Below are positions 1 to 64,000 of a stretch of DNA of 64,000 nucleotides, piece after piece. The notes under the pieces were generated by a model that was given only the letters and a program-made list of their open reading frames with translations, was not told the origin of the DNA and made no database searches. A program made the translations under genes and the position numbers. Each line of letters begins with the position of its first letter. Within the stretch, counting starts at the first letter, position 1. The DNA lies in assembly GCA_006438735.1 (NCBI GenBank), contig RCZF01000001.1:310001-374000 (forward strand). The letters run 5' to 3'. Origin of the DNA: Sphingomonas koreensis. GTDB taxonomy: Bacteria > Pseudomonadota > Alphaproteobacteria > Sphingomonadales > Sphingomonadaceae.

Positions 1-2
1 TC

Positions 3-395
3 TACATCAGCACGAGCACGCTCGATCGATCGACCGCAGACCGCGTTGTCGAAGCGTTGGCGGCAGATAGCGTCGCGCGTAACGACGATCGCGATCTTAC
101 CGGGGCCTTGATCTTCACCGGGACGCATTTCGTACAGATTCTCGAAGGTGCGCCGGAAAAGATCGAGTTGTTGCTGTGCTCTCTGCGCGCTGACAATCGC
201 CATAGGGAAATTGTGATCATAGAACGCGGGCAGCTCTCGGCACGGCGCTTTTCTAGCTGGCGGATGGCTTATGCCGGGCCATCTCAATTCATCGGACGTA
301 AGATCAGTCGGGTGCTGAACGATCCTTCGCCCGGAGAGCTTCGCTGGGCTGCTGGCTGGCTCACCCATCTGATGCAAGAATTCGTCGCACCGTAG
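3..395 (+). CDS. BLUF-domain blue-light sensor protein, 5' end cut by window edge
   Basis: The BLUF domain binds FAD and senses blue light. The reading frame is open from base 3, so the true start lies outside the window. Features of the family are visible: a Tyr at the first readable codon (position of the flavin-contacting Tyr), the Asn in RNDDRDLTGAL, the Gln in FVQILEG, and the SWRMAY segment matching the Trp/Met strand near the flavin. About 40 residues follow the domain and no effector domain is present, so it is a short BLUF protein that would act through a partner. The stop at 393-395 lies about 100 bases before a KaiC-like gene on the same strand, so co-transcription is plausible but not shown. 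Confidence 0.85.
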   Translation, partial: YISTSTLDRSTADRVVEALAADSVARNDDRDLTGALIFTGTHFVQILEGAPEKIELLLCSLRADNRHREIVIIERGQLSARRFSSWRMAYAGPSQFIGRKISRVLNDPSPGELRWAAGWLTHLMQEFVAP

Positions 396-501
396 CAATG
401 CAGGAGCGGGGAGGGCGACGACCCGTGCCACATGCGCGAATAGCCTTGCAAAGCCGGATAATGCGCAGATGGTCGCGGCGACCAAGCGGGAGCCGTCTTC
501 G

Positions 502-2013
502 ATGTCCGATACCCGACACCCTCATGAAAGCGTTTCCACTGGTCTGGAAACGCTCGATGGGATTTTGGCGGGTGGCTACGCACGAAATCGCATCCACCTG
601 ATCGAAGGGCGGCCCGGATCCGGCAAGACGACGCTTGCCCTCCAGTTTCTTGCGGCGGGACGCGAAGCGGGTGACCGCGGAATTTACATCACGCTGTCCG
701 AAAGCCGCGAGGAGTTGCGGCACGTCGCCAAAACACACGGCCTCAACCTCGACGCCGTCGAAATCCGCGAGCTCGTTCCGCCTGAGTTGACACTGAATGC
801 CGAGATGGAACAGTCGGTCGTCTACGCCGCCGATCTCGAACTCAACGAGACGATCAATCTGGTAATGAAAGCGGTTGAGGAAGTCGATCCGACGCGCGTG
901 GTGTTCGACAGCCTGTCCGAAATTCGCCTGCTGACGCAGGAACCCCTGCGTTATCGTCGCCAAGTTCTGGCACTCAAGCACTTCTTTACTCAACGAGGGT
1001 GCACCGTCTTGTTTCTCGACGACGTAACTGCCGAAGACGACGATGTGAATTTGCATAGCCTGGTGCACGGGGTGATCCGGCTCGAACAGATCGCAGTCTC
1101 CTACGGCGGTGAACGCCGACGGCTTCGGGTTTTGAAGATGCGAGCACGCGGCTTCGCAGGTGGGTTTCACGACTACAAGATCCGCCAAGGCGGGTTGCGG
1201 ATATTTCCGCGCCTGGCGGCTGGTGACTTCGACCCTGCGTGGGAAGATAGCCCGCAAGCGAGCAGCGGACTGCCGGAACTCGACGCATTGATCGGCGGCG
1301 GGCTCGACCGCGGCACGAACACCTTGCTGGTGGGGCCGGCGGGCGCGGGCAAGTCGACGCTGGCGATGCAGTTCGTCATCAAAGGGGTCGAGCGCGGTGA
1401 AAAGGCCCTGTTCCTCAGTTTTGAGGAGACAGCGCGCAACTTTCAGCGTCGCAATGGGGGGATCGGCATCGACGTAAGCAAAGCGATCGAATCCGGAATG
1501 TTGATTTTCCGCACCGTCGATCCCGCCGAGCTAACGCCAGGCGAGATGACCAACGCCATCCGCGAGCATGTTGAAGCCGGCGTCTCCACGGTCGTCCTGG
1601 ATTCGATCACCGGATACCAGCATGCGATGCCAGAGGAAAAGTTTCTCCTGCTCCAAATGCATGAACTGCTGACCTATCTCAATCAGCATAATATTCTAAC
1701 ATTCCTGGTCCTCGCCCAAGGGGGAATGGTCGGTGAAACACGGTCGCCGTTCGCGATCACCTACCTCGCTGACACAGTCTTGTTACTTCGCTATTTCGAG
1801 GTCGCGGGGAGAGTGCGCAGAGCAATCTCCGTCATCAAGCGTCGCACAGGCGGCCACGAGATCACATTACGTGAATTCCGTATTCAAAACGACGGGATTC
1901 ATGTCGGCCGCGTGTTGTCCGACTTCAGTGGCATTCTCACCGGCAGCGCAAGCCAGCGCGGCGAGCACTCTGACCCGTTTGGCGAAGAACCAGCCCCGAT
2001 GCCCGGCAGGTGA
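502..2013 (+). CDS. KaiC-like double-domain RecA-type ATPase
   Basis: This protein of about 503 residues has two RecA/KaiC ATPase halves, each with its own P-loop (GRPGSGKT near the start of the first half, GPAGAGKS in the second) and Walker B-type strands (VVFDSLSE, VVLDSITG). The length matches cyanobacterial KaiC (about 519). At the place of the KaiC autophosphorylation pair Ser431-Thr432, the aligned residues here read Thr-Tyr (ITYLADT), so phosphorylation chemistry may differ. I chose ATG 502 because GGGAG lies nine bases upstream; ATG 469 in the same frame has no Shine-Dalgarno. The stop overlaps the GTG of the next kinase gene (GTGA), indicating translational coupling. There is no KaiA or KaiB nearby, so a true clock is unlikely; such KaiC proteins are usually signalling ATPases. 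Confidence 0.9.
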   Translation: MSDTRHPHESVSTGLETLDGILAGGYARNRIHLIEGRPGSGKTTLALQFLAAGREAGDRGIYITLSESREELRHVAKTHGLNLDAVEIRELVPPELTLNAEMEQSVVYAADLELNETINLVMKAVEEVDPTRVVFDSLSEIRLLTQEPLRYRRQVLALKHFFTQRGCTVLFLDDVTAEDDDVNLHSLVHGVIRLEQIAVSYGGERRRLRVLKMRARGFAGGFHDYKIRQGGLRIFPRLAAGDFDPAWEDSPQASSGLPELDALIGGGLDRGTNTLLVGPAGAGKSTLAMQFVIKGVERGEKALFLSFEETARNFQRRNGGIGIDVSKAIESGMLIFRTVDPAELTPGEMTNAIREHVEAGVSTVVLDSITGYQHAMPEEKFLLLQMHELLTYLNQHNILTFLVLAQGGMVGETRSPFAITYLADTVLLLRYFEVAGRVRRAISVIKRRTGGHEITLREFRIQNDGIHVGRVLSDFSGILTGSASQRGEHSDPFGEEPAPMPGR

Positions 2014-3296
2014 ACGAACCCGTCGCGATCTGCGCCCCGGCGGGGCGCGACGGAATGGTTCTGCTCGAAATATTGCGGTCGAATGACATTGCCGCCTGCT
2101 TGACGAAGCCGGAAGCGCTGGTTGGCGGCATCGAAGCCTCGGCCTACGCTGCGGTGCTCCTCACCGATGAAGCGACCAGGTTGATCGCGCCCGAAGCGAT
2201 GGAAACCGCACTGTCCGGTCAACCGCCCTGGTCGGATCTGCCATTCGTCGTGCTGACTTCTCGGGGCCGGCCGGGGCCAAGACTTGCCGGGATGCTGAAA
2301 ATATTAGGTAACGTCGTTCAGGTGGAACGGCCGGTCCATCGGGCCACCGTTGTCGACCTGGTTGGCAACGCACTTCGCGCACGCCGCCGCCAGATCGAAG
2401 CGGGGTGCTATCTCGAGGAGCGCGAGATCGCTGAGCGAAAGCTACAGGAATTTGCTGACGGTCTTGAACGTCAGATTGCCCACCGCACCCGCGCGCTCAC
2501 GGCGACAAGCCGACGTCTGTCTGTACAGATCAAGGAGCGCGTCGCGGCACAAGAGCGCATGAACCAGATGCAGTCCGAACTTATCCACGTTTCGCGGCTC
2601 AGTGCGATGGGCACGATGGCATCCACGCTCGCGCACGAACTCAACCAGCCGTTGACCGCGGTGTCGAATTACCTGCGCGGCAGTATTCGCCTGCTCGAAG
2701 CGAGCAATAATGTGGTCGATGCAAGCGTGCTGGGGGGATTGGAGAGCGCCGTCGCCAGCGCCCACCGCGCTGGGGAAATCGTCCGCCGCTTACGTGAATT
2801 CGTGTCACGCGGCACGGTCAATCGTAGGACAGAGAACGTGCCGAAACTGATCGATGAGGCCATCGCCGTTGGTCTGGTCGATGCGATGGCCTCGGGCGTG
2901 ACCTGCACGGTCGCGCTCGACCCTCGCGCGACGTCGATTGTCGTCGATCGGGTACAGATTCAGCAGGTGCTGATCAATCTGCTTCGCAATGCGGTCGAGG
3001 CGATGGGAACCACTAAGCGGCGCGAAATCACGATTCGAACTCGCTACCTCGGCAACGACTCCGTGGTCGAAGTGTCAGTAGCCGACACCGGCCCGGGGCT
3101 ACCGCCTCAGACGCTGGCGACCCTGTTTTCCCCCTTCACGTCAACAAAGGACGATGGCATGGGCATCGGACTGTCGATTTGCCGAACGATCGTAGAGGCA
3201 AATGGCGGAACGATCATGGGCGGAAACTGGCTTGGCGGTGGTGCGGAGTTCCGATTCACGGCGCCAATCGCTTCCGAAGCGTTAGCGGGCAGCTGA
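2010..3296 (+). CDS. sensor histidine kinase, FixL-type core with degenerate N-terminal receiver-like domain
   Basis: This is a cytoplasmic kinase of 428 residues starting with GTG at 2010, overlapping the KaiC-like gene by four bases. Residues 1 to about 125 have an alpha/beta receiver-like pattern without a clear phosphoacceptor Asp. A helical linker follows, rich in charged residues. The HisKA box is at His209 (LAHELNQPL) and the ATPase domain has an N box (NLLRNAVEA), G1 (DTGPGL) and G2 (GMGIGLSIC). HELNQPLT is typical of FixL/DctB-like kinases. It has no transmembrane segment and no obvious PAS domain, so its input is probably protein contact. The overlap with the KaiC-like gene makes that ATPase the likeliest partner (inference). 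No cognate response regulator is adjacent. Confidence 0.9.
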   Translation: MNEPVAICAPAGRDGMVLLEILRSNDIAACLTKPEALVGGIEASAYAAVLLTDEATRLIAPEAMETALSGQPPWSDLPFVVLTSRGRPGPRLAGMLKILGNVVQVERPVHRATVVDLVGNALRARRRQIEAGCYLEEREIAERKLQEFADGLERQIAHRTRALTATSRRLSVQIKERVAAQERMNQMQSELIHVSRLSAMGTMASTLAHELNQPLTAVSNYLRGSIRLLEASNNVVDASVLGGLESAVASAHRAGEIVRRLREFVSRGTVNRRTENVPKLIDEAIAVGLVDAMASGVTCTVALDPRATSIVVDRVQIQQVLINLLRNAVEAMGTTKRREITIRTRYLGNDSVVEVSVADTGPGLPPQTLATLFSPFTSTKDDGMGIGLSICRTIVEANGGTIMGGNWLGGGAEFRFTAPIASEALAGS

Positions 3297-3789
3297 TCAT
3301 GGCAGCATAGCGGCGACAAGGCCTACCTCGACAATGCATGGCGTTGCCCCTCGGGAGGGCGGCCACCCATCCATGCCCGCCGGCGAAAATCTGGCACTGG
3401 GCGTTGCCCTTGCTCACTTTGGCGATGACCGCTTGCCGATGGGCCTCTGCGCTCGCCCGCATCGAACGCGACCATCGCCAACCGCCATGACGATCGCGCC
3501 GAGCGCTGCAGCTCTTGAGGCCGGCGCCGGGACGACTCGCGGTTCTGCCAATCGGTAGCTAACGATTTCCGACCTTCGGCACGTTCAGCGTCCCCCAGTT
3601 GCAACGGGCTCTGACGCTGGAAATCGGCCGATGCCCATCGATCTGTTCTTCGGTCCAGACGCTGATGGCGAACGCCTGGCCGATTTGGCCCACCCGCTTA
3701 ACGCTTTGTTTACCTAAACTCTCCACTGTTTGACGCCTCGGCACAGGCGCGTTGTCGGCGGGTCGAGCGGTAAGAGTGCAAGGAGGACG
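3297..3789 (+). other. non-coding gap upstream of the cellulose operon
   Basis: I see no convincing gene in these 493 bases; the open frames on both strands have no recognisable protein features. The stretch must contain the bcs operon promoter. It ends with a strong AGGAGG at 3781-3786, which serves the first bcs gene. Confidence 0.5.
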
Positions 3790-4191
3790 ATGATGCGTCG
3801 TGATGCGCGCGATCTCCTGGACAAGCTGGGTCGGCGGGATGTGCGCTATCGACAGTTCGTCGACAGCACGACCGACATGGAATTGTGGCCGATCTTCGAG
3901 GCGCTGCTGCGCGACGATCGCGTTATCGGGGCCGATTGGCCTACGCAGGCCGAACCGCACGGCGGGCTGGTCGAGCGGCGGCCGGCCAGCGATGACGCCG
4001 TAAACTCTGCGGGGCGACCGATCGACCCCTTCCCGGACGCCCGCGAGGCGCCGGCCGCTGCGAGCAAACCGGCGGGATCGTCGTTGTTCGGCAACTATGA
4101 GCCAACCGGACGTCCAGTCATGCGCCCTTCGACCACGCCGCGGGCGCAAAGCATCCGCAATTTTCTTTCGCATCTCTCGGACGACGATTGA
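3790..4191 (+). CDS. BcsR/BcsP-like cellulose synthesis accessory protein
   Basis: This is a small protein of about 133 residues at the head of the cellulose operon. Its N-terminus (DARDLLDKLGRRDVRYRQF) resembles the short conserved helix of BcsR-type proteins (DL..L...LGL..V.Y..F). The rest is hydrophilic and rich in Pro, Ala and Arg, as in BcsP-like proteins. AGGAGG at 3781-3786 fixes the start at ATG 3790 or the adjacent ATG 3793, and not the earlier in-frame start at 3730. The stop overlaps the bcsQ start (TGATG). In enterobacteria BcsR works with BcsQ at the inner-membrane synthase; a similar role here is inferred from position. Similarity is weak, so the family name is tentative. Confidence 0.7.
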   Translation: MMRRDARDLLDKLGRRDVRYRQFVDSTTDMELWPIFEALLRDDRVIGADWPTQAEPHGGLVERRPASDDAVNSAGRPIDPFPDAREAPAAASKPAGSSLFGNYEPTGRPVMRPSTTPRAQSIRNFLSHLSDDD

Positions 4192-4919
4192 TGCCCCTGA
4201 TCCTGGTCCATTCGCCCAAGGGGGGCACCGGCTCGAGTTTCATCGCTGCGCAACTGGCGCTCGCCATGGCGGCGCATGGGCGCGATGTGACGGCGATCGA
4301 CTTCACTTATCAAGAGGGGCTCAAGCTTCACTTCGGGCTCGGACCGACGCAACAACTCGCTCAGTTCGGCGACACGCGTGTCGATCCCCTGGTGGTCGGC
4401 GGCGTGCGGCTGCTCGACGGCCATCATGCGTCGCGCCAGCAATGGTTCCAGGAGGCGGTCGGCTCCAGCCTGCTGCCGCTCGACGACGACCGCGTGATCA
4501 TCGCCGACGTGTCGGCGGGTAGTCGCGATCTGCGGGATATGCTGATGGAGGTGGCACAGTTGCATATCTGCACAATGATGCCGCGTCCGGCCTCGCTGGC
4601 GGCCTTGCCCAAAGTGATGCCCGGCGTGCCGACGATCGAGCTGGCCAAGACCGTGTTCGTGCTCAACCAGCTCGACGACCGCCGCAAACTGTCAAGGCAC
4701 TCGCATTTGTTCGTCCGCGAGCTGTTCGGCGATCAGTTGATTGGCGTCGTCCGCCGTGACGAAGCGGTCAATGAAGCTTTGGCGATGTTCCAGCCGATCG
4801 CCAAATATGCACCGTCGAGCGTCGTGCTGGCGGATTTCGAGGTGTTGACCGCTGCCGTTGAGCAGCGCTGCGGGCTCGTTCGCGTGGACGGTCGCCAATC
4901 GGCCGGAGCGGGATCGTGA
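4191..4919 (+). CDS. bcsQ: cellulose synthesis ParA/MinD-like ATPase BcsQ
   Basis: BcsQ (YhjQ) is a SIMIBI-class P-loop protein that places or stimulates the cellulose synthase. The 242-residue sequence opens with a deviant Walker A, HSPKGGTGSS, in which the usual second lysine-Thr (GKT) is Ser-Ser. BcsQ proteins commonly deviate here (E. coli has RGGVGTT), so this is a family trait and not decay. A switch-like strand, VIIADVSAG, and a VFVLNQLD segment follow. The start at ATG 4191 overlaps the preceding stop; a TTG directly upstream is less likely. The end overlaps the GTG of bcsA (GTGA). The operon position between the bcsR/P-like gene and bcsA supports the assignment. Confidence 0.9.
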   Translation: MPLILVHSPKGGTGSSFIAAQLALAMAAHGRDVTAIDFTYQEGLKLHFGLGPTQQLAQFGDTRVDPLVVGGVRLLDGHHASRQQWFQEAVGSSLLPLDDDRVIIADVSAGSRDLRDMLMEVAQLHICTMMPRPASLAALPKVMPGVPTIELAKTVFVLNQLDDRRKLSRHSHLFVRELFGDQLIGVVRRDEAVNEALAMFQPIAKYAPSSVVLADFEVLTAAVEQRCGLVRVDGRQSAGAGS

Positions 4920-7501
4920 ACGTGGGGCAGGCGATTGCGAACCCCCGACATGGCTTCACATTAGCCGGCAAGACGCTGACCGCGATCGGCCTAATGCTGG
5001 CGGCGGCGATCGCGATCGTCGTTGTGACGGTGCCGCTCGACTTACGCTCGCAATGGCTGTTCGGCGCGGTGACGATCGTTGGCGGCATGGCGATTGGTCG
5101 GCTGCGTCTCGAACGAACGACGCTGATCATCGCGATCCTGTCGCTCGTGGTGTCGACCCGGTATATCCTGTGGCGAACCTTCTACACGCTGGAATTCGAT
5201 TCAGCAGCAGGCGCGGTGCTCGGCATCGGGCTTTATGCCGCCGAGCTCTACGCATGGGTAATTCTCGCGCTCGGCGTGTTCCAGACCAGTTGGCCGCTGC
5301 ACCGCCCGGTCGTCGCGATGCGCGACGAACCCGAACGCTGGCCGACCATCGACGTCTACATTCCGACCTATAACGAGAGCCTCGAGATCGTCCGCAACAC
5401 CGTGTTCGCAGCGCTGGACATGGACTATCCGGCCGAGCGCTTCACCGTGTTCATCCTCGACGACGGCCGCCGCCCGGAATTCCGCACCTTCGCCCGCCAG
5501 ATCGGTTGCGGTTACCTGACCCGTGCCGACAACCTCCACGCCAAGGCCGGCAATCTCAACGCGGCAATGCGCCGAACCGATGGCGAGCTAATCGCGATCT
5601 TCGACTGCGACCATGTGCCGACGCGTGCTTTCCTGCAATTGACGGTGGTCTGGTTCCAGCGCGACCGCAAACTCGCGATGCTTCAGACGCCGCATCATTT
5701 CTATTCGCCCGATCCGGTGCAACGCAATCTTGGCGCGGTGCGCGACATGCCGGGCGAAGGTGACCTCTTCTATGGTCCCGTCCAAATGGGCAACGATCTG
5801 TGGAACGCAACTTTCTTTTGCGGCTCTTGCGCCCTCATCCGCCGCGACGCGCTGATGGAGACCAACGGGTTTGCCGGCGAGACGGTTACAGAAGACGCAC
5901 ACACCGCCTTGAAGCTCCAGCGCAAGGGTTGGAATACCGCCTATATTAACGCTCGTCTTTCCGCCGGGCTCGCCACCGAACGGCTGGTCCTCCACATCGG
6001 CCAGCGCATCCGCTGGGCCCGCGGGATGACGCAGATTTTCCGGATCGACAATCCGCTGCTCGGTCGCGGGCTGAAGCTGCCGCAGCGGCTTTGCTACCTC
6101 AATGCGATGCTGCACTTCCAGTTTCCGCTGCCGCGCATCGTGTTCCTCACCGCGCCGCTCGCCTACTTGATTTTCGGACAGAATATCATCCACGCGCCGG
6201 CGTCGCTCATCTTCGCCTATGCCCTGCCGCACCTCTATGTAGCGATGGCGTCGAGCGAGCGCGTGCAGGGCGGCACGCGGCGGCCGTTCTGGGGCGAGAT
6301 TTATGAAACTTTGCTCGCTTTCCATCTCGTCAAGCCGACCATCCTCACCCTGCTCAACCCGCGCAAGGGCACGTTCAACGTGACCGACAAAGGCGGCCTA
6401 CTCGATCAGACCTACATGGACCTGCACACCGTCCGGCCCCATCTTGTCACGATCGGGCTGCTGATCTTCGGCATCGTTTTCGGGATCATCAAATACTTCT
6501 TTCCGGCGATTTTCGAAGAGCAGCGCGACACGCTGTTGCTCAATGCCGGCTGGGCAACATTTAGCCTGGTGATCCTGCTCGCCGCCGTTTCCGTGGCCCG
6601 AGAGCGCCGGCAAACCCGCCAGCACATCCGGATCAATATCGCGGTGCCGGTGACGCTCTATTTCGACGACGGCTTCGTCGTCGATGCGACGACACAGGAC
6701 ATCTCGCTTGGCGGCCTCGCGGCCGATATGCCGCGCGGCTTTCAGCTCCAGGGACGCAATGTCACGGATATTTCCATGCCGATGGGCGACGAGAAGTTGA
6801 CCATTCCGGTTGATACGATCCGTATGGAATCGGGCACCGCCAACGTACGCTTCCAACCCCTCGAGCAAGATAGCGCGCGACTGCTCGTTCGCGCGGTGAT
6901 GGGTCGCGCCGATGCTTGGCAGCCGGCCAAACAGCTGCCGACCGTATCAGGGTGGCGGTCGCTGCGTGATATCGTGACGGTCGATCTCGTCACCTTGCGC
7001 CGTCTTGTTACCGCTGGTGGTCGCCGGCGTCAGCGCGTCAAGGCGCTGGCGGCGATGTCTACAGCCGTCGCAGGTGCAGCCGCCGCACTGGTCATGATGG
7101 CGATGCCGGTTTCGCCGGCCAGGGCCGCGACAGCGCCGACGCGGGTGGAAACCGCCGCGCAAGCACGCACGCCGGGCCTCCACCATGTGCGCCTGTCGCT
7201 GCGCGACCTGCAGATCAAGAGCGCCATTCGGCTACAGGGAACGCGGGGCGAAATCGGTGTGCCGTTCGGTATGCCGCGCAATCAGGTGGTCACCGGCGCG
7301 ACGATGACGCTGGATTTCGGCTATTCGCCGACGCTGCTCGGCGACCTAAGTCAGCTGGTCGTGCTCGTAAACGACGAGGTCGTTACGACGGTCGTGCTCG
7401 ATCCATCGAATAGCGGCGAGCACCAGGTCACCTTCACCGTCAACCCGGCCCTGTTCCTGCCCGGTGACAACCATCTGAACCTGCGCTTCCTGGGCCACTA
7501 G
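4916..7501 (+). CDS. bcsA: cellulose synthase catalytic subunit BcsA, fused to the N-terminus of BcsB and ended by an in-frame TAG
   Basis: This inner-membrane GT2 enzyme polymerises UDP-glucose into beta-1,4-glucan. It shows multiple TM helices, the catalytic Asp pair D182-D183, DCD at 230-232, TED at 325-327 and QRIRW at 363-367. A C-terminal PilZ domain carries the c-di-GMP motif RQHIR (568-572) and DISLGG. After PilZ an internal signal-peptide-like segment runs from about V708 to a likely cleavage after ARA (735-737). This is followed by about 120 residues of BcsB (cellulose-binding domain strands), so the gene is a BcsA::BcsB fusion like AcsAB of Komagataeibacter. Codon 862 is TAG, after which the same frame continues as BcsB. 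The BcsA moiety is intact and should be made; the fused BcsB part is truncated unless the TAG is an error or is read through. Confidence 0.92.
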   Translation: MNVGQAIANPRHGFTLAGKTLTAIGLMLAAAIAIVVVTVPLDLRSQWLFGAVTIVGGMAIGRLRLERTTLIIAILSLVVSTRYILWRTFYTLEFDSAAGAVLGIGLYAAELYAWVILALGVFQTSWPLHRPVVAMRDEPERWPTIDVYIPTYNESLEIVRNTVFAALDMDYPAERFTVFILDDGRRPEFRTFARQIGCGYLTRADNLHAKAGNLNAAMRRTDGELIAIFDCDHVPTRAFLQLTVVWFQRDRKLAMLQTPHHFYSPDPVQRNLGAVRDMPGEGDLFYGPVQMGNDLWNATFFCGSCALIRRDALMETNGFAGETVTEDAHTALKLQRKGWNTAYINARLSAGLATERLVLHIGQRIRWARGMTQIFRIDNPLLGRGLKLPQRLCYLNAMLHFQFPLPRIVFLTAPLAYLIFGQNIIHAPASLIFAYALPHLYVAMASSERVQGGTRRPFWGEIYETLLAFHLVKPTILTLLNPRKGTFNVTDKGGLLDQTYMDLHTVRPHLVTIGLLIFGIVFGIIKYFFPAIFEEQRDTLLLNAGWATFSLVILLAAVSVARERRQTRQHIRINIAVPVTLYFDDGFVVDATTQDISLGGLAADMPRGFQLQGRNVTDISMPMGDEKLTIPVDTIRMESGTANVRFQPLEQDSARLLVRAVMGRADAWQPAKQLPTVSGWRSLRDIVTVDLVTLRRLVTAGGRRRQRVKALAAMSTAVAGAAAALVMMAMPVSPARAATAPTRVETAAQARTPGLHHVRLSLRDLQIKSAIRLQGTRGEIGVPFGMPRNQVVTGATMTLDFGYSPTLLGDLSQLVVLVNDEVVTTVVLDPSNSGEHQVTFTVNPALFLPGDNHLNLRFLGH

Positions 7502-9295
7502 GCCCGCGATTGCGAAGACCCGTTTCATTCGTCGCTTTGGGCAAATATCTCCAACGTTCGGTCCTATCTCGATCTCACCGTACAGACGCTCCGCCTCTCG
7601 CCCGATCTCGCGCGACTGCCGACGCCGTTCTTCGACAAATACAGCAACCTTCCGCTGATCCTGCCATTTGTGTTCGGAAAAAACCCGTCCAATGGCGATC
7701 TCGAGGCGGCGGCGAGCACCGCATCGTGGTTCGGCGCCTTCGCGAGCTATCGCGGGTTCAGCTTCCCGCCGGTCTATGGCCGCATTCCCGAAGGCAATGC
7801 GATCGTCTTCCTGACGCCCGACGCGGCGGTCGCTGGCATCAATGTGCCGATTACCGGCCCCTCGCTCCAAGTGGTCGCCAATCCAGCCGATCCGGCCGGG
7901 CAATTGCTCCTCGTTATGGGCCGCACCGAAGCAGAGCTGAAGCAAGCGGCAGCCGCGCTCACCACAGGCAGGGGCGTCTATGGGGGCAGCAGAGTCTCGG
8001 TCGATGGTGCCCAGATCCCCCTGTTTGCACGCTATTCCGCGCCGCGATGGTTGCGCACCGACCGCCCGATTCGGCTTGGCGAGCTGGTCGATCCGCTGAC
8101 GCTCGAAGGTCGCGGCCTGCCGCCGGGTCCGCTCAGTGTGCCGTTCCGTGCGGCGCCTGATCTGTTCTTCTGGCCGCGCCAGGGCGGCATGCTCAACCTT
8201 AATTTTCGCTATCCCTCGGCGCCGTGGCTCGACCAGCGGGGATCGCGGCTCGATGTCTCGATCAACAACCAGTATCTCCGCACGCTGTCTCTCGCCGGCG
8301 GCAATTGGTGGCAACGGCTGATGGGCGACGACAGCGCGATCTCGCACACATCAACGGCGAACATCATTTTGCCGCGCTACAATCTGTTCGGCCAGAACCA
8401 GCTGACCTTCGACTACAACCTGATCCTCGCCGACAAGCGCCGCTGCAAAGGGACGTTGCCCGACAACGTCCGCGTCAATGTGCTGCCTGACAGTACCCTC
8501 GACCTGACCCACGCCTATCACGCGGTGCGGATGCCCGATTTGTCCACTTTCGCGGGTGCCGGCTTCCCTTTTACCGTCCGACCGGATCTCGGTGAGACCG
8601 CGGTGATTTTGGCCGGCAACCCAGACCCGTCGACGATCAAGGCGTTCCTCGATCTGATGGGCCGGATGGGCGATTCTACCGGGGCTCCGGCGGTGCGCGT
8701 CACTGTGACGCGCCAGTATGATCCCGACGCTTTGGCCGGCAAGGACGTCATCGTGATGGGTGGGCTGGGGATGGCACAGCTCTCGCTGTTTCGCGGCGCA
8801 CCCGTTTATTCCGACGGCAAAGGGCTGGTCGTCCGCCAGAGCTCGATCTTTCGCCGTGCCTTCGATGGCTACTCGATCCTGGACCGCACCGCGGCCGATC
8901 GCGCCAACGAATTTTTGTACAGCACCAATAGCTTCACCGGGCTGGTGAGCTTCCAGTCGCCCGATGACAGCGACCGGACTGTCGTCGCGTTGCTGTCGAG
9001 CGATCCTGCCGGATTGCCGACGATGGTCGATGCGTTCGCCAATGCCCAGACCAATGCGCAGGTCCAGGGTGCTCTGTCGGTCGCCAACGGCAACGGCATG
9101 CTCAGCTTCGCTGTCGGCAACAGTTACTGGATCGGTTCGCTGCCAGTCTGGATGAAGATCGCATACTGGTTCAGCAGCCGCCCGATCCTGATGGCGCTCG
9201 GCGCCTTCCTCGTCGCGGTGTTGCTGGCCGGTCCAGTCTACCTGCTGCTCAAGCGGCAGGAACGGCGGCGGCTGAGGGCAGTGGAGGAAACATGA
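7502..9295 (+). CDS. bcsB: BcsB, main part of the periplasmic c-di-GMP-regulated synthase subunit, in frame after a TAG
   Basis: BcsB is the periplasmic, membrane-anchored partner that guides the nascent glucan. From 7502 the frame is the same as bcsA and reads ARDCEDPFHSSLWANIS directly, a hallmark of BcsB just after FLGHY. No stop occurs until 9295. The first possible start codon is GTG at 7670, which would omit about 56 conserved residues, so this piece has no natural initiation signal. Later parts contain the repeated CBD/flavodoxin-like domains and a C-terminal TM helix (ILMALGAFLVAVLLAGPVYLLL) with a basic tail. It overlaps bcsC by four bases (ATGA). Read together with the upstream part, the fusion would be about 1,459 residues. 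Confidence 0.85.
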   Translation, partial: ARDCEDPFHSSLWANISNVRSYLDLTVQTLRLSPDLARLPTPFFDKYSNLPLILPFVFGKNPSNGDLEAAASTASWFGAFASYRGFSFPPVYGRIPEGNAIVFLTPDAAVAGINVPITGPSLQVVANPADPAGQLLLVMGRTEAELKQAAAALTTGRGVYGGSRVSVDGAQIPLFARYSAPRWLRTDRPIRLGELVDPLTLEGRGLPPGPLSVPFRAAPDLFFWPRQGGMLNLNFRYPSAPWLDQRGSRLDVSINNQYLRTLSLAGGNWWQRLMGDDSAISHTSTANIILPRYNLFGQNQLTFDYNLILADKRRCKGTLPDNVRVNVLPDSTLDLTHAYHAVRMPDLSTFAGAGFPFTVRPDLGETAVILAGNPDPSTIKAFLDLMGRMGDSTGAPAVRVTVTRQYDPDALAGKDVIVMGGLGMAQLSLFRGAPVYSDGKGLVVRQSSIFRRAFDGYSILDRTAADRANEFLYSTNSFTGLVSFQSPDDSDRTVVALLSSDPAGLPTMVDAFANAQTNAQVQGALSVANGNGMLSFAVGNSYWIGSLPVWMKIAYWFSSRPILMALGAFLVAVLLAGPVYLLLKRQERRRLRAVEET

Positions 9296-12200
9296 AACGC
9301 TCGCTCAAACGGCTGGGCCTGATCGCGCTGGTGCTGATGGCTTTGCCTTCCGCTGCGGTCGGTCAGAGCGTCGGTGTCGATGCGCTGCTCAACCAGGCAC
9401 GCTATTGGCAGGCGAAGGGGCGCCGCGATCTCGCCGGCCAGGCTTATCGTCGCGTGCTGCAGGTCGATCCCGGCAACGCCGCCGCGCGACAGGGATTGTC
9501 CGCCACCAACACGCGCGCGCCGGCGCCCCGACCCGTTCCGACGGCAAAGGCGCCGAATGCTCCGCGATCGGCCACGATTTCGGCACCGGTGTCGGCTCGG
9601 GTCGCCGTTCCTTCTCCAGTCGACCGTGGTGGTGATGCCCGCGCCGCTGGTTTCCGCGCCCTCGATTCCGGCGATCTCAACGCTGCGGCGCGCAGCTTTA
9701 ACGCTGCGCTGTCGGCGAGGCCACGTGACGCCGATGCCCTTGGCGGGCTGGGCCTGGTGCGGTTGCGCGGCAGCCAATTCGACGAGGCGCGCGATTTGCT
9801 GACCCGCGCCGCTAAGTTGGGCAACGCGAGCCGCTGGTCGCAAGCGCTGGCGGCGGCGAGTTTCTACGCCGATCTCGGCGACGCGCAGAAAGCCTATGAT
9901 GCCGGCAATTTGCCGGATGCTGAGGCAAAGGCGTCGCAGCTTGCCGGATCGAGCTTCACCGATCGCGCGCCCGCGCTACAATTGCTCGCGCAAATCTATC
10001 AGCAGGAAGGCCGTTATGGCGGCGCTGGCGATCTTTTCCGACAGGCTGCCGCGATCGGCGTCGGTAAGGGAGCCGGAGACCTGCAGGCGCAGGCTATCCA
10101 CGCTCAGGCGATGCAGGCCGCGGCGTCGGGCAACGCGGCCCTGGCCAATCAGTTATTCGGGCGCGCGATCGCTACGGATGGGGAGAATGCGTGGCTGCGC
10201 TACGACTACGCGCGGTTCCTGACGCAGCAGGGCAACCGCGCCGAGGCGAGCGCGCAAATCGCTGCGCTCTCGCAAACATCCGATCCACAGGCGTTATTCG
10301 CGGCCGCGTTGCTGAGCCGAGATGCCGGACAGCCACTGCAAGCCGAAGCGTTGCTCGCGCGCATTCCCGAGCGACAGCGCACGCCGGATATCGCCAATCT
10401 CCTGCTGACGTTGAAGGCCGATCAGGCGATCGATCGTGCCCGCACGATGCGCCGCCAAGGCCAGGTGGCGAGTGCCAGCGCTTCGCTTGAGCAACTCTCG
10501 CAGACACCAGGACTTTCTGCCGGCGCGCGCGCGCAACTTGCCGGCGCGTTGCTTGAGTTCGGTGATACCGGCGGCGCGGCGTCAATCGCACAGGCGATCC
10601 CACTCGACGAGATCAAGGACGTCGGCAACATCGATCCGCTGGTCCGCGTGCTTGCTGCCACCGGGCAAGACGCACAGGCCTATGCCGCGTTGCAGCGTGC
10701 CCAGACGCTGGCCGGCGGTGCCGCGACGGACCAACAGAAAGTCGCGCAACTCGGCGGCGTGCTCGTTGCTGGCCAGGCCGATCGACTGCGCCAAAGCGGA
10801 CAGCTCGCGCAAGCGTTCGATCTGCTTCAGAGGCAGTGGACGCAAGGTCCCGGGAGCCCGGACATCCTCGCCGCTCTCGGCCGGCTCTACCAGACAGGAC
10901 GACTGTATCCCCAGGCCCAGCAAACCTTTCAGCTGGTTCTGGCTCAGCAGCCCGGCAATGTTGGTGCACTGATCGGGGTTATGGATTCAGCAGCGTCGGC
11001 GGGCGATCGCGATACCGCCAAACGCGCCATGGACCAAGCGATCCGCGTCGCCCCCGCCAACCATGAAGTCTACCTTGCCGCAGCGCGTGTCGAACAGGCG
11101 CGCGGCGACGAGAAAGCCGCTTACCGCGACCTCCAGCGCGCCCGCGAACTCTATTTACATCAAAGCGGCGTGACAGCGGGCGGCTTCCTGGCCTCGAACC
11201 CGTTTGCCGCCGCCCAGGGCGGCAATCCATACAGCGCCGCCGCCACGCCGGCTGCGGTCAACCCCTTCGCGCTCGGCTCGACGCCTCCAGCGCCTTATGC
11301 GCCGCAGGGCGGCTATGCCGCGTCTCCCTATCCGGCGTCGTCTCCTTATCCAGCAGGGCCAGGCAGCTACACTGCGGCGAGCGGTGTCTATCCATCACAG
11401 GCGGGTTATCCGACGGGAACGGTGGGACTGCCGCCCGCAACCGGCATTGTGTCGCCGTCACAAGTGCCGGATGGGGCCAATACCCCGTATGCGGCTTCGG
11501 GACCGGCGGTGCCGAGCGATCCGGTGCTGGCCGGCATCCAGCGTGATATGCAAGCGCTTTCCCAGGATAGCGGCGTCCGGGTCGATGCTGACACCCAGTA
11601 TCGCCAACGATCGGGCGAGACCGGCTTGAGCCGCCTACGCGAGCTTGGCGGTAGCGCCACCGTCTCCACGGACATCGCCGGCGGCCGTATTTCCGGCAAA
11701 GCCGAGGCGGTGGTTGTCGATGCCGGTCGCCCAACGGGATCGGCGCTCGCCCGGTTCGGCCGAAATCCAACGTCGGAAGCCCAGGCGATTGTCGCGCAGC
11801 AGCCATCGCAACTCGCCCAGGCTGCAACGCAGCATGCCTCGGGCGTGGCGCTCTCGGCATCGTATGAGGGCAAGACGGTCCAGGCGGATGTCGGCACCAC
11901 CCCGCTCGGGTTCGAGAAGACCAACGTCGTCGGCGGCGTCAGCATCACGCCGCATCTCTCACCGCACAGCACGATCAAGCTTCACGCCGAACGCCGACCC
12001 GTAACCGATAGCGTCGTGTCGTACGCCGGTACGCGCGATCCGGTGACCGGCGCCCTGTGGGGGGCGGTAATCAAAAGCGGCGGCGGCGCATCCTATTCCT
12101 ATGACAAGGATGGAACCGGCTTCTACGCCGATGCCGCTTATCACCATTTCGATGGCTTCAATGTCGTCGCCAACAATCAGCTCGAGGCCAATGTTGGTGG

Positions 12201-12681
12201 CTATCTGCCGGTGATGCGCGATGCGAAGTCATCGCTAACACTCGGTGTCAACGCAAACTATCAAGCCTATGATAACAATCAAAACTTCTTCACGTTCGGC
12301 CAGGGCGGCTATTTCAGCCCACAAAGCTTCTTAAGTATCAGCTTTCCCGTCCGTTATCAGAGTCAGCAGCGCGGCCTATCGATCGATGCGAACGTAGCCC
12401 CCGGCTACCAGAGCTACGATCAACGCGCTTCCCCGCTCTACCCCACGGATCCGGCGGCCCAGGCCGAACTGGACTCGCTCAAAGGACGGGACAACGATGT
12501 GCGGTCTTTTTTCGATAGCATCAGCAAGACAGGGTTCGGCCTCGCCGGCAGCGGTTCGGCATACTACGCTGTTCGCGACGGCACACGGATCGGCGGTGAA
12601 GTCGATTACAACAGCTTTGGCGATTACAATGAATTCAAGGCGATGATCGGCATTCGTCATTCGCTGGGAGAAGGCCGATGA
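9292..12681 (+). CDS. bcsC: cellulose synthase outer-membrane export subunit BcsC
   Basis: BcsC carries the glucan across the periplasm and outer membrane. The 1,129 residues start with a signal peptide (MKRSLKRLGLIALVLMALPSA). Successive TPR-like helical repeats follow to about residue 620 (for example AYRRVLQVDPGNAAARQGL and LGGLGLVRLRGSQFDEARDLL). A low-complexity linker of Pro, Ala, Gly, Tyr and Ser runs from about 630 to 740 (SPYPASSPYPAGPGSYTA). The C-terminal third is the BcsC beta-barrel, with alternating aromatic strands and a terminal strand EFKAMIGIRHSLGEGR. Start and stop overlap the neighbours by four bases (ATGA on both sides), showing tight operon coupling. The length is close to that of typical BcsC. 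Confidence 0.95.
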   Translation: MKRSLKRLGLIALVLMALPSAAVGQSVGVDALLNQARYWQAKGRRDLAGQAYRRVLQVDPGNAAARQGLSATNTRAPAPRPVPTAKAPNAPRSATISAPVSARVAVPSPVDRGGDARAAGFRALDSGDLNAAARSFNAALSARPRDADALGGLGLVRLRGSQFDEARDLLTRAAKLGNASRWSQALAAASFYADLGDAQKAYDAGNLPDAEAKASQLAGSSFTDRAPALQLLAQIYQQEGRYGGAGDLFRQAAAIGVGKGAGDLQAQAIHAQAMQAAASGNAALANQLFGRAIATDGENAWLRYDYARFLTQQGNRAEASAQIAALSQTSDPQALFAAALLSRDAGQPLQAEALLARIPERQRTPDIANLLLTLKADQAIDRARTMRRQGQVASASASLEQLSQTPGLSAGARAQLAGALLEFGDTGGAASIAQAIPLDEIKDVGNIDPLVRVLAATGQDAQAYAALQRAQTLAGGAATDQQKVAQLGGVLVAGQADRLRQSGQLAQAFDLLQRQWTQGPGSPDILAALGRLYQTGRLYPQAQQTFQLVLAQQPGNVGALIGVMDSAASAGDRDTAKRAMDQAIRVAPANHEVYLAAARVEQARGDEKAAYRDLQRARELYLHQSGVTAGGFLASNPFAAAQGGNPYSAAATPAAVNPFALGSTPPAPYAPQGGYAASPYPASSPYPAGPGSYTAASGVYPSQAGYPTGTVGLPPATGIVSPSQVPDGANTPYAASGPAVPSDPVLAGIQRDMQALSQDSGVRVDADTQYRQRSGETGLSRLRELGGSATVSTDIAGGRISGKAEAVVVDAGRPTGSALARFGRNPTSEAQAIVAQQPSQLAQAATQHASGVALSASYEGKTVQADVGTTPLGFEKTNVVGGVSITPHLSPHSTIKLHAERRPVTDSVVSYAGTRDPVTGALWGAVIKSGGGASYSYDKDGTGFYADAAYHHFDGFNVVANNQLEANVGGYLPVMRDAKSSLTLGVNANYQAYDNNQNFFTFGQGGYFSPQSFLSISFPVRYQSQQRGLSIDANVAPGYQSYDQRASPLYPTDPAAQAELDSLKGRDNDVRSFFDSISKTGFGLAGSGSAYYAVRDGTRIGGEVDYNSFGDYNEFKAMIGIRHSLGEGR

Positions 12682-13154
12682 ACCTGCTTGCTACCCGTGC
12701 GGCGCTTAACCGCGCGAGCACACCCAAGCATTTTGCGCCCGCCAGTACATGGCCGCTACTCGCGCGCTTGATCGGTGAGGAAGTCCTCGCCACGGCCAGC
12801 GATGGTCAGCGGACCGGCTTTTTCGTCGCGGTCGGCCGACGGGTCGCCGCCTTGGCGCCGATGGACGGGCTCGATGACATCGAGGCCATCGTCGAGACGA
12901 TGAATCATGTCTGGGCGATACTTGGCTTTGGCCGGGCGTCGATCGAGCTGGACGATGACGGAATCGACATTATCCATGACGGCGTGCCGCGCGCCACTGA
13001 CGAAGCCCCGGACGAGCGCTGGGGACAAGCAAGTGCGGCGCTGCTCGAAGGCGCCTATGATTCCTGGTTCCGGGGGCTCGGGAGCAAGACAAATCTGCGT
13101 ACCTGGGTACGGCGTCAGGACGGCGGGACGGTCGAACTTCGTCATGGAATGTGA
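12678..13154 (+). CDS. bcsD: cellulose synthase subunit BcsD
   Basis: BcsD (AcsD) forms a periplasmic or cytoskeletal ring-like octamer in Komagataeibacter that aligns glucan chains for crystallisation. The 158 residues match the family length (about 156). Recognisable segments are the central helix-strand AIVETMNHVWAILGFGRASIEL, the DGIDIIHDGVP strand and the LLEGAYDSWFRGLGS motif near the C-terminus. It starts within the end of bcsC (ATGA) and overlaps bcsZ by eleven bases. Its presence marks this as a bcsD-containing (type I) cellulose operon. Confidence 0.9.
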   Translation: MNLLATRAALNRASTPKHFAPASTWPLLARLIGEEVLATASDGQRTGFFVAVGRRVAALAPMDGLDDIEAIVETMNHVWAILGFGRASIELDDDGIDIIHDGVPRATDEAPDERWGQASAALLEGAYDSWFRGLGSKTNLRTWVRRQDGGTVELRHGM

Positions 13155-14163
13155 CCGGCGGGGGCTGCTTGCCACCACCGCTTTGCTCTGCCTCGTCGGG
13201 TGCGCGCCACCAGGAGGAAAAGCGGTGGCGGCAAGCCCTACGCGGGACGGCTGGGCACGGTTCAAAGCTCAGTTCATTCAGCCCGACGGGCGCGTCGTCG
13301 ATATCGGCAATAACGGCATCAGCCATAGCGAAGGCCAGGGCTATGCCCTGCTGCTGGCGACGACCAACGACGATCGTGCGACATTCGATCGCGTACTCGG
13401 TTGGACCGAACGGACGCTAGCGCGAACCGACGTCGCGCTTTTTTCATGGCGCTACACGCCCGGAGCAGCGCAGCCGGTCGATGATCCCAACAACGCGACC
13501 GATGGCGATACGCTGATCGCCTGGGCGTTGCTGCGTGCGGCCGCGATGTGGCACAGGCCGGCTTATGCCGAACGTTCGACTGCGATCCGCGGAGCGATCC
13601 GCGCCGAGCTGGTGAGCGAGCGGTTCGGCAAATCTTGGCTGATGCCGGGGATGTCCGGCTTCGACACGCCGGCGGTGCTCGTGCTCAATCCTTCATACTA
13701 CATCTGGCCCGCGCTCGATGCCTTCGCCGGCGCCGATGGGCAGAGCGCGTGGCAACCGGTGATCGATAGCGGCCTCGCGCTTTTGACAGGCGGCAAGTTT
13801 GGAAAACACCGTTTGCCGAGCGACTGGATCGATGTTCGGGGAGATGCCAGCTTCGTTCCCGCGCAAGGCCGGCCGCCGCTCTTCGGTTTCGACGCGGTGC
13901 GCGTGCCGCTCTATCTCATGCTGTCGGGGCGCACCGCGCCGGCCGCGGATATTGCCCGATATTGGCAGTCGCTGGTCGCGGCCAATCAAGCGCTCCCCGC
14001 TTGGGTTGATGTCGAGAGCGGTATCTTCGCGCCTTATTCGCTATCCACCGGTGCGCAGGCGATTGCCGAGCGGCTTCTTGGCAACACGGCGCTGCCTGAC
14101 GCCCTCGATCTGGACTATTATTCCAGCGTTCTCGGCCTGATGACGAAGCTCCAAAATGTATGA
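13144..14163 (+). CDS. bcsZ: endo-beta-1,4-glucanase BcsZ (glycoside hydrolase family 8), predicted lipoprotein
   Basis: BcsZ is the periplasmic cellulase that edits nascent cellulose. The 339 residues begin at ATG 13144 inside the end of bcsD; an earlier in-frame ATG at 12907 lies deep in bcsD and is rejected. A lipobox LVGC at residues 17-20 predicts a lipid-anchored protein, whereas many BcsZ are soluble. Family-8 catalytic features are present: Glu63 in HSEGQGYALLLA (general acid) and Asp120 in NNATDGDTLIAWALL (signature Asp), plus the conserved GLMTKL C-terminus. This is the last gene of the operon; a region of relics follows. Confidence 0.95.
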   Translation: MECDRRGLLATTALLCLVGCAPPGGKAVAASPTRDGWARFKAQFIQPDGRVVDIGNNGISHSEGQGYALLLATTNDDRATFDRVLGWTERTLARTDVALFSWRYTPGAAQPVDDPNNATDGDTLIAWALLRAAAMWHRPAYAERSTAIRGAIRAELVSERFGKSWLMPGMSGFDTPAVLVLNPSYYIWPALDAFAGADGQSAWQPVIDSGLALLTGGKFGKHRLPSDWIDVRGDASFVPAQGRPPLFGFDAVRVPLYLMLSGRTAPAADIARYWQSLVAANQALPAWVDVESGIFAPYSLSTGAQAIAERLLGNTALPDALDLDYYSSVLGLMTKLQNV

Positions 14164-14428
14164 CCGACGCTTCCCTTTCGATCGGCATCCGTGTGCGGGG
14201 TCAATCGATATCACGGCCGATTGTGGCGCAAGCGATTCGGGCGGTCGCTCAGCCTCGCGGTTCGAAGCGTGCTTCGTTTGACGGAATAACCTCCTAACCT
14301 CCGAGGATTCTGGGCCGTCATGCGGCAGGGCGCTTGATCCGCTGGACGGCGCTACGACCGGGCGAAGGCTTCGGCGAACTGACAAGCGGCTCCGCATCGG
14401 ATCGGGCGATCACGATTGTTAGCGAACT

Positions 14429-14585
14429 CTAGGGTCAGGACCCATTGATCTGAGAGGCGCGATCTGAGTCAGGCGCCGCGAGGAGACCGCTCATGAGCAA
14501 CCTGTATTTGCTGACGGACGAGCAGATGGCGCGGCTTCAGCCGTATTTCCCCAGGAGCCATGGGAAGCCAAGGGTTGAGGTCTGT
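14429..14585 (+). mobile_element. remnant of an IS5-family (IS427-like) insertion sequence, left end and transposase N-terminus
   Basis: At 14493 a frame starts MSNLYLLTDEQMARLQPYF and goes on to PRSHGKPRV, which is the standard N-terminus of IS5/IS427-group transposases in sphingomonads. Similarity stops after about 30 residues, where an unrelated sequence begins. Upstream, CTAGGGTCAGGACCCATTGA (14429-14448) looks like the IS end abutting a CTAG target. An 18-of-20 match to this motif occurs at 40877-40896. No catalytic DDE part remains, so the element is dead. Confidence 0.7.
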
Positions 14586-14753
14586 CGGCTCGTATGCGGC
14601 AAAATCGCTGCAGCGAAGAGTGCCAACCAGAGCGCGCGTTCCGTCTGCGGCTCTATCCGCGACACGCCAATTCATCCAAGCCAACAAACACCGCCGCCTC
14701 TTAGACGATGCGGCGCTTGGACACGACGGCGTTGCCGGAAAGCTATTGTCGGG

Positions 14754-15060
14754 TCAGCCCAGAGCGACGCTCTTCATGATCACCTGGTCGTCGGCGATCC
14801 CGGCATGCTCACGAACGACGGGGGATTGCATGATGCCCTCGCTATTGATCACCGTGCGGACCCCGCGCGACCAGGCAGCGTTGAAGAACGCGGTCGCGAC
14901 GCGCTGCTGTCGAACGCGCTGTCGTCGCTCCCGGCAAGGACGCGGTCATAAGTGATGATGATGCAGACCGGCGCGTCGAATTGGCGAAAGCCGCGCAATA
15001 CCTAGTCCTGCCGCGCGTCCTTGTCGTCACGCGCGATGCCCATAGCCGCGAACAGCTGTT
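14754..15060 (-). pseudogene. decayed nitroreductase, C-terminal half
   Basis: On the minus strand, pieces of a nitroreductase-family protein can be read in order. They are an LFAAMGIARDDKDARQ helix, a TAG (15002-15004) where a Trp is usual, then VLRGFRQFDAPVCIIITYDR. A one-base frameshift near 14905 follows, then NAAWSRGVRTVINSEGIMQ and SPVVREHAGIADDQVIMKSVALG up to a normal stop at 14754. Nitroreductases are FMN enzymes that reduce nitro groups or quinones with NAD(P)H. At least one nonsense change and one frameshift are visible, so the gene is inactive. Fragments of the upstream half may extend towards 15130. Confidence 0.75.
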
Positions 15061-15594
15061 ATGCTACGCCGATCTGCCGCTCGCGGTGCGGCCCGGCAGA
15101 TGTCTCGCCGGTCCGGAACTCACGCGATTGCGGTACGCCTGCGACTGTTCTTCTCGCGATCACCGTGTCGGTTGGCGATCCGGGGGGAAGGACCGCCAAC
15201 CGAGGCTTGTTGAGCCATCCTGGGGGAGGACAGCTCATCAGCGGCGACTGGTTTCGCTGCAAAGAGCTTTCACACGACGGTGATGACCGCGGCTTTACCA
15301 AGCGGGACCGTGGTTCTACGGTATCGAGCGCGAACCGGGCGCTAAGCACGATTAAGAGCGTGATCCGCAGAGGGTTGGCGCGGCTTAAAAATCGGTTCGA
15401 ATCGATCGAGTTGCCGCCGCCCGGAAGGTCGAACGGTGAATCACTATGCTATGCGCCCAAGCCGTAGTCAGCTTGGAGATGGCACGTGTCGCTCGCTCGC
15501 GAGCGCCGCTCTTGTTGGCCGACGGCGCATTCGCCGCTCAGCGGGCGAGCGGGACGTTCGACAATTGGATTTCGCGCTCAAGAGGCTGTCGACT
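15061..15594. other. degenerate or non-coding stretch
   Basis: I recognise no gene here. Open frames on both strands have no family-like motifs. The left edge may hold the worn 5' part of the nitroreductase relic (REFRTGE on the minus strand near 15110-15130). Confidence 0.4.
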
Positions 15595-15993
15595 CTAATT
15601 GCTGGTCCCTGGGTGGCTACTAACCTCATTCATAAGTGTGGCAACGGCCGTAACTATCTGAGCTGGTGCGAAGGGCTTCCCGACCATGATGCTGTTCGGG
15701 ACGCCTTTTGATGCCCACTCGTGCCCGCTGTCGCCGCTCATATAGACGATCGGCATATCGTGAACGAGCTCCCGTGTGCGCTGGCCGACGTCCCAGCCAC
15801 TTGGACCGGCCCCGAGCCTAATATCTGTGACGACTGCACAAAAGCGAGTGGCGTCATCGCCAAGTTCGGTGATGGCTTCGGCGCCATTGCCAGCGATCAC
15901 AACCTTAAAACCGGCGTCCGTAAGCGCGTCTTCCAGCATCTGTTGAATAAGAATTTCATCTTCAACAAGAAACAGAATCGTGTCGGTGGTCAT
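15595..15993 (-). CDS. single-domain response regulator (CheY-like receiver)
   Basis: This is a stand-alone receiver of about 132 residues. It shows the acidic pocket (LVEDE), the phosphoacceptor Asp in VVTDIRLG, the conserved Ser in VYMSGDS and the Lys in VGKPFAP. There is no output domain, so it likely acts as a phosphate sink or by protein contact. I took ATG 15993; a GTG five codons upstream is possible. A small conserved protein gene lies 40 to 45 bases upstream on the same strand. Sphingomonads often carry such receivers next to HWE kinases, but none is adjacent here. Confidence 0.9.
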   Translation of the reverse strand: MTTDTILFLVEDEILIQQMLEDALTDAGFKVVIAGNGAEAITELGDDATRFCAVVTDIRLGAGPSGWDVGQRTRELVHDMPIVYMSGDSGHEWASKGVPNSIMVGKPFAPAQIVTAVATLMNEVSSHPGTSN

Positions 15994-16037
15994 CGAATTT
16001 TCGTCCACAAAGGCTCAGAACGGAGCAAGGCGTTTAT

Positions 16038-16343
16038 CTACACCAGCCGCGGTCGTGCCGGAAGGCCACAACCATCGAGTCGTAATGATGCTAAGATGGC
16101 CGACAGCATGGCGTGCGACCGCCACATCGGCGCTCCCGCTCCATCCGCCGCCTCTGCCTGGTCTAACTGCACGTCGACCGCTGTTTGCGTGATCTCGACC
16201 GCTTGGGCGTTGCTGAGCGTTGAATTTTCGCAAAGCCCGTGGATCAGGCTTTCGACAAGCAGCAAGGCCGCCTGACCGTGAGAGTCGGACGAGGTCAACG
16301 TCGCCCCTCGCCTAGATGCGTTATCGTTATCGTTCATGGGCAT
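16038..16343 (-). CDS. conserved small protein of unknown function
   Basis: The gene encodes 101 residues, mainly helical. The core, HGQAALLLVESLIHGLCENS followed by AQAVEITQTAVDVQ, resembles a family of short alphaproteobacterial proteins often found near signalling genes. ATG 16343 is preceded by AAGGTG at suitable spacing. It has no signal peptide or membrane segment. It lies just upstream of the receiver gene, on the same strand, and may be co-expressed with it. I cannot name a function. Confidence 0.7.
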   Translation of the reverse strand: MPMNDNDNASRRGATLTSSDSHGQAALLLVESLIHGLCENSTLSNAQAVEITQTAVDVQLDQAEAADGAGAPMWRSHAMLSAILASLRLDGCGLPARPRLV

Positions 16344-16869
16344 CGGAACACCTTCGGTACACGGAGCTTAGTACCGACAATTTGTGGCGGAAGGGCATAA
16401 TGCCGGGGTTACACTGCGGCCACCATGAGCGATGATCTGGCTGAGGCTCGAAAGCCAAGCCGGTACCCGGACGAGACACATGTTGCTCCTTTAGCAGCAG
16501 ATAAGCAGTGGGAACTGGTTTGAGCGATCCTGCAGCTGGCGTGTTTTCGGCGATGGGGACGACGGCGCGCTCGCCTCGCATGGTCCTCTTCCGAAAAGGG
16601 TGGTTTCCCGTTGGGCGTTGTTCTCACCAAATTCCGCACCGATCGGGTGACGAAGCAACAGCTGCCGCCTTTCGCCTCTACGCTGGCGTCGGCCGGCAGC
16701 TATTGCCCAGTTCGATGCCAAAAGCGGAACGACAGCAACCCGCCCAGATCGAGCCGTTGAGCGGCTGGATCGGGCGCGTTCAAAGCGGTCGCCCGTCAAA
16801 ATGAACGAACGACGGAAGTTAGGAAACCGAAAATTGCCCACGAATGTCCAAGTGTCGGTCTCTGTCCGT
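16344..16869. other. intergenic region, no gene seen
   Basis: These 526 bases separate the small protein gene from the end of the S8 protease. Open frames of up to about 110 codons exist on both strands, but their sequences show no fold-like pattern and they mirror each other. I see no repeat or clear terminator. Confidence 0.4.
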
Positions 16870-18729
16870 TCATCGGCGCTGCCGCATCATGGCGATCGAG
16901 GCCTTGGGATTGATGATGTGGAGCCGCCCGTCCGCGCTGCTTTGTGAGCCCGCGACGAGAAACCGGATCACTTCCGTGGGCGTGAGCGCCGGATCGAGAG
17001 CTAGGAGCTTGGCGGCGAGGTTGACGACCGCGGGCGCTGCCATAGACGTGCCCGACAACCGCAACCGCGCGCCGCCGGGTACAACTGACTCGACCTGATA
17101 GCCGCTGGCGTGGAGTCGCACGGACTTGCCGTAGGTGGTGAACGACACCTCCTCGCCTGCCTGATCGACCGCGCCGACGGCGATCAAGTTAGGAAGATCG
17201 AACGACGATGGTTCGTCTTCGGTGAAACCATTATCATCATTTGAATTGCCTGACGCGCAAACGAACAGAACGTCGGGGGCACTCGCCAGCGCGCGCCGCA
17301 GGCCGTCGCGGTCACGCTCGAAAAGATGGCGCGCAATCACCTTGCGGTCGGCTGCGTCCTTGCCGATGCCGTTGGCCTCTAGATTGTCCTCGAAATCGGT
17401 CGGCGACAAACCCCAGCTCATATTGACGACACGAATGCCGCGGGTGCGGAACCAGTCGGCATAATGCTGGTAGGCCTCGATCTCGCGCGCGACGAAATCA
17501 TCGGTGATTGGCGCCGGCACATTGTGCCATTCCCAAGTCGATCGCGCGATCGCCAGCCGGATCGCTGGATTGCCCCGCGCGGCGATGCCGGCGATGTGCG
17601 TGCCGTGAATGTAATGGCCGCCGAAAAAGTAGGTCGTCTCCGCCAGCGAGGCACGGGCAATTGGATCGAGCCCGGCGAGCTTGCGGCGCCAAGCGTCTGC
17701 CTCGGGGCTTTCGATCGAGGCATCGAGATCGGAGCTGCCCTTGATATCGCCGAGGCTGGCGGCATAGTCGTGTTGCTGCGTCGGCGTGAGTGGGTTGAGG
17801 TTACCGTGGCTCGGGCGGAAATCAATGTCATAGGCAAGGCCATGCGGATCAGCCGACGACCCCGGCGTGGGATCGACGAAAGTCTTGTCGGGAAACAGCG
17901 AGAGGTCCACACCCGTATCCCAAATTCCGACGCGTACGAGTGTCAGGTGGTCCGCCGCGGTCAGCGTGACGTCTCGCGCCGCCCAGATGTCGGGCTTGGG
18001 CGCATCGTGCGCCGCAATGTAGGCTGTCAGTGCGGCCAATTCCTGCGGCCCCGTCTGTGCGAAATAACGAATGAAGCCACGCGCAACGATAACGGCGTTA
18101 ACATTTTCGCTGCTTAGTTGATGAGTCCGCGCCACTCCCGGTTCGACGGTGGCTTGAATGTGTCCGAGCATCGTGTCGGCGGAGGCGATCAGCGCGGCAC
18201 CGCGTCGCTGTTTGATGCCGTTACGCACCACTGACCAAGGCAATTTGTTCAGGCTCACTATAAATTCGCGATTGAATGCGGCGACATAAACAGGGCCAGT
18301 TCGTCGACCAGTAGCGAGCCGCGCTCGCGCAAGCGCCATCGTGGTGATGCTGGTCAACAGCTTGGCCTCCGGCTTATCCGCCAATTCGCGGAGCGTCTCG
18401 ATAGACCGGATTAACGCGCGATTGTCGCCGCTGAGGATTTGCAGGCCGAGCCGCTGTCCATACAGTGCGCTCAACGTGGCTTTATCCTGGATATCATAGT
18501 GCGTGAGCACCGCATCGATGTCGGCATTAACCTGAGCGGCAAAGCGCGCGAAGGTAGCGTCGTCGGCGCGAATAAGGTCAGTGGCGGTGCCGTTGATTGG
18601 ATACGTGAAGCGAGGCAAGTCGTCACGGGTCCTAACGACTTTCCGCGCGATATATTGGTGCGCGCCGGCGAGGCTAGGCTCGAAGGCGATGATCAGCAGG
18701 ATTGGCAGGTGGCGCAGTCGCCAAGTCAT
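16870..18729 (-). CDS. secreted subtilisin-like serine protease (S8), paralogue 1
   Basis: This is a predicted exported protease of 619 residues. A signal peptide follows ATG 18729 (MTWRLRHLPILLIIAFEPSLAGA); a longer in-frame start upstream would bury the signal. About 250 residues of unusual N-terminal region precede the catalytic domain. The triad is clear: Asp271 in GIWDTGVDL, His375 in HGTHIAG and Ser562 in SGTSMAAP, with the oxyanion Asn in CASGNSND. Between Asp and His there is an insertion of about 100 residues, longer than in classical subtilisin. A paralogue with the same layout is at 60671-62530. The N-terminal region could be a pro-domain or binding module; its substrate is unknown. 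Confidence 0.92.
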   Translation of the reverse strand: MTWRLRHLPILLIIAFEPSLAGAHQYIARKVVRTRDDLPRFTYPINGTATDLIRADDATFARFAAQVNADIDAVLTHYDIQDKATLSALYGQRLGLQILSGDNRALIRSIETLRELADKPEAKLLTSITTMALARARLATGRRTGPVYVAAFNREFIVSLNKLPWSVVRNGIKQRRGAALIASADTMLGHIQATVEPGVARTHQLSSENVNAVIVARGFIRYFAQTGPQELAALTAYIAAHDAPKPDIWAARDVTLTAADHLTLVRVGIWDTGVDLSLFPDKTFVDPTPGSSADPHGLAYDIDFRPSHGNLNPLTPTQQHDYAASLGDIKGSSDLDASIESPEADAWRRKLAGLDPIARASLAETTYFFGGHYIHGTHIAGIAARGNPAIRLAIARSTWEWHNVPAPITDDFVAREIEAYQHYADWFRTRGIRVVNMSWGLSPTDFEDNLEANGIGKDAADRKVIARHLFERDRDGLRRALASAPDVLFVCASGNSNDDNGFTEDEPSSFDLPNLIAVGAVDQAGEEVSFTTYGKSVRLHASGYQVESVVPGGARLRLSGTSMAAPAVVNLAAKLLALDPALTPTEVIRFLVAGSQSSADGRLHIINPKASIAMMRQRR

Positions 18730-18806
18730 ATCGAGTCCATGAAAACACCCCGACTTGTCTCTCATCGCTGCCAGACCATCGCAGCACGGGCCATTGACGA
18801 ACGGCG

Positions 18807-19187
18807 CTATTTTAATCGAGGCTGGATGGAGATCGTGACCGGCAAGCCTTCCGAATCGACCTGCTGCCACTTCTGGCCAAGCTTCTTGCCCGCAATCAAA
18901 TTACGCTCACACCTGTAGCCCATCTTGCCGTCGGCGGTCGGCTTGGCGATCATGCAGAAATGGTCGGCGTCGGCGATCCACACCTGCTGGGCGCTGGTCC
19001 CGTCCGGAAAGGTGAGGGCGACCGTCCCGTCGGCGGCAAAGACGGCGGTGACCTTGCCTTGGCTGCCGTAGTCGCCGATCAAAGTGTTGCCGATCGCAAT
19101 TCCCATAGGGTTCTTGGTCGCGGCGTCTGCCGTCGTGGTCAGCGCGATAGTCGCTAGTACCCCTAAAACAATGTTTCCTGCGGTCAT
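18807..19187 (-). CDS. small secreted protein of unknown function
   Basis: The protein has 126 residues with a signal peptide ending near TTTADA. The mature part is beta-rich (TVALTFPDGTSAQQVWIAD, HFCMIAKP, MGYRCERN) with two cysteines that could pair. ATG 19187 has GGGGGA upstream. It lies 77 bases upstream of the S8 protease on the same strand, so the two may be co-transcribed. A role as inhibitor or partner of the protease is only a guess. I do not recognise a family. Confidence 0.8.
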   Translation of the reverse strand: MTAGNIVLGVLATIALTTTADAATKNPMGIAIGNTLIGDYGSQGKVTAVFAADGTVALTFPDGTSAQQVWIADADHFCMIAKPTADGKMGYRCERNLIAGKKLGQKWQQVDSEGLPVTISIQPRLK

Positions 19188-19243
19188 GATAATCCCCCGG
19201 TTGGTGGCCCCCCGTCGAGTGTAGATCGATCGACTGCGCCTGC

Positions 19244-19261
19244 TACCGGCAAATGCCGGTA
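19244..19261. promoter_or_regulatory. perfect 8-bp inverted repeat between two minus-strand genes
   Basis: TACCGGCA and TGCCGGTA are separated by AA. The repeat lies just beyond the stop of the LuxR-type gene (19273) and about 60 bases upstream of the start of the secreted-protein gene (19187). Its symmetry suits a dimeric regulator site; as a terminator it lacks a T-run and has a two-base loop. Confidence 0.4.
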
Positions 19262-19272
19262 ATCGTGCGAGC

Positions 19273-20349
19273 TCAGAACCGTCCGACGCTGCCGGCGATT
19301 AGCGCGACGAGTTCGCCCTGCCGATGCACGCCCGTTTTGCGGAAGATCGCCTCAAGATAAGAGCGTGCGGTGGTCAGACGGATATTGCAGTCCGTAGCAC
19401 TCTGCGCGAGATCGCGGCCGGTCGCCAGCGCCGCGGTCAGCCGCGCCTCAGCAGGCGATAGGTCGAACAGCGCACGCAGGATCGCGAGATCGGGTTGTGC
19501 CGGCGTGCCGTCCGCCACGTGCATGACGAGCAGCGACAGGCTCCCTGCGAAGATATCTCGCGCTGCGCCGATCAACGGCAGCACGTGGACAATCCGGCCC
19601 GGACGAACATCGGTGGCCGGCAGTGCGATCGACCGCGCACTCGACTGGCCGGCAAGGATGGTAGCGAGTGCCGCGTCGCCGGGCGGATGTCCGAGCATGA
19701 TGCGCCCCCCGCCACGCGTGCCGATCAGTGCCGGGGTCATCAGCGCGTTGGTGTCGCGCACGACACCAGCGCGGTCGAGCAATGCAGCTGGCATGTCAAG
19801 CGCACACATGGCCTCAAGCGCGCCCCGTGCGCGCTCCACGCCGAGCCGCGTGGCGAGAACGCCGGCGCGAGCGAGATGCGGACGTAAAGCGGTTAGTCGG
19901 GCGATCGCCGCCCCGTCGTGACGGCCATCCGCCACTTCGCGCTCAAAGGTGAACACCACCTGCTCGTGGGTGGGCATCGGAATAGCGGTCCCGATCTGCC
20001 AGGCGACCCCGACCTCCTCGAGCAGCTGCCTTGCCGAATCGCGAGCGAGTTGCTCGGGCGTCATCAGGTCATTCAGACAGTGGAAGTACTGATCGCCGAG
20101 GGTGACCTCGCGCAATCGTTCTGGATCGCGCTCGCTACGTTTCCAAGCATCGGTCTCTGCGAAGCGGCGCAACACCTCTCGAGTGCGTTCGGTCGTTCGC
20201 CAGCGCGGTGCGGCGACGCCGTCGAAGACGAGTAATGAGCCGCTCGCCGAGTGGCTGATTGCGCTCAGCGACTCCAGAACGCCGGGCCATCGTTCGGGCA
20301 CGATCGCCGCCTCGTAGATCGCCTCGACGAGATCCGGCAATTCCAACAT
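19273..20349 (-). CDS. LuxR-family transcriptional regulator
   Basis: This is a regulator of 358 residues. The C-terminus (FDLSPAEARLTAALATGR to LTTARSYLEAIFRKTGVHRQGELVALI) is a LuxR-type helix-turn-helix. The N-terminal 290 residues carry no named domain that I can identify; they have PAS/GAF-like alternation and may bind a ligand. ATG 20349 is preceded by GGAGG at six bases. The layout matches a group of alphaproteobacterial LuxR proteins with one diffuse sensory domain. It is followed by the inverted repeat and the secreted-protein/protease pair, which could be its targets. Confidence 0.88.
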   Translation of the reverse strand: MLELPDLVEAIYEAAIVPERWPGVLESLSAISHSASGSLLVFDGVAAPRWRTTERTREVLRRFAETDAWKRSERDPERLREVTLGDQYFHCLNDLMTPEQLARDSARQLLEEVGVAWQIGTAIPMPTHEQVVFTFEREVADGRHDGAAIARLTALRPHLARAGVLATRLGVERARGALEAMCALDMPAALLDRAGVVRDTNALMTPALIGTRGGGRIMLGHPPGDAALATILAGQSSARSIALPATDVRPGRIVHVLPLIGAARDIFAGSLSLLVMHVADGTPAQPDLAILRALFDLSPAEARLTAALATGRDLAQSATDCNIRLTTARSYLEAIFRKTGVHRQGELVALIAGSVGRF

Positions 20350-20799
20350 TCATCGCCTCCACATGCCGCAGACATATCGATAGCTGGAAGCCTATCACCG
20401 GCTACGTAAATACCAAGATCGCTCGTCTTCACCTGTCAGACTCGCAGCGTGGAAAACGGCGCTACGAGCAACCTGACTTTTGATCGGATCGACAGCTTCT
20501 ACCCTCATCTCCCTTGGTTGCGAGCTGTTGCGCTTCGTTGGTCGGCGGGGCCGATGCTCAGCTGAACAAGTGTCCGGTTCAGGGGAGCGGTTAGCGGTGC
20601 CGAATGTCACAACTGGGTTATTTCGGATTCGGTGTTAGCTGCACGAACGTCCGCTACGCGGCTTCGGTCGCCCGAAAGCCAGAACGCGACGTCCAAACCA
20701 TCTGTCCGAGATGCGCGCGGGTGTAATGGGGCTAAATCCACCGACCCTGAAAGCTTCGCGGTCAACATCGGAAATCATGATTGTCCCGCCTATCCGAAT
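20350..20799. other. intergenic region, no gene seen
   Basis: This gap of 450 bases lies between the LuxR-type gene and the end of the RND pump gene. Frames present on both strands carry no recognisable motif. It should hold the promoter of the LuxR-type gene at its left side. Confidence 0.4.
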
Positions 20800-23700
20800 T
20801 TAAGTGGTAGCCAATTGGGTCACCGTCGTATCGCCCCGCTGCGTCCACCCCAAGACAAGGCGCAACACGGCGGGCAGGACGAACAGCGTCAGGATAGTTG
20901 CGGTGATCAGGCCGCCGATCACGGTGATCGCGAGCGGCTTCTGCACCTCGGCGCCGGTGCCGTGGGCGAGTGCCATCGGCACGAACCCGAGCGACGGCAC
21001 CACAGCCGTCATCAGCACCGAGCGAAAGCGCTCCATCGCGCCGCCAGAGATCCCCTCGTCGACCGCCATCCCGGAGCGCAGACGCGCCTGAATGCTGGTC
21101 ATCATGACGAGGCCGTTGAGCACCGAGACGCCGAACAGCACAATGAGCCCGACCGCGGCCGAGATCGAGAACAGCTGCCCGGTGAGCGCCAGTGCGAACA
21201 CCCCGCCCGATACGGCGAGCGGCACCGCGGCGAAGATCGCTGCCGCCATCGCCGCGCTTTCCAGCGCCATGAACAGCAGGATGAAGATCACCAAGGCGGC
21301 GATCGGGATCACCACCATCAAACGCGCCGAGGCGGCCTGCAGGCTCTGGAACTGGCCGCCCCATTCCAGATAGGTACCGGTTGGCAACTTGACCTCGGCG
21401 TCGATCTTCGCGCGCGCCTGATCGACAAAGGTGCCGACATCGACGCCTCGGACGTTCGACTGGATCACCACGCGGCGCTTGCCGTTCTCGCGGCTGATCT
21501 GGTTGAGCCCGTCGGTCTCCTGGAAATCGACGAGCTGGCGGAGCGGCACCGTTTGCCGCGCTCCTGCTGCGTTGGGTGGGAGCGCGACGGGGATCGCGCC
21601 GATTGCCTCGATATCGTCGCGCGCGGCATCCGGCATGCGCACGACGATATTGAAGCGCCGGTCACCCTCGAACACCACGCCTGCCTCGCGGCCGCCAAGG
21701 GCGGTCGCCACCGTATTGGCAACCTCCTCGACCGACAGACCAAGCCCGGCGATCGCCGACCTGTTGAAGCGGAAATCGAGCGTCGGGAAACCGCCGGTCT
21801 GCTCGACGCGAACGTCGGCCGCGCCGGGGATCGATTGCAGGACGCGGCCGATCGACGCGGCGGTCGTCGTCATCTGGTCGAGATCGTCGCCATAGAGCTT
21901 GATCGCGACATCACCGCGCACACCCGAGATCAACTCGTTGAAGCGCATCTCGATCGGCTGGGTGAATTCATAGCTATTGCCGACCAGCGTCTCGAGCTTT
22001 GCGTTCATCCGCTCGACCAAATCGTCCTTGGTCTCAGTGGGGTCGGGCCACTCGTCTTGCGGCTTCAGGATGACGAAGCTGTCCGACTGGTTGGGCGGCA
22101 TCGGATCGGATGCCACCTCGGCGGTGCCGGTCTTCGAGAAGGTGTAGCGAACCTCGGGGAAGCTCGCGACGACCTTCTCGACCTTGCGCTGCATCGCCGC
22201 CGACTGCTCGATCCCCGCCGATGGAATGCGCAGCGCCGAGACAGCGAGGTTCTTCTCATCGAGCTGCGGGATGAACTCGCGGCCGACAAATTGGAAGGTC
22301 ACCGCGGCGACCAGGAACACCGCGACGCCAATGCCGATCGTCGCCCACGGCCGCGCCATCGCCTTGGGTAAAGCGCGCGCATAGCGTTCCTTGGTCCAGG
22401 CGATGATCCGCACTTCCTTCTCCGCGACCTTGCTGCGAATGACGACCGCGAGCATCGCCGGCACGAAGGTCAGCGACAGCATGAACGCCGCGGCAAGCGC
22501 CAGCATCACCGTCACCGCCATCGGCCCGAAGGTCTTGCCTTCGACGCCCTGGAAAGTGAGCAGCGGCACGAACACCATGAAGATGATCGCCTGGCCGAAC
22601 AGCGACGGGCGGATCATCTCCTTGACCGAGGCCGACACCTCTTCGAGCCGCTCGCCGACGCCGAGCAGTCGGCCTTCATGCTCCTGTCGCTCGGTTATCC
22701 GGCGCAAGAAGTTCTCGACGATGATGACGGTGCCGTCGACGATCAGCCCGAAGTCGAGCGCGCCGAGGCTCATCAGATTGCCCGGCACCTTCAGCTCGTT
22801 CATCCCGATCGCCATCAACAGGAAAGACAGCGGGATGACGAGCGCGGTGATGATCGCCGCGCGGATGTTGCCGAGCAGCAGGAACAGCGAGACGATAACC
22901 AGCAGCGCGCCTTCGGTCAGGTTCTTCTGCACGGTCTCGACCGTCGCATTGACCAGCTCCGATCGATCAAGCGTAACGTCGAGGCTGATGCCGGGCGGCA
23001 GCGATTTCTTGATCTCCTGAATGCGCACGCCGGCATCGCGCGCGACGGTGCGGCTGTTCTCGCCGAGCAGCATCAGCGCGGTGCCGATCACTGCCTGCTC
23101 GCCGTTCTCCGACGCCGCCCCGGTGCGCAGGTCGCCGCCGACCGACACCTCGGCCACGTCGCGCACCCGCACCGGCACGCCACCCTTGTTGGCGACAACG
23201 GCATTCTCGATCTGGTCGATCTTGGTGATGCGGGCATCGACGCGCGCGAGAAATGCCTCGCCACCGCGATTGACGTAATTGGCGCCGACCGAGAGGTTGT
23301 TGCGCTCCAATGCGTCGGCCAGATCGTTGAATGACAGGCCGAAGGACGACAGCCGCGCCGGATCGGGCTGAACGAGATATTGCTTCTCATAGCCGCCGAT
23401 CGAATCGATCCCGGCGACGCCCGGCACGGTGCGCATCTGCAGCGCCACGATCCAGTCCTGCACCGTGCGCAGATAGGCGGCCTTGGCGACCTCGCTCGTC
23501 AGGCGATCGCCTTCCGGCGTCAGATAGGAGCCGTCGGGCTGCGGGCCGGGCTTCCCGGCGACCGGCTTGGCATCCTCGGCATAACGGATCGACCACATCA
23601 GCACCTCGCCGAGACCGGTCGAGACCGGCCCCATGCTCGGCTGCACGCCGTCCGGCAGATCGCCGCCGATCTGGTTGAGCCGCTCGGCGACCTGCTGGCG

Positions 23701-24018
23701 ATCGAAATAGATGTCGGTCGAATCGCTGAAGATCGCCGTCACCTGGCTGAAGCCGTTGCGCGAGATGGAGCGCGTCGTCTCGAGCCCCGGCACTCCCGCC
23801 AGCGCCGTTTCTACAGGCAAGGTGACGAGCTTCTCCATATCGGTCGGCGACAGTGCCGGCGCGACCGAGTTAATCTGGACCTGCTTGTTGGTGATGTCGG
23901 GCACCGCGTCGATCGGCAGGCGCTGGAGCTGGTAAAGCCCGAACGCCGCGAGCGCGGCGGTGATGAACAGGATGATGTATCGGTTTCGGACCGACACATC
24001 GATGAGGCGTGCTAGCAT
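20800..24018 (-). CDS. heavy-metal RND efflux pump (CzcA/CusA family)
   Basis: This inner-membrane proton-driven pump of 1,072 residues exports metal ions as the core of a tripartite system. It starts MLARLIDVSVRNRYIILFITA and then shows the family porter motif LQRLPIDAVPDITNKQVQI. The TM4 motif GALDFGLIVDGTVIIVEN is characteristic of the heavy-metal (HME) RND class. A CzcA-type SRNGFSQVTAIF and STGLGEVLMWS are also present, and a second set of six TM helices lies near the C-terminus. The length is normal. It is the third gene of the CBA operon, 25 bases after the adaptor. Substrate (Cu/Ag versus Co/Zn/Cd) is not decided by what I can see; overall it looks closer to CzcA. Confidence 0.93.
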   Translation of the reverse strand: MLARLIDVSVRNRYIILFITAALAAFGLYQLQRLPIDAVPDITNKQVQINSVAPALSPTDMEKLVTLPVETALAGVPGLETTRSISRNGFSQVTAIFSDSTDIYFDRQQVAERLNQIGGDLPDGVQPSMGPVSTGLGEVLMWSIRYAEDAKPVAGKPGPQPDGSYLTPEGDRLTSEVAKAAYLRTVQDWIVALQMRTVPGVAGIDSIGGYEKQYLVQPDPARLSSFGLSFNDLADALERNNLSVGANYVNRGGEAFLARVDARITKIDQIENAVVANKGGVPVRVRDVAEVSVGGDLRTGAASENGEQAVIGTALMLLGENSRTVARDAGVRIQEIKKSLPPGISLDVTLDRSELVNATVETVQKNLTEGALLVIVSLFLLLGNIRAAIITALVIPLSFLLMAIGMNELKVPGNLMSLGALDFGLIVDGTVIIVENFLRRITERQEHEGRLLGVGERLEEVSASVKEMIRPSLFGQAIIFMVFVPLLTFQGVEGKTFGPMAVTVMLALAAAFMLSLTFVPAMLAVVIRSKVAEKEVRIIAWTKERYARALPKAMARPWATIGIGVAVFLVAAVTFQFVGREFIPQLDEKNLAVSALRIPSAGIEQSAAMQRKVEKVVASFPEVRYTFSKTGTAEVASDPMPPNQSDSFVILKPQDEWPDPTETKDDLVERMNAKLETLVGNSYEFTQPIEMRFNELISGVRGDVAIKLYGDDLDQMTTTAASIGRVLQSIPGAADVRVEQTGGFPTLDFRFNRSAIAGLGLSVEEVANTVATALGGREAGVVFEGDRRFNIVVRMPDAARDDIEAIGAIPVALPPNAAGARQTVPLRQLVDFQETDGLNQISRENGKRRVVIQSNVRGVDVGTFVDQARAKIDAEVKLPTGTYLEWGGQFQSLQAASARLMVVIPIAALVIFILLFMALESAAMAAAIFAAVPLAVSGGVFALALTGQLFSISAAVGLIVLFGVSVLNGLVMMTSIQARLRSGMAVDEGISGGAMERFRSVLMTAVVPSLGFVPMALAHGTGAEVQKPLAITVIGGLITATILTLFVLPAVLRLVLGWTQRGDTTVTQLATT

Positions 24019-24043
24019 GATGCGTGTCTCCTGAAGGTGTCGG

Positions 24044-25186
24044 TCAGTCTTCTTCGCCCGAGCCCTTTTCGAGCTCGGCCTTGAGGACGAAGGCCTGCTT
24101 CCCGGCGACAGTCTCGCCGGGTTTCACGCCGTTCAGGATCTGTGCGGTCTCACTGGTGCGCTCGCCCACTTCGACGGGGCGCACGGCGAAGCCCTTGGCG
24201 GTGCGCACGAACACGACATCGCGTCCGCCGACCGACTGTACCGCCTCGCTCGGTACTGCGACGCCGCCGCCGCCGTCGGTCGCGGTGATCCTCGCGCGGA
24301 TATATTCGCCCACTGTCAGCATGCTGCCGCCGCTGGTCGGCGTCAGCACCACTGTCATCGTGCGGCTTTCGGCATCAGCGCTCGGCGTGATCGAGCGCAC
24401 GCGCGCGGTCACATCATTGCCGTCGGCCTCGATCACGGCCGCCGCACCGGGCTTGATGCGATCACCGTCACGAACTGGCACCGACACTTCGGCCTGGACG
24501 ACCGCGGGGTTGGTGATGCGGAACAGCTCGTCCGCTGCACTGACATAACTTCCGAGCACCGCCGGCGCGGCGGTTATCCGCCCTGCGATCGGCGAGCGCG
24601 CCGAGACGAACCGGCCGCTGACGCCCGCCGCCGCCGCTTCGCCGCTGGCGCTGGCGACCTGTGCGGTGGCCGCCTGATAATCAGCCCTTGCGGCCTCAAG
24701 ATCGGCGCGGGCAGTGACCTTGGCGTCGTAGAGCCGCTGTTCGCGCGCGTAATTGGCCTTGGCCTGCGCCGCGCGTGCTTGCGCCGCCAGCAGCGAGCCG
24801 CTGATCGAGGCGGCGTCGCGGCTCTCGATCGTCGCGATCGTCTCACCGCGTGCGACGGCATCGCCGATCTGCTTGGTGATTCGCGTCACTCGCCCATCGG
24901 CGCCGGCTGTGAGCACGGCGAGACCAGATGGCGGCGCTTCGATCGCGCCTTGGGCGATGACCTGTGACCCAAAGCCGCCGTCATCGACGCGATAAAGGCC
25001 GATATCCGCGGCGTCGATCCGCGCTTCGTCCATCGTGATGGTGAGCGGTGTCTTCGGCGCAGCCTTGGTTGCCGAAGCCGATGCTTCTGTCGATTGCGGC
25101 TGATCGCTGCCGTGTCCGATGAAATAGCCGGCCGCGCCGGCGATTAGGGCGGCGCCTGCGACGGCCCCGAGCAATGTGCGATTCAT
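24044..25186 (-). CDS. RND efflux periplasmic adaptor (CzcB/CusB family, membrane fusion protein)
   Basis: The adaptor links the pump to the outer-membrane channel. From ATG 25186 (AAGGA ten bases upstream) the protein has an N-terminal membrane anchor or signal (LLGAVAGAALIAGAAGYFIG). Barrel-sandwich and lipoyl-like halves follow (GRVTRITKQIGDAVARGETI and RSPIAGRITAAPAVLGSYV), separated by a coiled-coil hairpin of Ala-rich helices. Beta-barrel and membrane-proximal domains come last (SEAVQSVGGRDVVFVRTAKGF). Two upstream in-frame ATGs would overlap the TolC-like gene. The acidic tail EKGSGEED ends the protein. The order outer-membrane protein, adaptor, pump is standard for czcCBA. Confidence 0.9.
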   Translation of the reverse strand: MNRTLLGAVAGAALIAGAAGYFIGHGSDQPQSTEASASATKAAPKTPLTITMDEARIDAADIGLYRVDDGGFGSQVIAQGAIEAPPSGLAVLTAGADGRVTRITKQIGDAVARGETIATIESRDAASISGSLLAAQARAAQAKANYAREQRLYDAKVTARADLEAARADYQAATAQVASASGEAAAAGVSGRFVSARSPIAGRITAAPAVLGSYVSAADELFRITNPAVVQAEVSVPVRDGDRIKPGAAAVIEADGNDVTARVRSITPSADAESRTMTVVLTPTSGGSMLTVGEYIRARITATDGGGGVAVPSEAVQSVGGRDVVFVRTAKGFAVRPVEVGERTSETAQILNGVKPGETVAGKQAFVLKAELEKGSGEED

Positions 25187-25200
25187 GGAAAGCATGTCCT

Positions 25201-26463
25201 TCACTGCGCCCACGCTTCACGCGCGAGCGTGGCGGCGGCCTCGGCGCGAACCTGCCGCGCCGCGATGAGATCGGATTGGGTGAGGGCATAAGCCTGCTGC
25301 GCGTCGAGCAACTCGATCAGCGACACCTTGCCCGCACGGTACGAGAGTTCGGCCAGCCTCAGCGCCTCGCGCGCCTCGGCGAGGCCGCTCTGTTCGAGCG
25401 CGCCAAGCCGCGCCTCGGCCGCCGCGAGCGAGGCGCGCGCATTGGCGATCGTCGCCGTCGCCTCGTTGGTCGCCGCGGTCACGCGCGCCTCCGCTCCGGC
25501 AACGTCCGAGCGCGCGGCGGCGATGTTGCCTTGATTGCGATCGAAGACCGGCAGCGGCATCGACACACTGGCGACGAGCCCGACATCGCCGGTCTCGCGC
25601 AGATGCCGCACCCCGACCCCAACTGACGGATCGACCCGACCGTCGGCGCGCGCCTGCGCGACATCGGCGCGCGCGATCGCCGCCTGCGCCTTGGCCAGTG
25701 CGACATCGAGCGTGGCATTGGCATCAATCGTTGCCGGTATCGGCACCGGCGCGTCACCGACCAGTCGCTCGGGCACGTCGCTGCCGAGCAGCGCGGCTAA
25801 GCCGTTACGCGTGTTGCGCTCATCGGCTTCGGCCGAGCGAAATGCGGCAGTCGTCCGCGCCAGCGTTGCTCGTGCCCGCAGGCCCCTGAGCGGAGGCTCG
25901 CGCCCAGCATCGACCAGCTCCTTGGCAACGCGCGCGAGTTCCTGGGAGCGCGTCACATTGTCTTGGGCGACAGTGAGCAGATCGCGTGTCGCAACGCCCT
26001 CGGCAAAACGGGTGCGGACCTGCCGAATGAGATCGGCGCGCGCGATCGACAGCTGCAGCTGCGCCGCGAAAAGCCGCGCCTCACTCGCTGACACTCGCGC
26101 ACGGCGATGCCCGGCGAGATCGAGCCGCTGGTTGATCGAAGCAGTTACTTCGGTCGTGCGAAAGCCCGACAAAACGCCGCTTCCGGCAAAATTTTCGAGT
26201 TCGACGGTGAACTCGGGATTGGTGTGGAAGCCCGCCTGTCGGACGCGGCCTAGCGCTGCGCCAACCTCCGCGCGCGCTGCCGCGAGGTTCGGCGACCGTG
26301 CCTCGGCTTCGGCGAGGGCTTGGTCGAGCGTAAGCTGGCGCGGCAACGGGCCTGTCAGCGACGCCGCGCGCGGACCGACCGGTCCGATGGTCTGTGCAGT
26401 CGCCGTCACCGACGGCGCCGCGAGCACGACCGCAAGCGCGGCCGCGACAATGATGCGATACAT
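25201..26463 (-). CDS. TolC-like outer-membrane efflux protein (CzcC/CusC family)
   Basis: This outer-membrane channel of 420 residues has a signal peptide (AAALAVVLAAPSVTATAQ) after ATG 26463, which has AGGAG nine bases upstream. Two repeats of the OEP family are visible, each with long helices rich in Ala, Arg and Glu (LDQALAEAEARSPNLAAARAE near the N-terminus and LRLAELSYRAGKVSLIELLDAQQAY near the C-terminus). No N-terminal lipobox Cys is present, unlike CusC. It is the first structural gene of the efflux operon and ends 14 bases before the adaptor start. Confidence 0.92.
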   Translation of the reverse strand: MYRIIVAAALAVVLAAPSVTATAQTIGPVGPRAASLTGPLPRQLTLDQALAEAEARSPNLAAARAEVGAALGRVRQAGFHTNPEFTVELENFAGSGVLSGFRTTEVTASINQRLDLAGHRRARVSASEARLFAAQLQLSIARADLIRQVRTRFAEGVATRDLLTVAQDNVTRSQELARVAKELVDAGREPPLRGLRARATLARTTAAFRSAEADERNTRNGLAALLGSDVPERLVGDAPVPIPATIDANATLDVALAKAQAAIARADVAQARADGRVDPSVGVGVRHLRETGDVGLVASVSMPLPVFDRNQGNIAAARSDVAGAEARVTAATNEATATIANARASLAAAEARLGALEQSGLAEAREALRLAELSYRAGKVSLIELLDAQQAYALTQSDLIAARQVRAEAAATLAREAWAQ

Positions 26464-26531
26464 GGAAGAAATCTCCTGACAATATCGGACGCCAGGCGAC
26501 GTTCAGCGTCGCTGGCGGAGAATCCGGTTCG

Positions 26532-26855
26532 TCAGGCTCGTGGTGGTCTGTCCGGCGTTCGCAGCCGTGCCGACGGCAGTGGATGATCGGCGGTGGTGAT
26601 TAGTACCTGCGCCAATTCCGCTGCCGCAGGAGAAACAACCCCGGATTGGGGCACGCCGACGTGATGGCCATGACAGCCATGCGAATGCGAGATCGCACTA
26701 TCGGTATTTGACCCGCCTTCATCGTCACTAAGGTCGCCCAACACCGCGCAACTCGACTCGAGCGGCAGTGGCCCTTCGCTAGCGTGAGCCACTGAGCCAA
26801 TTGCCACACTCAAGCAGAGCATGAAACCGAAGAAGGATGCGACCAACCGCGCCAT
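26532..26855 (-). CDS. His-rich small periplasmic protein at the head of the metal efflux operon
   Basis: The protein has 107 residues with a signal peptide (MARLVASFFGFMLCLSVAIGSVAHA). The mature part contains a metal-binding-like cluster HSHGCHGHH preceded by acidic residues. Its position, 68 bases upstream of the czcC-like gene, and its size recall CzcI-like or CopL-like proteins found next to metal efflux systems. A role as periplasmic metal buffer or sensor is inferred. The C-terminal 40 residues show no known motif. Confidence 0.75.
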   Translation of the reverse strand: MARLVASFFGFMLCLSVAIGSVAHASEGPLPLESSCAVLGDLSDDEGGSNTDSAISHSHGCHGHHVGVPQSGVVSPAAAELAQVLITTADHPLPSARLRTPDRPPRA

Positions 26856-27100
26856 GCGCGCTTCAATAGGTTCAAACAGTCGCTTGCGAAAGAGGGGCGC
26901 GAATAAACCGAAGCACCTGATACGGTATTATCGCGATTGTCAGCGTCCTGGCGTCTCAAGGGCAGCTTTCCAATGGGCGCTTCTCGAAAACCACCGGTCG
27001 GCGATCGGCCAAATCACGCCGAAGACCGGCACCTGAATGAGCGACCGCATCTGGGGAATCTGCAGTGGCCGCATGAATGGCCGATTATCGGTCGCCTGGA

Positions 27101-27358
27101 CTAAAGTCCGGCCTTCTTCAGCGCCGCAGCAAGCTCCGCATCGATTGATGCGCTCGTGGCGGGCGTGAGCCGGTTCAAGGCGGTCTGGACGCGCTTCTGC
27201 GCAACCTGGAATGCCTTGTGCCGCACGTCGCGGGCTGCATTGGTCCGCGAAGATCGACTCTCGCCCAGCAGGGCTGACCATTTGGCTTCTTCCACGGCCA
27301 AAATGCCCAAAGCAAGTCGTAGACCATCCCGCCGGCCGTGCCCGTAATCATCCGACAT
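27101..27358 (-). CDS. small helical hypothetical protein
   Basis: Encodes 85 residues, mostly charged helices (GLRLALGILAVEEAKWSALLG, FQVAQKRVQTALNRLTPA, IDAELAAALKKAGL). GGAGAGGGAG lies upstream of ATG 27358. It follows another small gene by 37 bases on the same strand, so the two probably form a unit. Its stop lies in a short inverted repeat (GGACT/AGTCC, 27098-27109). I do not recognise the family. Confidence 0.65.
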   Translation of the reverse strand: MSDDYGHGRRDGLRLALGILAVEEAKWSALLGESRSSRTNAARDVRHKAFQVAQKRVQTALNRLTPATSASIDAELAAALKKAGL

Positions 27359-27395
27359 CGGCGTCTCCCTCTCCTTGGCGTGCGACGCTCATGGC

Positions 27396-27662
27396 TCAGC
27401 CGTCCTGCTCGATCTCGCGGTCGATCGTGTCCATGAAGTCGCGCGCGGCCTCCCGATCGGCTTCATCCTTGAACGCGACGTCGAGGTCAGGTGATACCCC
27501 GAGCATGTAGGAGAGGCACCAGAGTGCGAACCGTCGACCGCTGTCCCTCTCAAGGCCTAGCTGAAGGCGGAGGCGGTCGACGGCGGCCGAGAGCTGATCT
27601 GGGGAAAGGTCGGCGATCTGGTCCGTGCCAAAGAAGTGAACAAGCAACTGATCGAAATCCAT
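27396..27662 (-). CDS. small hypothetical protein with acidic C-terminus
   Basis: Encodes 88 residues starting MDFDQLLVHFFGTDQIADL. I chose ATG 27662 because AGGA lies seven bases upstream; an earlier in-frame start at 27704 has no such signal. The sequence is helical, with an acidic end (FKDEADREAARDFMDTIDREIEQDG) and the segment RFALWCLSYMLGVSPDLDVAF in the middle. It has no signal peptide. It may be co-transcribed with the gene ending at 27101. The function is unknown. Confidence 0.7.
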   Translation of the reverse strand: MDFDQLLVHFFGTDQIADLSPDQLSAAVDRLRLQLGLERDSGRRFALWCLSYMLGVSPDLDVAFKDEADREAARDFMDTIDREIEQDG

Positions 27663-27744
27663 GCTCGTTCCTAATCCAGCCATGGACAAAGCCCAAGACG
27701 ACAATCTGGCTCCGGCTCAGCCTACCATTTCAGCTATCGACCAT

Positions 27745-27774
27745 TCGAGAGGGTTCATGTCGAGAGGGTTCATG
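27745..27774. repeat. perfect tandem duplication of a 15-mer
   Basis: TCGAGAGGGTTCATG occurs twice without a gap (27745-27759 and 27760-27774). It lies in the gap between the small minus-strand gene and RsgA. It is probably a slippage product; a doubled regulatory site is also possible. Confidence 0.7.
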
Positions 27775-27901
27775 CCGGTCAAGGTCATCGCGTTCGTCAC
27801 CGTCACACTTCCGGCCCTTACCAGGCCTATTCGCGAACGATGGATCCGTGTAGCCGTAAGCTAAGGCTCAAGCCGGAACCCCGAGATGCGGAGCGACCGA
27901 C

Positions 27902-28048
27902 ATCCCACGCAAACCCAATTACGACTTCGAGCGACGCGAGCGGGAACGGTCCAAGGCGGCCGACTCCGCGAAAAAGGCGCAGGCCAAGGCGGATAAGCGG
28001 GCGGGTGAACAGGGATCGCCGGATGCTGATCGATCAGACAAACCTTAG
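27902..28048 (+). CDS. possible 48-residue basic protein with ATC at the expected start
   Basis: From 27902 the frame reads IPRKPNYDFERRERERSKAA followed by a Lys/Ala-rich stretch (SAKKAQAKADKRAG), stopping at 28046-28048. This resembles short basic alphaproteobacterial proteins that begin MPRKPNYDFERRERE. GGAG lies 9 bases upstream of ATC, where ATG would be expected, and the frame contains no ATG, GTG or TTG between the preceding stop and this point. The gene is either inactivated at its start, uses a rare start codon, or reflects a base error. It overlaps the unused upstream extension of rsgA. Confidence 0.4.
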   Translation: MPRKPNYDFERRERERSKAADSAKKAQAKADKRAGEQGSPDADRSDKP

Positions 28049-28061
28049 GTTCGCTGACGCA

Positions 28062-29099
28062 ATGATGGAACCGCCAAATCCCTCTCTCGCGCAGCTCGGC
28101 TGGAAGTCTTTCTTCAGCGAACAAATCTCCGCCGAGCAAAGCCACGATTGCCAGCCTGTTCGCGTCATGTCGGTTCATCGCGGACGCGTGACCGTTTCGG
28201 GCGAAGGGTTCGAGGACTCGATCTCCTCCAGCTTCCCGGCGCAACGGGGAGCGGAGGACCGACCGACCGTGGGCGACTGGTTGCTGATCGACCGGACCAC
28301 CCGGAGCATCGTGCGCATTCTCGATCGGACGGGCCTGTTCAAGAGGCCCGCCCCAGGCGACGACCGCCGGGTCCAGCTCATCGCCGCGAACGTCGACACG
28401 CTTTTCATCGTCACCTCCTGCGATCAGGACTTCAACGTTGCGCGGATCGAACGCTATCTCGTGCTAACGCGTGAGGTGGGCGTCCGTCCGGTGGTCGTCC
28501 TCACCAAAGCCGACCTGTCGCCTACGCCTGGGCGTTTAATTGACGCCACGCGGGCGCTCCAGTCGGGGTTGACGGTGGAACTGGTCGACGGTCGCGATCC
28601 GACGAGCGCCGCCCGCCTGGCCGAGTATTGCGGCCTCGGAGAGACAGTCGCGCTGGTGGGGTCGTCCGGCGTTGGCAAGTCGACCCTCGTAAACACGCTG
28701 ACGGGATCGGACAGCATCGCGACACAGGCGGTCCGCGAGGACGACGGCAAAGGTCGGCACACGACGACCGTCCGCGAGATGCATCGCATCGCCGGTGGTG
28801 CGGGCAGGGGCGGCTGGCTCGTGGACACGCCCGGCATGCGCGAGCTCCAGATGTCCGAGGTGGCCTCCGGCGTGACCGAGGTTTTCGACGACGTGACGGC
28901 CACGACGCTCGAGTGCCGGTTTACCAACTGCACCCATGTCGATGAGCCCGGATGCGCCATCCGCGCCGCGATAGCCAAAGGAGATCTTGATCCCGCTCGC
29001 GTCGAACGATGGCGCAAGCTCGCCCAGGAGGACGCGGAAAACAGCGGCGTCGCAGCGGTTCGCCGCTCCCGACCGGGAAAAGTTGGAAAAAGGAGATGA
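28062..29099 (+). CDS. rsgA: ribosome small subunit-dependent GTPase RsgA
   Basis: RsgA is the circularly permuted GTPase that checks late maturation of the 30S subunit. An OB-fold (RVMSVHRGRVTVSGEG) comes first. The G motifs follow in permuted order: G4 as LTKAD, then G1 GSSGVGKS and G3 DTPG. A C-terminal zinc-binding part (CRFTNCTHVDEPGC) ends the protein. I start at ATG 28062 (MMEPPNPSLAQLGW), which matches usual RsgA N-termini; ATG 28023 with AGGGA upstream is possible, and starts further upstream add a non-homologous tail. The following small gene begins four bases after the stop. Confidence 0.92.
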   Translation: MMEPPNPSLAQLGWKSFFSEQISAEQSHDCQPVRVMSVHRGRVTVSGEGFEDSISSSFPAQRGAEDRPTVGDWLLIDRTTRSIVRILDRTGLFKRPAPGDDRRVQLIAANVDTLFIVTSCDQDFNVARIERYLVLTREVGVRPVVVLTKADLSPTPGRLIDATRALQSGLTVELVDGRDPTSAARLAEYCGLGETVALVGSSGVGKSTLVNTLTGSDSIATQAVREDDGKGRHTTTVREMHRIAGGAGRGGWLVDTPGMRELQMSEVASGVTEVFDDVTATTLECRFTNCTHVDEPGCAIRAAIAKGDLDPARVERWRKLAQEDAENSGVAAVRRSRPGKVGKRR

Positions 29100-29102
29100 C
29101 GA

Positions 29103-29258
29103 TTGGCTGATCTCTACCTTCGGGCGCTGGAGTCCGAGCGCAGACGAATATGGGCCGAATGCCGTTTGAAGGGGCTCGCCAAGAGCACACCGGAACGGCT
29201 CCGGATCGAAGAGCTCGACAAGCTATTGGCGGAGCACCGGGCGAAACTGGCTGGCTAG
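29103..29258 (+). CDS. 51-residue charged protein with TTG start, downstream of rsgA
   Basis: The frame reads LADLYLRALESERRRIWAE and continues with CRLKGLAKSTPERLRIEEL and DKLLAEHRAKLAG, then a stop at 29256-29258. AAGGAG at 29090-29095 lies seven bases before the TTG, an ideal Shine-Dalgarno for this otherwise weak start. The protein is an all-helical, charged polypeptide without signal peptide. It is directly downstream of rsgA and probably translated from the same message. No function is known to me. Confidence 0.6.
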   Translation: MADLYLRALESERRRIWAECRLKGLAKSTPERLRIEELDKLLAEHRAKLAG

Positions 29259-29349
29259 GCAGTTGGAGCATGGATGAGCGGCCGCCTTTCGGGGAAATTC
29301 AGGTGCGGCGCGATGTCCGAATATTGATCAAGCTGAGCGCGCAGCCTGA

Positions 29350-29688
29350 TCAGCGTTGTTTCTTAGCCGTTGTCGCGGTGAAATCGGGATCCTTGTTCGC
29401 GACCCAATCGACGAATTTGCGCACGTTGGGGTTGGCCAGCAGGGCCTCCACATCCGTCGCATAATGCTGCAATTCGGCGTTGGTGAAATTGGCGATCACC
29501 GTTTGCCGGCAGATGGGGTGCATGGGGACGACATCGCGCCCGCCCCGGCTTTTAGGCACGGGATGGTGCCAGACAATGGTCTTGCCGGTGGGCCGACCAC
29601 AGAGCCAGCAGGCTACAACTGTTGCCGGAGCGTCATCCTCGCGATGCGCGTTTGCGTAGGGGCCGTGCTTCGAATGTTTGCGGGCCAT
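29350..29688 (-). CDS. HNH-type endonuclease-like protein
   Basis: A protein of 112 residues with CWLCGRP followed by VWHHPVPKSRGGRDVVPMHPICRQ, a zinc-binding HNH/McrA-like beta-beta-alpha pattern (Cys pair, HH, and His-Pro-x-Cys). HNH proteins nick or cut DNA, but short ones of this kind are widespread and uncharacterised. I start at ATG 29688 (MARKHSKHGPYAN); a longer frame up to 29727 has poor N-terminal content. No phage genes are next to it. Confidence 0.75.
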   Translation of the reverse strand: MARKHSKHGPYANAHREDDAPATVVACWLCGRPTGKTIVWHHPVPKSRGGRDVVPMHPICRQTVIANFTNAELQHYATDVEALLANPNVRKFVDWVANKDPDFTATTAKKQR

Positions 29689-29738
29689 GCATCTACCTGA
29701 TCTGCTTGAACTTGCGCGCTGCGCCACGTAGCGCAGCG

Positions 29739-30242
29739 TCAGCCCTGATAGCGCAACGTGTTCGCGAACCCATCATTCGCTTTGGTCATCTTCGCAATTT
29801 TTCTAAGATTGGCGGGGACATGCCGATCAAAGCGCTCGTCGTCATAGACGCCCGTGATCCGATACTCCTCCTGCGCGAGCAGCGCTTTCAGATGCTCAGC
29901 GAACGCGGTCTGGTCATCGGTGAGCTCATCAGCCTGCAAGGCTCGGCAGACCCATTCTTCGGCGGCTGCCTTGTCATAATCGTCCCGAGCTTCATACCCT
30001 CGCTTATCCGCCGCGGATTGCTCAAGCCTCGCAGCCCCGCGTCGGCCTGCCAGCCATTTGCGGACGAGTTCACTATCCCACGCCTTTGAAGAATCGTCCA
30101 CGATGCTTTTCCGATCCTGATCACGAGCTGCCTTCCTGAAAGCCAACAGTATGGACACGGCCGGGAAGGCGGTACCAACTGCAAATGGCTGATTTGCAGA
30201 CGACCGCCCGGCAGGGGCCGGGACGACCGTCCGCGTAGTCAT
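29739..30242 (-). CDS. hypothetical protein, translationally coupled to the GST gene
   Basis: Encodes 167 residues. The ATG at 30242 overlaps the stop of the glutathione S-transferase gene by one base (TGATG). The N-terminal 35 residues contain a weakly hydrophobic piece. The rest is charged and helical (YDKAAAEEWVCRALQADELT, FAEHLKALLAQEEYRITGVYDDERFD). I recognise no family. Despite the overlap there is no evidence of a shared pathway with the GST. Confidence 0.6.
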   Translation of the reverse strand: MTTRTVVPAPAGRSSANQPFAVGTAFPAVSILLAFRKAARDQDRKSIVDDSSKAWDSELVRKWLAGRRGAARLEQSAADKRGYEARDDYDKAAAEEWVCRALQADELTDDQTAFAEHLKALLAQEEYRITGVYDDERFDRHVPANLRKIAKMTKANDGFANTLRYQG

Positions 30243-30832
30243 CAGCCCTGGATGAGTCCTTCGTGCGTCATCGCCTCGCGCACGGCAGGGCGCTCCATCA
30301 TTCGGTCACGGAAATCGACGAGTTTGGCGGGTGCCTCGATACCGTTTTTCTTCGCCCACAGCAGCATGACGAAGAGGTAGCAGTCGGCGGCGCTCACGGT
30401 GGCGCCGAACAGGTAATCGCCCTCCATCGTATCTGCGAGCCAGGTCATCCGCCAGACGATGGTCTCACCCGCCTTGGCCTTCTCGTCGTCGCCAGCGCCC
30501 GCGAAGAACGGCTTAAATCCCTTGTGGATCTCGGTCGAGATATAAGCGAGTGCCTCGAGGAGGCGGGTATGCCCCATCGCGCCGGCGGGTTTTAGCGCAC
30601 CGTCCTGATGGGCGATCCAGTCGAGGATGGCCACGTTCTCAGTGATCGTTTCGCCGCTGTCCAGCGTTAGCGCCGGTACATAGCCTTTAGGATTGATGGT
30701 CAGGAAATCCTCACCGTTTTCGGTCTTCTTCTCCTTAAGATCGACCTTCTCATGCTCGAAGGCGAGCCCCGCTTCATGGAGCGCGATATGGTCGGAAAGG
30801 CTGCAGGCACCGGGTGAAAAATAGAGCTTCAT
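30242..30832 (-). CDS. glutathione S-transferase, beta-class-like
   Basis: A cytosolic GST of 196 residues starting MKLYFSPGACSLSDHIALHE, with the N-terminal thioredoxin fold carrying Cys10 as in bacterial beta-class enzymes. The glutathione-binding loop GYVPALTL and the ETITENVAILDWIA helix follow. The C-terminal all-helical domain has the GATVSAADCYLFVML N-capping segment. AAGGAG six bases upstream favours the second of two adjacent ATGs (30832). Such enzymes conjugate or reduce electrophiles and peroxides. Confidence 0.92.
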   Translation of the reverse strand: MKLYFSPGACSLSDHIALHEAGLAFEHEKVDLKEKKTENGEDFLTINPKGYVPALTLDSGETITENVAILDWIAHQDGALKPAGAMGHTRLLEALAYISTEIHKGFKPFFAGAGDDEKAKAGETIVWRMTWLADTMEGDYLFGATVSAADCYLFVMLLWAKKNGIEAPAKLVDFRDRMMERPAVREAMTHEGLIQG

Positions 30833-31130
30833 CATTCTCTCCTTTTGATCGAATGGGCAACGCACCAGACTGACCTGGGGGCCCTATAATCGATCAACCA
30901 ACCTACCGGGAACGACGCCCCGCTGCACTGGCGGAGTGGCGGAGTGGCGGGCACTCACCAGCTAGGAAACGCCTCGCCAAAGCGAAAGTGCATCGTCTTG
31001 AGAGTGCGTCACGCCAGACCGACAGAACCTCGCCGATGGTCATGATGAACGAGCGGCGGTTGGGAAGCGGATAGGGTGCGCTGCGTGTCGACCTATGGGT
31101 CTTCTCGCGCCTGCCTGCCATCGATCCGCG

Positions 31131-31346
31131 CTATCCAGCCGCCATCTTCTGCACGTCCGCCGCCTGAAGCGGCTGGCCGCCGATGGCCCAGTCGCCGCCT
31201 TCAACCTCGTTGATCTTCACCCAGGTGACGCCGCGCAGGTTCTCGCCCTCCACGGCGACCATCGCATTGGTGACCCCAGCGATCATCGCTGACTTCTGCT
31301 CAGGCGTGAACACGCCCTTGATTACGTGAATGTCTACCAGCGGCAT
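31131..31346 (-). CDS. 4-oxalocrotonate tautomerase-family protein
   Basis: The 71-residue chain begins MPLVDIHVIKGVFTPEQKSAM; removal of Met would expose the catalytic Pro1. The fold pattern (beta-alpha-beta, KSAMIAGVTNAMVAV, then VTWVKINEVEGGDWAIGG) is typical of the small homohexameric tautomerases. The usual Arg residues are not all identifiable, so the substrate is unclear. It is divergent from the HxlR-type regulator, with a 71-base gap that probably contains both promoters. Confidence 0.85.
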   Translation of the reverse strand: MPLVDIHVIKGVFTPEQKSAMIAGVTNAMVAVEGENLRGVTWVKINEVEGGDWAIGGQPLQAADVQKMAAG

Positions 31347-31417
31347 GACTTGCTCCTTTGCTTAAAGCGCAGAGAGTGGCAGGCTCCGCCGCAGCAACAA
31401 GTTCAGGAACTGAACCG

Positions 31418-32155
31418 ATGGTTGTGGCCTCGGCAGCCCTGCCTGCCAAAAGCTTGATTCAGCTCGCCGCCGGCGAGGCGTCGCTCTACGGCCAATTTTG
31501 CCCGGTGGCGATGGCTGCCGAGCTGCTCGCGACTCGTTGGACCTTGGTCGTGCTGGGGGAGATGCTCTCGGGCTCAACCCGCTTCAACGAGATCCGTCGC
31601 GGCGTGCCGCGCATGTCTTCGGCGCTCCTCGTCAAACGATTGCGCGAGCTTGAGGCAGCGGGCGTGCTTGTCTGCGCCGGGGGCGAGTATCTGCTCACCG
31701 CTGCCGGACGCGACCTCGCGCCGATCGTTCAGGGTCTGGGTCGCTGGGCGCTACGCTGGGCCGAGACGGATTGCTCCTTGGGCAACCTCGATGTCCGGCT
31801 GCTCATGTGGAACATGCGCCGTAATCTGCGGCCCAACCCGATGCCCGCCCGCCGCGTGGTTGTGGAATTCAGCTACCCCGAGTTGCCGGAGGGCGACCGT
31901 CGCTTTTGGTTGATCGTCGCGCCGGGCAGCCCGGTCGATCTTTGTTCGATCGAACCCGGCCATGAGGTGGATCTGCTCGTGACTGCTCAACTGCGGGCCA
32001 TGACGTCAGCCTGGATGGGCATAAGCGCGTTTCAGGAAGAGCTTGATGAGAACCGCATCGAACTCGACGGCGATCCGCTGCTGTCGGCGACCTTCACGAC
32101 CTGGATTGGCCGAAGCGGGCTCGCGGGCGGCGCCCAAGATGCGGTCGTGCTCTGA
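31418..32155 (+). CDS. HxlR-family transcriptional regulator with C-terminal SCP2-like domain
   Basis: Winged-helix regulator of 245 residues. The HxlR DNA-binding domain is visible from CPVAMAAELLATRWTLVVLGEML to STRFNEIRRGVPRMSSALLVKRLRELEAAGVL. The second half (VVVEFSYPELPEGDRRFWLIV to VDLLVTAQLRAMTSAWMGI) resembles the sterol-carrier-like domain fused to some HxlR proteins. I prefer ATG 31418 with AGGA nine bases upstream; a TTG at 31358 is possible. It is divergent from the tautomerase gene, the likeliest target. Confidence 0.88.
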   Translation: MVVASAALPAKSLIQLAAGEASLYGQFCPVAMAAELLATRWTLVVLGEMLSGSTRFNEIRRGVPRMSSALLVKRLRELEAAGVLVCAGGEYLLTAAGRDLAPIVQGLGRWALRWAETDCSLGNLDVRLLMWNMRRNLRPNPMPARRVVVEFSYPELPEGDRRFWLIVAPGSPVDLCSIEPGHEVDLLVTAQLRAMTSAWMGISAFQEELDENRIELDGDPLLSATFTTWIGRSGLAGGAQDAVVL

Positions 32156-32268
32156 ACGAACGACTGAATTGGGAACCAGAACGGAGCGCGCGAATGTCTG
32201 CAACTGGGTCGCAGCGGCCGCCGCAGCGAATATCCTGCGAAAGCTCCAAGTGACACGGACCGCCAGCC

Positions 32269-32628
32269 TTAGCGCGGCTCGCGGGTCGCAAGTTCGTGAA
32301 ACGCACGCCGAACTGCCGGGCGGTCGAGCGGTTTAGTGAGTACTAATCCAGGAGGCGCGCAAGGTACGCAATCGCCGGGACTGGCAGTGATGAATATCAC
32401 GGGGATCGGCCCGTAATCCTTCGTGATCAAAGCGACCGCTCCGGGGCCGGTCCCCTCGAGAAGTTTGACGTCCGAAGTGATGAAATCGGGCAGGTGCCGA
32501 CGAGCTGCTGCCACGGCTCCGGCCTCGGTATCCGCGAAGGAGAAAGACGTGGCGCCCTCTCGTTCGAGAAGCGCCTCGATATCCATTTGGATCAGGGGCT
32601 CGTCTTCGATAATCAACACGTGACACAT
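32269..32628 (-). CDS. single-domain response regulator
   Basis: A receiver of about 119 residues (MCHVLIIEDEPLIQMDIEALLE) with the phosphoacceptor Asp in FITSDVKLLEG, the switch Thr in VIFITAS and the Lys in VLTKPLD. It has no output domain. The gene lies just downstream of an HWE kinase on the same strand and is its probable partner. A start two codons further upstream is possible. Confidence 0.9.
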   Translation of the reverse strand: MCHVLIIEDEPLIQMDIEALLEREGATSFSFADTEAGAVAAARRHLPDFITSDVKLLEGTGPGAVALITKDYGPIPVIFITASPGDCVPCAPPGLVLTKPLDRPAVRRAFHELATREPR

Positions 32629-32708
32629 GATCAAAGCCTAGCGATTTGATCTATGTAACGCCTGCTGGAGGGGAAAGTCGCATCAGCATTCAGTTGGCGC
32701 GGTCTCAT

Positions 32709-33692
32709 TCAGCTTAAACGAAACGCCAGTCGCACTGTTAATCCCCACGGTTTCCAAATGATATCGATCGTCCCGCGTCGGGCGCGTACAATCCGGTCAA
32801 TCAGCTGAAGCCCCTGGCCTCCCTCGCGATGATGCTCCGCAGGGGGGACTGTTGAGCGTTCTGTCCAATCAATGACAAGAGACCCTTCGCCCACGCTTGA
32901 GGCTACGTATATTTCGCCGCCGTGAGATAGCGCGCCGTGTTTGGCAGAATTGACCGAAAGTTCACCGACGACGAGTGCAATCGCGTCCGCCTGCCCTTGG
33001 TCCACGGTCACAGCCGCTTGGTCGTCAATGACCACCGGGCAGGTCGGGTTATCGAATGGCTTGAGAAGTGCCGGAATCAAGTTGTCGATGTGACACGACG
33101 CCTCATTGGACGTGAACAGCGACTGCGCCGTGCTTAGCGCTCCAAGGCGATTGCCCATCTCCTCCGCAAAGGCTTCCCTCGCCTTATCGCCGCGCGCGAA
33201 ACCCATCATAAGGCTGCTGACCATCATGTAGGTATTTTTCAGTCGGTGCTTCATCTCGGCAGCGGCAGTCTCCAGCGCCTCCCGCGAGAAGTGCTGTTCG
33301 GTAACGTCGCGAGAGAGCGACAGATACCCCGCGTGCTGTCCATCCTCGTCGGCGACCATCGACACCGTCACGTCCCACCAGCGCGGATCGCCCTTTGCTG
33401 TCGGGCAGAACGCCCGGAAGCGGGCCGTTTCGCCGCTAGCAGCCGGACCGTATGATGCTTCGATCGCTTGTTGGGCTTCCTCAGGCCATAGCGCCGACCA
33501 TTGCTGGCCCAGCACGGCGCATAGGTCGTCAATCTCCATAGCGCACAGGCCATTGCCGTTCATGAACTGAATGGTGCCATCAAGGCCGATGACCTTTACG
33601 CAATCGACGCTCTGATCAAGAACGCTCGCCAACGAAACGGGCGAAAGCGATCCGACAGCGGAAGCGAGCGTAATGGGAGAAGGGTTGTTCAC
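32709..33692 (-). CDS. PAS-containing HWE-family sensor histidine kinase
   Basis: Soluble kinase of 327 residues. An N-terminal PAS domain (about 20-135) runs from LDQSVDCVKVIGLDGTIQFMN to the PAC end GYLSLSRDVTEQ. The phosphoacceptor is His149 in EMKHRLKNTYMMVSSL, a HisKA_2/HWE hallmark, and the ATPase part is of the short HWE type (VVGELSVNSAKHGALS, GGQGLQLIDRI). No FAD/FMN-binding Cys motif of LOV is present. The receiver gene follows by 80 bases. HWE kinases in this group often feed the general stress response, but no PhyR or EcfG is in the window. Confidence 0.9.
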   Translation of the reverse strand: MNNPSPITLASAVGSLSPVSLASVLDQSVDCVKVIGLDGTIQFMNGNGLCAMEIDDLCAVLGQQWSALWPEEAQQAIEASYGPAASGETARFRAFCPTAKGDPRWWDVTVSMVADEDGQHAGYLSLSRDVTEQHFSREALETAAAEMKHRLKNTYMMVSSLMMGFARGDKAREAFAEEMGNRLGALSTAQSLFTSNEASCHIDNLIPALLKPFDNPTCPVVIDDQAAVTVDQGQADAIALVVGELSVNSAKHGALSHGGEIYVASSVGEGSLVIDWTERSTVPPAEHHREGGQGLQLIDRIVRARRGTIDIIWKPWGLTVRLAFRLS

Positions 33693-34127
33693 CGGCGCTC
33701 CATTAGATGGTCAATCCTGCATCTCAGCCCTAGGCCGATGCTTCCGCCCCGCGGCACTACCCGAGATGACGCCTGCGTAATCCATTTTATCTGCGAAGCG
33801 AACTCTTACCCCCGTCGTCGATGTCCAGCTTACGACGATCCAGCCTTGTCGGAAACTTGCCGACGCCGACAGCGGGGCCGCGACCGTAAGCGGCTGCTGA
33901 ACCAGTTGCCCAACTGATTTCCGCTAGAGCGCATAGTCCTATCGAGCGCCGTTTAGAGCAGCAGCATGCACTCATCAAAACGGAGGACCAGTTAATATCA
34001 ACAAGCTCCGGATTTGGGAGTCGGCGCTGGAGCGCAGAACGGCGGATTATGGGTCTTTGAAGTTTGCATTGCCATCCCAGTTCCGTGCGGCCCGGAGCAT
34101 TTGTCCACAATGAAGTTCTTCGCGAGC
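33693..34127. other. intergenic region, no gene seen
   Basis: These 435 bases separate the HWE kinase start from the end of the iron-permease-family gene. A minus-strand frame of 114 codons exists but has irregular composition and no motif. The promoter of the kinase should lie in the left part. Confidence 0.4.
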
Positions 34128-34538
34128 TCAACGACGCGACAGAAGTTCGTCCACCGTGGCGTCAATTGAGGCCGCAGCTCGAGACCCTTTGCCCTCCTCA
34201 CGTTCAAGGGCTCCCCGGATCGCGCAAATCTCGGCGTCGGTCAGATGCTCGATACCGATGAATTCGGGACGTGCGTCCGGAATAGCGCGCATCAGTTCGT
34301 CGAGCTTGGCCTGTATCGCCGCGCCGTCGCGGTTCTGGCTATTTTGGATCAGGAACACAGCGAGGAACGTCAGCACCGTCGTTCCGGTGTTGATGACCAG
34401 CTGCCAGGTATCTGAATAATGAAAGGCCGGGCCGGTGACCGCCCAGACAATACAGCACAGGGTTGCCACGATGAACGCGGCCGGCTGGCCCATTATGCTG
34501 GCGCTATTGGAAGCGACCCGGGTGAAGAAATTCTCCAT
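34128..34538 (-). CDS. low-affinity iron permease family membrane protein
   Basis: A membrane protein of 136 residues with two TM helices (PAAFIVATLCCIVWAVTGPAF, WQLVINTGTTVLTFLAVFLIQ) followed by NSQNRDGAAIQAKLDELMRA, which is the conserved core of this family (PF04120, FET4-related). A charged C-terminal tail follows. AGGAG lies six bases upstream of ATG 34538, so the much longer in-frame extension is rejected. Bacterial members are short and rarely tested, so iron transport is uncertain. It is the most distal of a minus-strand run of envelope or stress genes. Confidence 0.9.
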   Translation of the reverse strand: MENFFTRVASNSASIMGQPAAFIVATLCCIVWAVTGPAFHYSDTWQLVINTGTTVLTFLAVFLIQNSQNRDGAAIQAKLDELMRAIPDARPEFIGIEHLTDAEICAIRGALEREEGKGSRAAASIDATVDELLSRR

Positions 34539-34656
34539 AAATGTCTCCTTTGTCCCGGCTGCTCCGAGCGATTTGATCGTCCCTTGAATCGCGAATGATT
34601 TGACCGGCGTCAGAGGAGCGGCGGCACAAGATAGCTCGTGCCGCCGCCGGGTAGGG

Positions 34657-34971
34657 TTATTGGTTTGTGGACACGTTGCCCTTGAAATCCAGCGCCACGT
34701 TGACCGTGCGCCCGCCCTTGCGGGCGGTGCCGCGCCAGACGCCACCGCCATCCTTGGTCAACGCCGCGACATTGGTGAAGCCAGCATGCATGATATGGCC
34801 TCGGGCCTGTTCCTCCGTGAACGAATTCGCCCCGTGCTGGGGACCGCCATCATTGACCGTGTGCGACGTCTTCACGACGTGTGTCGACTTCACCGATGTC
34901 TGAGCCTGAGCTGCTCCAGCCAACACGAGCGAAGCCACTACGGCGACTATCTTACCGGTTGCATTCATCAT
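34657..34971 (-). CDS. small secreted PepSY-like protein
   Basis: 104 residues with a signal peptide (IVAVVASLVLAGAAQAQ). The mature domain (FTEEQARGHIMHAGFTNVAAL then GVWRGTARKGGRTVNVALDFKGNV) has the alpha-beta pattern of small PepSY-like periplasmic proteins. A GGAG precedes two adjacent ATGs (34971 and 34968). It is 19 bases after the stop of the YflT-type gene, so co-transcription is likely. The longer in-frame extension upstream lies in antiparallel overlap with that gene and is rejected. Confidence 0.82.
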   Translation of the reverse strand: MMNATGKIVAVVASLVLAGAAQAQTSVKSTHVVKTSHTVNDGGPQHGANSFTEEQARGHIMHAGFTNVAALTKDGGGVWRGTARKGGRTVNVALDFKGNVSTNQ

Positions 34972-34990
34972 CGTTTCTCCATGGTGGCGC

Positions 34991-35602
34991 TTAGGCGCGC
35001 GGATATCGTGCGCGCTCGACGCGCACTTGTTCTGCCGAGTATTCAGGCGCGGTGTCGTCGAAACGAGACCAGCCGCCCTGCTGATAGTCCCGACGTCGGG
35101 TCGTAACGTCGACCGCACGGTCGTCGTGAAGGATCGGGGTGGCCACGCCCAGAAGCGCGTCCTCGACCTTGGCGGTGACCAGCGAACCGCCGCGCCGGAC
35201 GCCTTCGGCATAAACGTGCGCGTCGTCCTCGGGCACGCCAGCATGGGTGAGCCCACCGACCAGTCCGCCCGCCGCGCCGCCGACGGCGGCGCCGCCGAGC
35301 GCACCGACCGCCGTGGATGCCAGCCAACCAGCGGCAACCACCGGACCGAGTCCTGGGATCGCAAGCAGACCGAGACCGGCGAGCAGTCCACCGGCCCCGC
35401 CAACGGCGGCACCGATGCCGGCGCCCGTACCCGCGTCCTGCGCAGCCGCAGTGCCGGTATCACCGGCGATGACGCGCTCACCATCCGCGTTGCTGGCGAC
35501 GATGCTGATGTCACGGTGCGGCACGCCAGCCGCCTCGAGGTCCTTTACCGCCCGCTGGGCGTCGTCGTAATGGTCGAACAGACCGGTCAGGGTTTTCGTC
35601 AT
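34991..35602 (-). CDS. YflT/general stress protein 17M-like protein with Gly-rich membrane-like core
   Basis: 203 residues. The N-terminal domain (TKTLTGLFDHYDDAQRAVKDLEAAGV, DISIVASN) matches the heat-induced stress protein YflT/DUF1269-type fold. The middle is a Gly/Ala-rich stretch with two glycine-zipper segments (TGAGIGAAVGGAGGLLAGLGL and GALGGAAVGGAAGGLVGGL) that could insert in a membrane. A second alpha-beta repeat (DAHVYAEGVRRGGSLVTAKV) follows. AAGGAG lies upstream of ATG 35602. The context of neighbouring stress and membrane proteins supports a stress role. Confidence 0.88.
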   Translation of the reverse strand: MTKTLTGLFDHYDDAQRAVKDLEAAGVPHRDISIVASNADGERVIAGDTGTAAAQDAGTGAGIGAAVGGAGGLLAGLGLLAIPGLGPVVAAGWLASTAVGALGGAAVGGAAGGLVGGLTHAGVPEDDAHVYAEGVRRGGSLVTAKVEDALLGVATPILHDDRAVDVTTRRRDYQQGGWSRFDDTAPEYSAEQVRVERARYPRA

Positions 35603-35664
35603 GACGTCTCTCTCCTTATCGCCGGCCCGGAGGGGGCCAGCTGCTTGTAGGTTTGGGGTTGCCC

Positions 35665-35919
35665 TCAGCGCCTCGCGTGAAAGACCAGATGGTAGAGGAA
35701 CAGCACCACCACGGCGCCGACGACGGCGACGAGCAGGCTGTAGAGGTTCAGGCCGCTGACGCCGCCTGCGCCAAACTGGTTGAACAGAAAGCCGCCCACG
35801 ACGGCGCCCACGACGCCCAGAACGATGTCGAGCAGTACGCCTTCGCCGGTCTTGTTGACGATCTTGCTACCAATGAACCCGGCGATCAGGCCGAGGATGA
35901 TCCATGCGATAATGGACAT
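35665..35919 (-). CDS. GlsB/YeaQ/YmgE-family stress-response membrane protein
   Basis: An 84-residue inner-membrane protein with three hydrophobic segments, starting MSIIAWIILGLIAGFIGSKI with the family motif of Gly residues and ending in VVAVVGAVVVLFLYHLVF. GGAGA six bases upstream of ATG 35919 fixes the start; the longer frame is discarded. The family is often called transglycosylase-associated, without a proven enzyme role. It is upstream of the YflT-type gene, on the same strand. Confidence 0.93.
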   Translation of the reverse strand: MSIIAWIILGLIAGFIGSKIVNKTGEGVLLDIVLGVVGAVVGGFLFNQFGAGGVSGLNLYSLLVAVVGAVVVLFLYHLVFHARR

Positions 35920-36041
35920 TTGTCTTCTCCAACGATCAGCCGGAAACATGTCCGGATGCCTAGGAGGTAGGGTTATGATGAACGCCGACAAAGATACGCA
36001 GGCACCTATCGGATGGGTGCATTCGCACCAATCACTACGAT

Positions 36042-37541
36042 TTATTCCACGTCGACAGCGCCGATCTGGTGCCCGCGGTCTCGCGCCCAGATGATGGCTT
36101 CGCTACGATTGTGCGCGCCGATCTTGCCGTAAAGCCGCGCAACGTGGTTTCGCACCGTGTTGCGCTTCAGCGAGAGGGTCTCCGCGATCACGGTGTCGCT
36201 CTTGCCTCGAGTGATTAGCGCAAGCACCTCGCGCTCGCGCGGCGTGAGATCAGCCGCCGGGACCTCCAGCCCCATCTTCGGGCTTGGCTCGCGCAAGGCC
36301 GCCAGCCGATCCATGATCTTCTGGCTGAGCCAGCTCGTGTCGCGCATTGCATCCTCGATCGCTGCGATCAGGTCGAGCTCGGTGCGCTTGCGGTCAGTGA
36401 TGTCCTGGAACGCCGATAACAAGCAATACTGACCGTTGATCGTTACCGTTTCCGCCGAGACTAGACAGGTGACGAGCTTGCCCTCGCGCGTCTTCAGCTT
36501 CATTTCATAGCCTCTGAAGGACCCACTTTCGGCAACCTTGCGATCAATCTCCCGACGCGCCGCGCTGGTTTCCCACAATTCGATGTCGGCGGGTACCTTG
36601 CCGATAATGGCTTCGACGCTCCAGCCGGTGATGTGCAAGAAAGCGTGGTTGACGTTGAGGATCCGGTGCCCGTCGATACTATTCAGCATCATCGGCACCG
36701 GCGCCAGCCGGAACGCGGTCGAGAAACGCTCCTCGCTCTGCCGGAGCGCCTCCTCGGCCCGGCGGCGGGGCTCGAGGTCGGCGAACGTGAAAATCATGCA
36801 CGGCTCATTGGCGAGTTCGGCCGGATGACCTGCGAGCAGTACCAGCCGCGTTCCGCCACCCGCTAGCGGTAGCTCCGCTTCCATCTGGGGAACGGTCCCG
36901 CCCTTTTTGAACAGCGACTTGGCTTTGTCTTTTTCTTCAGCGCCTTCGAGGATGTCGATGTCGTACATGGTTTGACCGATGATCTGATTCTCTCGAAAGC
37001 CGCTAATCTCCAGAAAGCCCTCGTTCACGCGGACGAAGCGCAGGTCGGCGAGCCGAACGATAAGCGCCGGTGCGGGGTTCGCGTTGAACATGCTTTCGAA
37101 GCGCTCCTCCGCTTCGAAGGCGTCCGTTGCGTCGTCAATGACGAGCGCAAGGCAATCGATCTCGCCGTCGACATCGCGCAACACGATGCCTCGATCCCTG
37201 TGCACCCAATCCGGCTCCGTCTTGCCAGCTGCACAGACGTTGACAACCAAGTCGTCGAACGCCTCGCCTCGGCAAAGCCGCTCCATGGGATAATCGCGCG
37301 CCGCCAGCTGACGCCCGCCCCTGAGTGCCAGCGAGAAGCGCTTGTGATACTGAGCGACCGTAACGCCGAGACCGTTGAGGCTTTCCACGCCGTGCATCTC
37401 AAGGGCCGAGATGTTCGCCCAGGCGATGCGCCCATCAGGCTCGATCAACACCACCCCGTCCGTCATATCGGCGATGACCTGACGCAATTGCGCCCGATCC
37501 GGTCGATCGACAGCCTCTGTCTCCTTGATCACGCTGCGCAT
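36042..37541 (-). CDS. multi-PAS sensor with LuxR-type DNA-binding domain
   Basis: 499 residues. Three PAS units are visible: about 20-135 (DGVVLIEPDGRIAWANISAL), 150-270 (FNANPAPALIVRLADLRFVRVN) and 280-405 (FRLAPVPMMLNSIDGHRILNVN, ending FQDITDRKR). The C-terminal 70 residues (LTPREREVLALITRGKSDTVIAETLSLKRNTVRNH) form a LuxR/GerE helix-turn-helix. There is no receiver and no kinase, so this is a one-component regulator that would sense ligand, light or redox through PAS and bind DNA directly. Its targets could be the stress genes downstream on the same strand (inference from position). Confidence 0.92.
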   Translation of the reverse strand: MRSVIKETEAVDRPDRAQLRQVIADMTDGVVLIEPDGRIAWANISALEMHGVESLNGLGVTVAQYHKRFSLALRGGRQLAARDYPMERLCRGEAFDDLVVNVCAAGKTEPDWVHRDRGIVLRDVDGEIDCLALVIDDATDAFEAEERFESMFNANPAPALIVRLADLRFVRVNEGFLEISGFRENQIIGQTMYDIDILEGAEEKDKAKSLFKKGGTVPQMEAELPLAGGGTRLVLLAGHPAELANEPCMIFTFADLEPRRRAEEALRQSEERFSTAFRLAPVPMMLNSIDGHRILNVNHAFLHITGWSVEAIIGKVPADIELWETSAARREIDRKVAESGSFRGYEMKLKTREGKLVTCLVSAETVTINGQYCLLSAFQDITDRKRTELDLIAAIEDAMRDTSWLSQKIMDRLAALREPSPKMGLEVPAADLTPREREVLALITRGKSDTVIAETLSLKRNTVRNHVARLYGKIGAHNRSEAIIWARDRGHQIGAVDVE

Positions 37542-37891
37542 CCTCCATTTGTCTTCCCGCCTGTGATGAGGGCGTCCGGGCCGATATCCAAACCGATCCT
37601 CCTTGCAATGGGCTGAGAACCGTCAACTTGCATTGCGCGCCGACCGAGCTCGCGCAATCGAAAGAGCTGGTAAGCGGGCAGTCGCCCAGGCGGCGGCTTG
37701 CCGCGCTTGACCACCGTCTGCACGGTGGAGCGCGGAAGTCATCTTTTCCGTCACTTTGATCCCCACCGTGCGCTCCCGTGGCACTTTCGCACCGCTGAAC
37801 CAGTCATTCAGTCGAGACCGCGGCACGGTGCCGAGATGAATGGACGTCCAAAGCGGCGAGCGACAAAGGTGGCCGGAATGGAACTCATGAG
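37542..37891. other. intergenic region, no gene seen
   Basis: 350 bases upstream of the PAS-LuxR gene and downstream of the GH74 gene end. Frames on both strands reach about 90 codons, but I see no homologous pattern. The promoter of the PAS-LuxR gene is expected on the left side. Confidence 0.4.
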
Positions 37892-40156
37892 TCAATTTGC
37901 GGTGACACCTCGCCGCTTTGGGCTTGGGTCACCGTAGAAGATGCCACGACCGTCTGCTGCGACGTAAACACGGCCGAAAATGCGCGGATCACCCGTGATC
38001 ACGCGGTATCTTAGCCCCCATTGATGCGCGTCGTCGTTAATCCTGGCCCAGGTCGTCCCCGCATCAATCGAGCGCCAAAGCCCCCCGAAGGTTTTCGCGA
38101 CCCCGAAGGCGTACAGGGCGGGCACGCTTGCGCCAGAGGCTGCCTTGCCGAGGCCGAAACTTACGAAGAACATGTCACGGAACACCGGATCGGTCGGGAT
38201 GGCGGCCACGAAGGACCGGGCGTAGTCGCTCGTGTGGAAGAAGTGGCCGCCGAGAATTAGCCATAGCTCGCCAGCGGTGCCCGGCGTCGCTGCGGCCATC
38301 GGCTGAAACTCCCGCGCAGTTGGGCGCGAACTGGAGATGTCAGCCGGCAGGCCACGCGCGGGCGCGTGCTCGAACGTCTTCGCTCCGTCATGGCTGACGA
38401 ACAATCGCCCGCCGGCATAGTCGATCGCGTACCAAAACTGAGGATCCACCTTGTCAGCAACCGCGCGGGCGCCTTCCGGGAGACCCTTGGGCTGCCACCA
38501 GCTCCGCCCCTTGTCCGCCGTAGCTAGCGTAACGGAGCCCGAGACCAGGAAGGTCCCTCCGTCGGCCGAGACGGTAATCGGCGCTTGACCATCAACATCG
38601 ATCCGGTGTGGCGGCGCGGAGCCGATGGAGACCGGCGGCGCGATCATCTCGTGCCAGCTCTTTCCCCCGTCTTGCGACCAGCCGAGTGATGCGCCTAGCG
38701 GATCGGCTACATAGCCCGATGCACTCCGGACCAGGATTTTAGGCGCCATGCCGGCGTAGTCGACATTGTCGGTCTGCGGCAGCTCCGGATCGGAAAACGC
38801 GTGCTCCGGAGCGCGGTCGAAACGCTCGTGAACGAAGCCATGAACGTCGCCGATGCCGGAGATCAGGTGGGGCCCCAACGGCGGACTGATTAGGCTCAGC
38901 GGCACGGCTTCCTCAATCCCGTCCACCCAAGGATGCCACACGGTGTGAGCCCTTGCCGCGTCCTCCGTCCGGAACACCGTCAAACCCGTCGTGTAGGCGA
39001 GCGTGCCGTCGTTGAACGGGTCGAATGCGAGACCGGAAATCCAGCCGCCGAACCCGCTTTTGTCGAAGCGTAGCCAAGGGGCGGGCGACAGATCGCGCGC
39101 ACTTCGATCGCGCAAGCTCGTCCAATGTGCGCCGCCGTCGGACGACAGCCAAACCGTGTCATGGTGGTTCCATCGGTCAACCGTCGACACCGCCACGCGG
39201 CCGGGATGTCGCCGATCGAGGCTCATCCCCATGTAGCCGCCTTCGGCCTCCCCGCCGCGCGCTGGCGTGATGTCGGCCCATGTTCCCAATTGCGGGTCCA
39301 GCTTCCACACCTCTCCTTGCGTGATCCCGTTCGGGCCAATGTCGTCGCAGTAATCCACATACAGAATGCCGTGCTGGTCGATCGCTGCCTTCACCGGAAG
39401 CATTGTCGCAGCCGGTCCTCCCGTTACGGCGTCCCAGCTTCGCCCGCCGTCGGTCGAGCGAAACAGGTGCTGTGCCGTTGCGTCCGCGATACCGGCGTAG
39501 ATCACGCGCAATCGCACACTCGGGGCGCCACTCGGCGGACCAAAAACAACAAAGGAGATGCCGCCATGAGTGCGGTTAGCTTCAGGACGGCCGAGCCCTC
39601 TCCAAGGAAAGCTTTTCGACTTGCGCCAACTCTTGCCGCTGTCCGCACTCTGCCAAAGCCCGTCATGCCGCGATCCGAAGAACAGGCGCGTCGTCCGGTC
39701 AGGGTCGATCGCGAGCCGCTCGCCCATGCCGCGGCCGTCCTCGTTGCCGCCCATGCTGAAAGATACTGGCGTGATCCGCCAGGATGCCCCGCGATCGGTG
39801 CTGCGCATGATCGCTGCCGGTTCGCCAAAGTACATGCCTGCAGCGAGGTAGACGACGTTCGCGTCCACTGGGTCGGGGGCTACACTTTCGACGCCCATGT
39901 AGCTGTTTTGCGACTGCCCATCTTCTAGCGGAATCCAACGCCTCTGACTCGCATCCCAGCGATAGGCGCCTCCAACGTCCGTGCGGAGATAGGCGAGGTC
40001 CCGCTCGGCGACGCTGAAAACAAGACCGGGCGAAAACCCGCCTCCGCCGATCTTTACGCTGTGCCAGTCATAGCGCGCCGCGGAAGGGGCAATTAAGGAT
40101 GATGCAGGCGCCAAGGACGCTGCAGCGAGCGACAGGATTGAGGTTAGGAGTTTCAC
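37892..40156 (-). CDS. secreted GH74-family beta-propeller glycosidase (xyloglucanase-type)
   Basis: 754 residues with a signal peptide (LLTSILSLAAASLAPASS). GH74 enzymes are double seven-bladed propellers that cut xyloglucan or related beta-glucans. The opening YDWHSVKIGGGGFSPGLVF, with LRTDVGGAYRW at Asp60 and GIGDVHGFVH at Asp437, matches the two catalytic Asp of the family. Many BNR/Asp-box repeats (RSTDRGASWR, SSDGGAHWTSL, WSQDGGKSWHE) are present. I prefer GTG 40156, with AGGGG five bases upstream, over ATG 40189, because the signal peptide then starts at once. The gene could serve plant cell-wall use; it is far from the bcs operon. Confidence 0.88.
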   Translation of the reverse strand: MKLLTSILSLAAASLAPASSLIAPSAARYDWHSVKIGGGGFSPGLVFSVAERDLAYLRTDVGGAYRWDASQRRWIPLEDGQSQNSYMGVESVAPDPVDANVVYLAAGMYFGEPAAIMRSTDRGASWRITPVSFSMGGNEDGRGMGERLAIDPDRTTRLFFGSRHDGLWQSADSGKSWRKSKSFPWRGLGRPEANRTHGGISFVVFGPPSGAPSVRLRVIYAGIADATAQHLFRSTDGGRSWDAVTGGPAATMLPVKAAIDQHGILYVDYCDDIGPNGITQGEVWKLDPQLGTWADITPARGGEAEGGYMGMSLDRRHPGRVAVSTVDRWNHHDTVWLSSDGGAHWTSLRDRSARDLSPAPWLRFDKSGFGGWISGLAFDPFNDGTLAYTTGLTVFRTEDAARAHTVWHPWVDGIEEAVPLSLISPPLGPHLISGIGDVHGFVHERFDRAPEHAFSDPELPQTDNVDYAGMAPKILVRSASGYVADPLGASLGWSQDGGKSWHEMIAPPVSIGSAPPHRIDVDGQAPITVSADGGTFLVSGSVTLATADKGRSWWQPKGLPEGARAVADKVDPQFWYAIDYAGGRLFVSHDGAKTFEHAPARGLPADISSSRPTAREFQPMAAATPGTAGELWLILGGHFFHTSDYARSFVAAIPTDPVFRDMFFVSFGLGKAASGASVPALYAFGVAKTFGGLWRSIDAGTTWARINDDAHQWGLRYRVITGDPRIFGRVYVAADGRGIFYGDPSPKRRGVTAN

Positions 40157-40413
40157 GCGATCCCCTCTCGAACAGCCAAGGCTACTCAAGACGGATCGGC
40201 ACGAGAAGCCCCGCCAACTGGTATTTCACTGCGAGCCGGTGGAAACTTGGCACATCCAGTCCGATTGCCGGGTGGTGATCCTGGGGCCCTGCTGCCGCGC
40301 GATTGGCCCCGTGCCCGATGAACGTACGTCTGCTTTCGAGCGTCGGGTGAGGGAAGGGGGTCGTCCGAATATGGTTCGAACATGTCAGCAGCCATCTGGT
40401 TGGCGGCGTCGTG

Positions 40414-40671
40414 CTATTCAGTAATTGAAGCGATACCGTTCCTTTGCAGGACCTCCGGGGCGCGGGTGCTGAGCTCGTACTGACAGCGCCGGCCCAGACC
40501 CGGCATAGTCTCGATGCGACTGAGACCCGCAACGGGTTCGGTCGAACACGGGACGGCCGGCAGATAGATGGAACGGCCGCACCACAAGCATTCGTTCGAT
40601 CCAAGCGCACTCGGCTCGGTCGCCCACGGAAGATGCAGAACCTCCCCAATTCCCGCGTCCGTCGGATCCAT
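40414..40671 (-). CDS. possible small Cys-containing hypothetical protein
   Basis: A frame of 85 codons starting MDPTDAGIGEVLHLPWATEP. GGGAG lies six bases upstream of ATG 40671. It contains CLWCGRSIYLPA and later RRCQYEL, which could be part of a zinc-binding arrangement. The composition is acceptable but the sequence is not one I recognise, and a frame on the other strand overlaps. It may be real or random. Confidence 0.3.
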   Translation of the reverse strand: MDPTDAGIGEVLHLPWATEPSALGSNECLWCGRSIYLPAVPCSTEPVAGLSRIETMPGLGRRCQYELSTRAPEVLQRNGIASITE

Positions 40672-40876
40672 TAGCCTCTCCCTCGCTTCGTTCTGCAGAA
40701 CGCAGATGAGGAGGCTTCGTTTCCGTTCCTGCCTTTTCCGGACACCGGGCGCGGCGTCAGCACCAATGTATCCGCTGTTGGTTCGGCGTTCACCAATCGG
40801 GAAAGGTTGCGACCGCTAGACCAATGTCGTCACCCAAATTCTGCCGGTCTGAAAACCACGGCGTCGAGCCGCTCAT

Positions 40877-40896
40877 CTAGGCTCAGAACCCATTGA
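40877..40896. repeat. second copy of an IS427-like end motif
   Basis: CTAGGCTCAGAACCCATTGA matches the motif at 14429-14448 in 18 of 20 positions, including the CTAG at its edge. No transposase is attached here. It may be a solo relic of the same IS group. Confidence 0.45.
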
Positions 40897-40985
40897 AGGG
40901 ATTCCCATGGGCAATAGTCCTGCGTTCGTTACGTCGCGCGGGCGTGCCGCCACCCGCCGCCAACAGACTAATTATGCCTCCAGCC

Positions 40986-42791
40986 CTATTGCGCTCGGAC
41001 GAATCCGTTGGCGATCCAATGCTCGCTGCCGACGCCGTGGTGAACGTAAAACAATCCCTCGGGATCGTAATGTTGCTTAATCCTGGCCAGCCGTGGTGCG
41101 TGATCGCCCCAGCTTGCGCGTTGCCAATCGGGCAAGAAATAGTCGCACTCGGACAGATAACTTCCCGCTCGCGGCGCGGCGATCCGCATCGTATCGGCCG
41201 CCGTACGGATCGCGAGCGCGTCCCGCCGTGCGGCATCCAAATCGGGCTTCGGCAGGCCCGGAAAGCTGGACGGGCCGTCATTGGCGATGATCACAAGTGC
41301 GAACGCGTCCAGCACTTGCGGGTTCATCGCCGTGTCTCGCGATGCCACGATCGCTTCGTCGCTGCCGCCCGCAAGCCCCTTGTTGAAGTGAAACGTCACC
41401 GACCAGTGGCGGCTTGCCGCAAACCAGGCATCGACAAGTCGCGATCTTGCGTCCGGCTCCAGCAGTTGTCTCGGGAGCCACAGCGATTGATAGCCGTGCC
41501 AGAACGTCCCCGCTTCGTCGCTATTGCCCGACCACCAATAGTCGCTCGCCACAGCACGGGGCCGATCGTCGGAAATCACCAGCTGCGGCATATGCTGCCG
41601 AATGAAGTCGGCGTTCCAGAATTCTCGTGCTGGAAGAACGGCGACCACCATCGGCTTTGTGATCCGAAACGACTTGGGGCGAGCGATCACAAAATCCGCA
41701 AACGGCTTCCATGCAGCACGCGCCTCGTCCGCAGAAAGGCTATGAAACAGCATCTGGACGGAAAGACGATTTCCTGGCGTCGCGCGAACCTGCTCGCCCC
41801 AACGTGGTTCGAACAGATGCTCGGCATAACAATCGACGAACTGGCGGAGCAAGTCGCGATAATCCTGGTCGGAAGTCGCTTGCACCTCCCAGAGAACGGC
41901 ACCGAACGTTGCGGGCAAATCGTGCGTCTTGAGCGTCACTCTCGTTACAACTCCGAACGTTCCCCCGCCACCGCCTTTCAGAGCCCAGAAAAGATCGGGG
42001 TGCCGTACAGCGTTGACGACGTGAATGGTTCCGTCTGCGATAACGATTTCGGCTTCGAGCAGGCTCGCAGCGGCGAGACCAAATTTCTTCGAGAAACTGC
42101 CGAAGCCGCCGCCCTGGACCAGTCCCGCTACACCGACCGTGGTGCATCCACCGCCTTGCACATAGCGGCCCGCGTCGCCGGTCACCGCCTGATAGGCGTG
42201 CAACCACAAACAGCCCGCGCCGAGCGACACTGCCTTGTAGGTTCCCTCGCTCGATCCCTGCGGCACGAAATCGTCATGGAGTTTGATCGTGTTCATGTCG
42301 CGCGTCCACACGAGCAGTGAATCCGGCGCATTCGAGCCGCCGAGATAACTGTGTCCGCCACCCTTGACGACGAGTCGAAGGCTTTGCGCGGCCGCGAAAC
42401 GCACAGCGGCCGACACGTCGGCGGCGTCCTTTGCGCGCACGACATAGGCACTCGGCGATGAGCGCCAGGCGTCGATCCAGCCAGAGGATTGCGTTAGTGC
42501 CGGTTGGCTTCCCAGATAGAAGGGATTGGCGAGCAATTTGGGCGCTGTCCCGGGATCGAGTTTCGGCATGGCGACCGGATCGAGCCGGCCGCCGACATCT
42601 TCGTTAAGAGCTTTCCAACGCGCGCTGTCTGGCCAACCCGCCTGTCCCGGGCGAGGACGGGCATTGTTGGGCTTTGCACTTGGCATCCGGCTTAGCGCCG
42701 AACTATTCAGCAACCCGAGGGCAAGCGTAAGGAATTGCCGGCGCTTCACAAAAGCGCCCTCAAGAAGATTTGATTGTCCGTTGTCGGTCAT
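40986..42791 (-). CDS. FAD-linked oxidoreductase of the berberine bridge/PCMH family, Tat-exported
   Basis: 601 residues. The N-terminus has a Tat-like signal (VKRRQFLTLALGLLNSSAL). A PCMH-type FAD-binding domain follows (VVKGGGHSYLGGSNAPDSLLVWTRDMN, YVQGGGCTTVGVAGLVQGGGFGSFSKKFG). The GGGHSYLG segment is where the bicovalent His attaches FAD in this family, and YVQGGGC provides the second (Cys) site. The C-terminus (YFLPDWQRASWGDHAPRLARIKQHYDPEGLF) is the BBE motif. Such enzymes oxidise alcohols, sugars or alkaloids. GGAG lies before ATG 42791. A LytTR regulator is divergent, 69 bases away, and may control it. Confidence 0.9.
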   Translation of the reverse strand: MTDNGQSNLLEGAFVKRRQFLTLALGLLNSSALSRMPSAKPNNARPRPGQAGWPDSARWKALNEDVGGRLDPVAMPKLDPGTAPKLLANPFYLGSQPALTQSSGWIDAWRSSPSAYVVRAKDAADVSAAVRFAAAQSLRLVVKGGGHSYLGGSNAPDSLLVWTRDMNTIKLHDDFVPQGSSEGTYKAVSLGAGCLWLHAYQAVTGDAGRYVQGGGCTTVGVAGLVQGGGFGSFSKKFGLAAASLLEAEIVIADGTIHVVNAVRHPDLFWALKGGGGGTFGVVTRVTLKTHDLPATFGAVLWEVQATSDQDYRDLLRQFVDCYAEHLFEPRWGEQVRATPGNRLSVQMLFHSLSADEARAAWKPFADFVIARPKSFRITKPMVVAVLPAREFWNADFIRQHMPQLVISDDRPRAVASDYWWSGNSDEAGTFWHGYQSLWLPRQLLEPDARSRLVDAWFAASRHWSVTFHFNKGLAGGSDEAIVASRDTAMNPQVLDAFALVIIANDGPSSFPGLPKPDLDAARRDALAIRTAADTMRIAAPRAGSYLSECDYFLPDWQRASWGDHAPRLARIKQHYDPEGLFYVHHGVGSEHWIANGFVRAQ

Positions 42792-42860
42792 GACGCTGCT
42801 CCGTTAGTTGCCCGCCTGCGATGGATAGTGGCGCGACCAAGCTGCTGAAGCTACGACGCG

Positions 42861-43715
42861 ATGACGACAGGCGGGACCGGTGTGATGACGGACAATATCG
42901 CAGGGATGAACGGTGGCACGATGGGGGCGAGCGGTAATCGTGTGATCGCCCGACTGCTGATCGTATTCGTGCCGATCGGTGTGCTAATCCAGATTTCTGT
43001 TAACGCGATGTCGCGGATCGCGGATAGCACTGCCACCAGCGCGCCGATGGCGCCTCGCGTTGCCTGGGCGCTCGAATTGACCAGCGGGGCAGCAATCCTG
43101 TTGCTGCTCCCGTTGATTTGGTTCGCCGTCGGCTTGATGCGGCCGGATCGCTTAGGCTGGCCTCTGACGATCGTTGGCCATATGCTGGGCAGTATCGTCT
43201 TTTCGCTGCTCCATGTCGCAGCGATGAGCGCGATGCGGCTGCTGCTGTGGAAAGGGGCCGAGGTGCGGAACCCGTCCTTCTCGATGCTTGTCTACGAATA
43301 TCGGAAGGACGCCTGGACCTACCTGCTGATTGGGTCATTCTTGGCGCTGGCGCGCTGGATGACGGCGGGTAACAGCGCGCCGGTCGCCGAAATTCAGCGT
43401 GCTCCCGCCGTGCTTACCGTACAGGACGGGCGCACGCGCCAGCAGATTCCAATCGACCGGATCGATTACGTCGAAGCTGCGGGCAATTACGTCGAAATCT
43501 TCACACAGGGGCACCGACTGCTGCATCGAACGACACTGACCGCGCTCGCCATCGAACTCGGTGACGGATTTGCCCAGATTCATCGCAGCCGTTTGGTGAA
43601 TCGCAGCGTCGTACGGAACGTAAAAATCAACCAAGCCGGCGATTTTGAAATTGAGGTGGAGTCAGGAGATCGGCTGAAAGGGAGCCGGCGCTTTCGAAAG
43701 ATGCTCGACGCATAG
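42861..43715 (+). CDS. membrane-bound LytTR-type transcriptional regulator
   Basis: 284 residues. Four TM helices are visible between about residues 27 and 170 (VIARLLIVFVPIGVLIQISV, AWALELTSGAAILLLLPLIWFAVGL, LTIVGHMLGSIVFSLLHVAAM, AWTYLLIGSFLALARWM). A C-terminal LytTR DNA-binding domain follows (RIDYVEAAGNYVEIFTQ, GFAQIHRSRLVNRSVV). Thus a membrane input is joined directly to a DNA-binding domain, without receiver or kinase. The exact start is uncertain: in-frame ATGs at 42861, 42885 and 42906 all lack a clear Shine-Dalgarno. It is divergent from the flavoprotein gene. Confidence 0.88.
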   Translation: MTTGGTGVMTDNIAGMNGGTMGASGNRVIARLLIVFVPIGVLIQISVNAMSRIADSTATSAPMAPRVAWALELTSGAAILLLLPLIWFAVGLMRPDRLGWPLTIVGHMLGSIVFSLLHVAAMSAMRLLLWKGAEVRNPSFSMLVYEYRKDAWTYLLIGSFLALARWMTAGNSAPVAEIQRAPAVLTVQDGRTRQQIPIDRIDYVEAAGNYVEIFTQGHRLLHRTTLTALAIELGDGFAQIHRSRLVNRSVVRNVKINQAGDFEIEVESGDRLKGSRRFRKMLDA

Positions 43716-43960
43716 ATAGGCCACCAAGCTGCGTTCCGACGAGCGGGTGCTTCTACCGTCCACCTTCCCAAAACCTGCCCGTCGTAAATCCACCCACGTC
43801 GTGAAGTACCGGGCCGCAAAAGCATGAGAGATCGCCGCGAAGCCGTCGGTCGGCTTTAGTGTGGTGAGCAGCCTGTCGCCAGTTGCCGACATTGCTGACG
43901 TTCACGGCGCCGAAAGCGCTCGTCGAATCCTGCCCTATATTCATCCGCAGCCGACCTGGC

Positions 43961-44476
43961 CTAACTGACTTGGCGGCCTGTATTCACCAACTCATGAAGG
44001 GCCTTATGTGGGGAGACGGGGCCCTTATACAAAGGACTGCATGGCGTCTCGGCGAGCTTCGCAGAAATGGCTAACAGGTCGTCGTCATCGCACTTTTCAT
44101 ACCCGTAGGCGGCCAGCCAAAATTCGGCTTGGCGCAAAAATTCATTGAGGATGCCGACTACGCTGCGATTGGCCGTCTTGGCGTAATTGGCGCTGCTCAT
44201 CCGCCAAACCTCCTGCGCGATGAATTCGGCAGCGATCCCGTGATTCTTTAGAACCCGCGCCAAATGGGCGGGGAAACGCTGGGCCAGCGTAGCGACAGGC
44301 GCCAGCGGCATCAGCACCGGCAACAGAGTGCGTTCGGACACGAGCACCGCGACCTGCGGCCTCCAGAAAAGCGCGGTGGCATACCAGTTGCCCAGCAAAG
44401 TATCGCTTCGGCCGGGCGGCGAAATTTCCGGCTTGATCCGTTCGAGAACCTTCCTGGTGCAATGCATGTAAAACAT
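43961..44476 (-). CDS. DUF6933 domain protein
   Basis: 171 residues from ATG 44476. The family hallmarks are visible: an opening MFYMHCTRKVLERIKPE, a middle LLGNWYATALFW plus VLVSERTLLPVLMPLAPVATL, and the late TANRSVVGILNEFLRQAEFWL. Members are widespread short cytoplasmic proteins with unknown function, often near toxin-antitoxin or mobile regions. Nothing next to it gives a clue. The longer frame to 44527 adds residues without similarity. Confidence 0.75.
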   Translation of the reverse strand: MFYMHCTRKVLERIKPEISPPGRSDTLLGNWYATALFWRPQVAVLVSERTLLPVLMPLAPVATLAQRFPAHLARVLKNHGIAAEFIAQEVWRMSSANYAKTANRSVVGILNEFLRQAEFWLAAYGYEKCDDDDLLAISAKLAETPCSPLYKGPVSPHKALHELVNTGRQVS

Positions 44477-44703
44477 GGCGCCAGGGTAAGAAGCATAGCG
44501 CCACCGGTCCAGATAGGCCCGAACCAATCAGTGAAGCGTCCTTCGCAATGCGGTCCGCCAGCCTGATCACAGCCTTCAGAGATCATTTCCGGCCGGCCCA
44601 ACCGGGACGCCTCATCGCGCCCTTTTTGTGAACACATTGTCATTTGCCGACCGCGATTGCGAGGTGCAGCATCGACTCGCTGACAAACAGGAGGAGTAAC
44701 ACA

Positions 44704-44901
44704 ATGCTTCGATCAATAGCATTCGCGGCTGCCGCGTTGACGATGGCCGCCACGCCAACCTTCGCCGCCACTCACTGCCGCGACGCGCACGGCAAGTTCA
44801 TCAACTGTGCCGACAAGAAGATTGCGAAACCGATCCGCTGCAAGAACACTAGCGGCAAGTTCGCGAAGTGTGGAACGCCAGGCGCCAAGCCAATCAGATA
44901 A
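44704..44901 (+). CDS. small secreted Cys-containing protein with a two-fold repeat
   Basis: 65 residues. A signal peptide (SIAFAAAALTMAATPTFA) follows ATG 44704, which has AGGAGG nine bases upstream. The mature 43 residues contain two similar units, CRDAHGKFINCADKK and CKNTSGKFAKCGTPG, each with two cysteines. This suggests two small disulfide loops in the periplasm. The short form is common in sphingomonads with no known role. Two intrinsic terminators follow within 250 bases. Confidence 0.8.
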   Translation: MLRSIAFAAAALTMAATPTFAATHCRDAHGKFINCADKKIAKPIRCKNTSGKFAKCGTPGAKPIR

Positions 44902-45024
44902 TCTTGCCGTTGAGAGGATTGATTGGGGACGCCGACCGTTCGCCTCTCTGGTGCTTCATTCGCTGTTCATTCGTCTGACCTACGGCAAGCTCGGGACCGG
45001 CGTCGCCGGTTTCCGGACAGCAGG

Positions 45025-45053
45025 AAGGGCGATCAGTAATGGTCGCCCTTTTT
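45025..45053 (+). terminator. Rho-independent terminator 1
   Basis: The stem AAGGGCGA (45025-45032) pairs with TCGCCCTT (45043-45050) across a ten-base loop and runs into TTTTT. It lies 124 bases after the small secreted-protein gene and may end its message or that of an unannotated short RNA. Confidence 0.75.
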
Positions 45054-45123
45054 GCTTGCGTGGCCGAATTCAATGTCGCAGCATCGTCCCCGGCTAGCGA
45101 CGGCCGCACCGACTATCCTACGG

Positions 45124-45151
45124 AAAGGGCGTCTTTCGGGGCGCCCTTTTT
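45124..45151 (+). terminator. Rho-independent terminator 2
   Basis: The stem AAAGGGCG (45124-45131) pairs with CGCCCTTT (45142-45149) across a ten-base loop and ends in TTTTT. Its stem is nearly the same as terminator 1, about 100 bases earlier. The 70 bases between them contain no open frame, so a short non-coding transcript is possible. Confidence 0.75.
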
Positions 45152-45243
45152 CGTGGGCGAGCGGCTCAACAGCTCTACGGTGGCGGAGCGTGGCTAAATG
45201 CTGATGTGGCACCATCCGATCCGTGCGAAATGGAGAAATTCCC

Positions 45244-45696
45244 ATGAGCATTGAGAAGAACATCCAGACCGTGAAAGACTTTCTCGCCGCGATCGGCAGT
45301 GGCGACAAAGAGGCTCTGCTGGCGCTGGTCGCCGAAGATATCGAGTGGATCGTTCCAGGTGAAGCCTGGCCACTGGCCGGAACGCACCGCGGACACGCGG
45401 GGCTGGCGGATTTGCTCGAGACGGCGTCCAAGTCGATAGAAACGTCGACGGAGCCCCGGGAGTTCGTAGCGCAAGGTGACCGGGTTTTCGTCGTCGGCTT
45501 CGCGAGCGGAAGGATCAAAGCCACGAACAAGACGTTCGAGGACGACTGGGTTTTCGCCGTCACGGTTCGAGACGGAAAGCTGACCAACATCCGCGAGTAT
45601 GTCGACACTCAGGCATTGGCGCGGGCCGCCGCGATGTCGAGCGCGGCGAGTGCAGGAGATCGGCCCGACGATGGCAGCCATCTCCGCGCTTCATGA
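45244..45696 (+). CDS. SnoaL/NTF2-like (ketosteroid isomerase-like) protein
   Basis: 150 residues with the cone-shaped NTF2-like pattern: an N-terminal helix (NIQTVKDFLAAIGSGDKEALLALVAEDIEWIVP), the PGEAWPLAGTHRGHAGLADLL loop, and strands VFVVGFASGRIKATNKTFEDDWVFAVTVRDGKLTNIREYVD. GGAG lies eight bases before ATG 45244. Such proteins act as small hydrolases/isomerases or ligand carriers; without a catalytic context the reaction cannot be named. The C-terminal 30 residues are low-complexity. Confidence 0.88.
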   Translation: MSIEKNIQTVKDFLAAIGSGDKEALLALVAEDIEWIVPGEAWPLAGTHRGHAGLADLLETASKSIETSTEPREFVAQGDRVFVVGFASGRIKATNKTFEDDWVFAVTVRDGKLTNIREYVDTQALARAAAMSSAASAGDRPDDGSHLRAS

Positions 45697-45757
45697 CTCC
45701 GCTCGCGGCCTCACCCGCCGCGCGCTCGTCGACTCCTAAACTGCAACGGAGGTCCCC

Positions 45758-46390
45758 ATGTACGACCAATCCACACAAGCCGAGTTGATCCGGTTCGCAC
45801 GCGTCGAAGCGGGCTCCACCGTCATCGACGTCTACCCCGGCGACGGAGACTGGACGCGCCTATTTTCCGAGGCCGTGGGTCCCGAAGGACAAGTGTACAG
45901 CTTCGTGCCGACCGAAATCGCCGATCTCAAGACCGATCAGGTCGCCAACATGCGGACGCTCGCGAAGGAGCCCGGTCGCGGAAACGTCGAAGCCGTCTCG
46001 GCGGACCTCGTCGCGGTAGCGCAGGCCACGCAACCCGCAGATATCCTGTGGATGCACCTGTTCTACCACGATCTTCACACCGCGCTGATCCAGGCCAAAG
46101 GCGCGACCGCGGCCGAATTCAATCGGGTCGTCTACGAGCGGCTTAAGCCCGGCGGGTTCTACGTCATTGTCGATCACGCGGCCGCCGCAGGGTCAGGCAC
46201 GAGCGACACCCAGGCGCTGCATAGGATCGACCCGGCGTCGGTCCGCGACGAGGTCGAGGCGGCTGGCTTCGTGCTGGACGCGGCCAGCACTCTGCTCGCC
46301 AACAAGGACGATCCGCATTCGATCAAGGTGTTCGATCCCTCGATCAAGGGTAAGACCGATCGCTTCGCCTATCGGTTTGTGAAACCATGA
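45758..46390 (+). CDS. class I SAM-dependent methyltransferase
   Basis: 210 residues with Rossmann-type SAM binding. Motif I is degenerate (VIDVYPGDGDWTRLFSEAVG), and VYSFVPTEIADL (motif II), ADILWMHLFYHDLHT (motif IV) and LKPGGFYVIVDHAAAAG (motif V/VI) are visible. GGAGG lies four bases before ATG 45758. It is close to, and on the same strand as, the NTF2-like gene. The methyl acceptor is unknown. Confidence 0.88.
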   Translation: MYDQSTQAELIRFARVEAGSTVIDVYPGDGDWTRLFSEAVGPEGQVYSFVPTEIADLKTDQVANMRTLAKEPGRGNVEAVSADLVAVAQATQPADILWMHLFYHDLHTALIQAKGATAAEFNRVVYERLKPGGFYVIVDHAAAAGSGTSDTQALHRIDPASVRDEVEAAGFVLDAASTLLANKDDPHSIKVFDPSIKGKTDRFAYRFVKP

Positions 46391-46751
46391 CGGGTAATGA
46401 CGCGCTCAAACGAGCATCGCCCTGCATGCCTCGATGCTGACTGAGCGAAGCAAAATCTGAAGTCGGACTAGCCCACCCACAAGAGGTACGAGGGGGTTCA
46501 AATAGGCGGCCTCGCAACCTCATTGTCGCCGGGCGTTGCCCGTTAGCGAGCCCGCGAGGATTCCTTCGCTGATGCGCGGGCTGCGGACGGCCCCACCTAA
46601 GTTGCCGCGACAGGTGTTTGTCTAAACGTCGTCGTTCAGAAACGGCTGTGTGCCGCCAAACTTTGACCCCAAGGCACCCGTTTGCCTGGTAGCAGGCCAA
46701 CTGGCTTTGCCACGGCTTGCGCGAAGTAGCTTGGTCGAAGTCGCTGCAGCG
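46391..46751. other. intergenic gap between convergent genes
   Basis: The methyltransferase (plus) and hybrid kinase (minus) end here. Two hairpin-like repeats are present, CGGGCGTTGCCCG near 46530 and GCCCGCG (46550-46556) with CGCGGGC (46575-46581), but neither has a T-run. I see no gene. Confidence 0.45.
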
Positions 46752-49700
46752 CTAGGAGAGCATAGCCTTGATTTGAGTTGCCAACGCTTCCATCGCAAAC
46801 GGCTTGGTAATCATTTCCATTCCGGGTTCCAGAAATCCTGAGGCAAGCGCTGCGTTCTCGGCATACCCAGTCATAAACAATACTCTCAGATCGGGGCGCA
46901 GCTCACGCGCCGCGTCGGCAACTTGCCGACCGTTCAAGCCGGGGAGGCCGATATCGGTGATGACGAGGTCGATGCGCCTTTTCGACCGCAGTATCTCGAG
47001 CCCGCTCGGCCCATCGTCTGCCTCGATCGCTTGATAACCAAGCTCAGCTAATTCATCCACGATCAGACCGCGCACTACTGTCTCGTCTTCGATGACCAGA
47101 ACTATCTCGCCAGACTCGCTACGGTGGGCATCGGTGATCGCAGGCACCGGCTTCTCTTTCTCGGCAGTTCCGCGATGCCGCGGCAGATAAAGCTTGAAGG
47201 TCGTTCCTTGCCCCGGCTCGCTGTAGATTTTGGCGTAGCCCTCGGACTGCTGGGCGAATCCGTAAATCATCGACAGGCCGAGACCTGTACCCTGGCCGAT
47301 TGGCTTGGTCGTGAAGAAGGGCTCGAACGCCTTGGCGATGGTATTAGCATCCATGCCGACGCCGGTGTCGGTCACGCAAATGCAGACATACTGACCCGGC
47401 GCCACGCCACGCTGGCGCGCGACATAAGCTTTGTCGAGGTGGGCATTGCATGTCTCAATCGTCAGCTTTCCGCCGTCGGGCATGGCGTCTCGCGCGTTGA
47501 TGACGAGATTGAGGAGCGCGCTTTCAAGCTGGTTCGGGTCGCAGCGTGTCATCCACAATCCGCCGGCGAGCACCAGCTCAAGGTTGATCCGCTCACCGAT
47601 CGTCCGCCTTAGCAAATCTTCCATTGACGCGACCAAGGTGTTGGCCCGTGTGGGTTTGGGATCAAGCGGCTGGCGTCTCGAAAAGGCCAGCAAGCGATGG
47701 GTCAGAGCAGCGGCACGATTGGCTGCATTGGAGGCACCGCCGATGAAGCGATCCAGATCGGTGACGCGGCCCTGTGCAACGCGCCGCTGAATAATTTCCA
47801 GGCTCCCCGTGATGCCCTGCAAGAGATTGTTGAAATCATGAGCAATGCCGCCCGTGAGCTGGCCGACGGCTTCCATCTTCTGTGATTGGCGCAGCGCTTC
47901 CTCAGTTTCGGCGAGTTGCGCCGCTGCCTCCACTTCCGCCGTCACGTCGCGTCCAAAAGCGTAGAAGGTGCCGTTCTCCGGAAAGGTCATCCACTGCACG
48001 ATGTGAACCTTGCCGTCTTTCGCGCGCATCCGTGTTTGATAATCGAGAAGCGGCTCGCCCCGCTCCAGCGTGCGCACCCTTTCAGCCCAAAGCTCTTCCT
48101 CCTCGACCATGAATTCGGTGCTGCGCCTGCCAAGCGTCTCCGCCCGTGACCAGCCGAGCACCTGGGTCCAGCGCGGATTGACATCAGTGACCAAACCCCC
48201 TGCGCTCGCGACAAGCTTGATTACAGGGGACAGGTTCCAGATCCGGTCGCGGTCGCGCGCAAGCTGGCGCTCTTCTGTAATATCGCGCGCGACGCCGTGA
48301 ATATGTCCGGCATCGGGGACCGCAGTCCAGGACAGCATCCGATACGCTCCATTGCGCGTTCGGTACCGGTTCTCGAACGCAAGCGTGGGCTCGCCCCTTG
48401 CAAGCTTTTTCACTTCCGCAGTGGTTTGCTCGAGGTCTTCGGGATGAACGAACTCGATAAGCGTGCGCCCCACCATCTCATGCTCAGTCCAGCCGAGCGT
48501 TCGTTCCACCGAAGGATTGACTGCCGTAATGATGCCTTGGTCGGTACACACCAACATCAGATCCTTCGCCATCGTCCACAGGCGATTGCGATCGGCCAGA
48601 CTGTGGGCCTGGTTGAGCTTTTGCTCTTCGATGTCTGTGTTCGTGCCGACCCAACGCAGAATGCGCCCGTTGCTGTCGAGGATCGGCACCGCGCGCACGA
48701 TATGCCACCGATATTCTCCGTCCGACCGCCGAATGCGAAACTCGGTTTCGTAGGTTTCGCCGCTCGACAGCGACGCCGACCATTGTTCGGCGGCGGCAGC
48801 GACGTCGTCAGGATGCACGATCGCGGCCCAACCGTTGCCGATGAGGTCGGCCTCGCTCAGGCCGCTATAGGCGAACACCTGATCGTTGAACCAATCAAGC
48901 TTGCCGTCGGGCGGGGCGGTCCAGATGTGGTTCGGCATCGTCTGCGCGAAAATCTGGAACTGTGCCGATGCCGCATCGATCGCCGCTTGTGCGCTTGTCC
49001 GATCGGTTACATCGACGCCGTCGACGAAGATGCCCGTGGTCTTGCCGTTTGCGTCGGTGACCGGCTGGTAGACGAAGTCCACGTAGCGTACATCGACTGG
49101 CACATCGGATGCGGACTGCATGGCATATCTCATGCCGCTAAGCGCCGCGGGTTTACCGTTTGCGAAAACGCGGTCGAGCAGCTCCAGGAAGCCCTGCGCG
49201 ACAGCGTCGGGCAGCGCCTCTGCTACGGTTTTGCCCACGACATCCCGACCACCGATCAACTCTCGATATTTGGGGTTGGTCATGGTGATACGGTGCTCAG
49301 GTCCTTCCAGCAGCGCCATGAAGCTCGGCGTGTTCTCGGCCATCTGCAGAAGACGACGGCGTTCGTCGTTGAGCGCCGCCGCGGCGAGAACGCGTTCGGT
49401 CGTCTCCAGCACGATCGCGACGACGCCGATCGGGTTGCCGTCGTCGCCAAGCGCTGGCGAATATTCGAGATTTGCCCACAGTTTGCGGGGGTTGCCGTCG
49501 CGTTCGAGCGTGAGTTCCTGATCCGCGAAGCTGAGCGTGCCACCCCCGCGATAAACCTGGTCGAGCACATCGGCATTGAAGTCAGCGACTTCGTGCCAGC
49601 CTTCCAGAACATTTGTACCTAAAAGCCCGGGATGACGACCGCCCGCAAACCCGCGATACGCGTCGTTATAGATCATTACGCCGCGCTCGCCCCAAAGCGT

Positions 49701-49964
49701 GACCATGGGGGTGACCGAGCGTAGGACGAAGCCGATCACGGTCTTCATGGCGCTGGGCCATCCCGAGAGAGGGCCTATCGGCGTTGCCGACCAATCGAAA
49801 GCAGCGATCAGGTCGCCAAGCTCCCCGCCGTCCTTTAAAAACCCCTCATCCGCTATTTTTGCCCTCACCGGTTTGGCACTGCCTTGGTCATTCCATTCTC
49901 GCTCGTTTCCGGGGACACGCGTACCATTGAACTCGCGGCGGCATAACGCCCCCGAACGTAACAT
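46752..49964 (-). CDS. multi-PAS hybrid sensor histidine kinase with C-terminal receiver
   Basis: 1,070 residues, soluble. Roughly five PAS/PAC units fill residues 35 to 680 (for example DWSATPIGPLSGWPSAMKTV, FQIFAQTMPNHIWTAPPDG, MLVCTDQGIITAVNPSVERTLGW). HisKA is at His709 (GGIAHDFNNLLQGI), the ATPase N box is near 820 (LVINARDAMPDGG), and a receiver follows with the phosphoacceptor at Asp1004 (DLVITDIGLPGLNG). GGIAHDFNNLLQ is the standard box of large alphaproteobacterial hybrid kinases. The start is uncertain: ATG 49964 or GTG 49868, near where similarity to PAS begins. A membrane sensor gene lies 112 bases upstream on the same strand. Confidence 0.92.
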   Translation of the reverse strand: MLRSGALCRREFNGTRVPGNEREWNDQGSAKPVRAKIADEGFLKDGGELGDLIAAFDWSATPIGPLSGWPSAMKTVIGFVLRSVTPMVTLWGERGVMIYNDAYRGFAGGRHPGLLGTNVLEGWHEVADFNADVLDQVYRGGGTLSFADQELTLERDGNPRKLWANLEYSPALGDDGNPIGVVAIVLETTERVLAAAALNDERRRLLQMAENTPSFMALLEGPEHRITMTNPKYRELIGGRDVVGKTVAEALPDAVAQGFLELLDRVFANGKPAALSGMRYAMQSASDVPVDVRYVDFVYQPVTDANGKTTGIFVDGVDVTDRTSAQAAIDAASAQFQIFAQTMPNHIWTAPPDGKLDWFNDQVFAYSGLSEADLIGNGWAAIVHPDDVAAAAEQWSASLSSGETYETEFRIRRSDGEYRWHIVRAVPILDSNGRILRWVGTNTDIEEQKLNQAHSLADRNRLWTMAKDLMLVCTDQGIITAVNPSVERTLGWTEHEMVGRTLIEFVHPEDLEQTTAEVKKLARGEPTLAFENRYRTRNGAYRMLSWTAVPDAGHIHGVARDITEERQLARDRDRIWNLSPVIKLVASAGGLVTDVNPRWTQVLGWSRAETLGRRSTEFMVEEEELWAERVRTLERGEPLLDYQTRMRAKDGKVHIVQWMTFPENGTFYAFGRDVTAEVEAAAQLAETEEALRQSQKMEAVGQLTGGIAHDFNNLLQGITGSLEIIQRRVAQGRVTDLDRFIGGASNAANRAAALTHRLLAFSRRQPLDPKPTRANTLVASMEDLLRRTIGERINLELVLAGGLWMTRCDPNQLESALLNLVINARDAMPDGGKLTIETCNAHLDKAYVARQRGVAPGQYVCICVTDTGVGMDANTIAKAFEPFFTTKPIGQGTGLGLSMIYGFAQQSEGYAKIYSEPGQGTTFKLYLPRHRGTAEKEKPVPAITDAHRSESGEIVLVIEDETVVRGLIVDELAELGYQAIEADDGPSGLEILRSKRRIDLVITDIGLPGLNGRQVADAARELRPDLRVLFMTGYAENAALASGFLEPGMEMITKPFAMEALATQIKAMLS

Positions 49965-50076
49965 CGTCGAGAAGAACCAGTTGGCTCCCGACTTAGCGAC
50001 CGGATCTGTTTTTGACGAGCGGCTACTGAACGCTGCCTACGATCGTAGGAGTTTGTCATGCACATGATGATCGGTT

Positions 50077-51882
50077 CTATTGCGCGGGTGGCCTAAGCCT
50101 CCGTCTTGTGGCGGCAACAATGCGGCCTCCAGCAAGGGCTTCTAGTTTCTGCGTGAGTTGCGCGTTCGCTACCTCAAGTTCCTCGACGCGCAAGGCATAA
50201 AGGTCGAGGCCGATGCGATGCACCACCTCGGCCAGTAGCGCCTCTTCATCCGGACGGTACGGATCGCCGGTCGGCTTGGCTCCGAGCAGCGCGAATCCGG
50301 TCACGTCCGCGCGATGCGTCATCGGCAGTGCCAAGTCGCCGCTGGTAAATGCGTCGCGGCACGCGGAGCGATCCGCACGCATCGCGACGAGCGCGGGAAT
50401 GTCCGCGTCAAGCGCGACCGGGTCGGCGCCGCCGCCCCAGACTCGTTCATATCCCGCCGAGGCGGCGCGGTAGAAGGCGACCTCCGCACCGCCGCTAAAG
50501 CGCCGAAGCTCGCTAGTCACTCCGTCCAGCAGTGCGGCGGGTTTGGTAATATAGCTTGCCCGATGCAGGAAGCGGCGGACCTCGGCCTCGTTAGCGTGCC
50601 AACGATGGAAGAACAGCCGTTCCACCGCATGCTCCACCGATCCGTGGATGCGATGAAAAAGCAGAAACAGGCTCAGCGCGACGCCCGCCTCGATCGCCGC
50701 GCTGGCCTCGTGACTTTCGAGCGGAAGCAGCTTTTCGCTGGCCAACTCGACTAGGCCGAATGCCACCAGCGTGACGAACGAGAATGTCGAATAGACGAGG
50801 GTGCGATTGATCGCGAAACCCAGGTCGACCACGCGGTGCCGCAGGATGGCGTAGGCGAACAGCGTCGCCCCAGTGATGGTCGAGAGCAACTGGACGACCA
50901 CGGCCCAGCTTATGTTGTTATAATCGTTGCCGGTCGCCTGAATAATTGGATCGACTATCGGGTGGACGGCAGTGGCGGCAACCGCGACCCACATGAACGC
51001 GTAGCGGGTCCGGCTCGCATTACCGACCTTATGCCATCCGCCGATCAACGCGAACGGCGCCAGAAGCCAGCCGAGGGACCAGACCGACGAGGTAAGCAGC
51101 AGCCCGTTTGATATGCCAAGGAGCGGGGCCGAATCGAGCTCGACCGCTGTACCCCAGACCGTCGCGACGAGCGTGCCGCTCGCGACAGCCGCTAGCAACC
51201 GGCCCAGCCAGCGCGGAGCGCTGCCGGTCATCTCGCGGCGAAACCCGCGCAGTGCCGCTAGCATCAATACCGGGCCGGCCATGTAAAGGACCGCCAGCCC
51301 GACGAAGAACCAAGGAAAAATGGCGTGGTCATTCTGCCAGAAACGCGGATAGCCGCCGGGCACCCCGATGCCGATCAGCGCCGATCCGAGCAAAAAGCTC
51401 CAGCGCCGTCGCCCGGCGCGCGCCAGAATAAGTAGGGCGACGAGGCAAACCGCGGCGCTCGCCAACCCGTCGATGATCCAGGTAAGAGCGAAAAATGACC
51501 GCGGCGCGGTGACCAGCGAGATGTGACGCTCGCTGCCGCCCGTAGGTCGGACGGTCATACCGACCGCCTCGCCGGGCGGTAATGTGCGACGACGCTCCCA
51601 AAAGTGATCAAGTCGCACGCGATCGCCGGGGACGATCCCCGCGCCCGCCGCCGGCATGTTCGGCTTGACCGACGACACGGCGCAAAAGCGCTCCGCGTCG
51701 CAATCGGCGAGCGGGCCCATACCCGTTGCGCCTCGTGGTGCAGACCAGCCCGATCCCATGTATGCGACGCCCAATGACTGCGCGGTCATCGCTACGGCGA
51801 CGACCAGGCTGAGCGACCAGAGCCAGCGCGGGACGCGATCTTGGGCCGCAGTATCGATCAATGGCTCGCTCAGTCCGTCCAT
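50077..51882 (-). CDS. ComP-like membrane sensor with PDZ-like and GAF-like parts, lacking a kinase core
   Basis: 601 residues from ATG 51882. An N-terminal TM helix (WLWSLSLVVAVAMTAQSLGVAYM) is followed by a periplasmic PDZ-like segment (AAGAGIVPGDRVRLDHFW). Then come about seven further TM helices (ALTWIIDGLASAAVCLVALLIL, FPWFFVGLAVLYMAGPVLML and others). INRTLVYSTFSFVTLVAFGLVELASEKLL leads into a GAF-like cytoplasmic domain and a short coiled coil. This layout recalls the sensory half of Bacillus ComP and related kinases, but the HisKA and ATPase domains are absent. The next gene downstream is a hybrid kinase, a possible partner. An earlier in-frame start lies in a poor context. Confidence 0.75.
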   Translation of the reverse strand: MDGLSEPLIDTAAQDRVPRWLWSLSLVVAVAMTAQSLGVAYMGSGWSAPRGATGMGPLADCDAERFCAVSSVKPNMPAAGAGIVPGDRVRLDHFWERRRTLPPGEAVGMTVRPTGGSERHISLVTAPRSFFALTWIIDGLASAAVCLVALLILARAGRRRWSFLLGSALIGIGVPGGYPRFWQNDHAIFPWFFVGLAVLYMAGPVLMLAALRGFRREMTGSAPRWLGRLLAAVASGTLVATVWGTAVELDSAPLLGISNGLLLTSSVWSLGWLLAPFALIGGWHKVGNASRTRYAFMWVAVAATAVHPIVDPIIQATGNDYNNISWAVVVQLLSTITGATLFAYAILRHRVVDLGFAINRTLVYSTFSFVTLVAFGLVELASEKLLPLESHEASAAIEAGVALSLFLLFHRIHGSVEHAVERLFFHRWHANEAEVRRFLHRASYITKPAALLDGVTSELRRFSGGAEVAFYRAASAGYERVWGGGADPVALDADIPALVAMRADRSACRDAFTSGDLALPMTHRADVTGFALLGAKPTGDPYRPDEEALLAEVVHRIGLDLYALRVEELEVANAQLTQKLEALAGGRIVAATRRRLRPPAQ

Positions 51883-52160
51883 GTGCCCCCCAGGAAACCG
51901 TCCGCGGCCGCTGCTATAATAAATATGGCGTCGAGAAACTACGGACCCGTCGCCGCGGCGACCCCAATGCGCCCCAGTTTCGGTCATTCAGCTCGGTCGG
52001 CGCCAATCCGAACAGCAGTCATTCCTTTAGACTGGCGGTTAACGCCGGCGAATGGTCTAAAGCGACAGTGGCGAGAAAGACCGATCGTCTTTGCGGCCCA
52101 TCTGTATCGAGGCGAAAACGTTGACGCGTGTCATTTGACAATCTGCTTCGGAGTTTACTT

Positions 52161-52958
52161 ATGACGATTCTCGCGTTCTTCCTCGCTGGGCTTTTCATCG
52201 CCAATCCTGCGTCGGCGGCGAGCAAGCTCGACGGGACATGGAAAGCCGACATCAAGGCCACGAAGTTTGACGAACGACCCGAGTTTTTGCTGCTGAAAGA
52301 CGGTATCTACGAATGCTTGGCGTGCACCCCCCCAATTCGCTTGCCGGCGGACGGCAAGCCGCACCCGACCCCGGATCGAGATTATGCCGATGCGATGAGC
52401 GTGACCGTCGTCGACGACCGAACAATGCGGGTCGCTTCGCTCAAGGCTGATAAAATGTACGCCGAATATACGCGTACGCTTTCGGACGACGGCAATATCA
52501 TGACAACCGTCATGCGCTCGTCCAACAACGCGACCGGCGAATGGAAAACATCGACTAGCCAGCTCAGACGCGTCGGACCTGCGCCTGCCGGGGCCTATGC
52601 TCAATCGGGATATTGGTCGCCCGTCGTTACCGAAGCCACCAAGCCGGCCGGCGACGGGATTGTCATTACACTCAGGGTGAGAGAGAGCAGTCTGGAGCTG
52701 CGAGACAATGAGGGCGCAACATACATTGCGCCGTTCAGCGGTTCCTCAGTGCCAGTCATCGGGGACGCTTCTGGTGGAACGGTCGCGATCCGCTCCCTAA
52801 GCCCTGTTAGCTTCGAAGAGACCAATTACATCAAGGGCAAGGTGACGGCCATCAATACTTATATACTCACCGATCCGATGACGCTGACCATTTCGTCGCG
52901 CAACGTGCGGTCTGGATATACCGATACGTACGTTTTACGCCGACAACCTCGCCGCTAG
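52161..52958 (+). CDS. secreted hypothetical protein with beta-rich domain
   Basis: 265 residues. A signal peptide (TILAFFLAGLFIANPASAAS) follows ATG 52161, which has GGAG seven bases upstream; GTG 52128 is a weaker choice. The mature part is beta-rich (LDGTWKADIKATKFDERPEFLLLKDGIYECLAC; DNEGATYIAPFSGSSVPVIG). The sequence pattern is typical of secreted beta-barrel-like hypotheticals. No catalytic motif is recognised. The gene stands alone between opposite-strand genes. Confidence 0.75.
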   Translation: MTILAFFLAGLFIANPASAASKLDGTWKADIKATKFDERPEFLLLKDGIYECLACTPPIRLPADGKPHPTPDRDYADAMSVTVVDDRTMRVASLKADKMYAEYTRTLSDDGNIMTTVMRSSNNATGEWKTSTSQLRRVGPAPAGAYAQSGYWSPVVTEATKPAGDGIVITLRVRESSLELRDNEGATYIAPFSGSSVPVIGDASGGTVAIRSLSPVSFEETNYIKGKVTAINTYILTDPMTLTISSRNVRSGYTDTYVLRRQPRR

Positions 52959-53257
52959 TTTCTCGCGTGCAGAATTTTGGTTGGGGAGTTTGCGCGTCGC
53001 GACGGGTAGCTGCCGAGTTCGCGACTGTGGGGATTGGTAGCTGCCCTTCCAAAATGCGCCCTAATTTGCGACGTCTGTGCGCTGCCGACCAACCCCTGAA
53101 AGCTGCCGTTCAGTGCGGCCAGAGATCGGATACGGCCTAACGGGCGAACGGCCGCCGCGATGGTTTTGCGCTGACCGCCTACCGGTCACGAGTTGCGGAA
53201 GCACGTTTGAGACGTCGCTGCTGCGCGAGGGACATTCGGGATCGCATTTGCCCCGGT

Positions 53258-53644
53258 CTAAGCTGCCGCCGGTAAAGGCTCATCGGCGATAAGCTGCTCG
53301 AACACCGCCACCAGGTCCGAATGCAGATACGGTTTTCTGAGCATAGGCCGGTCATCAAGGTCCATGCGTTCGCCATGGTCGCCGTAGCCGGTCGAGAACG
53401 CAAACGGGATGCCGCGCCGTATGAGCATATCGGCGACCGGATAACTTTTTTCCCCGCCTAGGTTGACGTCAATCATCGCCGCGTCGAAGCTGTGGTTGGC
53501 AAGCAGTGCGAGCGCTTCGGCGACGCTGGCGGCGGCGCAGATCGTGGAACAGCCCAGATCCCCGAGCGCCATCTCGATGTTCATCATGACGAGCATCTCA
53601 TCTTCGACGACGAGTATCCGCCGGCCGGTGAGGAGGCCGGTCAT
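53258..53644 (-). CDS. single-domain response regulator coupled to an HWE kinase
   Basis: 128 residues starting MTGLLTGRRILVVEDEMLVMMN. The receiver carries the acidic pair, the phosphoacceptor Asp in AAMIDVNLGG, and the Lys in MLRKPYL. ATG 53644 overlaps the kinase stop (ATGA), so the pair is translationally coupled. It has no output domain; signal transfer by phosphorelay or protein contact is expected. Confidence 0.92.
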   Translation of the reverse strand: MTGLLTGRRILVVEDEMLVMMNIEMALGDLGCSTICAAASVAEALALLANHSFDAAMIDVNLGGEKSYPVADMLIRRGIPFAFSTGYGDHGERMDLDDRPMLRKPYLHSDLVAVFEQLIADEPLPAAA

Positions 53645-54687
53645 TCCTTCACCTCGGGAGCGAGGATGTCGATCATGCATACGACGCCGTGGCGCAGATA
53701 ATCGAGCGTCACCGTGCCGCCCAACTCGTGCGCCAAGCCGCGCTCGATGACCCACGATCCAAACCCCTTATGCGTCGGCGGCGTCACCGGCGGTCCGTCT
53801 CGCTCGCGCCATCGCAACACCAATCGATTTCCTGCCGCTCCCGGTGTCACCGTCCAATCAATCGCGATCTTGCCCGCGTCGTTTGAGAAGGCGCCGTATT
53901 TGACCGCGTTGGTGGCAAGCTCATGAAATGCGATCGCGAGCGAGAGCGTAGTCTTGGGCGGCAAATGCACATTCTCGCCCACAATCGTGAACCGCTCGTC
54001 ACGGCCCGCGACCACCTCGAATGGATGCAGCGCGGTATCGACCAGGTCGTGCAGGCCGGCCCCCTCCCAATTGCCGCTGGTGAGCAGGTCGTGCGATCGC
54101 GACAAAGCCAGAATGCGCGATTCTATCGCCTCGCGGATCGCGGCGGGCTCGGCCGGTAGGCGCAGCGCTTGGGTGACGATCGACTGGACCGTCGATAGCG
54201 TGTTCTTCACCCGGTGATTGAGCTCATCGATCAGCATCTTGCACCGGGCATTGTCCTGCCGGTGATTGGTGAGGTCGACGAACGACGCGAACTGCTGGAC
54301 CACCGCGCCGCTCTCGTCGCATACCGGGCTGACGAACATCGACGCCCAGAACTCACTACCGTCCTTGCGCTTGTAATGTATCTCGGGTTCGCTGTCGCAC
54401 TCGCCGCGAAAAGCCGCCTCGATGATCGGCATAGCTTCCGCATCGCCCCCCACCGCCAGCAGCGACTGGATGCTCTTGGCCAGGACCTCCTCCCGCGCAT
54501 AGCCCGTCAATTTAAGAAAAGCGTCATTGGCGAAGATAACGGGGTGGCCGGGCTCCTCGTCGGTAAAAACCATAGGCATGCGGGTCTTTTCAGCGGCCAC
54601 AACGAATGGGCCGAGATCCTGGCGGAACGCGTTGACCGTTGCTTCGCCCTCGATTTGAGCGTTCGACTTTGTCGTTACGTCCGCCAT
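53641..54687 (-). CDS. PAS-type HWE sensor histidine kinase
   Basis: 348 residues, soluble. One PAS/PAC domain (about 30-150; MVFTDEEPGHPVIFANDAFLKLTGY, EIHYKRKDGSEFWASMF) is followed by the phosphoacceptor His158 in DELNHRVKNTLSTVQSIV. The HWE ATPase part follows (FHELATNAVKYGAFS, GFGSWVIERGLAHEL). The LOV Cys (GRNCRFLQ) is absent: the loop reads AREEVLAKSIQSLL, so it is unlikely to be a flavin photoreceptor of LOV type. It forms a coupled pair with the receiver at 53258-53644. Confidence 0.92.
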   Translation of the reverse strand: MADVTTKSNAQIEGEATVNAFRQDLGPFVVAAEKTRMPMVFTDEEPGHPVIFANDAFLKLTGYAREEVLAKSIQSLLAVGGDAEAMPIIEAAFRGECDSEPEIHYKRKDGSEFWASMFVSPVCDESGAVVQQFASFVDLTNHRQDNARCKMLIDELNHRVKNTLSTVQSIVTQALRLPAEPAAIREAIESRILALSRSHDLLTSGNWEGAGLHDLVDTALHPFEVVAGRDERFTIVGENVHLPPKTTLSLAIAFHELATNAVKYGAFSNDAGKIAIDWTVTPGAAGNRLVLRWRERDGPPVTPPTHKGFGSWVIERGLAHELGGTVTLDYLRHGVVCMIDILAPEVKE

Positions 54688-55022
54688 CCGTTATCCTATA
54701 TTGGCGCCAACTTACTCCCTATGCCTCAACACACCTAGTGTTAGTTTGCCTGGAGGCGACGATGGGCCTGCACTTAGGCCAATCACGAGGCCGCCCGCGT
54801 GGGCGCTCAACTGAAAATTGCTCGAGGTGCAACCGGTTTTTCGAGCATTCGTGCCGGTTGACAGGAGTGCGAAGAGAAGAGCGTGAAGTCGATAAGGTAG
54901 TATTGCGAAATACCAGCCCTATATAGCTTTAGTGTGGCTAATCGTGTATCAAGAATCTCTTCGAGTTATATGCTCGCTCAAATATTATTGGATAATTCCT
55001 GTGCAAGAAATAAGGATTCAAA
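54688..55022 (+). promoter_or_regulatory. AT-rich upstream region of the next plus-strand gene
   Basis: The last 130 bases (54890-55020) are clearly AT-richer than the surroundings. They contain a TATATA box near 54920 with TTGCGA about 17 bases upstream, a possible promoter. AAGGA lies six bases before ATG 55023. The left part also holds the promoter of the kinase on the other strand. No gene is seen. Confidence 0.4.
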
Positions 55023-55589
55023 ATGTTTGAGTTTAAGCTTGAGCGCGAGATTCCGCTGCTCACAGTTACCAGAACGGGAATTTGGTCATTGGAAACGGTG
55101 GCGGAATACGAGCCTGCGTTGCGGCGAGAGCTTGCCGCACTACACCGGTGGGGCTCATCGACGGCCTTTATTATCGACATTCGGTTCACGGGCGCCCAGC
55201 CAAGCGAGGTCGCGGAGGCCCTCCGAGCGATGGTCGGGCGGTTAGGGGAACTCCATGCCACGCGGACGGCCGTGGTTAGCGATGCTGGTGTCGCAAAGCT
55301 GCAAGCAAGACGTGTTGCGGATGCATCCGCGCAAGTTTTCACGTCCATGGTCATGGCTCGGGACTGGGCCATGCGAAGGGGCGAGCCTACCGTAAGCGGC
55401 AACGTCGTTTACAATGAGCCAAGCGATGTCGAAACGGAAGGGCACACGGTTCGGGTGCACGGCCCTTCCGATGTTGATGTCAGCATGACACCAGGAGCCG
55501 CGCTTGAGACTGCCAAGAGGATAGGCGACGCGGCTCTCGAGGCTTTGCTTGGCGTGACGCACGTGCCGGGCAACCCTCTCCAGATCTAA
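55023..55589 (+). CDS. hypothetical protein with STAS-like N-terminal pattern
   Basis: 188 residues. The first 110 residues (FKLEREIPLLTVTRTGIWSLETVAEYEPAL to AAFIIDIR-type strand and VAEALRAMVGRLGELHATRTAVVSDAGV) have the beta-alpha alternation of STAS/SpoIIAA-like proteins. The C-terminal 60 residues are acidic and unrelated to what I know. AAGGA lies six bases before ATG. A strong hairpin follows the stop directly. Family assignment is tentative; binding to anti-sigma-type partners would be a guess. Confidence 0.65.
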   Translation: MFEFKLEREIPLLTVTRTGIWSLETVAEYEPALRRELAALHRWGSSTAFIIDIRFTGAQPSEVAEALRAMVGRLGELHATRTAVVSDAGVAKLQARRVADASAQVFTSMVMARDWAMRRGEPTVSGNVVYNEPSDVETEGHTVRVHGPSDVDVSMTPGAALETAKRIGDAALEALLGVTHVPGNPLQI

Positions 55590-55590
55590 A

Positions 55591-55608
55591 GTCCGGCACC
55601 CGCCGGAC
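55591..55608 (+). terminator. strong hairpin directly after a stop, no T-run
   Basis: GTCCGGC and GCCGGAC pair across ACCC. The hairpin begins one base after the stop of the 188-residue protein gene. Without a T-tract it may stabilise the message 3' end or assist a different type of termination. Confidence 0.45.
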
Positions 55609-55677
55609 CGACTCCACGGACATTGCCAAGCCGCGCTCGCGCCGAAAGCGGCGCAGCACGGCAGGAACAGATCGCAA

Positions 55678-55992
55678 TCAGCCAGTCCGACTGCCGCGAG
55701 GCGCGATGCGAGGGCCGATTCGCGCAAGACATATTGCCAGATTGACATGCCCACCGACGCCTTGAACTGCCGACTCAAGTAAAATCGACGGAAGCGCCGA
55801 ATAGATGCTGTCGATCCGCTGCTCGGCGCCGGGCGCCCAGGCGGCGTTGACCGCTTCGTGTTCGACGCTGTCATGGAGCGAGCGGATGTCACTGGCGGCG
55901 GCGACGGGCTGGTGGGGCGCAGCGGTGCCGTCGTGCTGGGCGATCGACGGCACGATGAGCGCGGCGGATGCGATGGCGAGTAACAGGGTCAT
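55678..55992 (-). CDS. small secreted hypothetical protein, possibly truncated
   Basis: 104 residues with a signal peptide (MTLLLAIASAALIVPSIAQ). The mature part contains a short helical segment (IRSLHDSVEHEAVNAAWAPGAEQRIDSIYSALP). Its C-terminus (GHVNLAICLARIGPRIAPRG) looks out of pattern and may come from a late frameshift. ATG 55992 overlaps the stop of the HTH gene (ATGA), so it is translationally coupled to that regulator. The function is unknown. Confidence 0.55.
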   Translation of the reverse strand: MTLLLAIASAALIVPSIAQHDGTAAPHQPVAAASDIRSLHDSVEHEAVNAAWAPGAEQRIDSIYSALPSILLESAVQGVGGHVNLAICLARIGPRIAPRGSRTG

Positions 55993-56318
55993 GGCGAAAA
56001 CCTCCTTCGGTCGTGCGCGGCATACCGAAAGGATGCGCCGGGTAACGCCGTGGTCCACCGTTGCCGGGGGGCTGCTCCATCCCGATTGTTGGTCCCGATT
56101 TTCTTGTAGGGTTTCTGTTTCAGCCATCGCGCGACTTCGCGGCTGCTGCCCAGCCCGGTCGTGCCGCGCGCCTCGCGCAGCCGCTGGTTCACCGCGTTGA
56201 CGGAAATGCCGAGCTCGCGCGCGATCGGCTTGGCGGTGTGGTCATCGCCCAGCATCGCAACCGCCTGGCGCTCGGCGGGACTGAGCGGCTTTCGATCGGG
56301 CGAAGGCGCTTCCGGCAT
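55989..56318 (-). CDS. small HTH (LuxR-like) transcriptional regulator
   Basis: 109 residues. The first 65 (LSPAERQAVAMLGDDHTAKPIARELGISVNAVNQRLREARGTTGLGSSREVARWL) form a LuxR/sigma-70 region 4-like helix-turn-helix found in short sphingomonad regulators. The C-terminal tail is Arg-rich with no domain. It overlaps the next gene by four bases. It could regulate the secreted protein encoded with it. Confidence 0.8.
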   Translation of the reverse strand: MPEAPSPDRKPLSPAERQAVAMLGDDHTAKPIARELGISVNAVNQRLREARGTTGLGSSREVARWLKQKPYKKIGTNNRDGAAPRQRWTTALPGASFRYAAHDRRRFSP

Positions 56319-56451
56319 AAGCAGGCCCTATCGCGGATGCAATCTGACCCGGAAGCGGCGCCGGCGTTTCGTATCCGATACTCCAAAAACAAGCCGCTGC
56401 GCCCGATCCCGCGCGACCGATCGGCCAGCGCGGGACGCGGGCACCGGCCGG

Positions 56452-56842
56452 TTATTTTGCTAGCGTGCGTGTCGCCGTCCAGGTGAGCAGGAAGTGGCGT
56501 CCTTCGGACCAGCTCTGCCCCTCGATCCGGTCGCCTACCCGGCAGCCCGACGTCTGATAGGGACCACTGTTGTCCGATGTATGGAACGCGAAACAGGCAC
56601 GGCCTTTCGCGTCGAAGGCGCGGCCATCCTCGATCGCGTGATCGTAGAAGTCGCCGGCGACGACGCCTTGCGGCGTGATGTCGAGCTTCATCGTCTTGAT
56701 ATAGGCGGGAGCCTCATTGGTCGGCCGCAGGTCGAGAGTCCAGCCGCCGTTGAGCTGGTTCGCGCCGTGATCGTCGGTTTTGGGCGACAGCGGGCGCGGC
56801 GGTGGAAAGCGCGAGCGCGAGCGTCAGGAAAATGCGAGTCAT
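56452..56842 (-). pseudogene. small secreted protein gene with a one-base frameshift near its N-terminus
   Basis: From ATG 56842 (AAAGGA six bases upstream) the frame reads a good signal peptide, MTRIFLTLALALSTAAPAVAQ, then loses sense. Shifting one base at the T-run 56776-56779 (AAAA in the coding strand) restores TDDHGANQLNGGWTLDLRP, then NEAPAYIKTMKLDITPQG and on to the stop at 56452. Removing one A from the run would give a single protein of about 129 residues with Cys pairs (ACFAF, SGCRVGD). Either the gene is damaged or the run is a base-call error. Confidence 0.65.
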
Positions 56843-56870
56843 GATCGGTCCTTTCGATGGTGGTTCAGGG

Positions 56871-57992
56871 TTAGGCGCTGGGACAGAAGGCGGCGGAAAG
56901 CAGGTCGTAGGCGAGACCCTTGCCTTGCCAGACCTCGCCGAAATCGACGCTGTCGTCGTTGATGAAGACCGCGAGCGAACGGCCGAGTTCGGGCGCGATC
57001 ACGTTGCGCACCTGGATGCCGCCGACATCGCCGCGCCGCTCGATGAGCGTCACCGGCTGCGCGCACCCCGCCAGCCGGGCGGGGAACGACCAGGCGCCGA
57101 GCGCTTCGTAGCCGAGCTTGGGGTCGCCGTTCCACAAGAGCGCCCGGCCTTCCGGCTTTAGCAGGGTGCCAGCGACCAGTGCGCGGTCGAATGCGATCAG
57201 GTCGCGCGCCGTGCCGGTCAGCGCACCCGCCGCGCCGAAGGTGGCGACGTTGATGACGGGGAAGGGCTTGTTTCCTTCGGTATAGCCCGTCGCCGCGGCC
57301 CCGCCGCGTGGCGCACCGTCGCGTGCGAGGCGCAGCGACCGAAGTTTGAGCGGTTTCGCGATCCGATCGGCGACAAGCCGAGCATAGGATTTGCCGGTGA
57401 CCCGCTCCAGGATCGCGCCGAGCACGAGATAGTCGCAATTATTGTAGGCAAAGCCGGCGCCGGGCGCTGCCTTGGGCGCGCCGCTGCAAAAGCCGGTCGC
57501 GCGTGGCGTGTCGGCGATCGCTTTTCCCGACTCCGTGTAAAATCCAGGGACGCCGCCGACGTCCGCCGGCGTATCATCGGGATTGGGAAGGCCCGACAGG
57601 TGCTGGAGCAACTGGCGCAGCGTGATCGTGTCGCCGTTCGCGCCGGCGAAATCGGGCAGGTAGTGACGGATCGTGCCGTCGAGCGATAGCGTGCCGGCTT
57701 CGACCTGCTGCATCACCAGAACCGCCGTCACCTGCTTGGTGACCGACGCCCAAAGCCACCGGGCACCGGCGGCATGCGCGCGTCCGGTCGCACGGTCCGC
57801 AAGGCCGATCGCGCGATCGACCACCTGGCCACGCTGATCGGCGATCGCGATTTCACCCGACAGGTGCGCGGTCGAGGCAATCGCCGCAGCCCTTGCGGCG
57901 GCGGCATCGAGCGACGGCGGCCGTGCCGAAGCGGCGCTCGCCGCCAGCGCCGCGATGCAGGTGGTGAGGGTGATGGTGATGCGCTTTCTCAT
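56871..57992 (-). CDS. serine hydrolase of the class C beta-lactamase family
   Basis: 373 residues with a signal peptide (TITLTTCIAALAASAASA) after ATG 57992; GGAG lies seven bases upstream. The catalytic Ser83-x-x-Lys86 (SVTK) and Tyr183-Asn185 (YNN) are present. The motif usually KTG or HxG is near the end (ERRGDVGG region), less certain. The family includes esterases, DD-peptidases and beta-lactamases; without more the substrate is open. It is divergent from a LytS/LytTR pair with a 139-base gap, and these regulators may control it. Confidence 0.9.
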   Translation of the reverse strand: MRKRITITLTTCIAALAASAASARPPSLDAAAARAAAIASTAHLSGEIAIADQRGQVVDRAIGLADRATGRAHAAGARWLWASVTKQVTAVLVMQQVEAGTLSLDGTIRHYLPDFAGANGDTITLRQLLQHLSGLPNPDDTPADVGGVPGFYTESGKAIADTPRATGFCSGAPKAAPGAGFAYNNCDYLVLGAILERVTGKSYARLVADRIAKPLKLRSLRLARDGAPRGGAAATGYTEGNKPFPVINVATFGAAGALTGTARDLIAFDRALVAGTLLKPEGRALLWNGDPKLGYEALGAWSFPARLAGCAQPVTLIERRGDVGGIQVRNVIAPELGRSLAVFINDDSVDFGEVWQGKGLAYDLLSAAFCPSA

Positions 57993-58131
57993 CGATTTGC
58001 TCCGATCTGCTGGAGCCAGATGGCCGATCGATCGCGAGGCTGTCGCGCGCGGTGCGACGGGCGTCGCCGTCACGCGACGAGCGTCGCCACTGCGCTGGCG
58101 CTCCCTGAGGCCTTCGGATAGCGTCGCGACT

Positions 58132-59229
58132 ATGATGCCTCAGCCCATCTCCGCCCGCGTCTCCCACCGCGTCGCCCTATGGAGCGTACTCGGTTTCTGG
58201 GCGGTGTGGCTGGTACTGGTGACCGCGCGGGCGGCGGCGATGGGCTGGCCCGATCAGGGTGGCATGCTGTTGCGGCGATGCGCGCTCGTCGCGTTGGGGA
58301 ACGCGCTGACGCTGCTAATCCATCTCGCGCTTGATCGGCTGAGGCGGCGACCGCTGCCGATCCGAGCGACGGCCGCGTTCCTCCTCGCTGCCCCCGCGAC
58401 GCTCGTGTTCGCGGTCGTCAACACGCTGGTCTTCTATCGCTGGTTTCCGGTGCCGTCGGTGGCGGGCGACCTGGCGCGATGGGATCCGCAGGCGGTGATC
58501 GTCACCGCGATCGCCGATGGGTTGGTCACCTGGTATTTCTTCTTCGCCGCCTGGGCCGCGTTCTACCTCGCGATCGGCCACGTCGCCGAGGTGCGTGCCG
58601 CTGAGCGGGCGGCCGCCGCGGCGTCGGCCGAATCGCGCGAGGCGAAGCTCGCGATGCTGCGCATGCAGGTTGATCCGCATTTCCTGTTCAACGCGCTGAA
58701 TGCGCTGTCCTCGCTGGTCGCGCGCGGCGAAACACACGACGCACGCGCGATGATCGCCAACCTGGCCGCTTTCTTCCGCGCAGGGCTGGGCGCCGAGTTG
58801 ACCCATGACATTCCTCTGGCCGACGAGATCGAGCTTCAGCGGCTCTATCTGGCGATCGAGCAGGTGCGGTTCGGCGATCGCCTCAGCGTTGAATGGGACG
58901 TGCGCGATGGGCTCAATGCCATGCCCGTCCCCCCCATGATCCTGCAGCCGCTAGTGGAAAACGCGGTGAAATACGGCGTGGCGCGGACTGACCAACCGGT
59001 TCGGATCACGATTGCCGCACGGCGGACCGGGGCGGAAGGCGTTGAACTGAGCGTCTCCGATACCGGCGCGGCCGATAGCGGGATGCCAGTGCCGACGGGA
59101 GGGACTGGGATCGGTCTCGCCAATGTCCGCGCGCGGCTAGTGACCCGGTATGGTGCCGGCAGCCTTCTGTCGGCAGCAGCGACAGAAGGCGGCTGGCGAT
59201 CGGCAATCTCGGTGCCTGCGCGTGGCTAA
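58132..59229 (+). CDS. LytS-type membrane sensor histidine kinase
   Basis: 365 residues from ATG 58132. Four hydrophobic TM segments are seen before residue 160 (ALWSVLGFWAVWLVLVTARA, ALVALGNALTLLIHLAL, FLLAAPATLVFAVVNTLVFY, VTWYFFFAAWAAFYLAI). A His_kinase domain (PF06580) has its phosphoacceptor at His183 (QVDPHFLFNALNALSSLV), followed by ATPase motifs (ILQPLVENAVKYGVA, GGTGIGLANVRARL). The last eight bases overlap the LytTR regulator, its partner. The longer upstream frame would overlap the hydrolase gene and is rejected. Confidence 0.93.
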   Translation: MMPQPISARVSHRVALWSVLGFWAVWLVLVTARAAAMGWPDQGGMLLRRCALVALGNALTLLIHLALDRLRRRPLPIRATAAFLLAAPATLVFAVVNTLVFYRWFPVPSVAGDLARWDPQAVIVTAIADGLVTWYFFFAAWAAFYLAIGHVAEVRAAERAAAAASAESREAKLAMLRMQVDPHFLFNALNALSSLVARGETHDARAMIANLAAFFRAGLGAELTHDIPLADEIELQRLYLAIEQVRFGDRLSVEWDVRDGLNAMPVPPMILQPLVENAVKYGVARTDQPVRITIAARRTGAEGVELSVSDTGAADSGMPVPTGGTGIGLANVRARLVTRYGAGSLLSAAATEGGWRSAISVPARG

Positions 59230-59935
59230 CGCCAACTTGCGGGTGCTGATAGTTGATGACGAGACGCCGGCACGCGATCTGTTGCGGATGCTCTGCGCCG
59301 AACAGCGGCTGACCGTAGTGGGTGAGACTGGCACCGGCGAGGACGCGGTCGCGCTCGCCGAGACGCTGGCGCCCGATCTGGTCCTTCTGGACATAGCGAT
59401 GCCGGGCACCGGCGGGATGGCAGCGGCCCGGCAGATCAGCAGGGGCGTGGCCCCGCCCGCTATCGTCTTCACCACCGCATTCGAAGGATATGCGCTTGCG
59501 GCGTTCGACGTGGGCGCGGTCGATTATCTATTGAAGCCGATCGTCGATGACCGCTTCGCCGAGATGCTCGGTCGGGTGCGCCTTCAGCGTGGCCGTGAGG
59601 CGCCAATCGAGGATCACATCTGGGTGCCCGTCCGCTCGGAGCTTCGGCGGATCGCGCTTTCCGCGATCGATCGCGTCTCCGCCGAACGCGATTATGTGCG
59701 CTTAGAGGTTGACGGGCGAAGCCATCTTCTGCGCGCGACGATGGAGGAGATTGACGCAAAGCTCGACCCGGCGAAGTTTCTGCGCATTCACCGCTCGACG
59801 ATCCTACGGCGCGACGTGGTGACGGCGCTGCGCCATGACGGCGGCGGCGTGTGGAGCGCCCTTATCGCCAGCGGAGAGGCGGAGCGGATCGGCAGGAGCT
59901 ATCTCGACCGCGTTCGGTCAGCGTTGGGGCGTTGA
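59222..59935 (+). CDS. LytTR-family response regulator
   Basis: 237 residues from GTG 59222, overlapping the kinase end. A receiver (LRVLIVDDETPARDLLRML, phosphoacceptor in LVLLDIAMPG, Lys in LLKPIVDD) is followed by a LytTR DNA-binding domain (ALSAIDRVSAERDYVRLEVDGR, KFLRIHRSTILRRDVV). With the LytS-type kinase it forms a complete two-component system. An in-frame start at 59150 would add a non-homologous N-terminus. Confidence 0.93.
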   Translation: MANANLRVLIVDDETPARDLLRMLCAEQRLTVVGETGTGEDAVALAETLAPDLVLLDIAMPGTGGMAAARQISRGVAPPAIVFTTAFEGYALAAFDVGAVDYLLKPIVDDRFAEMLGRVRLQRGREAPIEDHIWVPVRSELRRIALSAIDRVSAERDYVRLEVDGRSHLLRATMEEIDAKLDPAKFLRIHRSTILRRDVVTALRHDGGGVWSALIASGEAERIGRSYLDRVRSALGR

Positions 59936-60172
59936 TCATGGTAGCGGTGACGAGTGAAGTCCGCCGGAGCAAAACACGTAAGGCTCGCACAATCTGGTGC
60001 TCGACGCCGTCTGTCAGAAATCGCCCTAGTTCTTGCCGCCGGGCCAGACCGGATGGGCGGAGTTTGAAGGTCGCTTCTGAGAGAAGCTGCCGTGGACATG
60101 ACGTCTGCGAACGTCGAGAATGTCCCAGAGCCTGGTGAAGGGGCCCCTCGCCGGAGGCGCGGAGCCAACAGT
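59936..60172. other. gap leading into mobile-element debris
   Basis: No gene is seen. A minus-strand frame continues past the recombinase relic but has no recognisable motif. The adjacent region contains the integrase and IS3 relics. Confidence 0.4.
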
Positions 60173-60343
60173 TCAAATTTCGGTGTTCTTGGCAAGGGCA
60201 AGCGCGTCTTCGACGTCGATCCCGAGTTAGCGCACCGTGTTCTCGATCTTGCTATGGCCGAGAAGAATTTGCACGGCGAGAAGGTTGCCGGTCGCACTGT
60301 AGATGATCGATGCCTTTGTCCGGCGAAGTGAATGCGCGCCATA
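60173..60343 (-). pseudogene. relic of a tyrosine recombinase/integrase C-terminus, catalytic Tyr codon now TAA
   Basis: The minus strand reads YGAHSLRRTKASIIYSATGN and LLAVQILLGHSKIENTVR, then TAA at 60227-60229, then LGIDVEDALALAKNTEI and a stop at 60173. This is the C-terminal part of a phage-type integrase family (box II Arg in HSLRR, LLGH, then the nucleophile). In intact homologues the residue after ENTVR is the catalytic Tyr, so the nonsense change hits the nucleophile itself. Upstream of 60343 the integrase similarity is lost. The element is dead. Confidence 0.75.
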
Positions 60344-60463
60344 ATAGCTGTGCTGCTGACGTCGGTCGGTAGGGATTATGTGCGGGTCGGGATCGAAGCC
60401 GGGCCATTGTCGCAGTGGCTGGTGAACGGCTTGGCCGAGGCGAGCCTCCCGGTTGTCTGCGTG

Positions 60464-60529
60464 GATCCCAGTCTTGCGACGCACCTCGCCAACCGTCGTC
60501 CCTTCCTCGGCCTGCTTCAACACGAGGCG
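60464..60529 (-). mobile_element. fragment of an IS3-family OrfA transposase
   Basis: The minus-strand frame that runs into the integrase relic contains RLVLKQAEEGTTVGEVRRKTGI. This matches the start of IS3/IS407-group OrfA proteins (the first helix of their helix-turn-helix). Only about 22 residues remain and it has no end repeats that I can see. It is joined in frame with unrelated sequence, which shows that this spot is a mosaic. Confidence 0.55.
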
Positions 60530-60670
60530 ACCTGTGCCTCGCGGTACGTCGAGCTCTTCATCACTCGCTCCGCTTCCTTGACCCTCGATCATAACGCGAA
60601 TTTTCCAGCTCAAAATAGTCCAGGAAACGGGCGGCAGGTCAGTAACTTACAAACGGAAATTGCGGTCGCG

Positions 60671-62530
60671 CTAGTTTTGCCCAAGTAGTTCCATCGATCG
60701 CTTGGGGTTGATCAGATGGCGGCGTCCGTCCGCGCTCGCGGTCGAGCCGTCCATGATCAGGCCAATCACCTCCAAAGGATGCAACGCCGGCTTCACCGCG
60801 AGCAGTTTTGCCGCAAGGTTGACGACTTCCGGCGACGCCATGGATGTGCCGGAAAAGCGCAATTTACTGCCGCCCGGCACCACCGATTCGACTTGGTATC
60901 CGTTGGCGTGCACCCGCACGGTTTTGCCGTAGCTGGTAAAGCCCGCCTCGTCTCCGGCGCGATCCACCGCGCCGACAGTGAGCAAATTGGGCAGTTCGAA
61001 CGTCGATGGGATGTCTTCGTTGAAGTCGGTGTCACTGTTCGAATTGCCCGCCGCCGATATGAATAAAACATCGGGCGCGCTTTTGAGCGCCGCGAGCAAG
61101 CCTGCTCGATCGATCTCGAACAAATGCTTGGCGAGTACCCTGCGCTCGGCGGCATCCTTGCCGATGCCATTTGACTCAAGTGCCTCTTCCATATCCGAAG
61201 GCTGGTTGCCCCAGCTCATGTTAACGACGCGCATGCCGTGGGTGCGAAACCAGTCGGCGTACGTTTGATACGCAGCCACCCGCCGCGCGATCAGCGCCTC
61301 GGTCGGCGCAGCAGGGATTGTGTGCCAGTCCCATCCCATCCGCGCCGTAGCCAGCCGGATTGCGGGGTTACCGGCCGCCGCGATCCCGGCGATGTGCGTT
61401 CCGTGTGCATAAAAGGCGCCGAAGAAACTCAATTCCTCGATAAACGGCGATACCTTGTCCGGTTCAATCGCTGCGATCTTTTCCAGAAACGCGTCGGCCG
61501 CCGGACTGTCAATTGCCGCGTCGAGATCCGACCATCCTTCCAGATCGGCGAGCCGCTCGGGATAGTGCGCTGCTTGGGCCGGCGTCAGCGCTATGAGCGG
61601 TCCATGCCCCGGCGTAAAACCGAGATCGAATGCCAAGCCGTGGAGGTCAAAGCGGGGGTCTGGATGCGGATCGGTATACAGCCTGCCTGGAAACAGCGAG
61701 AGGTCGACGCCTTCGTCCCAGATCGCAACATTGACCGGCGTAAACGCCTGATCGGCAGACAGAGTTACGTCGCGGGCGGCCCAGATGTCGGGTTTGTCCA
61801 CCCGGTTGGCTGCAATCAGATCGGTAAGCACAGCAATCGATTCGGCGCGCACGGGGAGCCATTCTCGCAACGCAAGGCGGGCAGAAATCAACGCCCAGGC
61901 GCGGTCGCTGCCGATCTCCCCGTTCGGCGAGAGGGCCGGGTTCACATAGGATGTGGTTCGACCGATCACGACCGGCCGGGTTTGAAGCTGTAGCCCGGTT
62001 TTGGTTTCCTTGATCGCATTGCTGATGGTGGACCACCGAAGCGATCTCAGGCGGGCGGCGTACGCTCGCGTAAACGCTTGCCGGAATGCCTTGCCCGACG
62101 ACTGTCCGGTGGCGGCGCGGGCGGCAAGCAGGGCGCGAGATCGAGGCGAATCCAGTGCAAGAGCGTCGGGCTTGTCCTCCAGTCTGTGAATTTGATCGAC
62201 GATCTCGGCCGCTTTGTGATCTTCATGCCGCAGCAACGCAATGTCGAGCAGCACGCCAAGCAAACCGCGCCGCGTGCCCCTGTCCTCGATCTCATAGCCA
62301 TTCAGGGTCTTGTCGACGTCGGCGGCCACCTTTTCGGCAAAGGCGTTGAATGCGGCATCGTCTGACGCGAGGAAGTCGGCAGCTTTACCAGCAATGTGGT
62401 AGCTATAGCGCGGCAGGTCATCTTGTGTCCGGGCAATCTTCTTTGCCGGGTCCTGCGCGCCGACGGCCGCCCCCGCCGGGATGACGACGAAACCGGAAAA
62501 GCAGGCAAGCGCAATCGCCAATCGTCGCAT
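60671..62530 (-). CDS. secreted subtilisin-like serine protease (S8), paralogue 2
   Basis: 619 residues from ATG 62530 with a signal peptide (RRLAIALACFSGFVVIPAGAAVGA). The layout is the same as paralogue 1 at 16870-18729: a novel N-terminal region starting ARTQDDLPRYSYHIAGKA (paralogue 1: VRTRDDLPRFTYPINGTA), then the protease domain. The triad is Asp272, His376 (HGTHIAG) and Ser563 (SGTSMASP). The Asp motif reads AIWDEGVDL, with Glu where S8 enzymes normally have Ser or Thr. Mobile-element relics lie just beyond its end and a prolyl oligopeptidase gene just upstream. Confidence 0.92.
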   Translation of the reverse strand: MRRLAIALACFSGFVVIPAGAAVGAQDPAKKIARTQDDLPRYSYHIAGKAADFLASDDAAFNAFAEKVAADVDKTLNGYEIEDRGTRRGLLGVLLDIALLRHEDHKAAEIVDQIHRLEDKPDALALDSPRSRALLAARAATGQSSGKAFRQAFTRAYAARLRSLRWSTISNAIKETKTGLQLQTRPVVIGRTTSYVNPALSPNGEIGSDRAWALISARLALREWLPVRAESIAVLTDLIAANRVDKPDIWAARDVTLSADQAFTPVNVAIWDEGVDLSLFPGRLYTDPHPDPRFDLHGLAFDLGFTPGHGPLIALTPAQAAHYPERLADLEGWSDLDAAIDSPAADAFLEKIAAIEPDKVSPFIEELSFFGAFYAHGTHIAGIAAAGNPAIRLATARMGWDWHTIPAAPTEALIARRVAAYQTYADWFRTHGMRVVNMSWGNQPSDMEEALESNGIGKDAAERRVLAKHLFEIDRAGLLAALKSAPDVLFISAAGNSNSDTDFNEDIPSTFELPNLLTVGAVDRAGDEAGFTSYGKTVRVHANGYQVESVVPGGSKLRFSGTSMASPEVVNLAAKLLAVKPALHPLEVIGLIMDGSTASADGRRHLINPKRSMELLGQN

Positions 62531-62600
62531 CTTCAAGTTCCCCTTTGAGAGAGCGCCACCCTACCGTTCCGTCGCGTCCCGCCAGTGACACCTTCAGTCG

Positions 62601-64000
62601 TCAATGCTCGCCATTCTCGCGCTGCGTTGCCCAAAGCGAGAAGGCACCCATGTCCGCGAATTCGTTCGCCAATTGCATCTGCGACGATCCCATCCCGTGG
62701 CCCTGATCGGTGTTGACCATGAACAGCACGGGGCCGCCGGCCGTTGCCGCTTGCGCGCGCGCGACGAACTTGGCCGGTTGCCAGGCGACCACACGGGGAT
62801 CGTTGAGCCCGGCGGTCAACAGCATCGGCGGATAAGCGACGCCGTGTTTGAGGTGATGGTAAGCGTCCATTTCCATCAGCGCGCGGAAACCTTCAGCCGT
62901 CTTCACGCTGCCGAACTCGGGCGTGTTGCCAACCCCGTTTGGCGTGAATTCGAACCGTGACATGTTCATCGCGCCGACATTGGCCGTGACAGAGGCCCAT
63001 AGATCGGATCGTTCGGTGACCGCGCGGCCAGCCATGATGCCGCCGGCAGACGCGCCGTGCAGCGAGATGCCGCCCTTTCGCGCCCAACCTTGCGCAATCA
63101 GATATTCCGCACAGTCGATCGCATCACGCCAGGTGTTGGGTTTGGTCGCCTGCTGCCCGGCATGCCACCAGTCGTCACCGAGTTCACCGCCACCGCGAAC
63201 ATGCGCAATGGCAATGACGAACCCCTGATCGAGAAACGCGGTGAACACGGGCAAGAACGGCACGTCGTTATTGGCGCCGTAGGCGCCATAGGCATCGAGC
63301 ACGACCGGTTGGCGACCGTCGCGCGGTGTTCCCTTCTTGTAGAATATCTCCAGCGGCACTTTCGCGCCGTCGCGCGCCGTCACCTCGACCGCCTCGGTGA
63401 TGTAATCTGCGGTCGGATAGGCCGCCGGCGGGGCCAGCCTCGTGTCGGCCACCGAGCTCCCTGCAAGATGCATCATTCGCCGCGGCGTGACGGCGTTTTC
63501 GAGCTCCATATAGAGGCCGTCGGCCGCCGGCGTCGCGAACTGGGCATAGCTCATGCCCGCAAACGGCAGCACCGCGCGCTTCACCTCGCCGCCAGCAGAG
63601 ATGAACCGCGCTTCGGCACCCTTCGTCCCGCGGCTGACGACATAGATGCCGTCCTTCGCCGCCAGGACCGCGTTCACGACGGAATCTTGCTCGGGCAGAA
63701 CTTCTCGCGCCGTGGTGATCGATGGGCTCATTGCGCTGGTTTCCACGATACGACCGCGCGATTTGTCGCGGACGAGCAGATACAGCCGATCGCCGGACAG
63801 GGCGAAGCCCTCGACCTTGTCATCCGCTCCGGCGACCGCCCGCCAATGTGCCTTCCCCGTCATCGCTTCGGCGAGCGGCGCGACATAAACGCGCTTGGCG
63901 CGGGCAACGCCGTTGGCGATCATCATCACTGCCTGGTCGCTACCCGGTTCGGCGACGATCGACGCGCTTTCGATGGGATCGAGCGGGACGTCGGCATCCT
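62601..64000 (-). CDS. prolyl oligopeptidase family serine peptidase (S9), 5' end cut by window edge
   Basis: The frame is open from the right edge to a stop at 62601, giving at least 466 residues; the true start is outside. The catalytic domain contains the nucleophile motif GASAGG (in ISLHGASAGGIMAGRAV), an Asp in AGLNDPRVVAWQPAKFVARAQ and a His in NTDQGHGMGSSQ. Upstream, beta-propeller repeats are visible (DKVEGFALSGDRLYLLVRDKSRGRIVE). This is the S9A prolyl oligopeptidase layout. It precedes the S8 paralogue 2 by 70 bases on the same strand, so the two may be co-transcribed. Confidence 0.93.
   Translation of the reverse strand, partial: DADVPLDPIESASIVAEPGSDQAVMMIANGVARAKRVYVAPLAEAMTGKAHWRAVAGADDKVEGFALSGDRLYLLVRDKSRGRIVETSAMSPSITTAREVLPEQDSVVNAVLAAKDGIYVVSRGTKGAEARFISAGGEVKRAVLPFAGMSYAQFATPAADGLYMELENAVTPRRMMHLAGSSVADTRLAPPAAYPTADYITEAVEVTARDGAKVPLEIFYKKGTPRDGRQPVVLDAYGAYGANNDVPFLPVFTAFLDQGFVIAIAHVRGGGELGDDWWHAGQQATKPNTWRDAIDCAEYLIAQGWARKGGISLHGASAGGIMAGRAVTERSDLWASVTANVGAMNMSRFEFTPNGVGNTPEFGSVKTAEGFRALMEMDAYHHLKHGVAYPPMLLTAGLNDPRVVAWQPAKFVARAQAATAGGPVLFMVNTDQGHGMGSSQMQLANEFADMGAFSLWATQRENGEH

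Follow-up and report, generated by a model that had tools for sequence, protein, structure and literature searches.

What does a stop codon mean in the middle of a fused cellulose synthase gene whose frame stays open on either side of it? The window (the whole stretch of 64,000 nucleotides of Sphingomonas koreensis DNA analysed here) carries a TAG at 7499–7501 within bcsAB, for which the initial annotation had put forward three explanations: a single change abolishing cellulose production, amber readthrough, or a wrong base. The first is the best supported as a predicted phenotype, with a wrong base keeping a minor share of the probability and readthrough finding no support. Our preferred reading, to which we give a probability of about 0.83, is that a real and recent change of one base turned a conserved Tyr codon of the fused gene into a nonsense codon, a change that inactivates the only BcsB found and is predicted to leave the strain cellulose-negative.

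An in-frame TAG at a conserved tyrosine codon

The window represents positions 310001–374000 of contig 1 in a genome of 3.6 Mb (9 contigs, stated completeness 99.98%), and its nearest named relatives by BcsB belong to Sphingomonas, Sphingobium and Novosphingobium. The bcs operon lies on the forward strand and begins with a small ORF of 153 aa (3730–4191) that lacks a family match and overlaps the gene of a bcsQ-like ATPase of the BcsQ/MinD family (4188–4919; PF06564, E = 1.1e-15; TIGR03371 at 104 bits, below its cut-off of 158 bits). The following frame (4916–7501) encodes 861 aa of BcsA and the initial part of BcsB before the premature TAG, with a CelA match above cut-off at residues 19–696 (TIGR03030), a PilZ domain at 566–662 and BcsB profile positions 4–107; it also contains FDCDH, TEDAH and QRIRW, presumably with the roles generally ascribed to these motifs. 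The remainder of bcsB follows in the unchanged frame (7502–9295, 597 codons; BcsB profile 110–606, E = 2.5e-161). The ATG of bcsC at 9292 overlaps the bcsAB stop (ATGA) and is preceded by GGAGG, and the gene (9292–12681) encodes TPR repeats and an outer-membrane barrel (PF05420, E = 2.8e-104). It is followed by bcsD (12678–13154; PF03500, E = 1.2e-11) and by the GH8 endoglucanase gene bcsZ (12907–14163; PF01270 at residues 106–415, E = 9.6e-63), the real start of which probably lies 3' of the listed ATG. Save for the TAG, this is a fused-BcsAB operon with BcsA catalytic, PilZ and BcsB domains in one frame, accompanied by bcsC, bcsD and bcsZ. The description of the rest of the operon as intact stands when bcsQ, bcsA, bcsC, bcsD and bcsZ are judged by reading frame and Pfam match, but less so for NCBIfam, in which BcsQ, BcsC and BcsZ all score under their curated thresholds and BcsD is not matched. 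In the flanking DNA, KaiC-like ATPase and histidine kinase genes lie upstream at 469–3296. Directly downstream of bcsZ, a transposase-like remnant was recognized by eye at 14493–15144, with no Pfam match; its 14596–15144 portion has an 88% copy at 260600–261150 of contig 1.

Re-examination of the interrupted frame bore out most of the initial annotation. The TAG stands in the frame opened by GTG 4916, which, when read through to 9295, comprises 1459 codons closed by TGA 9293–9295, the length given earlier for a full-length BcsA::BcsB; the TAG is codon 862. Its two parts are joined without a frameshift, as had been claimed, and the stop falls within one BcsB domain, at about position 108 of the 606 in the profile. 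The stretch of 56 codons lacking a start after the TAG was likewise recovered, the first in-frame ATG, GTG or TTG being the 57th codon, GTG 7670, with no Shine-Dalgarno-like sequence before it. The figure of 120 BcsB residues preceding the stop holds only approximately, as Pfam starts BcsB at residue 758 and the NCBIfam models at 708–759.

The residue replaced by the stop is strictly conserved. A tblastn comparison covered 94 loci, all spanning the TAG site, two of which are the window's own place and carry TAG. The other 92 (74 loci from named records and 18 from genomes of the same genus, with L145–L151 outside the count) all encode Tyr in this column, as TAC in 58 and TAT in 34, several being one place fetched twice. 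Tyr is also found in all 55 aligned homologues, and nearly all loci show GHY(A/T)RDCEDP, in agreement with the context FLGHY-ARDCEDP proposed at the outset. As expected of a recent nonsense allele, intact homologues thus have a sense codon where the window has a stop. Among single-base substitutions in bcsAB, 2.4% create a stop, and TAG accounts for 187 of the 321, making it the likeliest outcome of one random nonsense hit.

Age of the stop and interrupted copies in relatives

The sequence beyond the TAG is coding-like and free of further lesions, again as expected of a recent nonsense allele: the bcsB frame contains no second stop and is open to 9293, and the GC content at third codon positions is 0.789 upstream of the TAG and 0.781 downstream. 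Substitutions were compared in an alignment of 55 relatives, each selected from 59 candidates for a frame open over 1440 codons or more, with two interrupted loci (L027 and L038) and two short records (L034 and L077) omitted. Of the otherwise invariant columns, the window departs from 2 of 109 after the TAG and 4 of 228 in BcsA, and from none of the 21 in the part of BcsB that precedes the TAG; no excess thus follows the TAG relative to BcsA (Fisher p = 1). The window nevertheless deviates more than most relatives, with higher values in only 1 of 55 after the TAG and 2 of 55 in BcsA (median 0). We read this deviation as reflecting distance rather than decay, since it is similar on both sides of the TAG and no sequence in the set is closely related to the window. 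Three columns present in >90% of sequences are also missing from the window (residues 527 and 732), both in frame and before the TAG. An old pseudogene is unlikely, since the post-TAG sequence is undecayed.

How recent the change is can be bounded only loosely. At a stop-making rate of 2.4%, the absence of a second stop would be compatible with up to about 120 neutral substitutions, a weak bound on age; no relative found exceeds about 64% identity in BcsB, which makes dating coarse and a recent relaxation unmeasurable. The qualification "very recent" therefore agrees with the absence of decay but is dated only coarsely, and the same absence is equally expected under a wrong base or readthrough. 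A BcsB match occurs in 22 of 295 genomes of the genus, the window's own included; the best of the other matches reaches 62% identity across the full length of the BcsB query. No same-species isolate was seen among the 295 genus genomes or the 74 named loci, a scan of named records that may omit those very near the window. The four best rpoB matches (G231, G295, G197 and G073; 89–90%), from a comparison that scored all but 70 of the 295 genomes and may have missed a nearer one, are absent from the 22 BcsB-bearing genomes and are thus useless for dating the change; these four share the DNA downstream of the bcs operon only in part.

Interrupted bcsAB copies occur in several relatives. Three of the 61 named loci that are not betaproteobacterial (of 74) are interrupted: L027 from Sphingobium quisquiliarum P25, with an in-frame TGA at 5802–5804 where three relatives compared have Trp, and L038 and L080, with frame breaks. 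Within the genus, where 22 genomes match BcsB, the interrupted copies are those of the window, G161 and G270. L038 and G161 are probably the same genome, as are L080 and G270, because their identities to the query are equal; L038 and L080 also have stops at query residue 9, which precede the likely start and were left uncounted. The frame breaks were seen in Sphingomonas sp. H160509 (L038, L017, L020 and probably G161) and, together with a second partial copy, in Sphingomonas sp. Leaf208 (L080, L094, L148–L151 and probably G270). All these copies (L027, L038, L080, G161 and G270) may themselves be assembly errors, and the G161 genome is only 80% complete. Separately, a BcsA-like gene of the same genus (L129:1135–3558, genome G032), 30% identical to the window's, has in-frame TAGs at 2116 and 2467 and is probably decaying; an adjacent ORF is HlyD-like by eye.

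Alternative accounts of the TAG

The alternative that survives best is a wrong assembly base in an intact gene, an account we hold to be unlikely but worth keeping in view. It is consistent with a TAG one substitution away from the Tyr codons and with a bcs operon otherwise open. The quality of the assembly (99.98% complete, 9 contigs) argues against it, as do rpoB and prfA without internal stops and a full-length neighbouring AcrB, the only genes outside the bcs operon inspected for errors, and genuine bcs losses are well documented.

Far less credible is amber readthrough, by which a suppressor tRNA or programmed decoding of the TAG would yield some full-length BcsAB. The intact and conserved frame after the TAG would suit it, but neither the tRNAs, the release factor, conservation nor the sequence context lends it support. 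A covariance-model search (E ≤ 0.001) recovered 43 tRNA genes, all read by ARAGORN, and none of the 43 has a CUA anticodon; the list is probably incomplete, as the expected Ile-GAT and Ala-TGC tRNAs are missing, perhaps reflecting gaps at rRNA operons. At L119, an odd tmRNA was additionally called by ARAGORN across tRNA-Ala(CGC). The RF1 gene prfA scores over its cut-off and contains no internal stop, and reassignment of TAG as a sense codon, for which RF1 should be absent or broken, is unsupported on this ground. Programmed readthrough would be expected to conserve the TAG, yet the 92 other loci have no stop at the site. Over the 100 bases that follow the TAG (7502–7601) no stimulating RNA structure is evident, the segment folding no more stably than its shuffled versions (z 0.67; 148 of 200 shuffles at least as stable). 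The six operon genes checked end in TGA and so are uninformative on TAG use, and we found no literature on amber readthrough of bcsB or cellulose synthase. A corollary, that low-level full-length BcsAB makes the TAG a throttle on cellulose synthesis and not an off switch, is equally hard to credit.

Least probable of all is a gene on its way to encoding two functional proteins, one being BcsA plus a stub of BcsB and the other a stand-alone BcsB: in nine betaproteobacterial loci (L082–L085, L087–L090 and L092) BcsB does occupy an ORF of its own size (755–858 aa), but the break here lies inside the BcsB domain, the distance to GTG 7670 and its missing Shine-Dalgarno sequence led us to reject an independent BcsB start 3' of the TAG, and a product from that codon would probably have no signal sequence, judged by eye.

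Predicted consequences and comparison with known systems

Under the preferred reading of a nonsense mutation, ribosomes would terminate at codon 862 and release an 861-residue product, BcsA with a BcsB stub, that ends short of the C-terminal BcsB membrane helix (residues 1422–1446, 9179–9253; hydrophobicity judged by eye). The accessible portions of two reports describe the C-terminal BcsB membrane anchor as the part BcsA requires for catalysis (PMC6740014, PMC11470070), the former adding that it comes with an amphipathic helix. BcsA would accordingly be expected to be inactive in its absence. The genome holds a single BcsB match, and the BcsA query likewise has only one hit at E ≤ 0.001, so no backup for either was found. 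Expression of bcsC, bcsD and bcsZ might in addition be lowered by polarity, though bcsC has its own GGAGG, and the strain is predicted not to produce cellulose. One plausible origin of the mutation is that shaken culture in the laboratory favoured cells that do not aggregate. An annotation based on gene content would call this strain cellulose-positive, whereas the TAG predicts the opposite.

Loss of bcs function of this type is already known from E. coli K-12, Komagataeibacter and Zymomonas, the last a relative within the Sphingomonadales. In E. coli K-12, one substitution turns TTG into TAG in bcsQ, and K-12 derivatives make no cellulose according to the excerpted source (PMC5944007). The likeness to the window is a single substitution giving TAG in a bcs operon gene; the difference is that K-12 is hit in bcsQ with an effect proven by experiment, whereas the window is hit in bcsB with an effect that is predicted. 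Agitated Komagataeibacter (K. intermedius) gained TAT>TAA in bcsA and CAG>TAG in bcsC, and in the part of that report available the mutants were tracked as they arose in culture, up to 15–36% of the population (PMC13068021), whereas the window shows an end state only. Zymomonas mobilis ZM4 shares with the window a one-base break in a synthase gene, in its case a Sanger-confirmed insertion in a T run of bcsA, with bcsA and bcsB as separate genes, in contrast to a TAG in a fused bcsAB. ZM4 still flocculates in certain conditions, as the available text of the study describes (PMC8088579), indicating that a broken bcs gene need not equal zero cellulose; besides this study, we found no literature on bcs operon pseudogenes in Sphingomonas. 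Fused bcsAB genes are described for some Komagataeibacter strains in the portion of the source at hand (PMC6740014), and, as in the 55 aligned relatives, BcsA and BcsB there form one frame, from which the window's gene differs by its TAG interruption. Set beside these systems, the locus indicates no new mechanism and would stand as one more case of the recurrent loss of bcs function.
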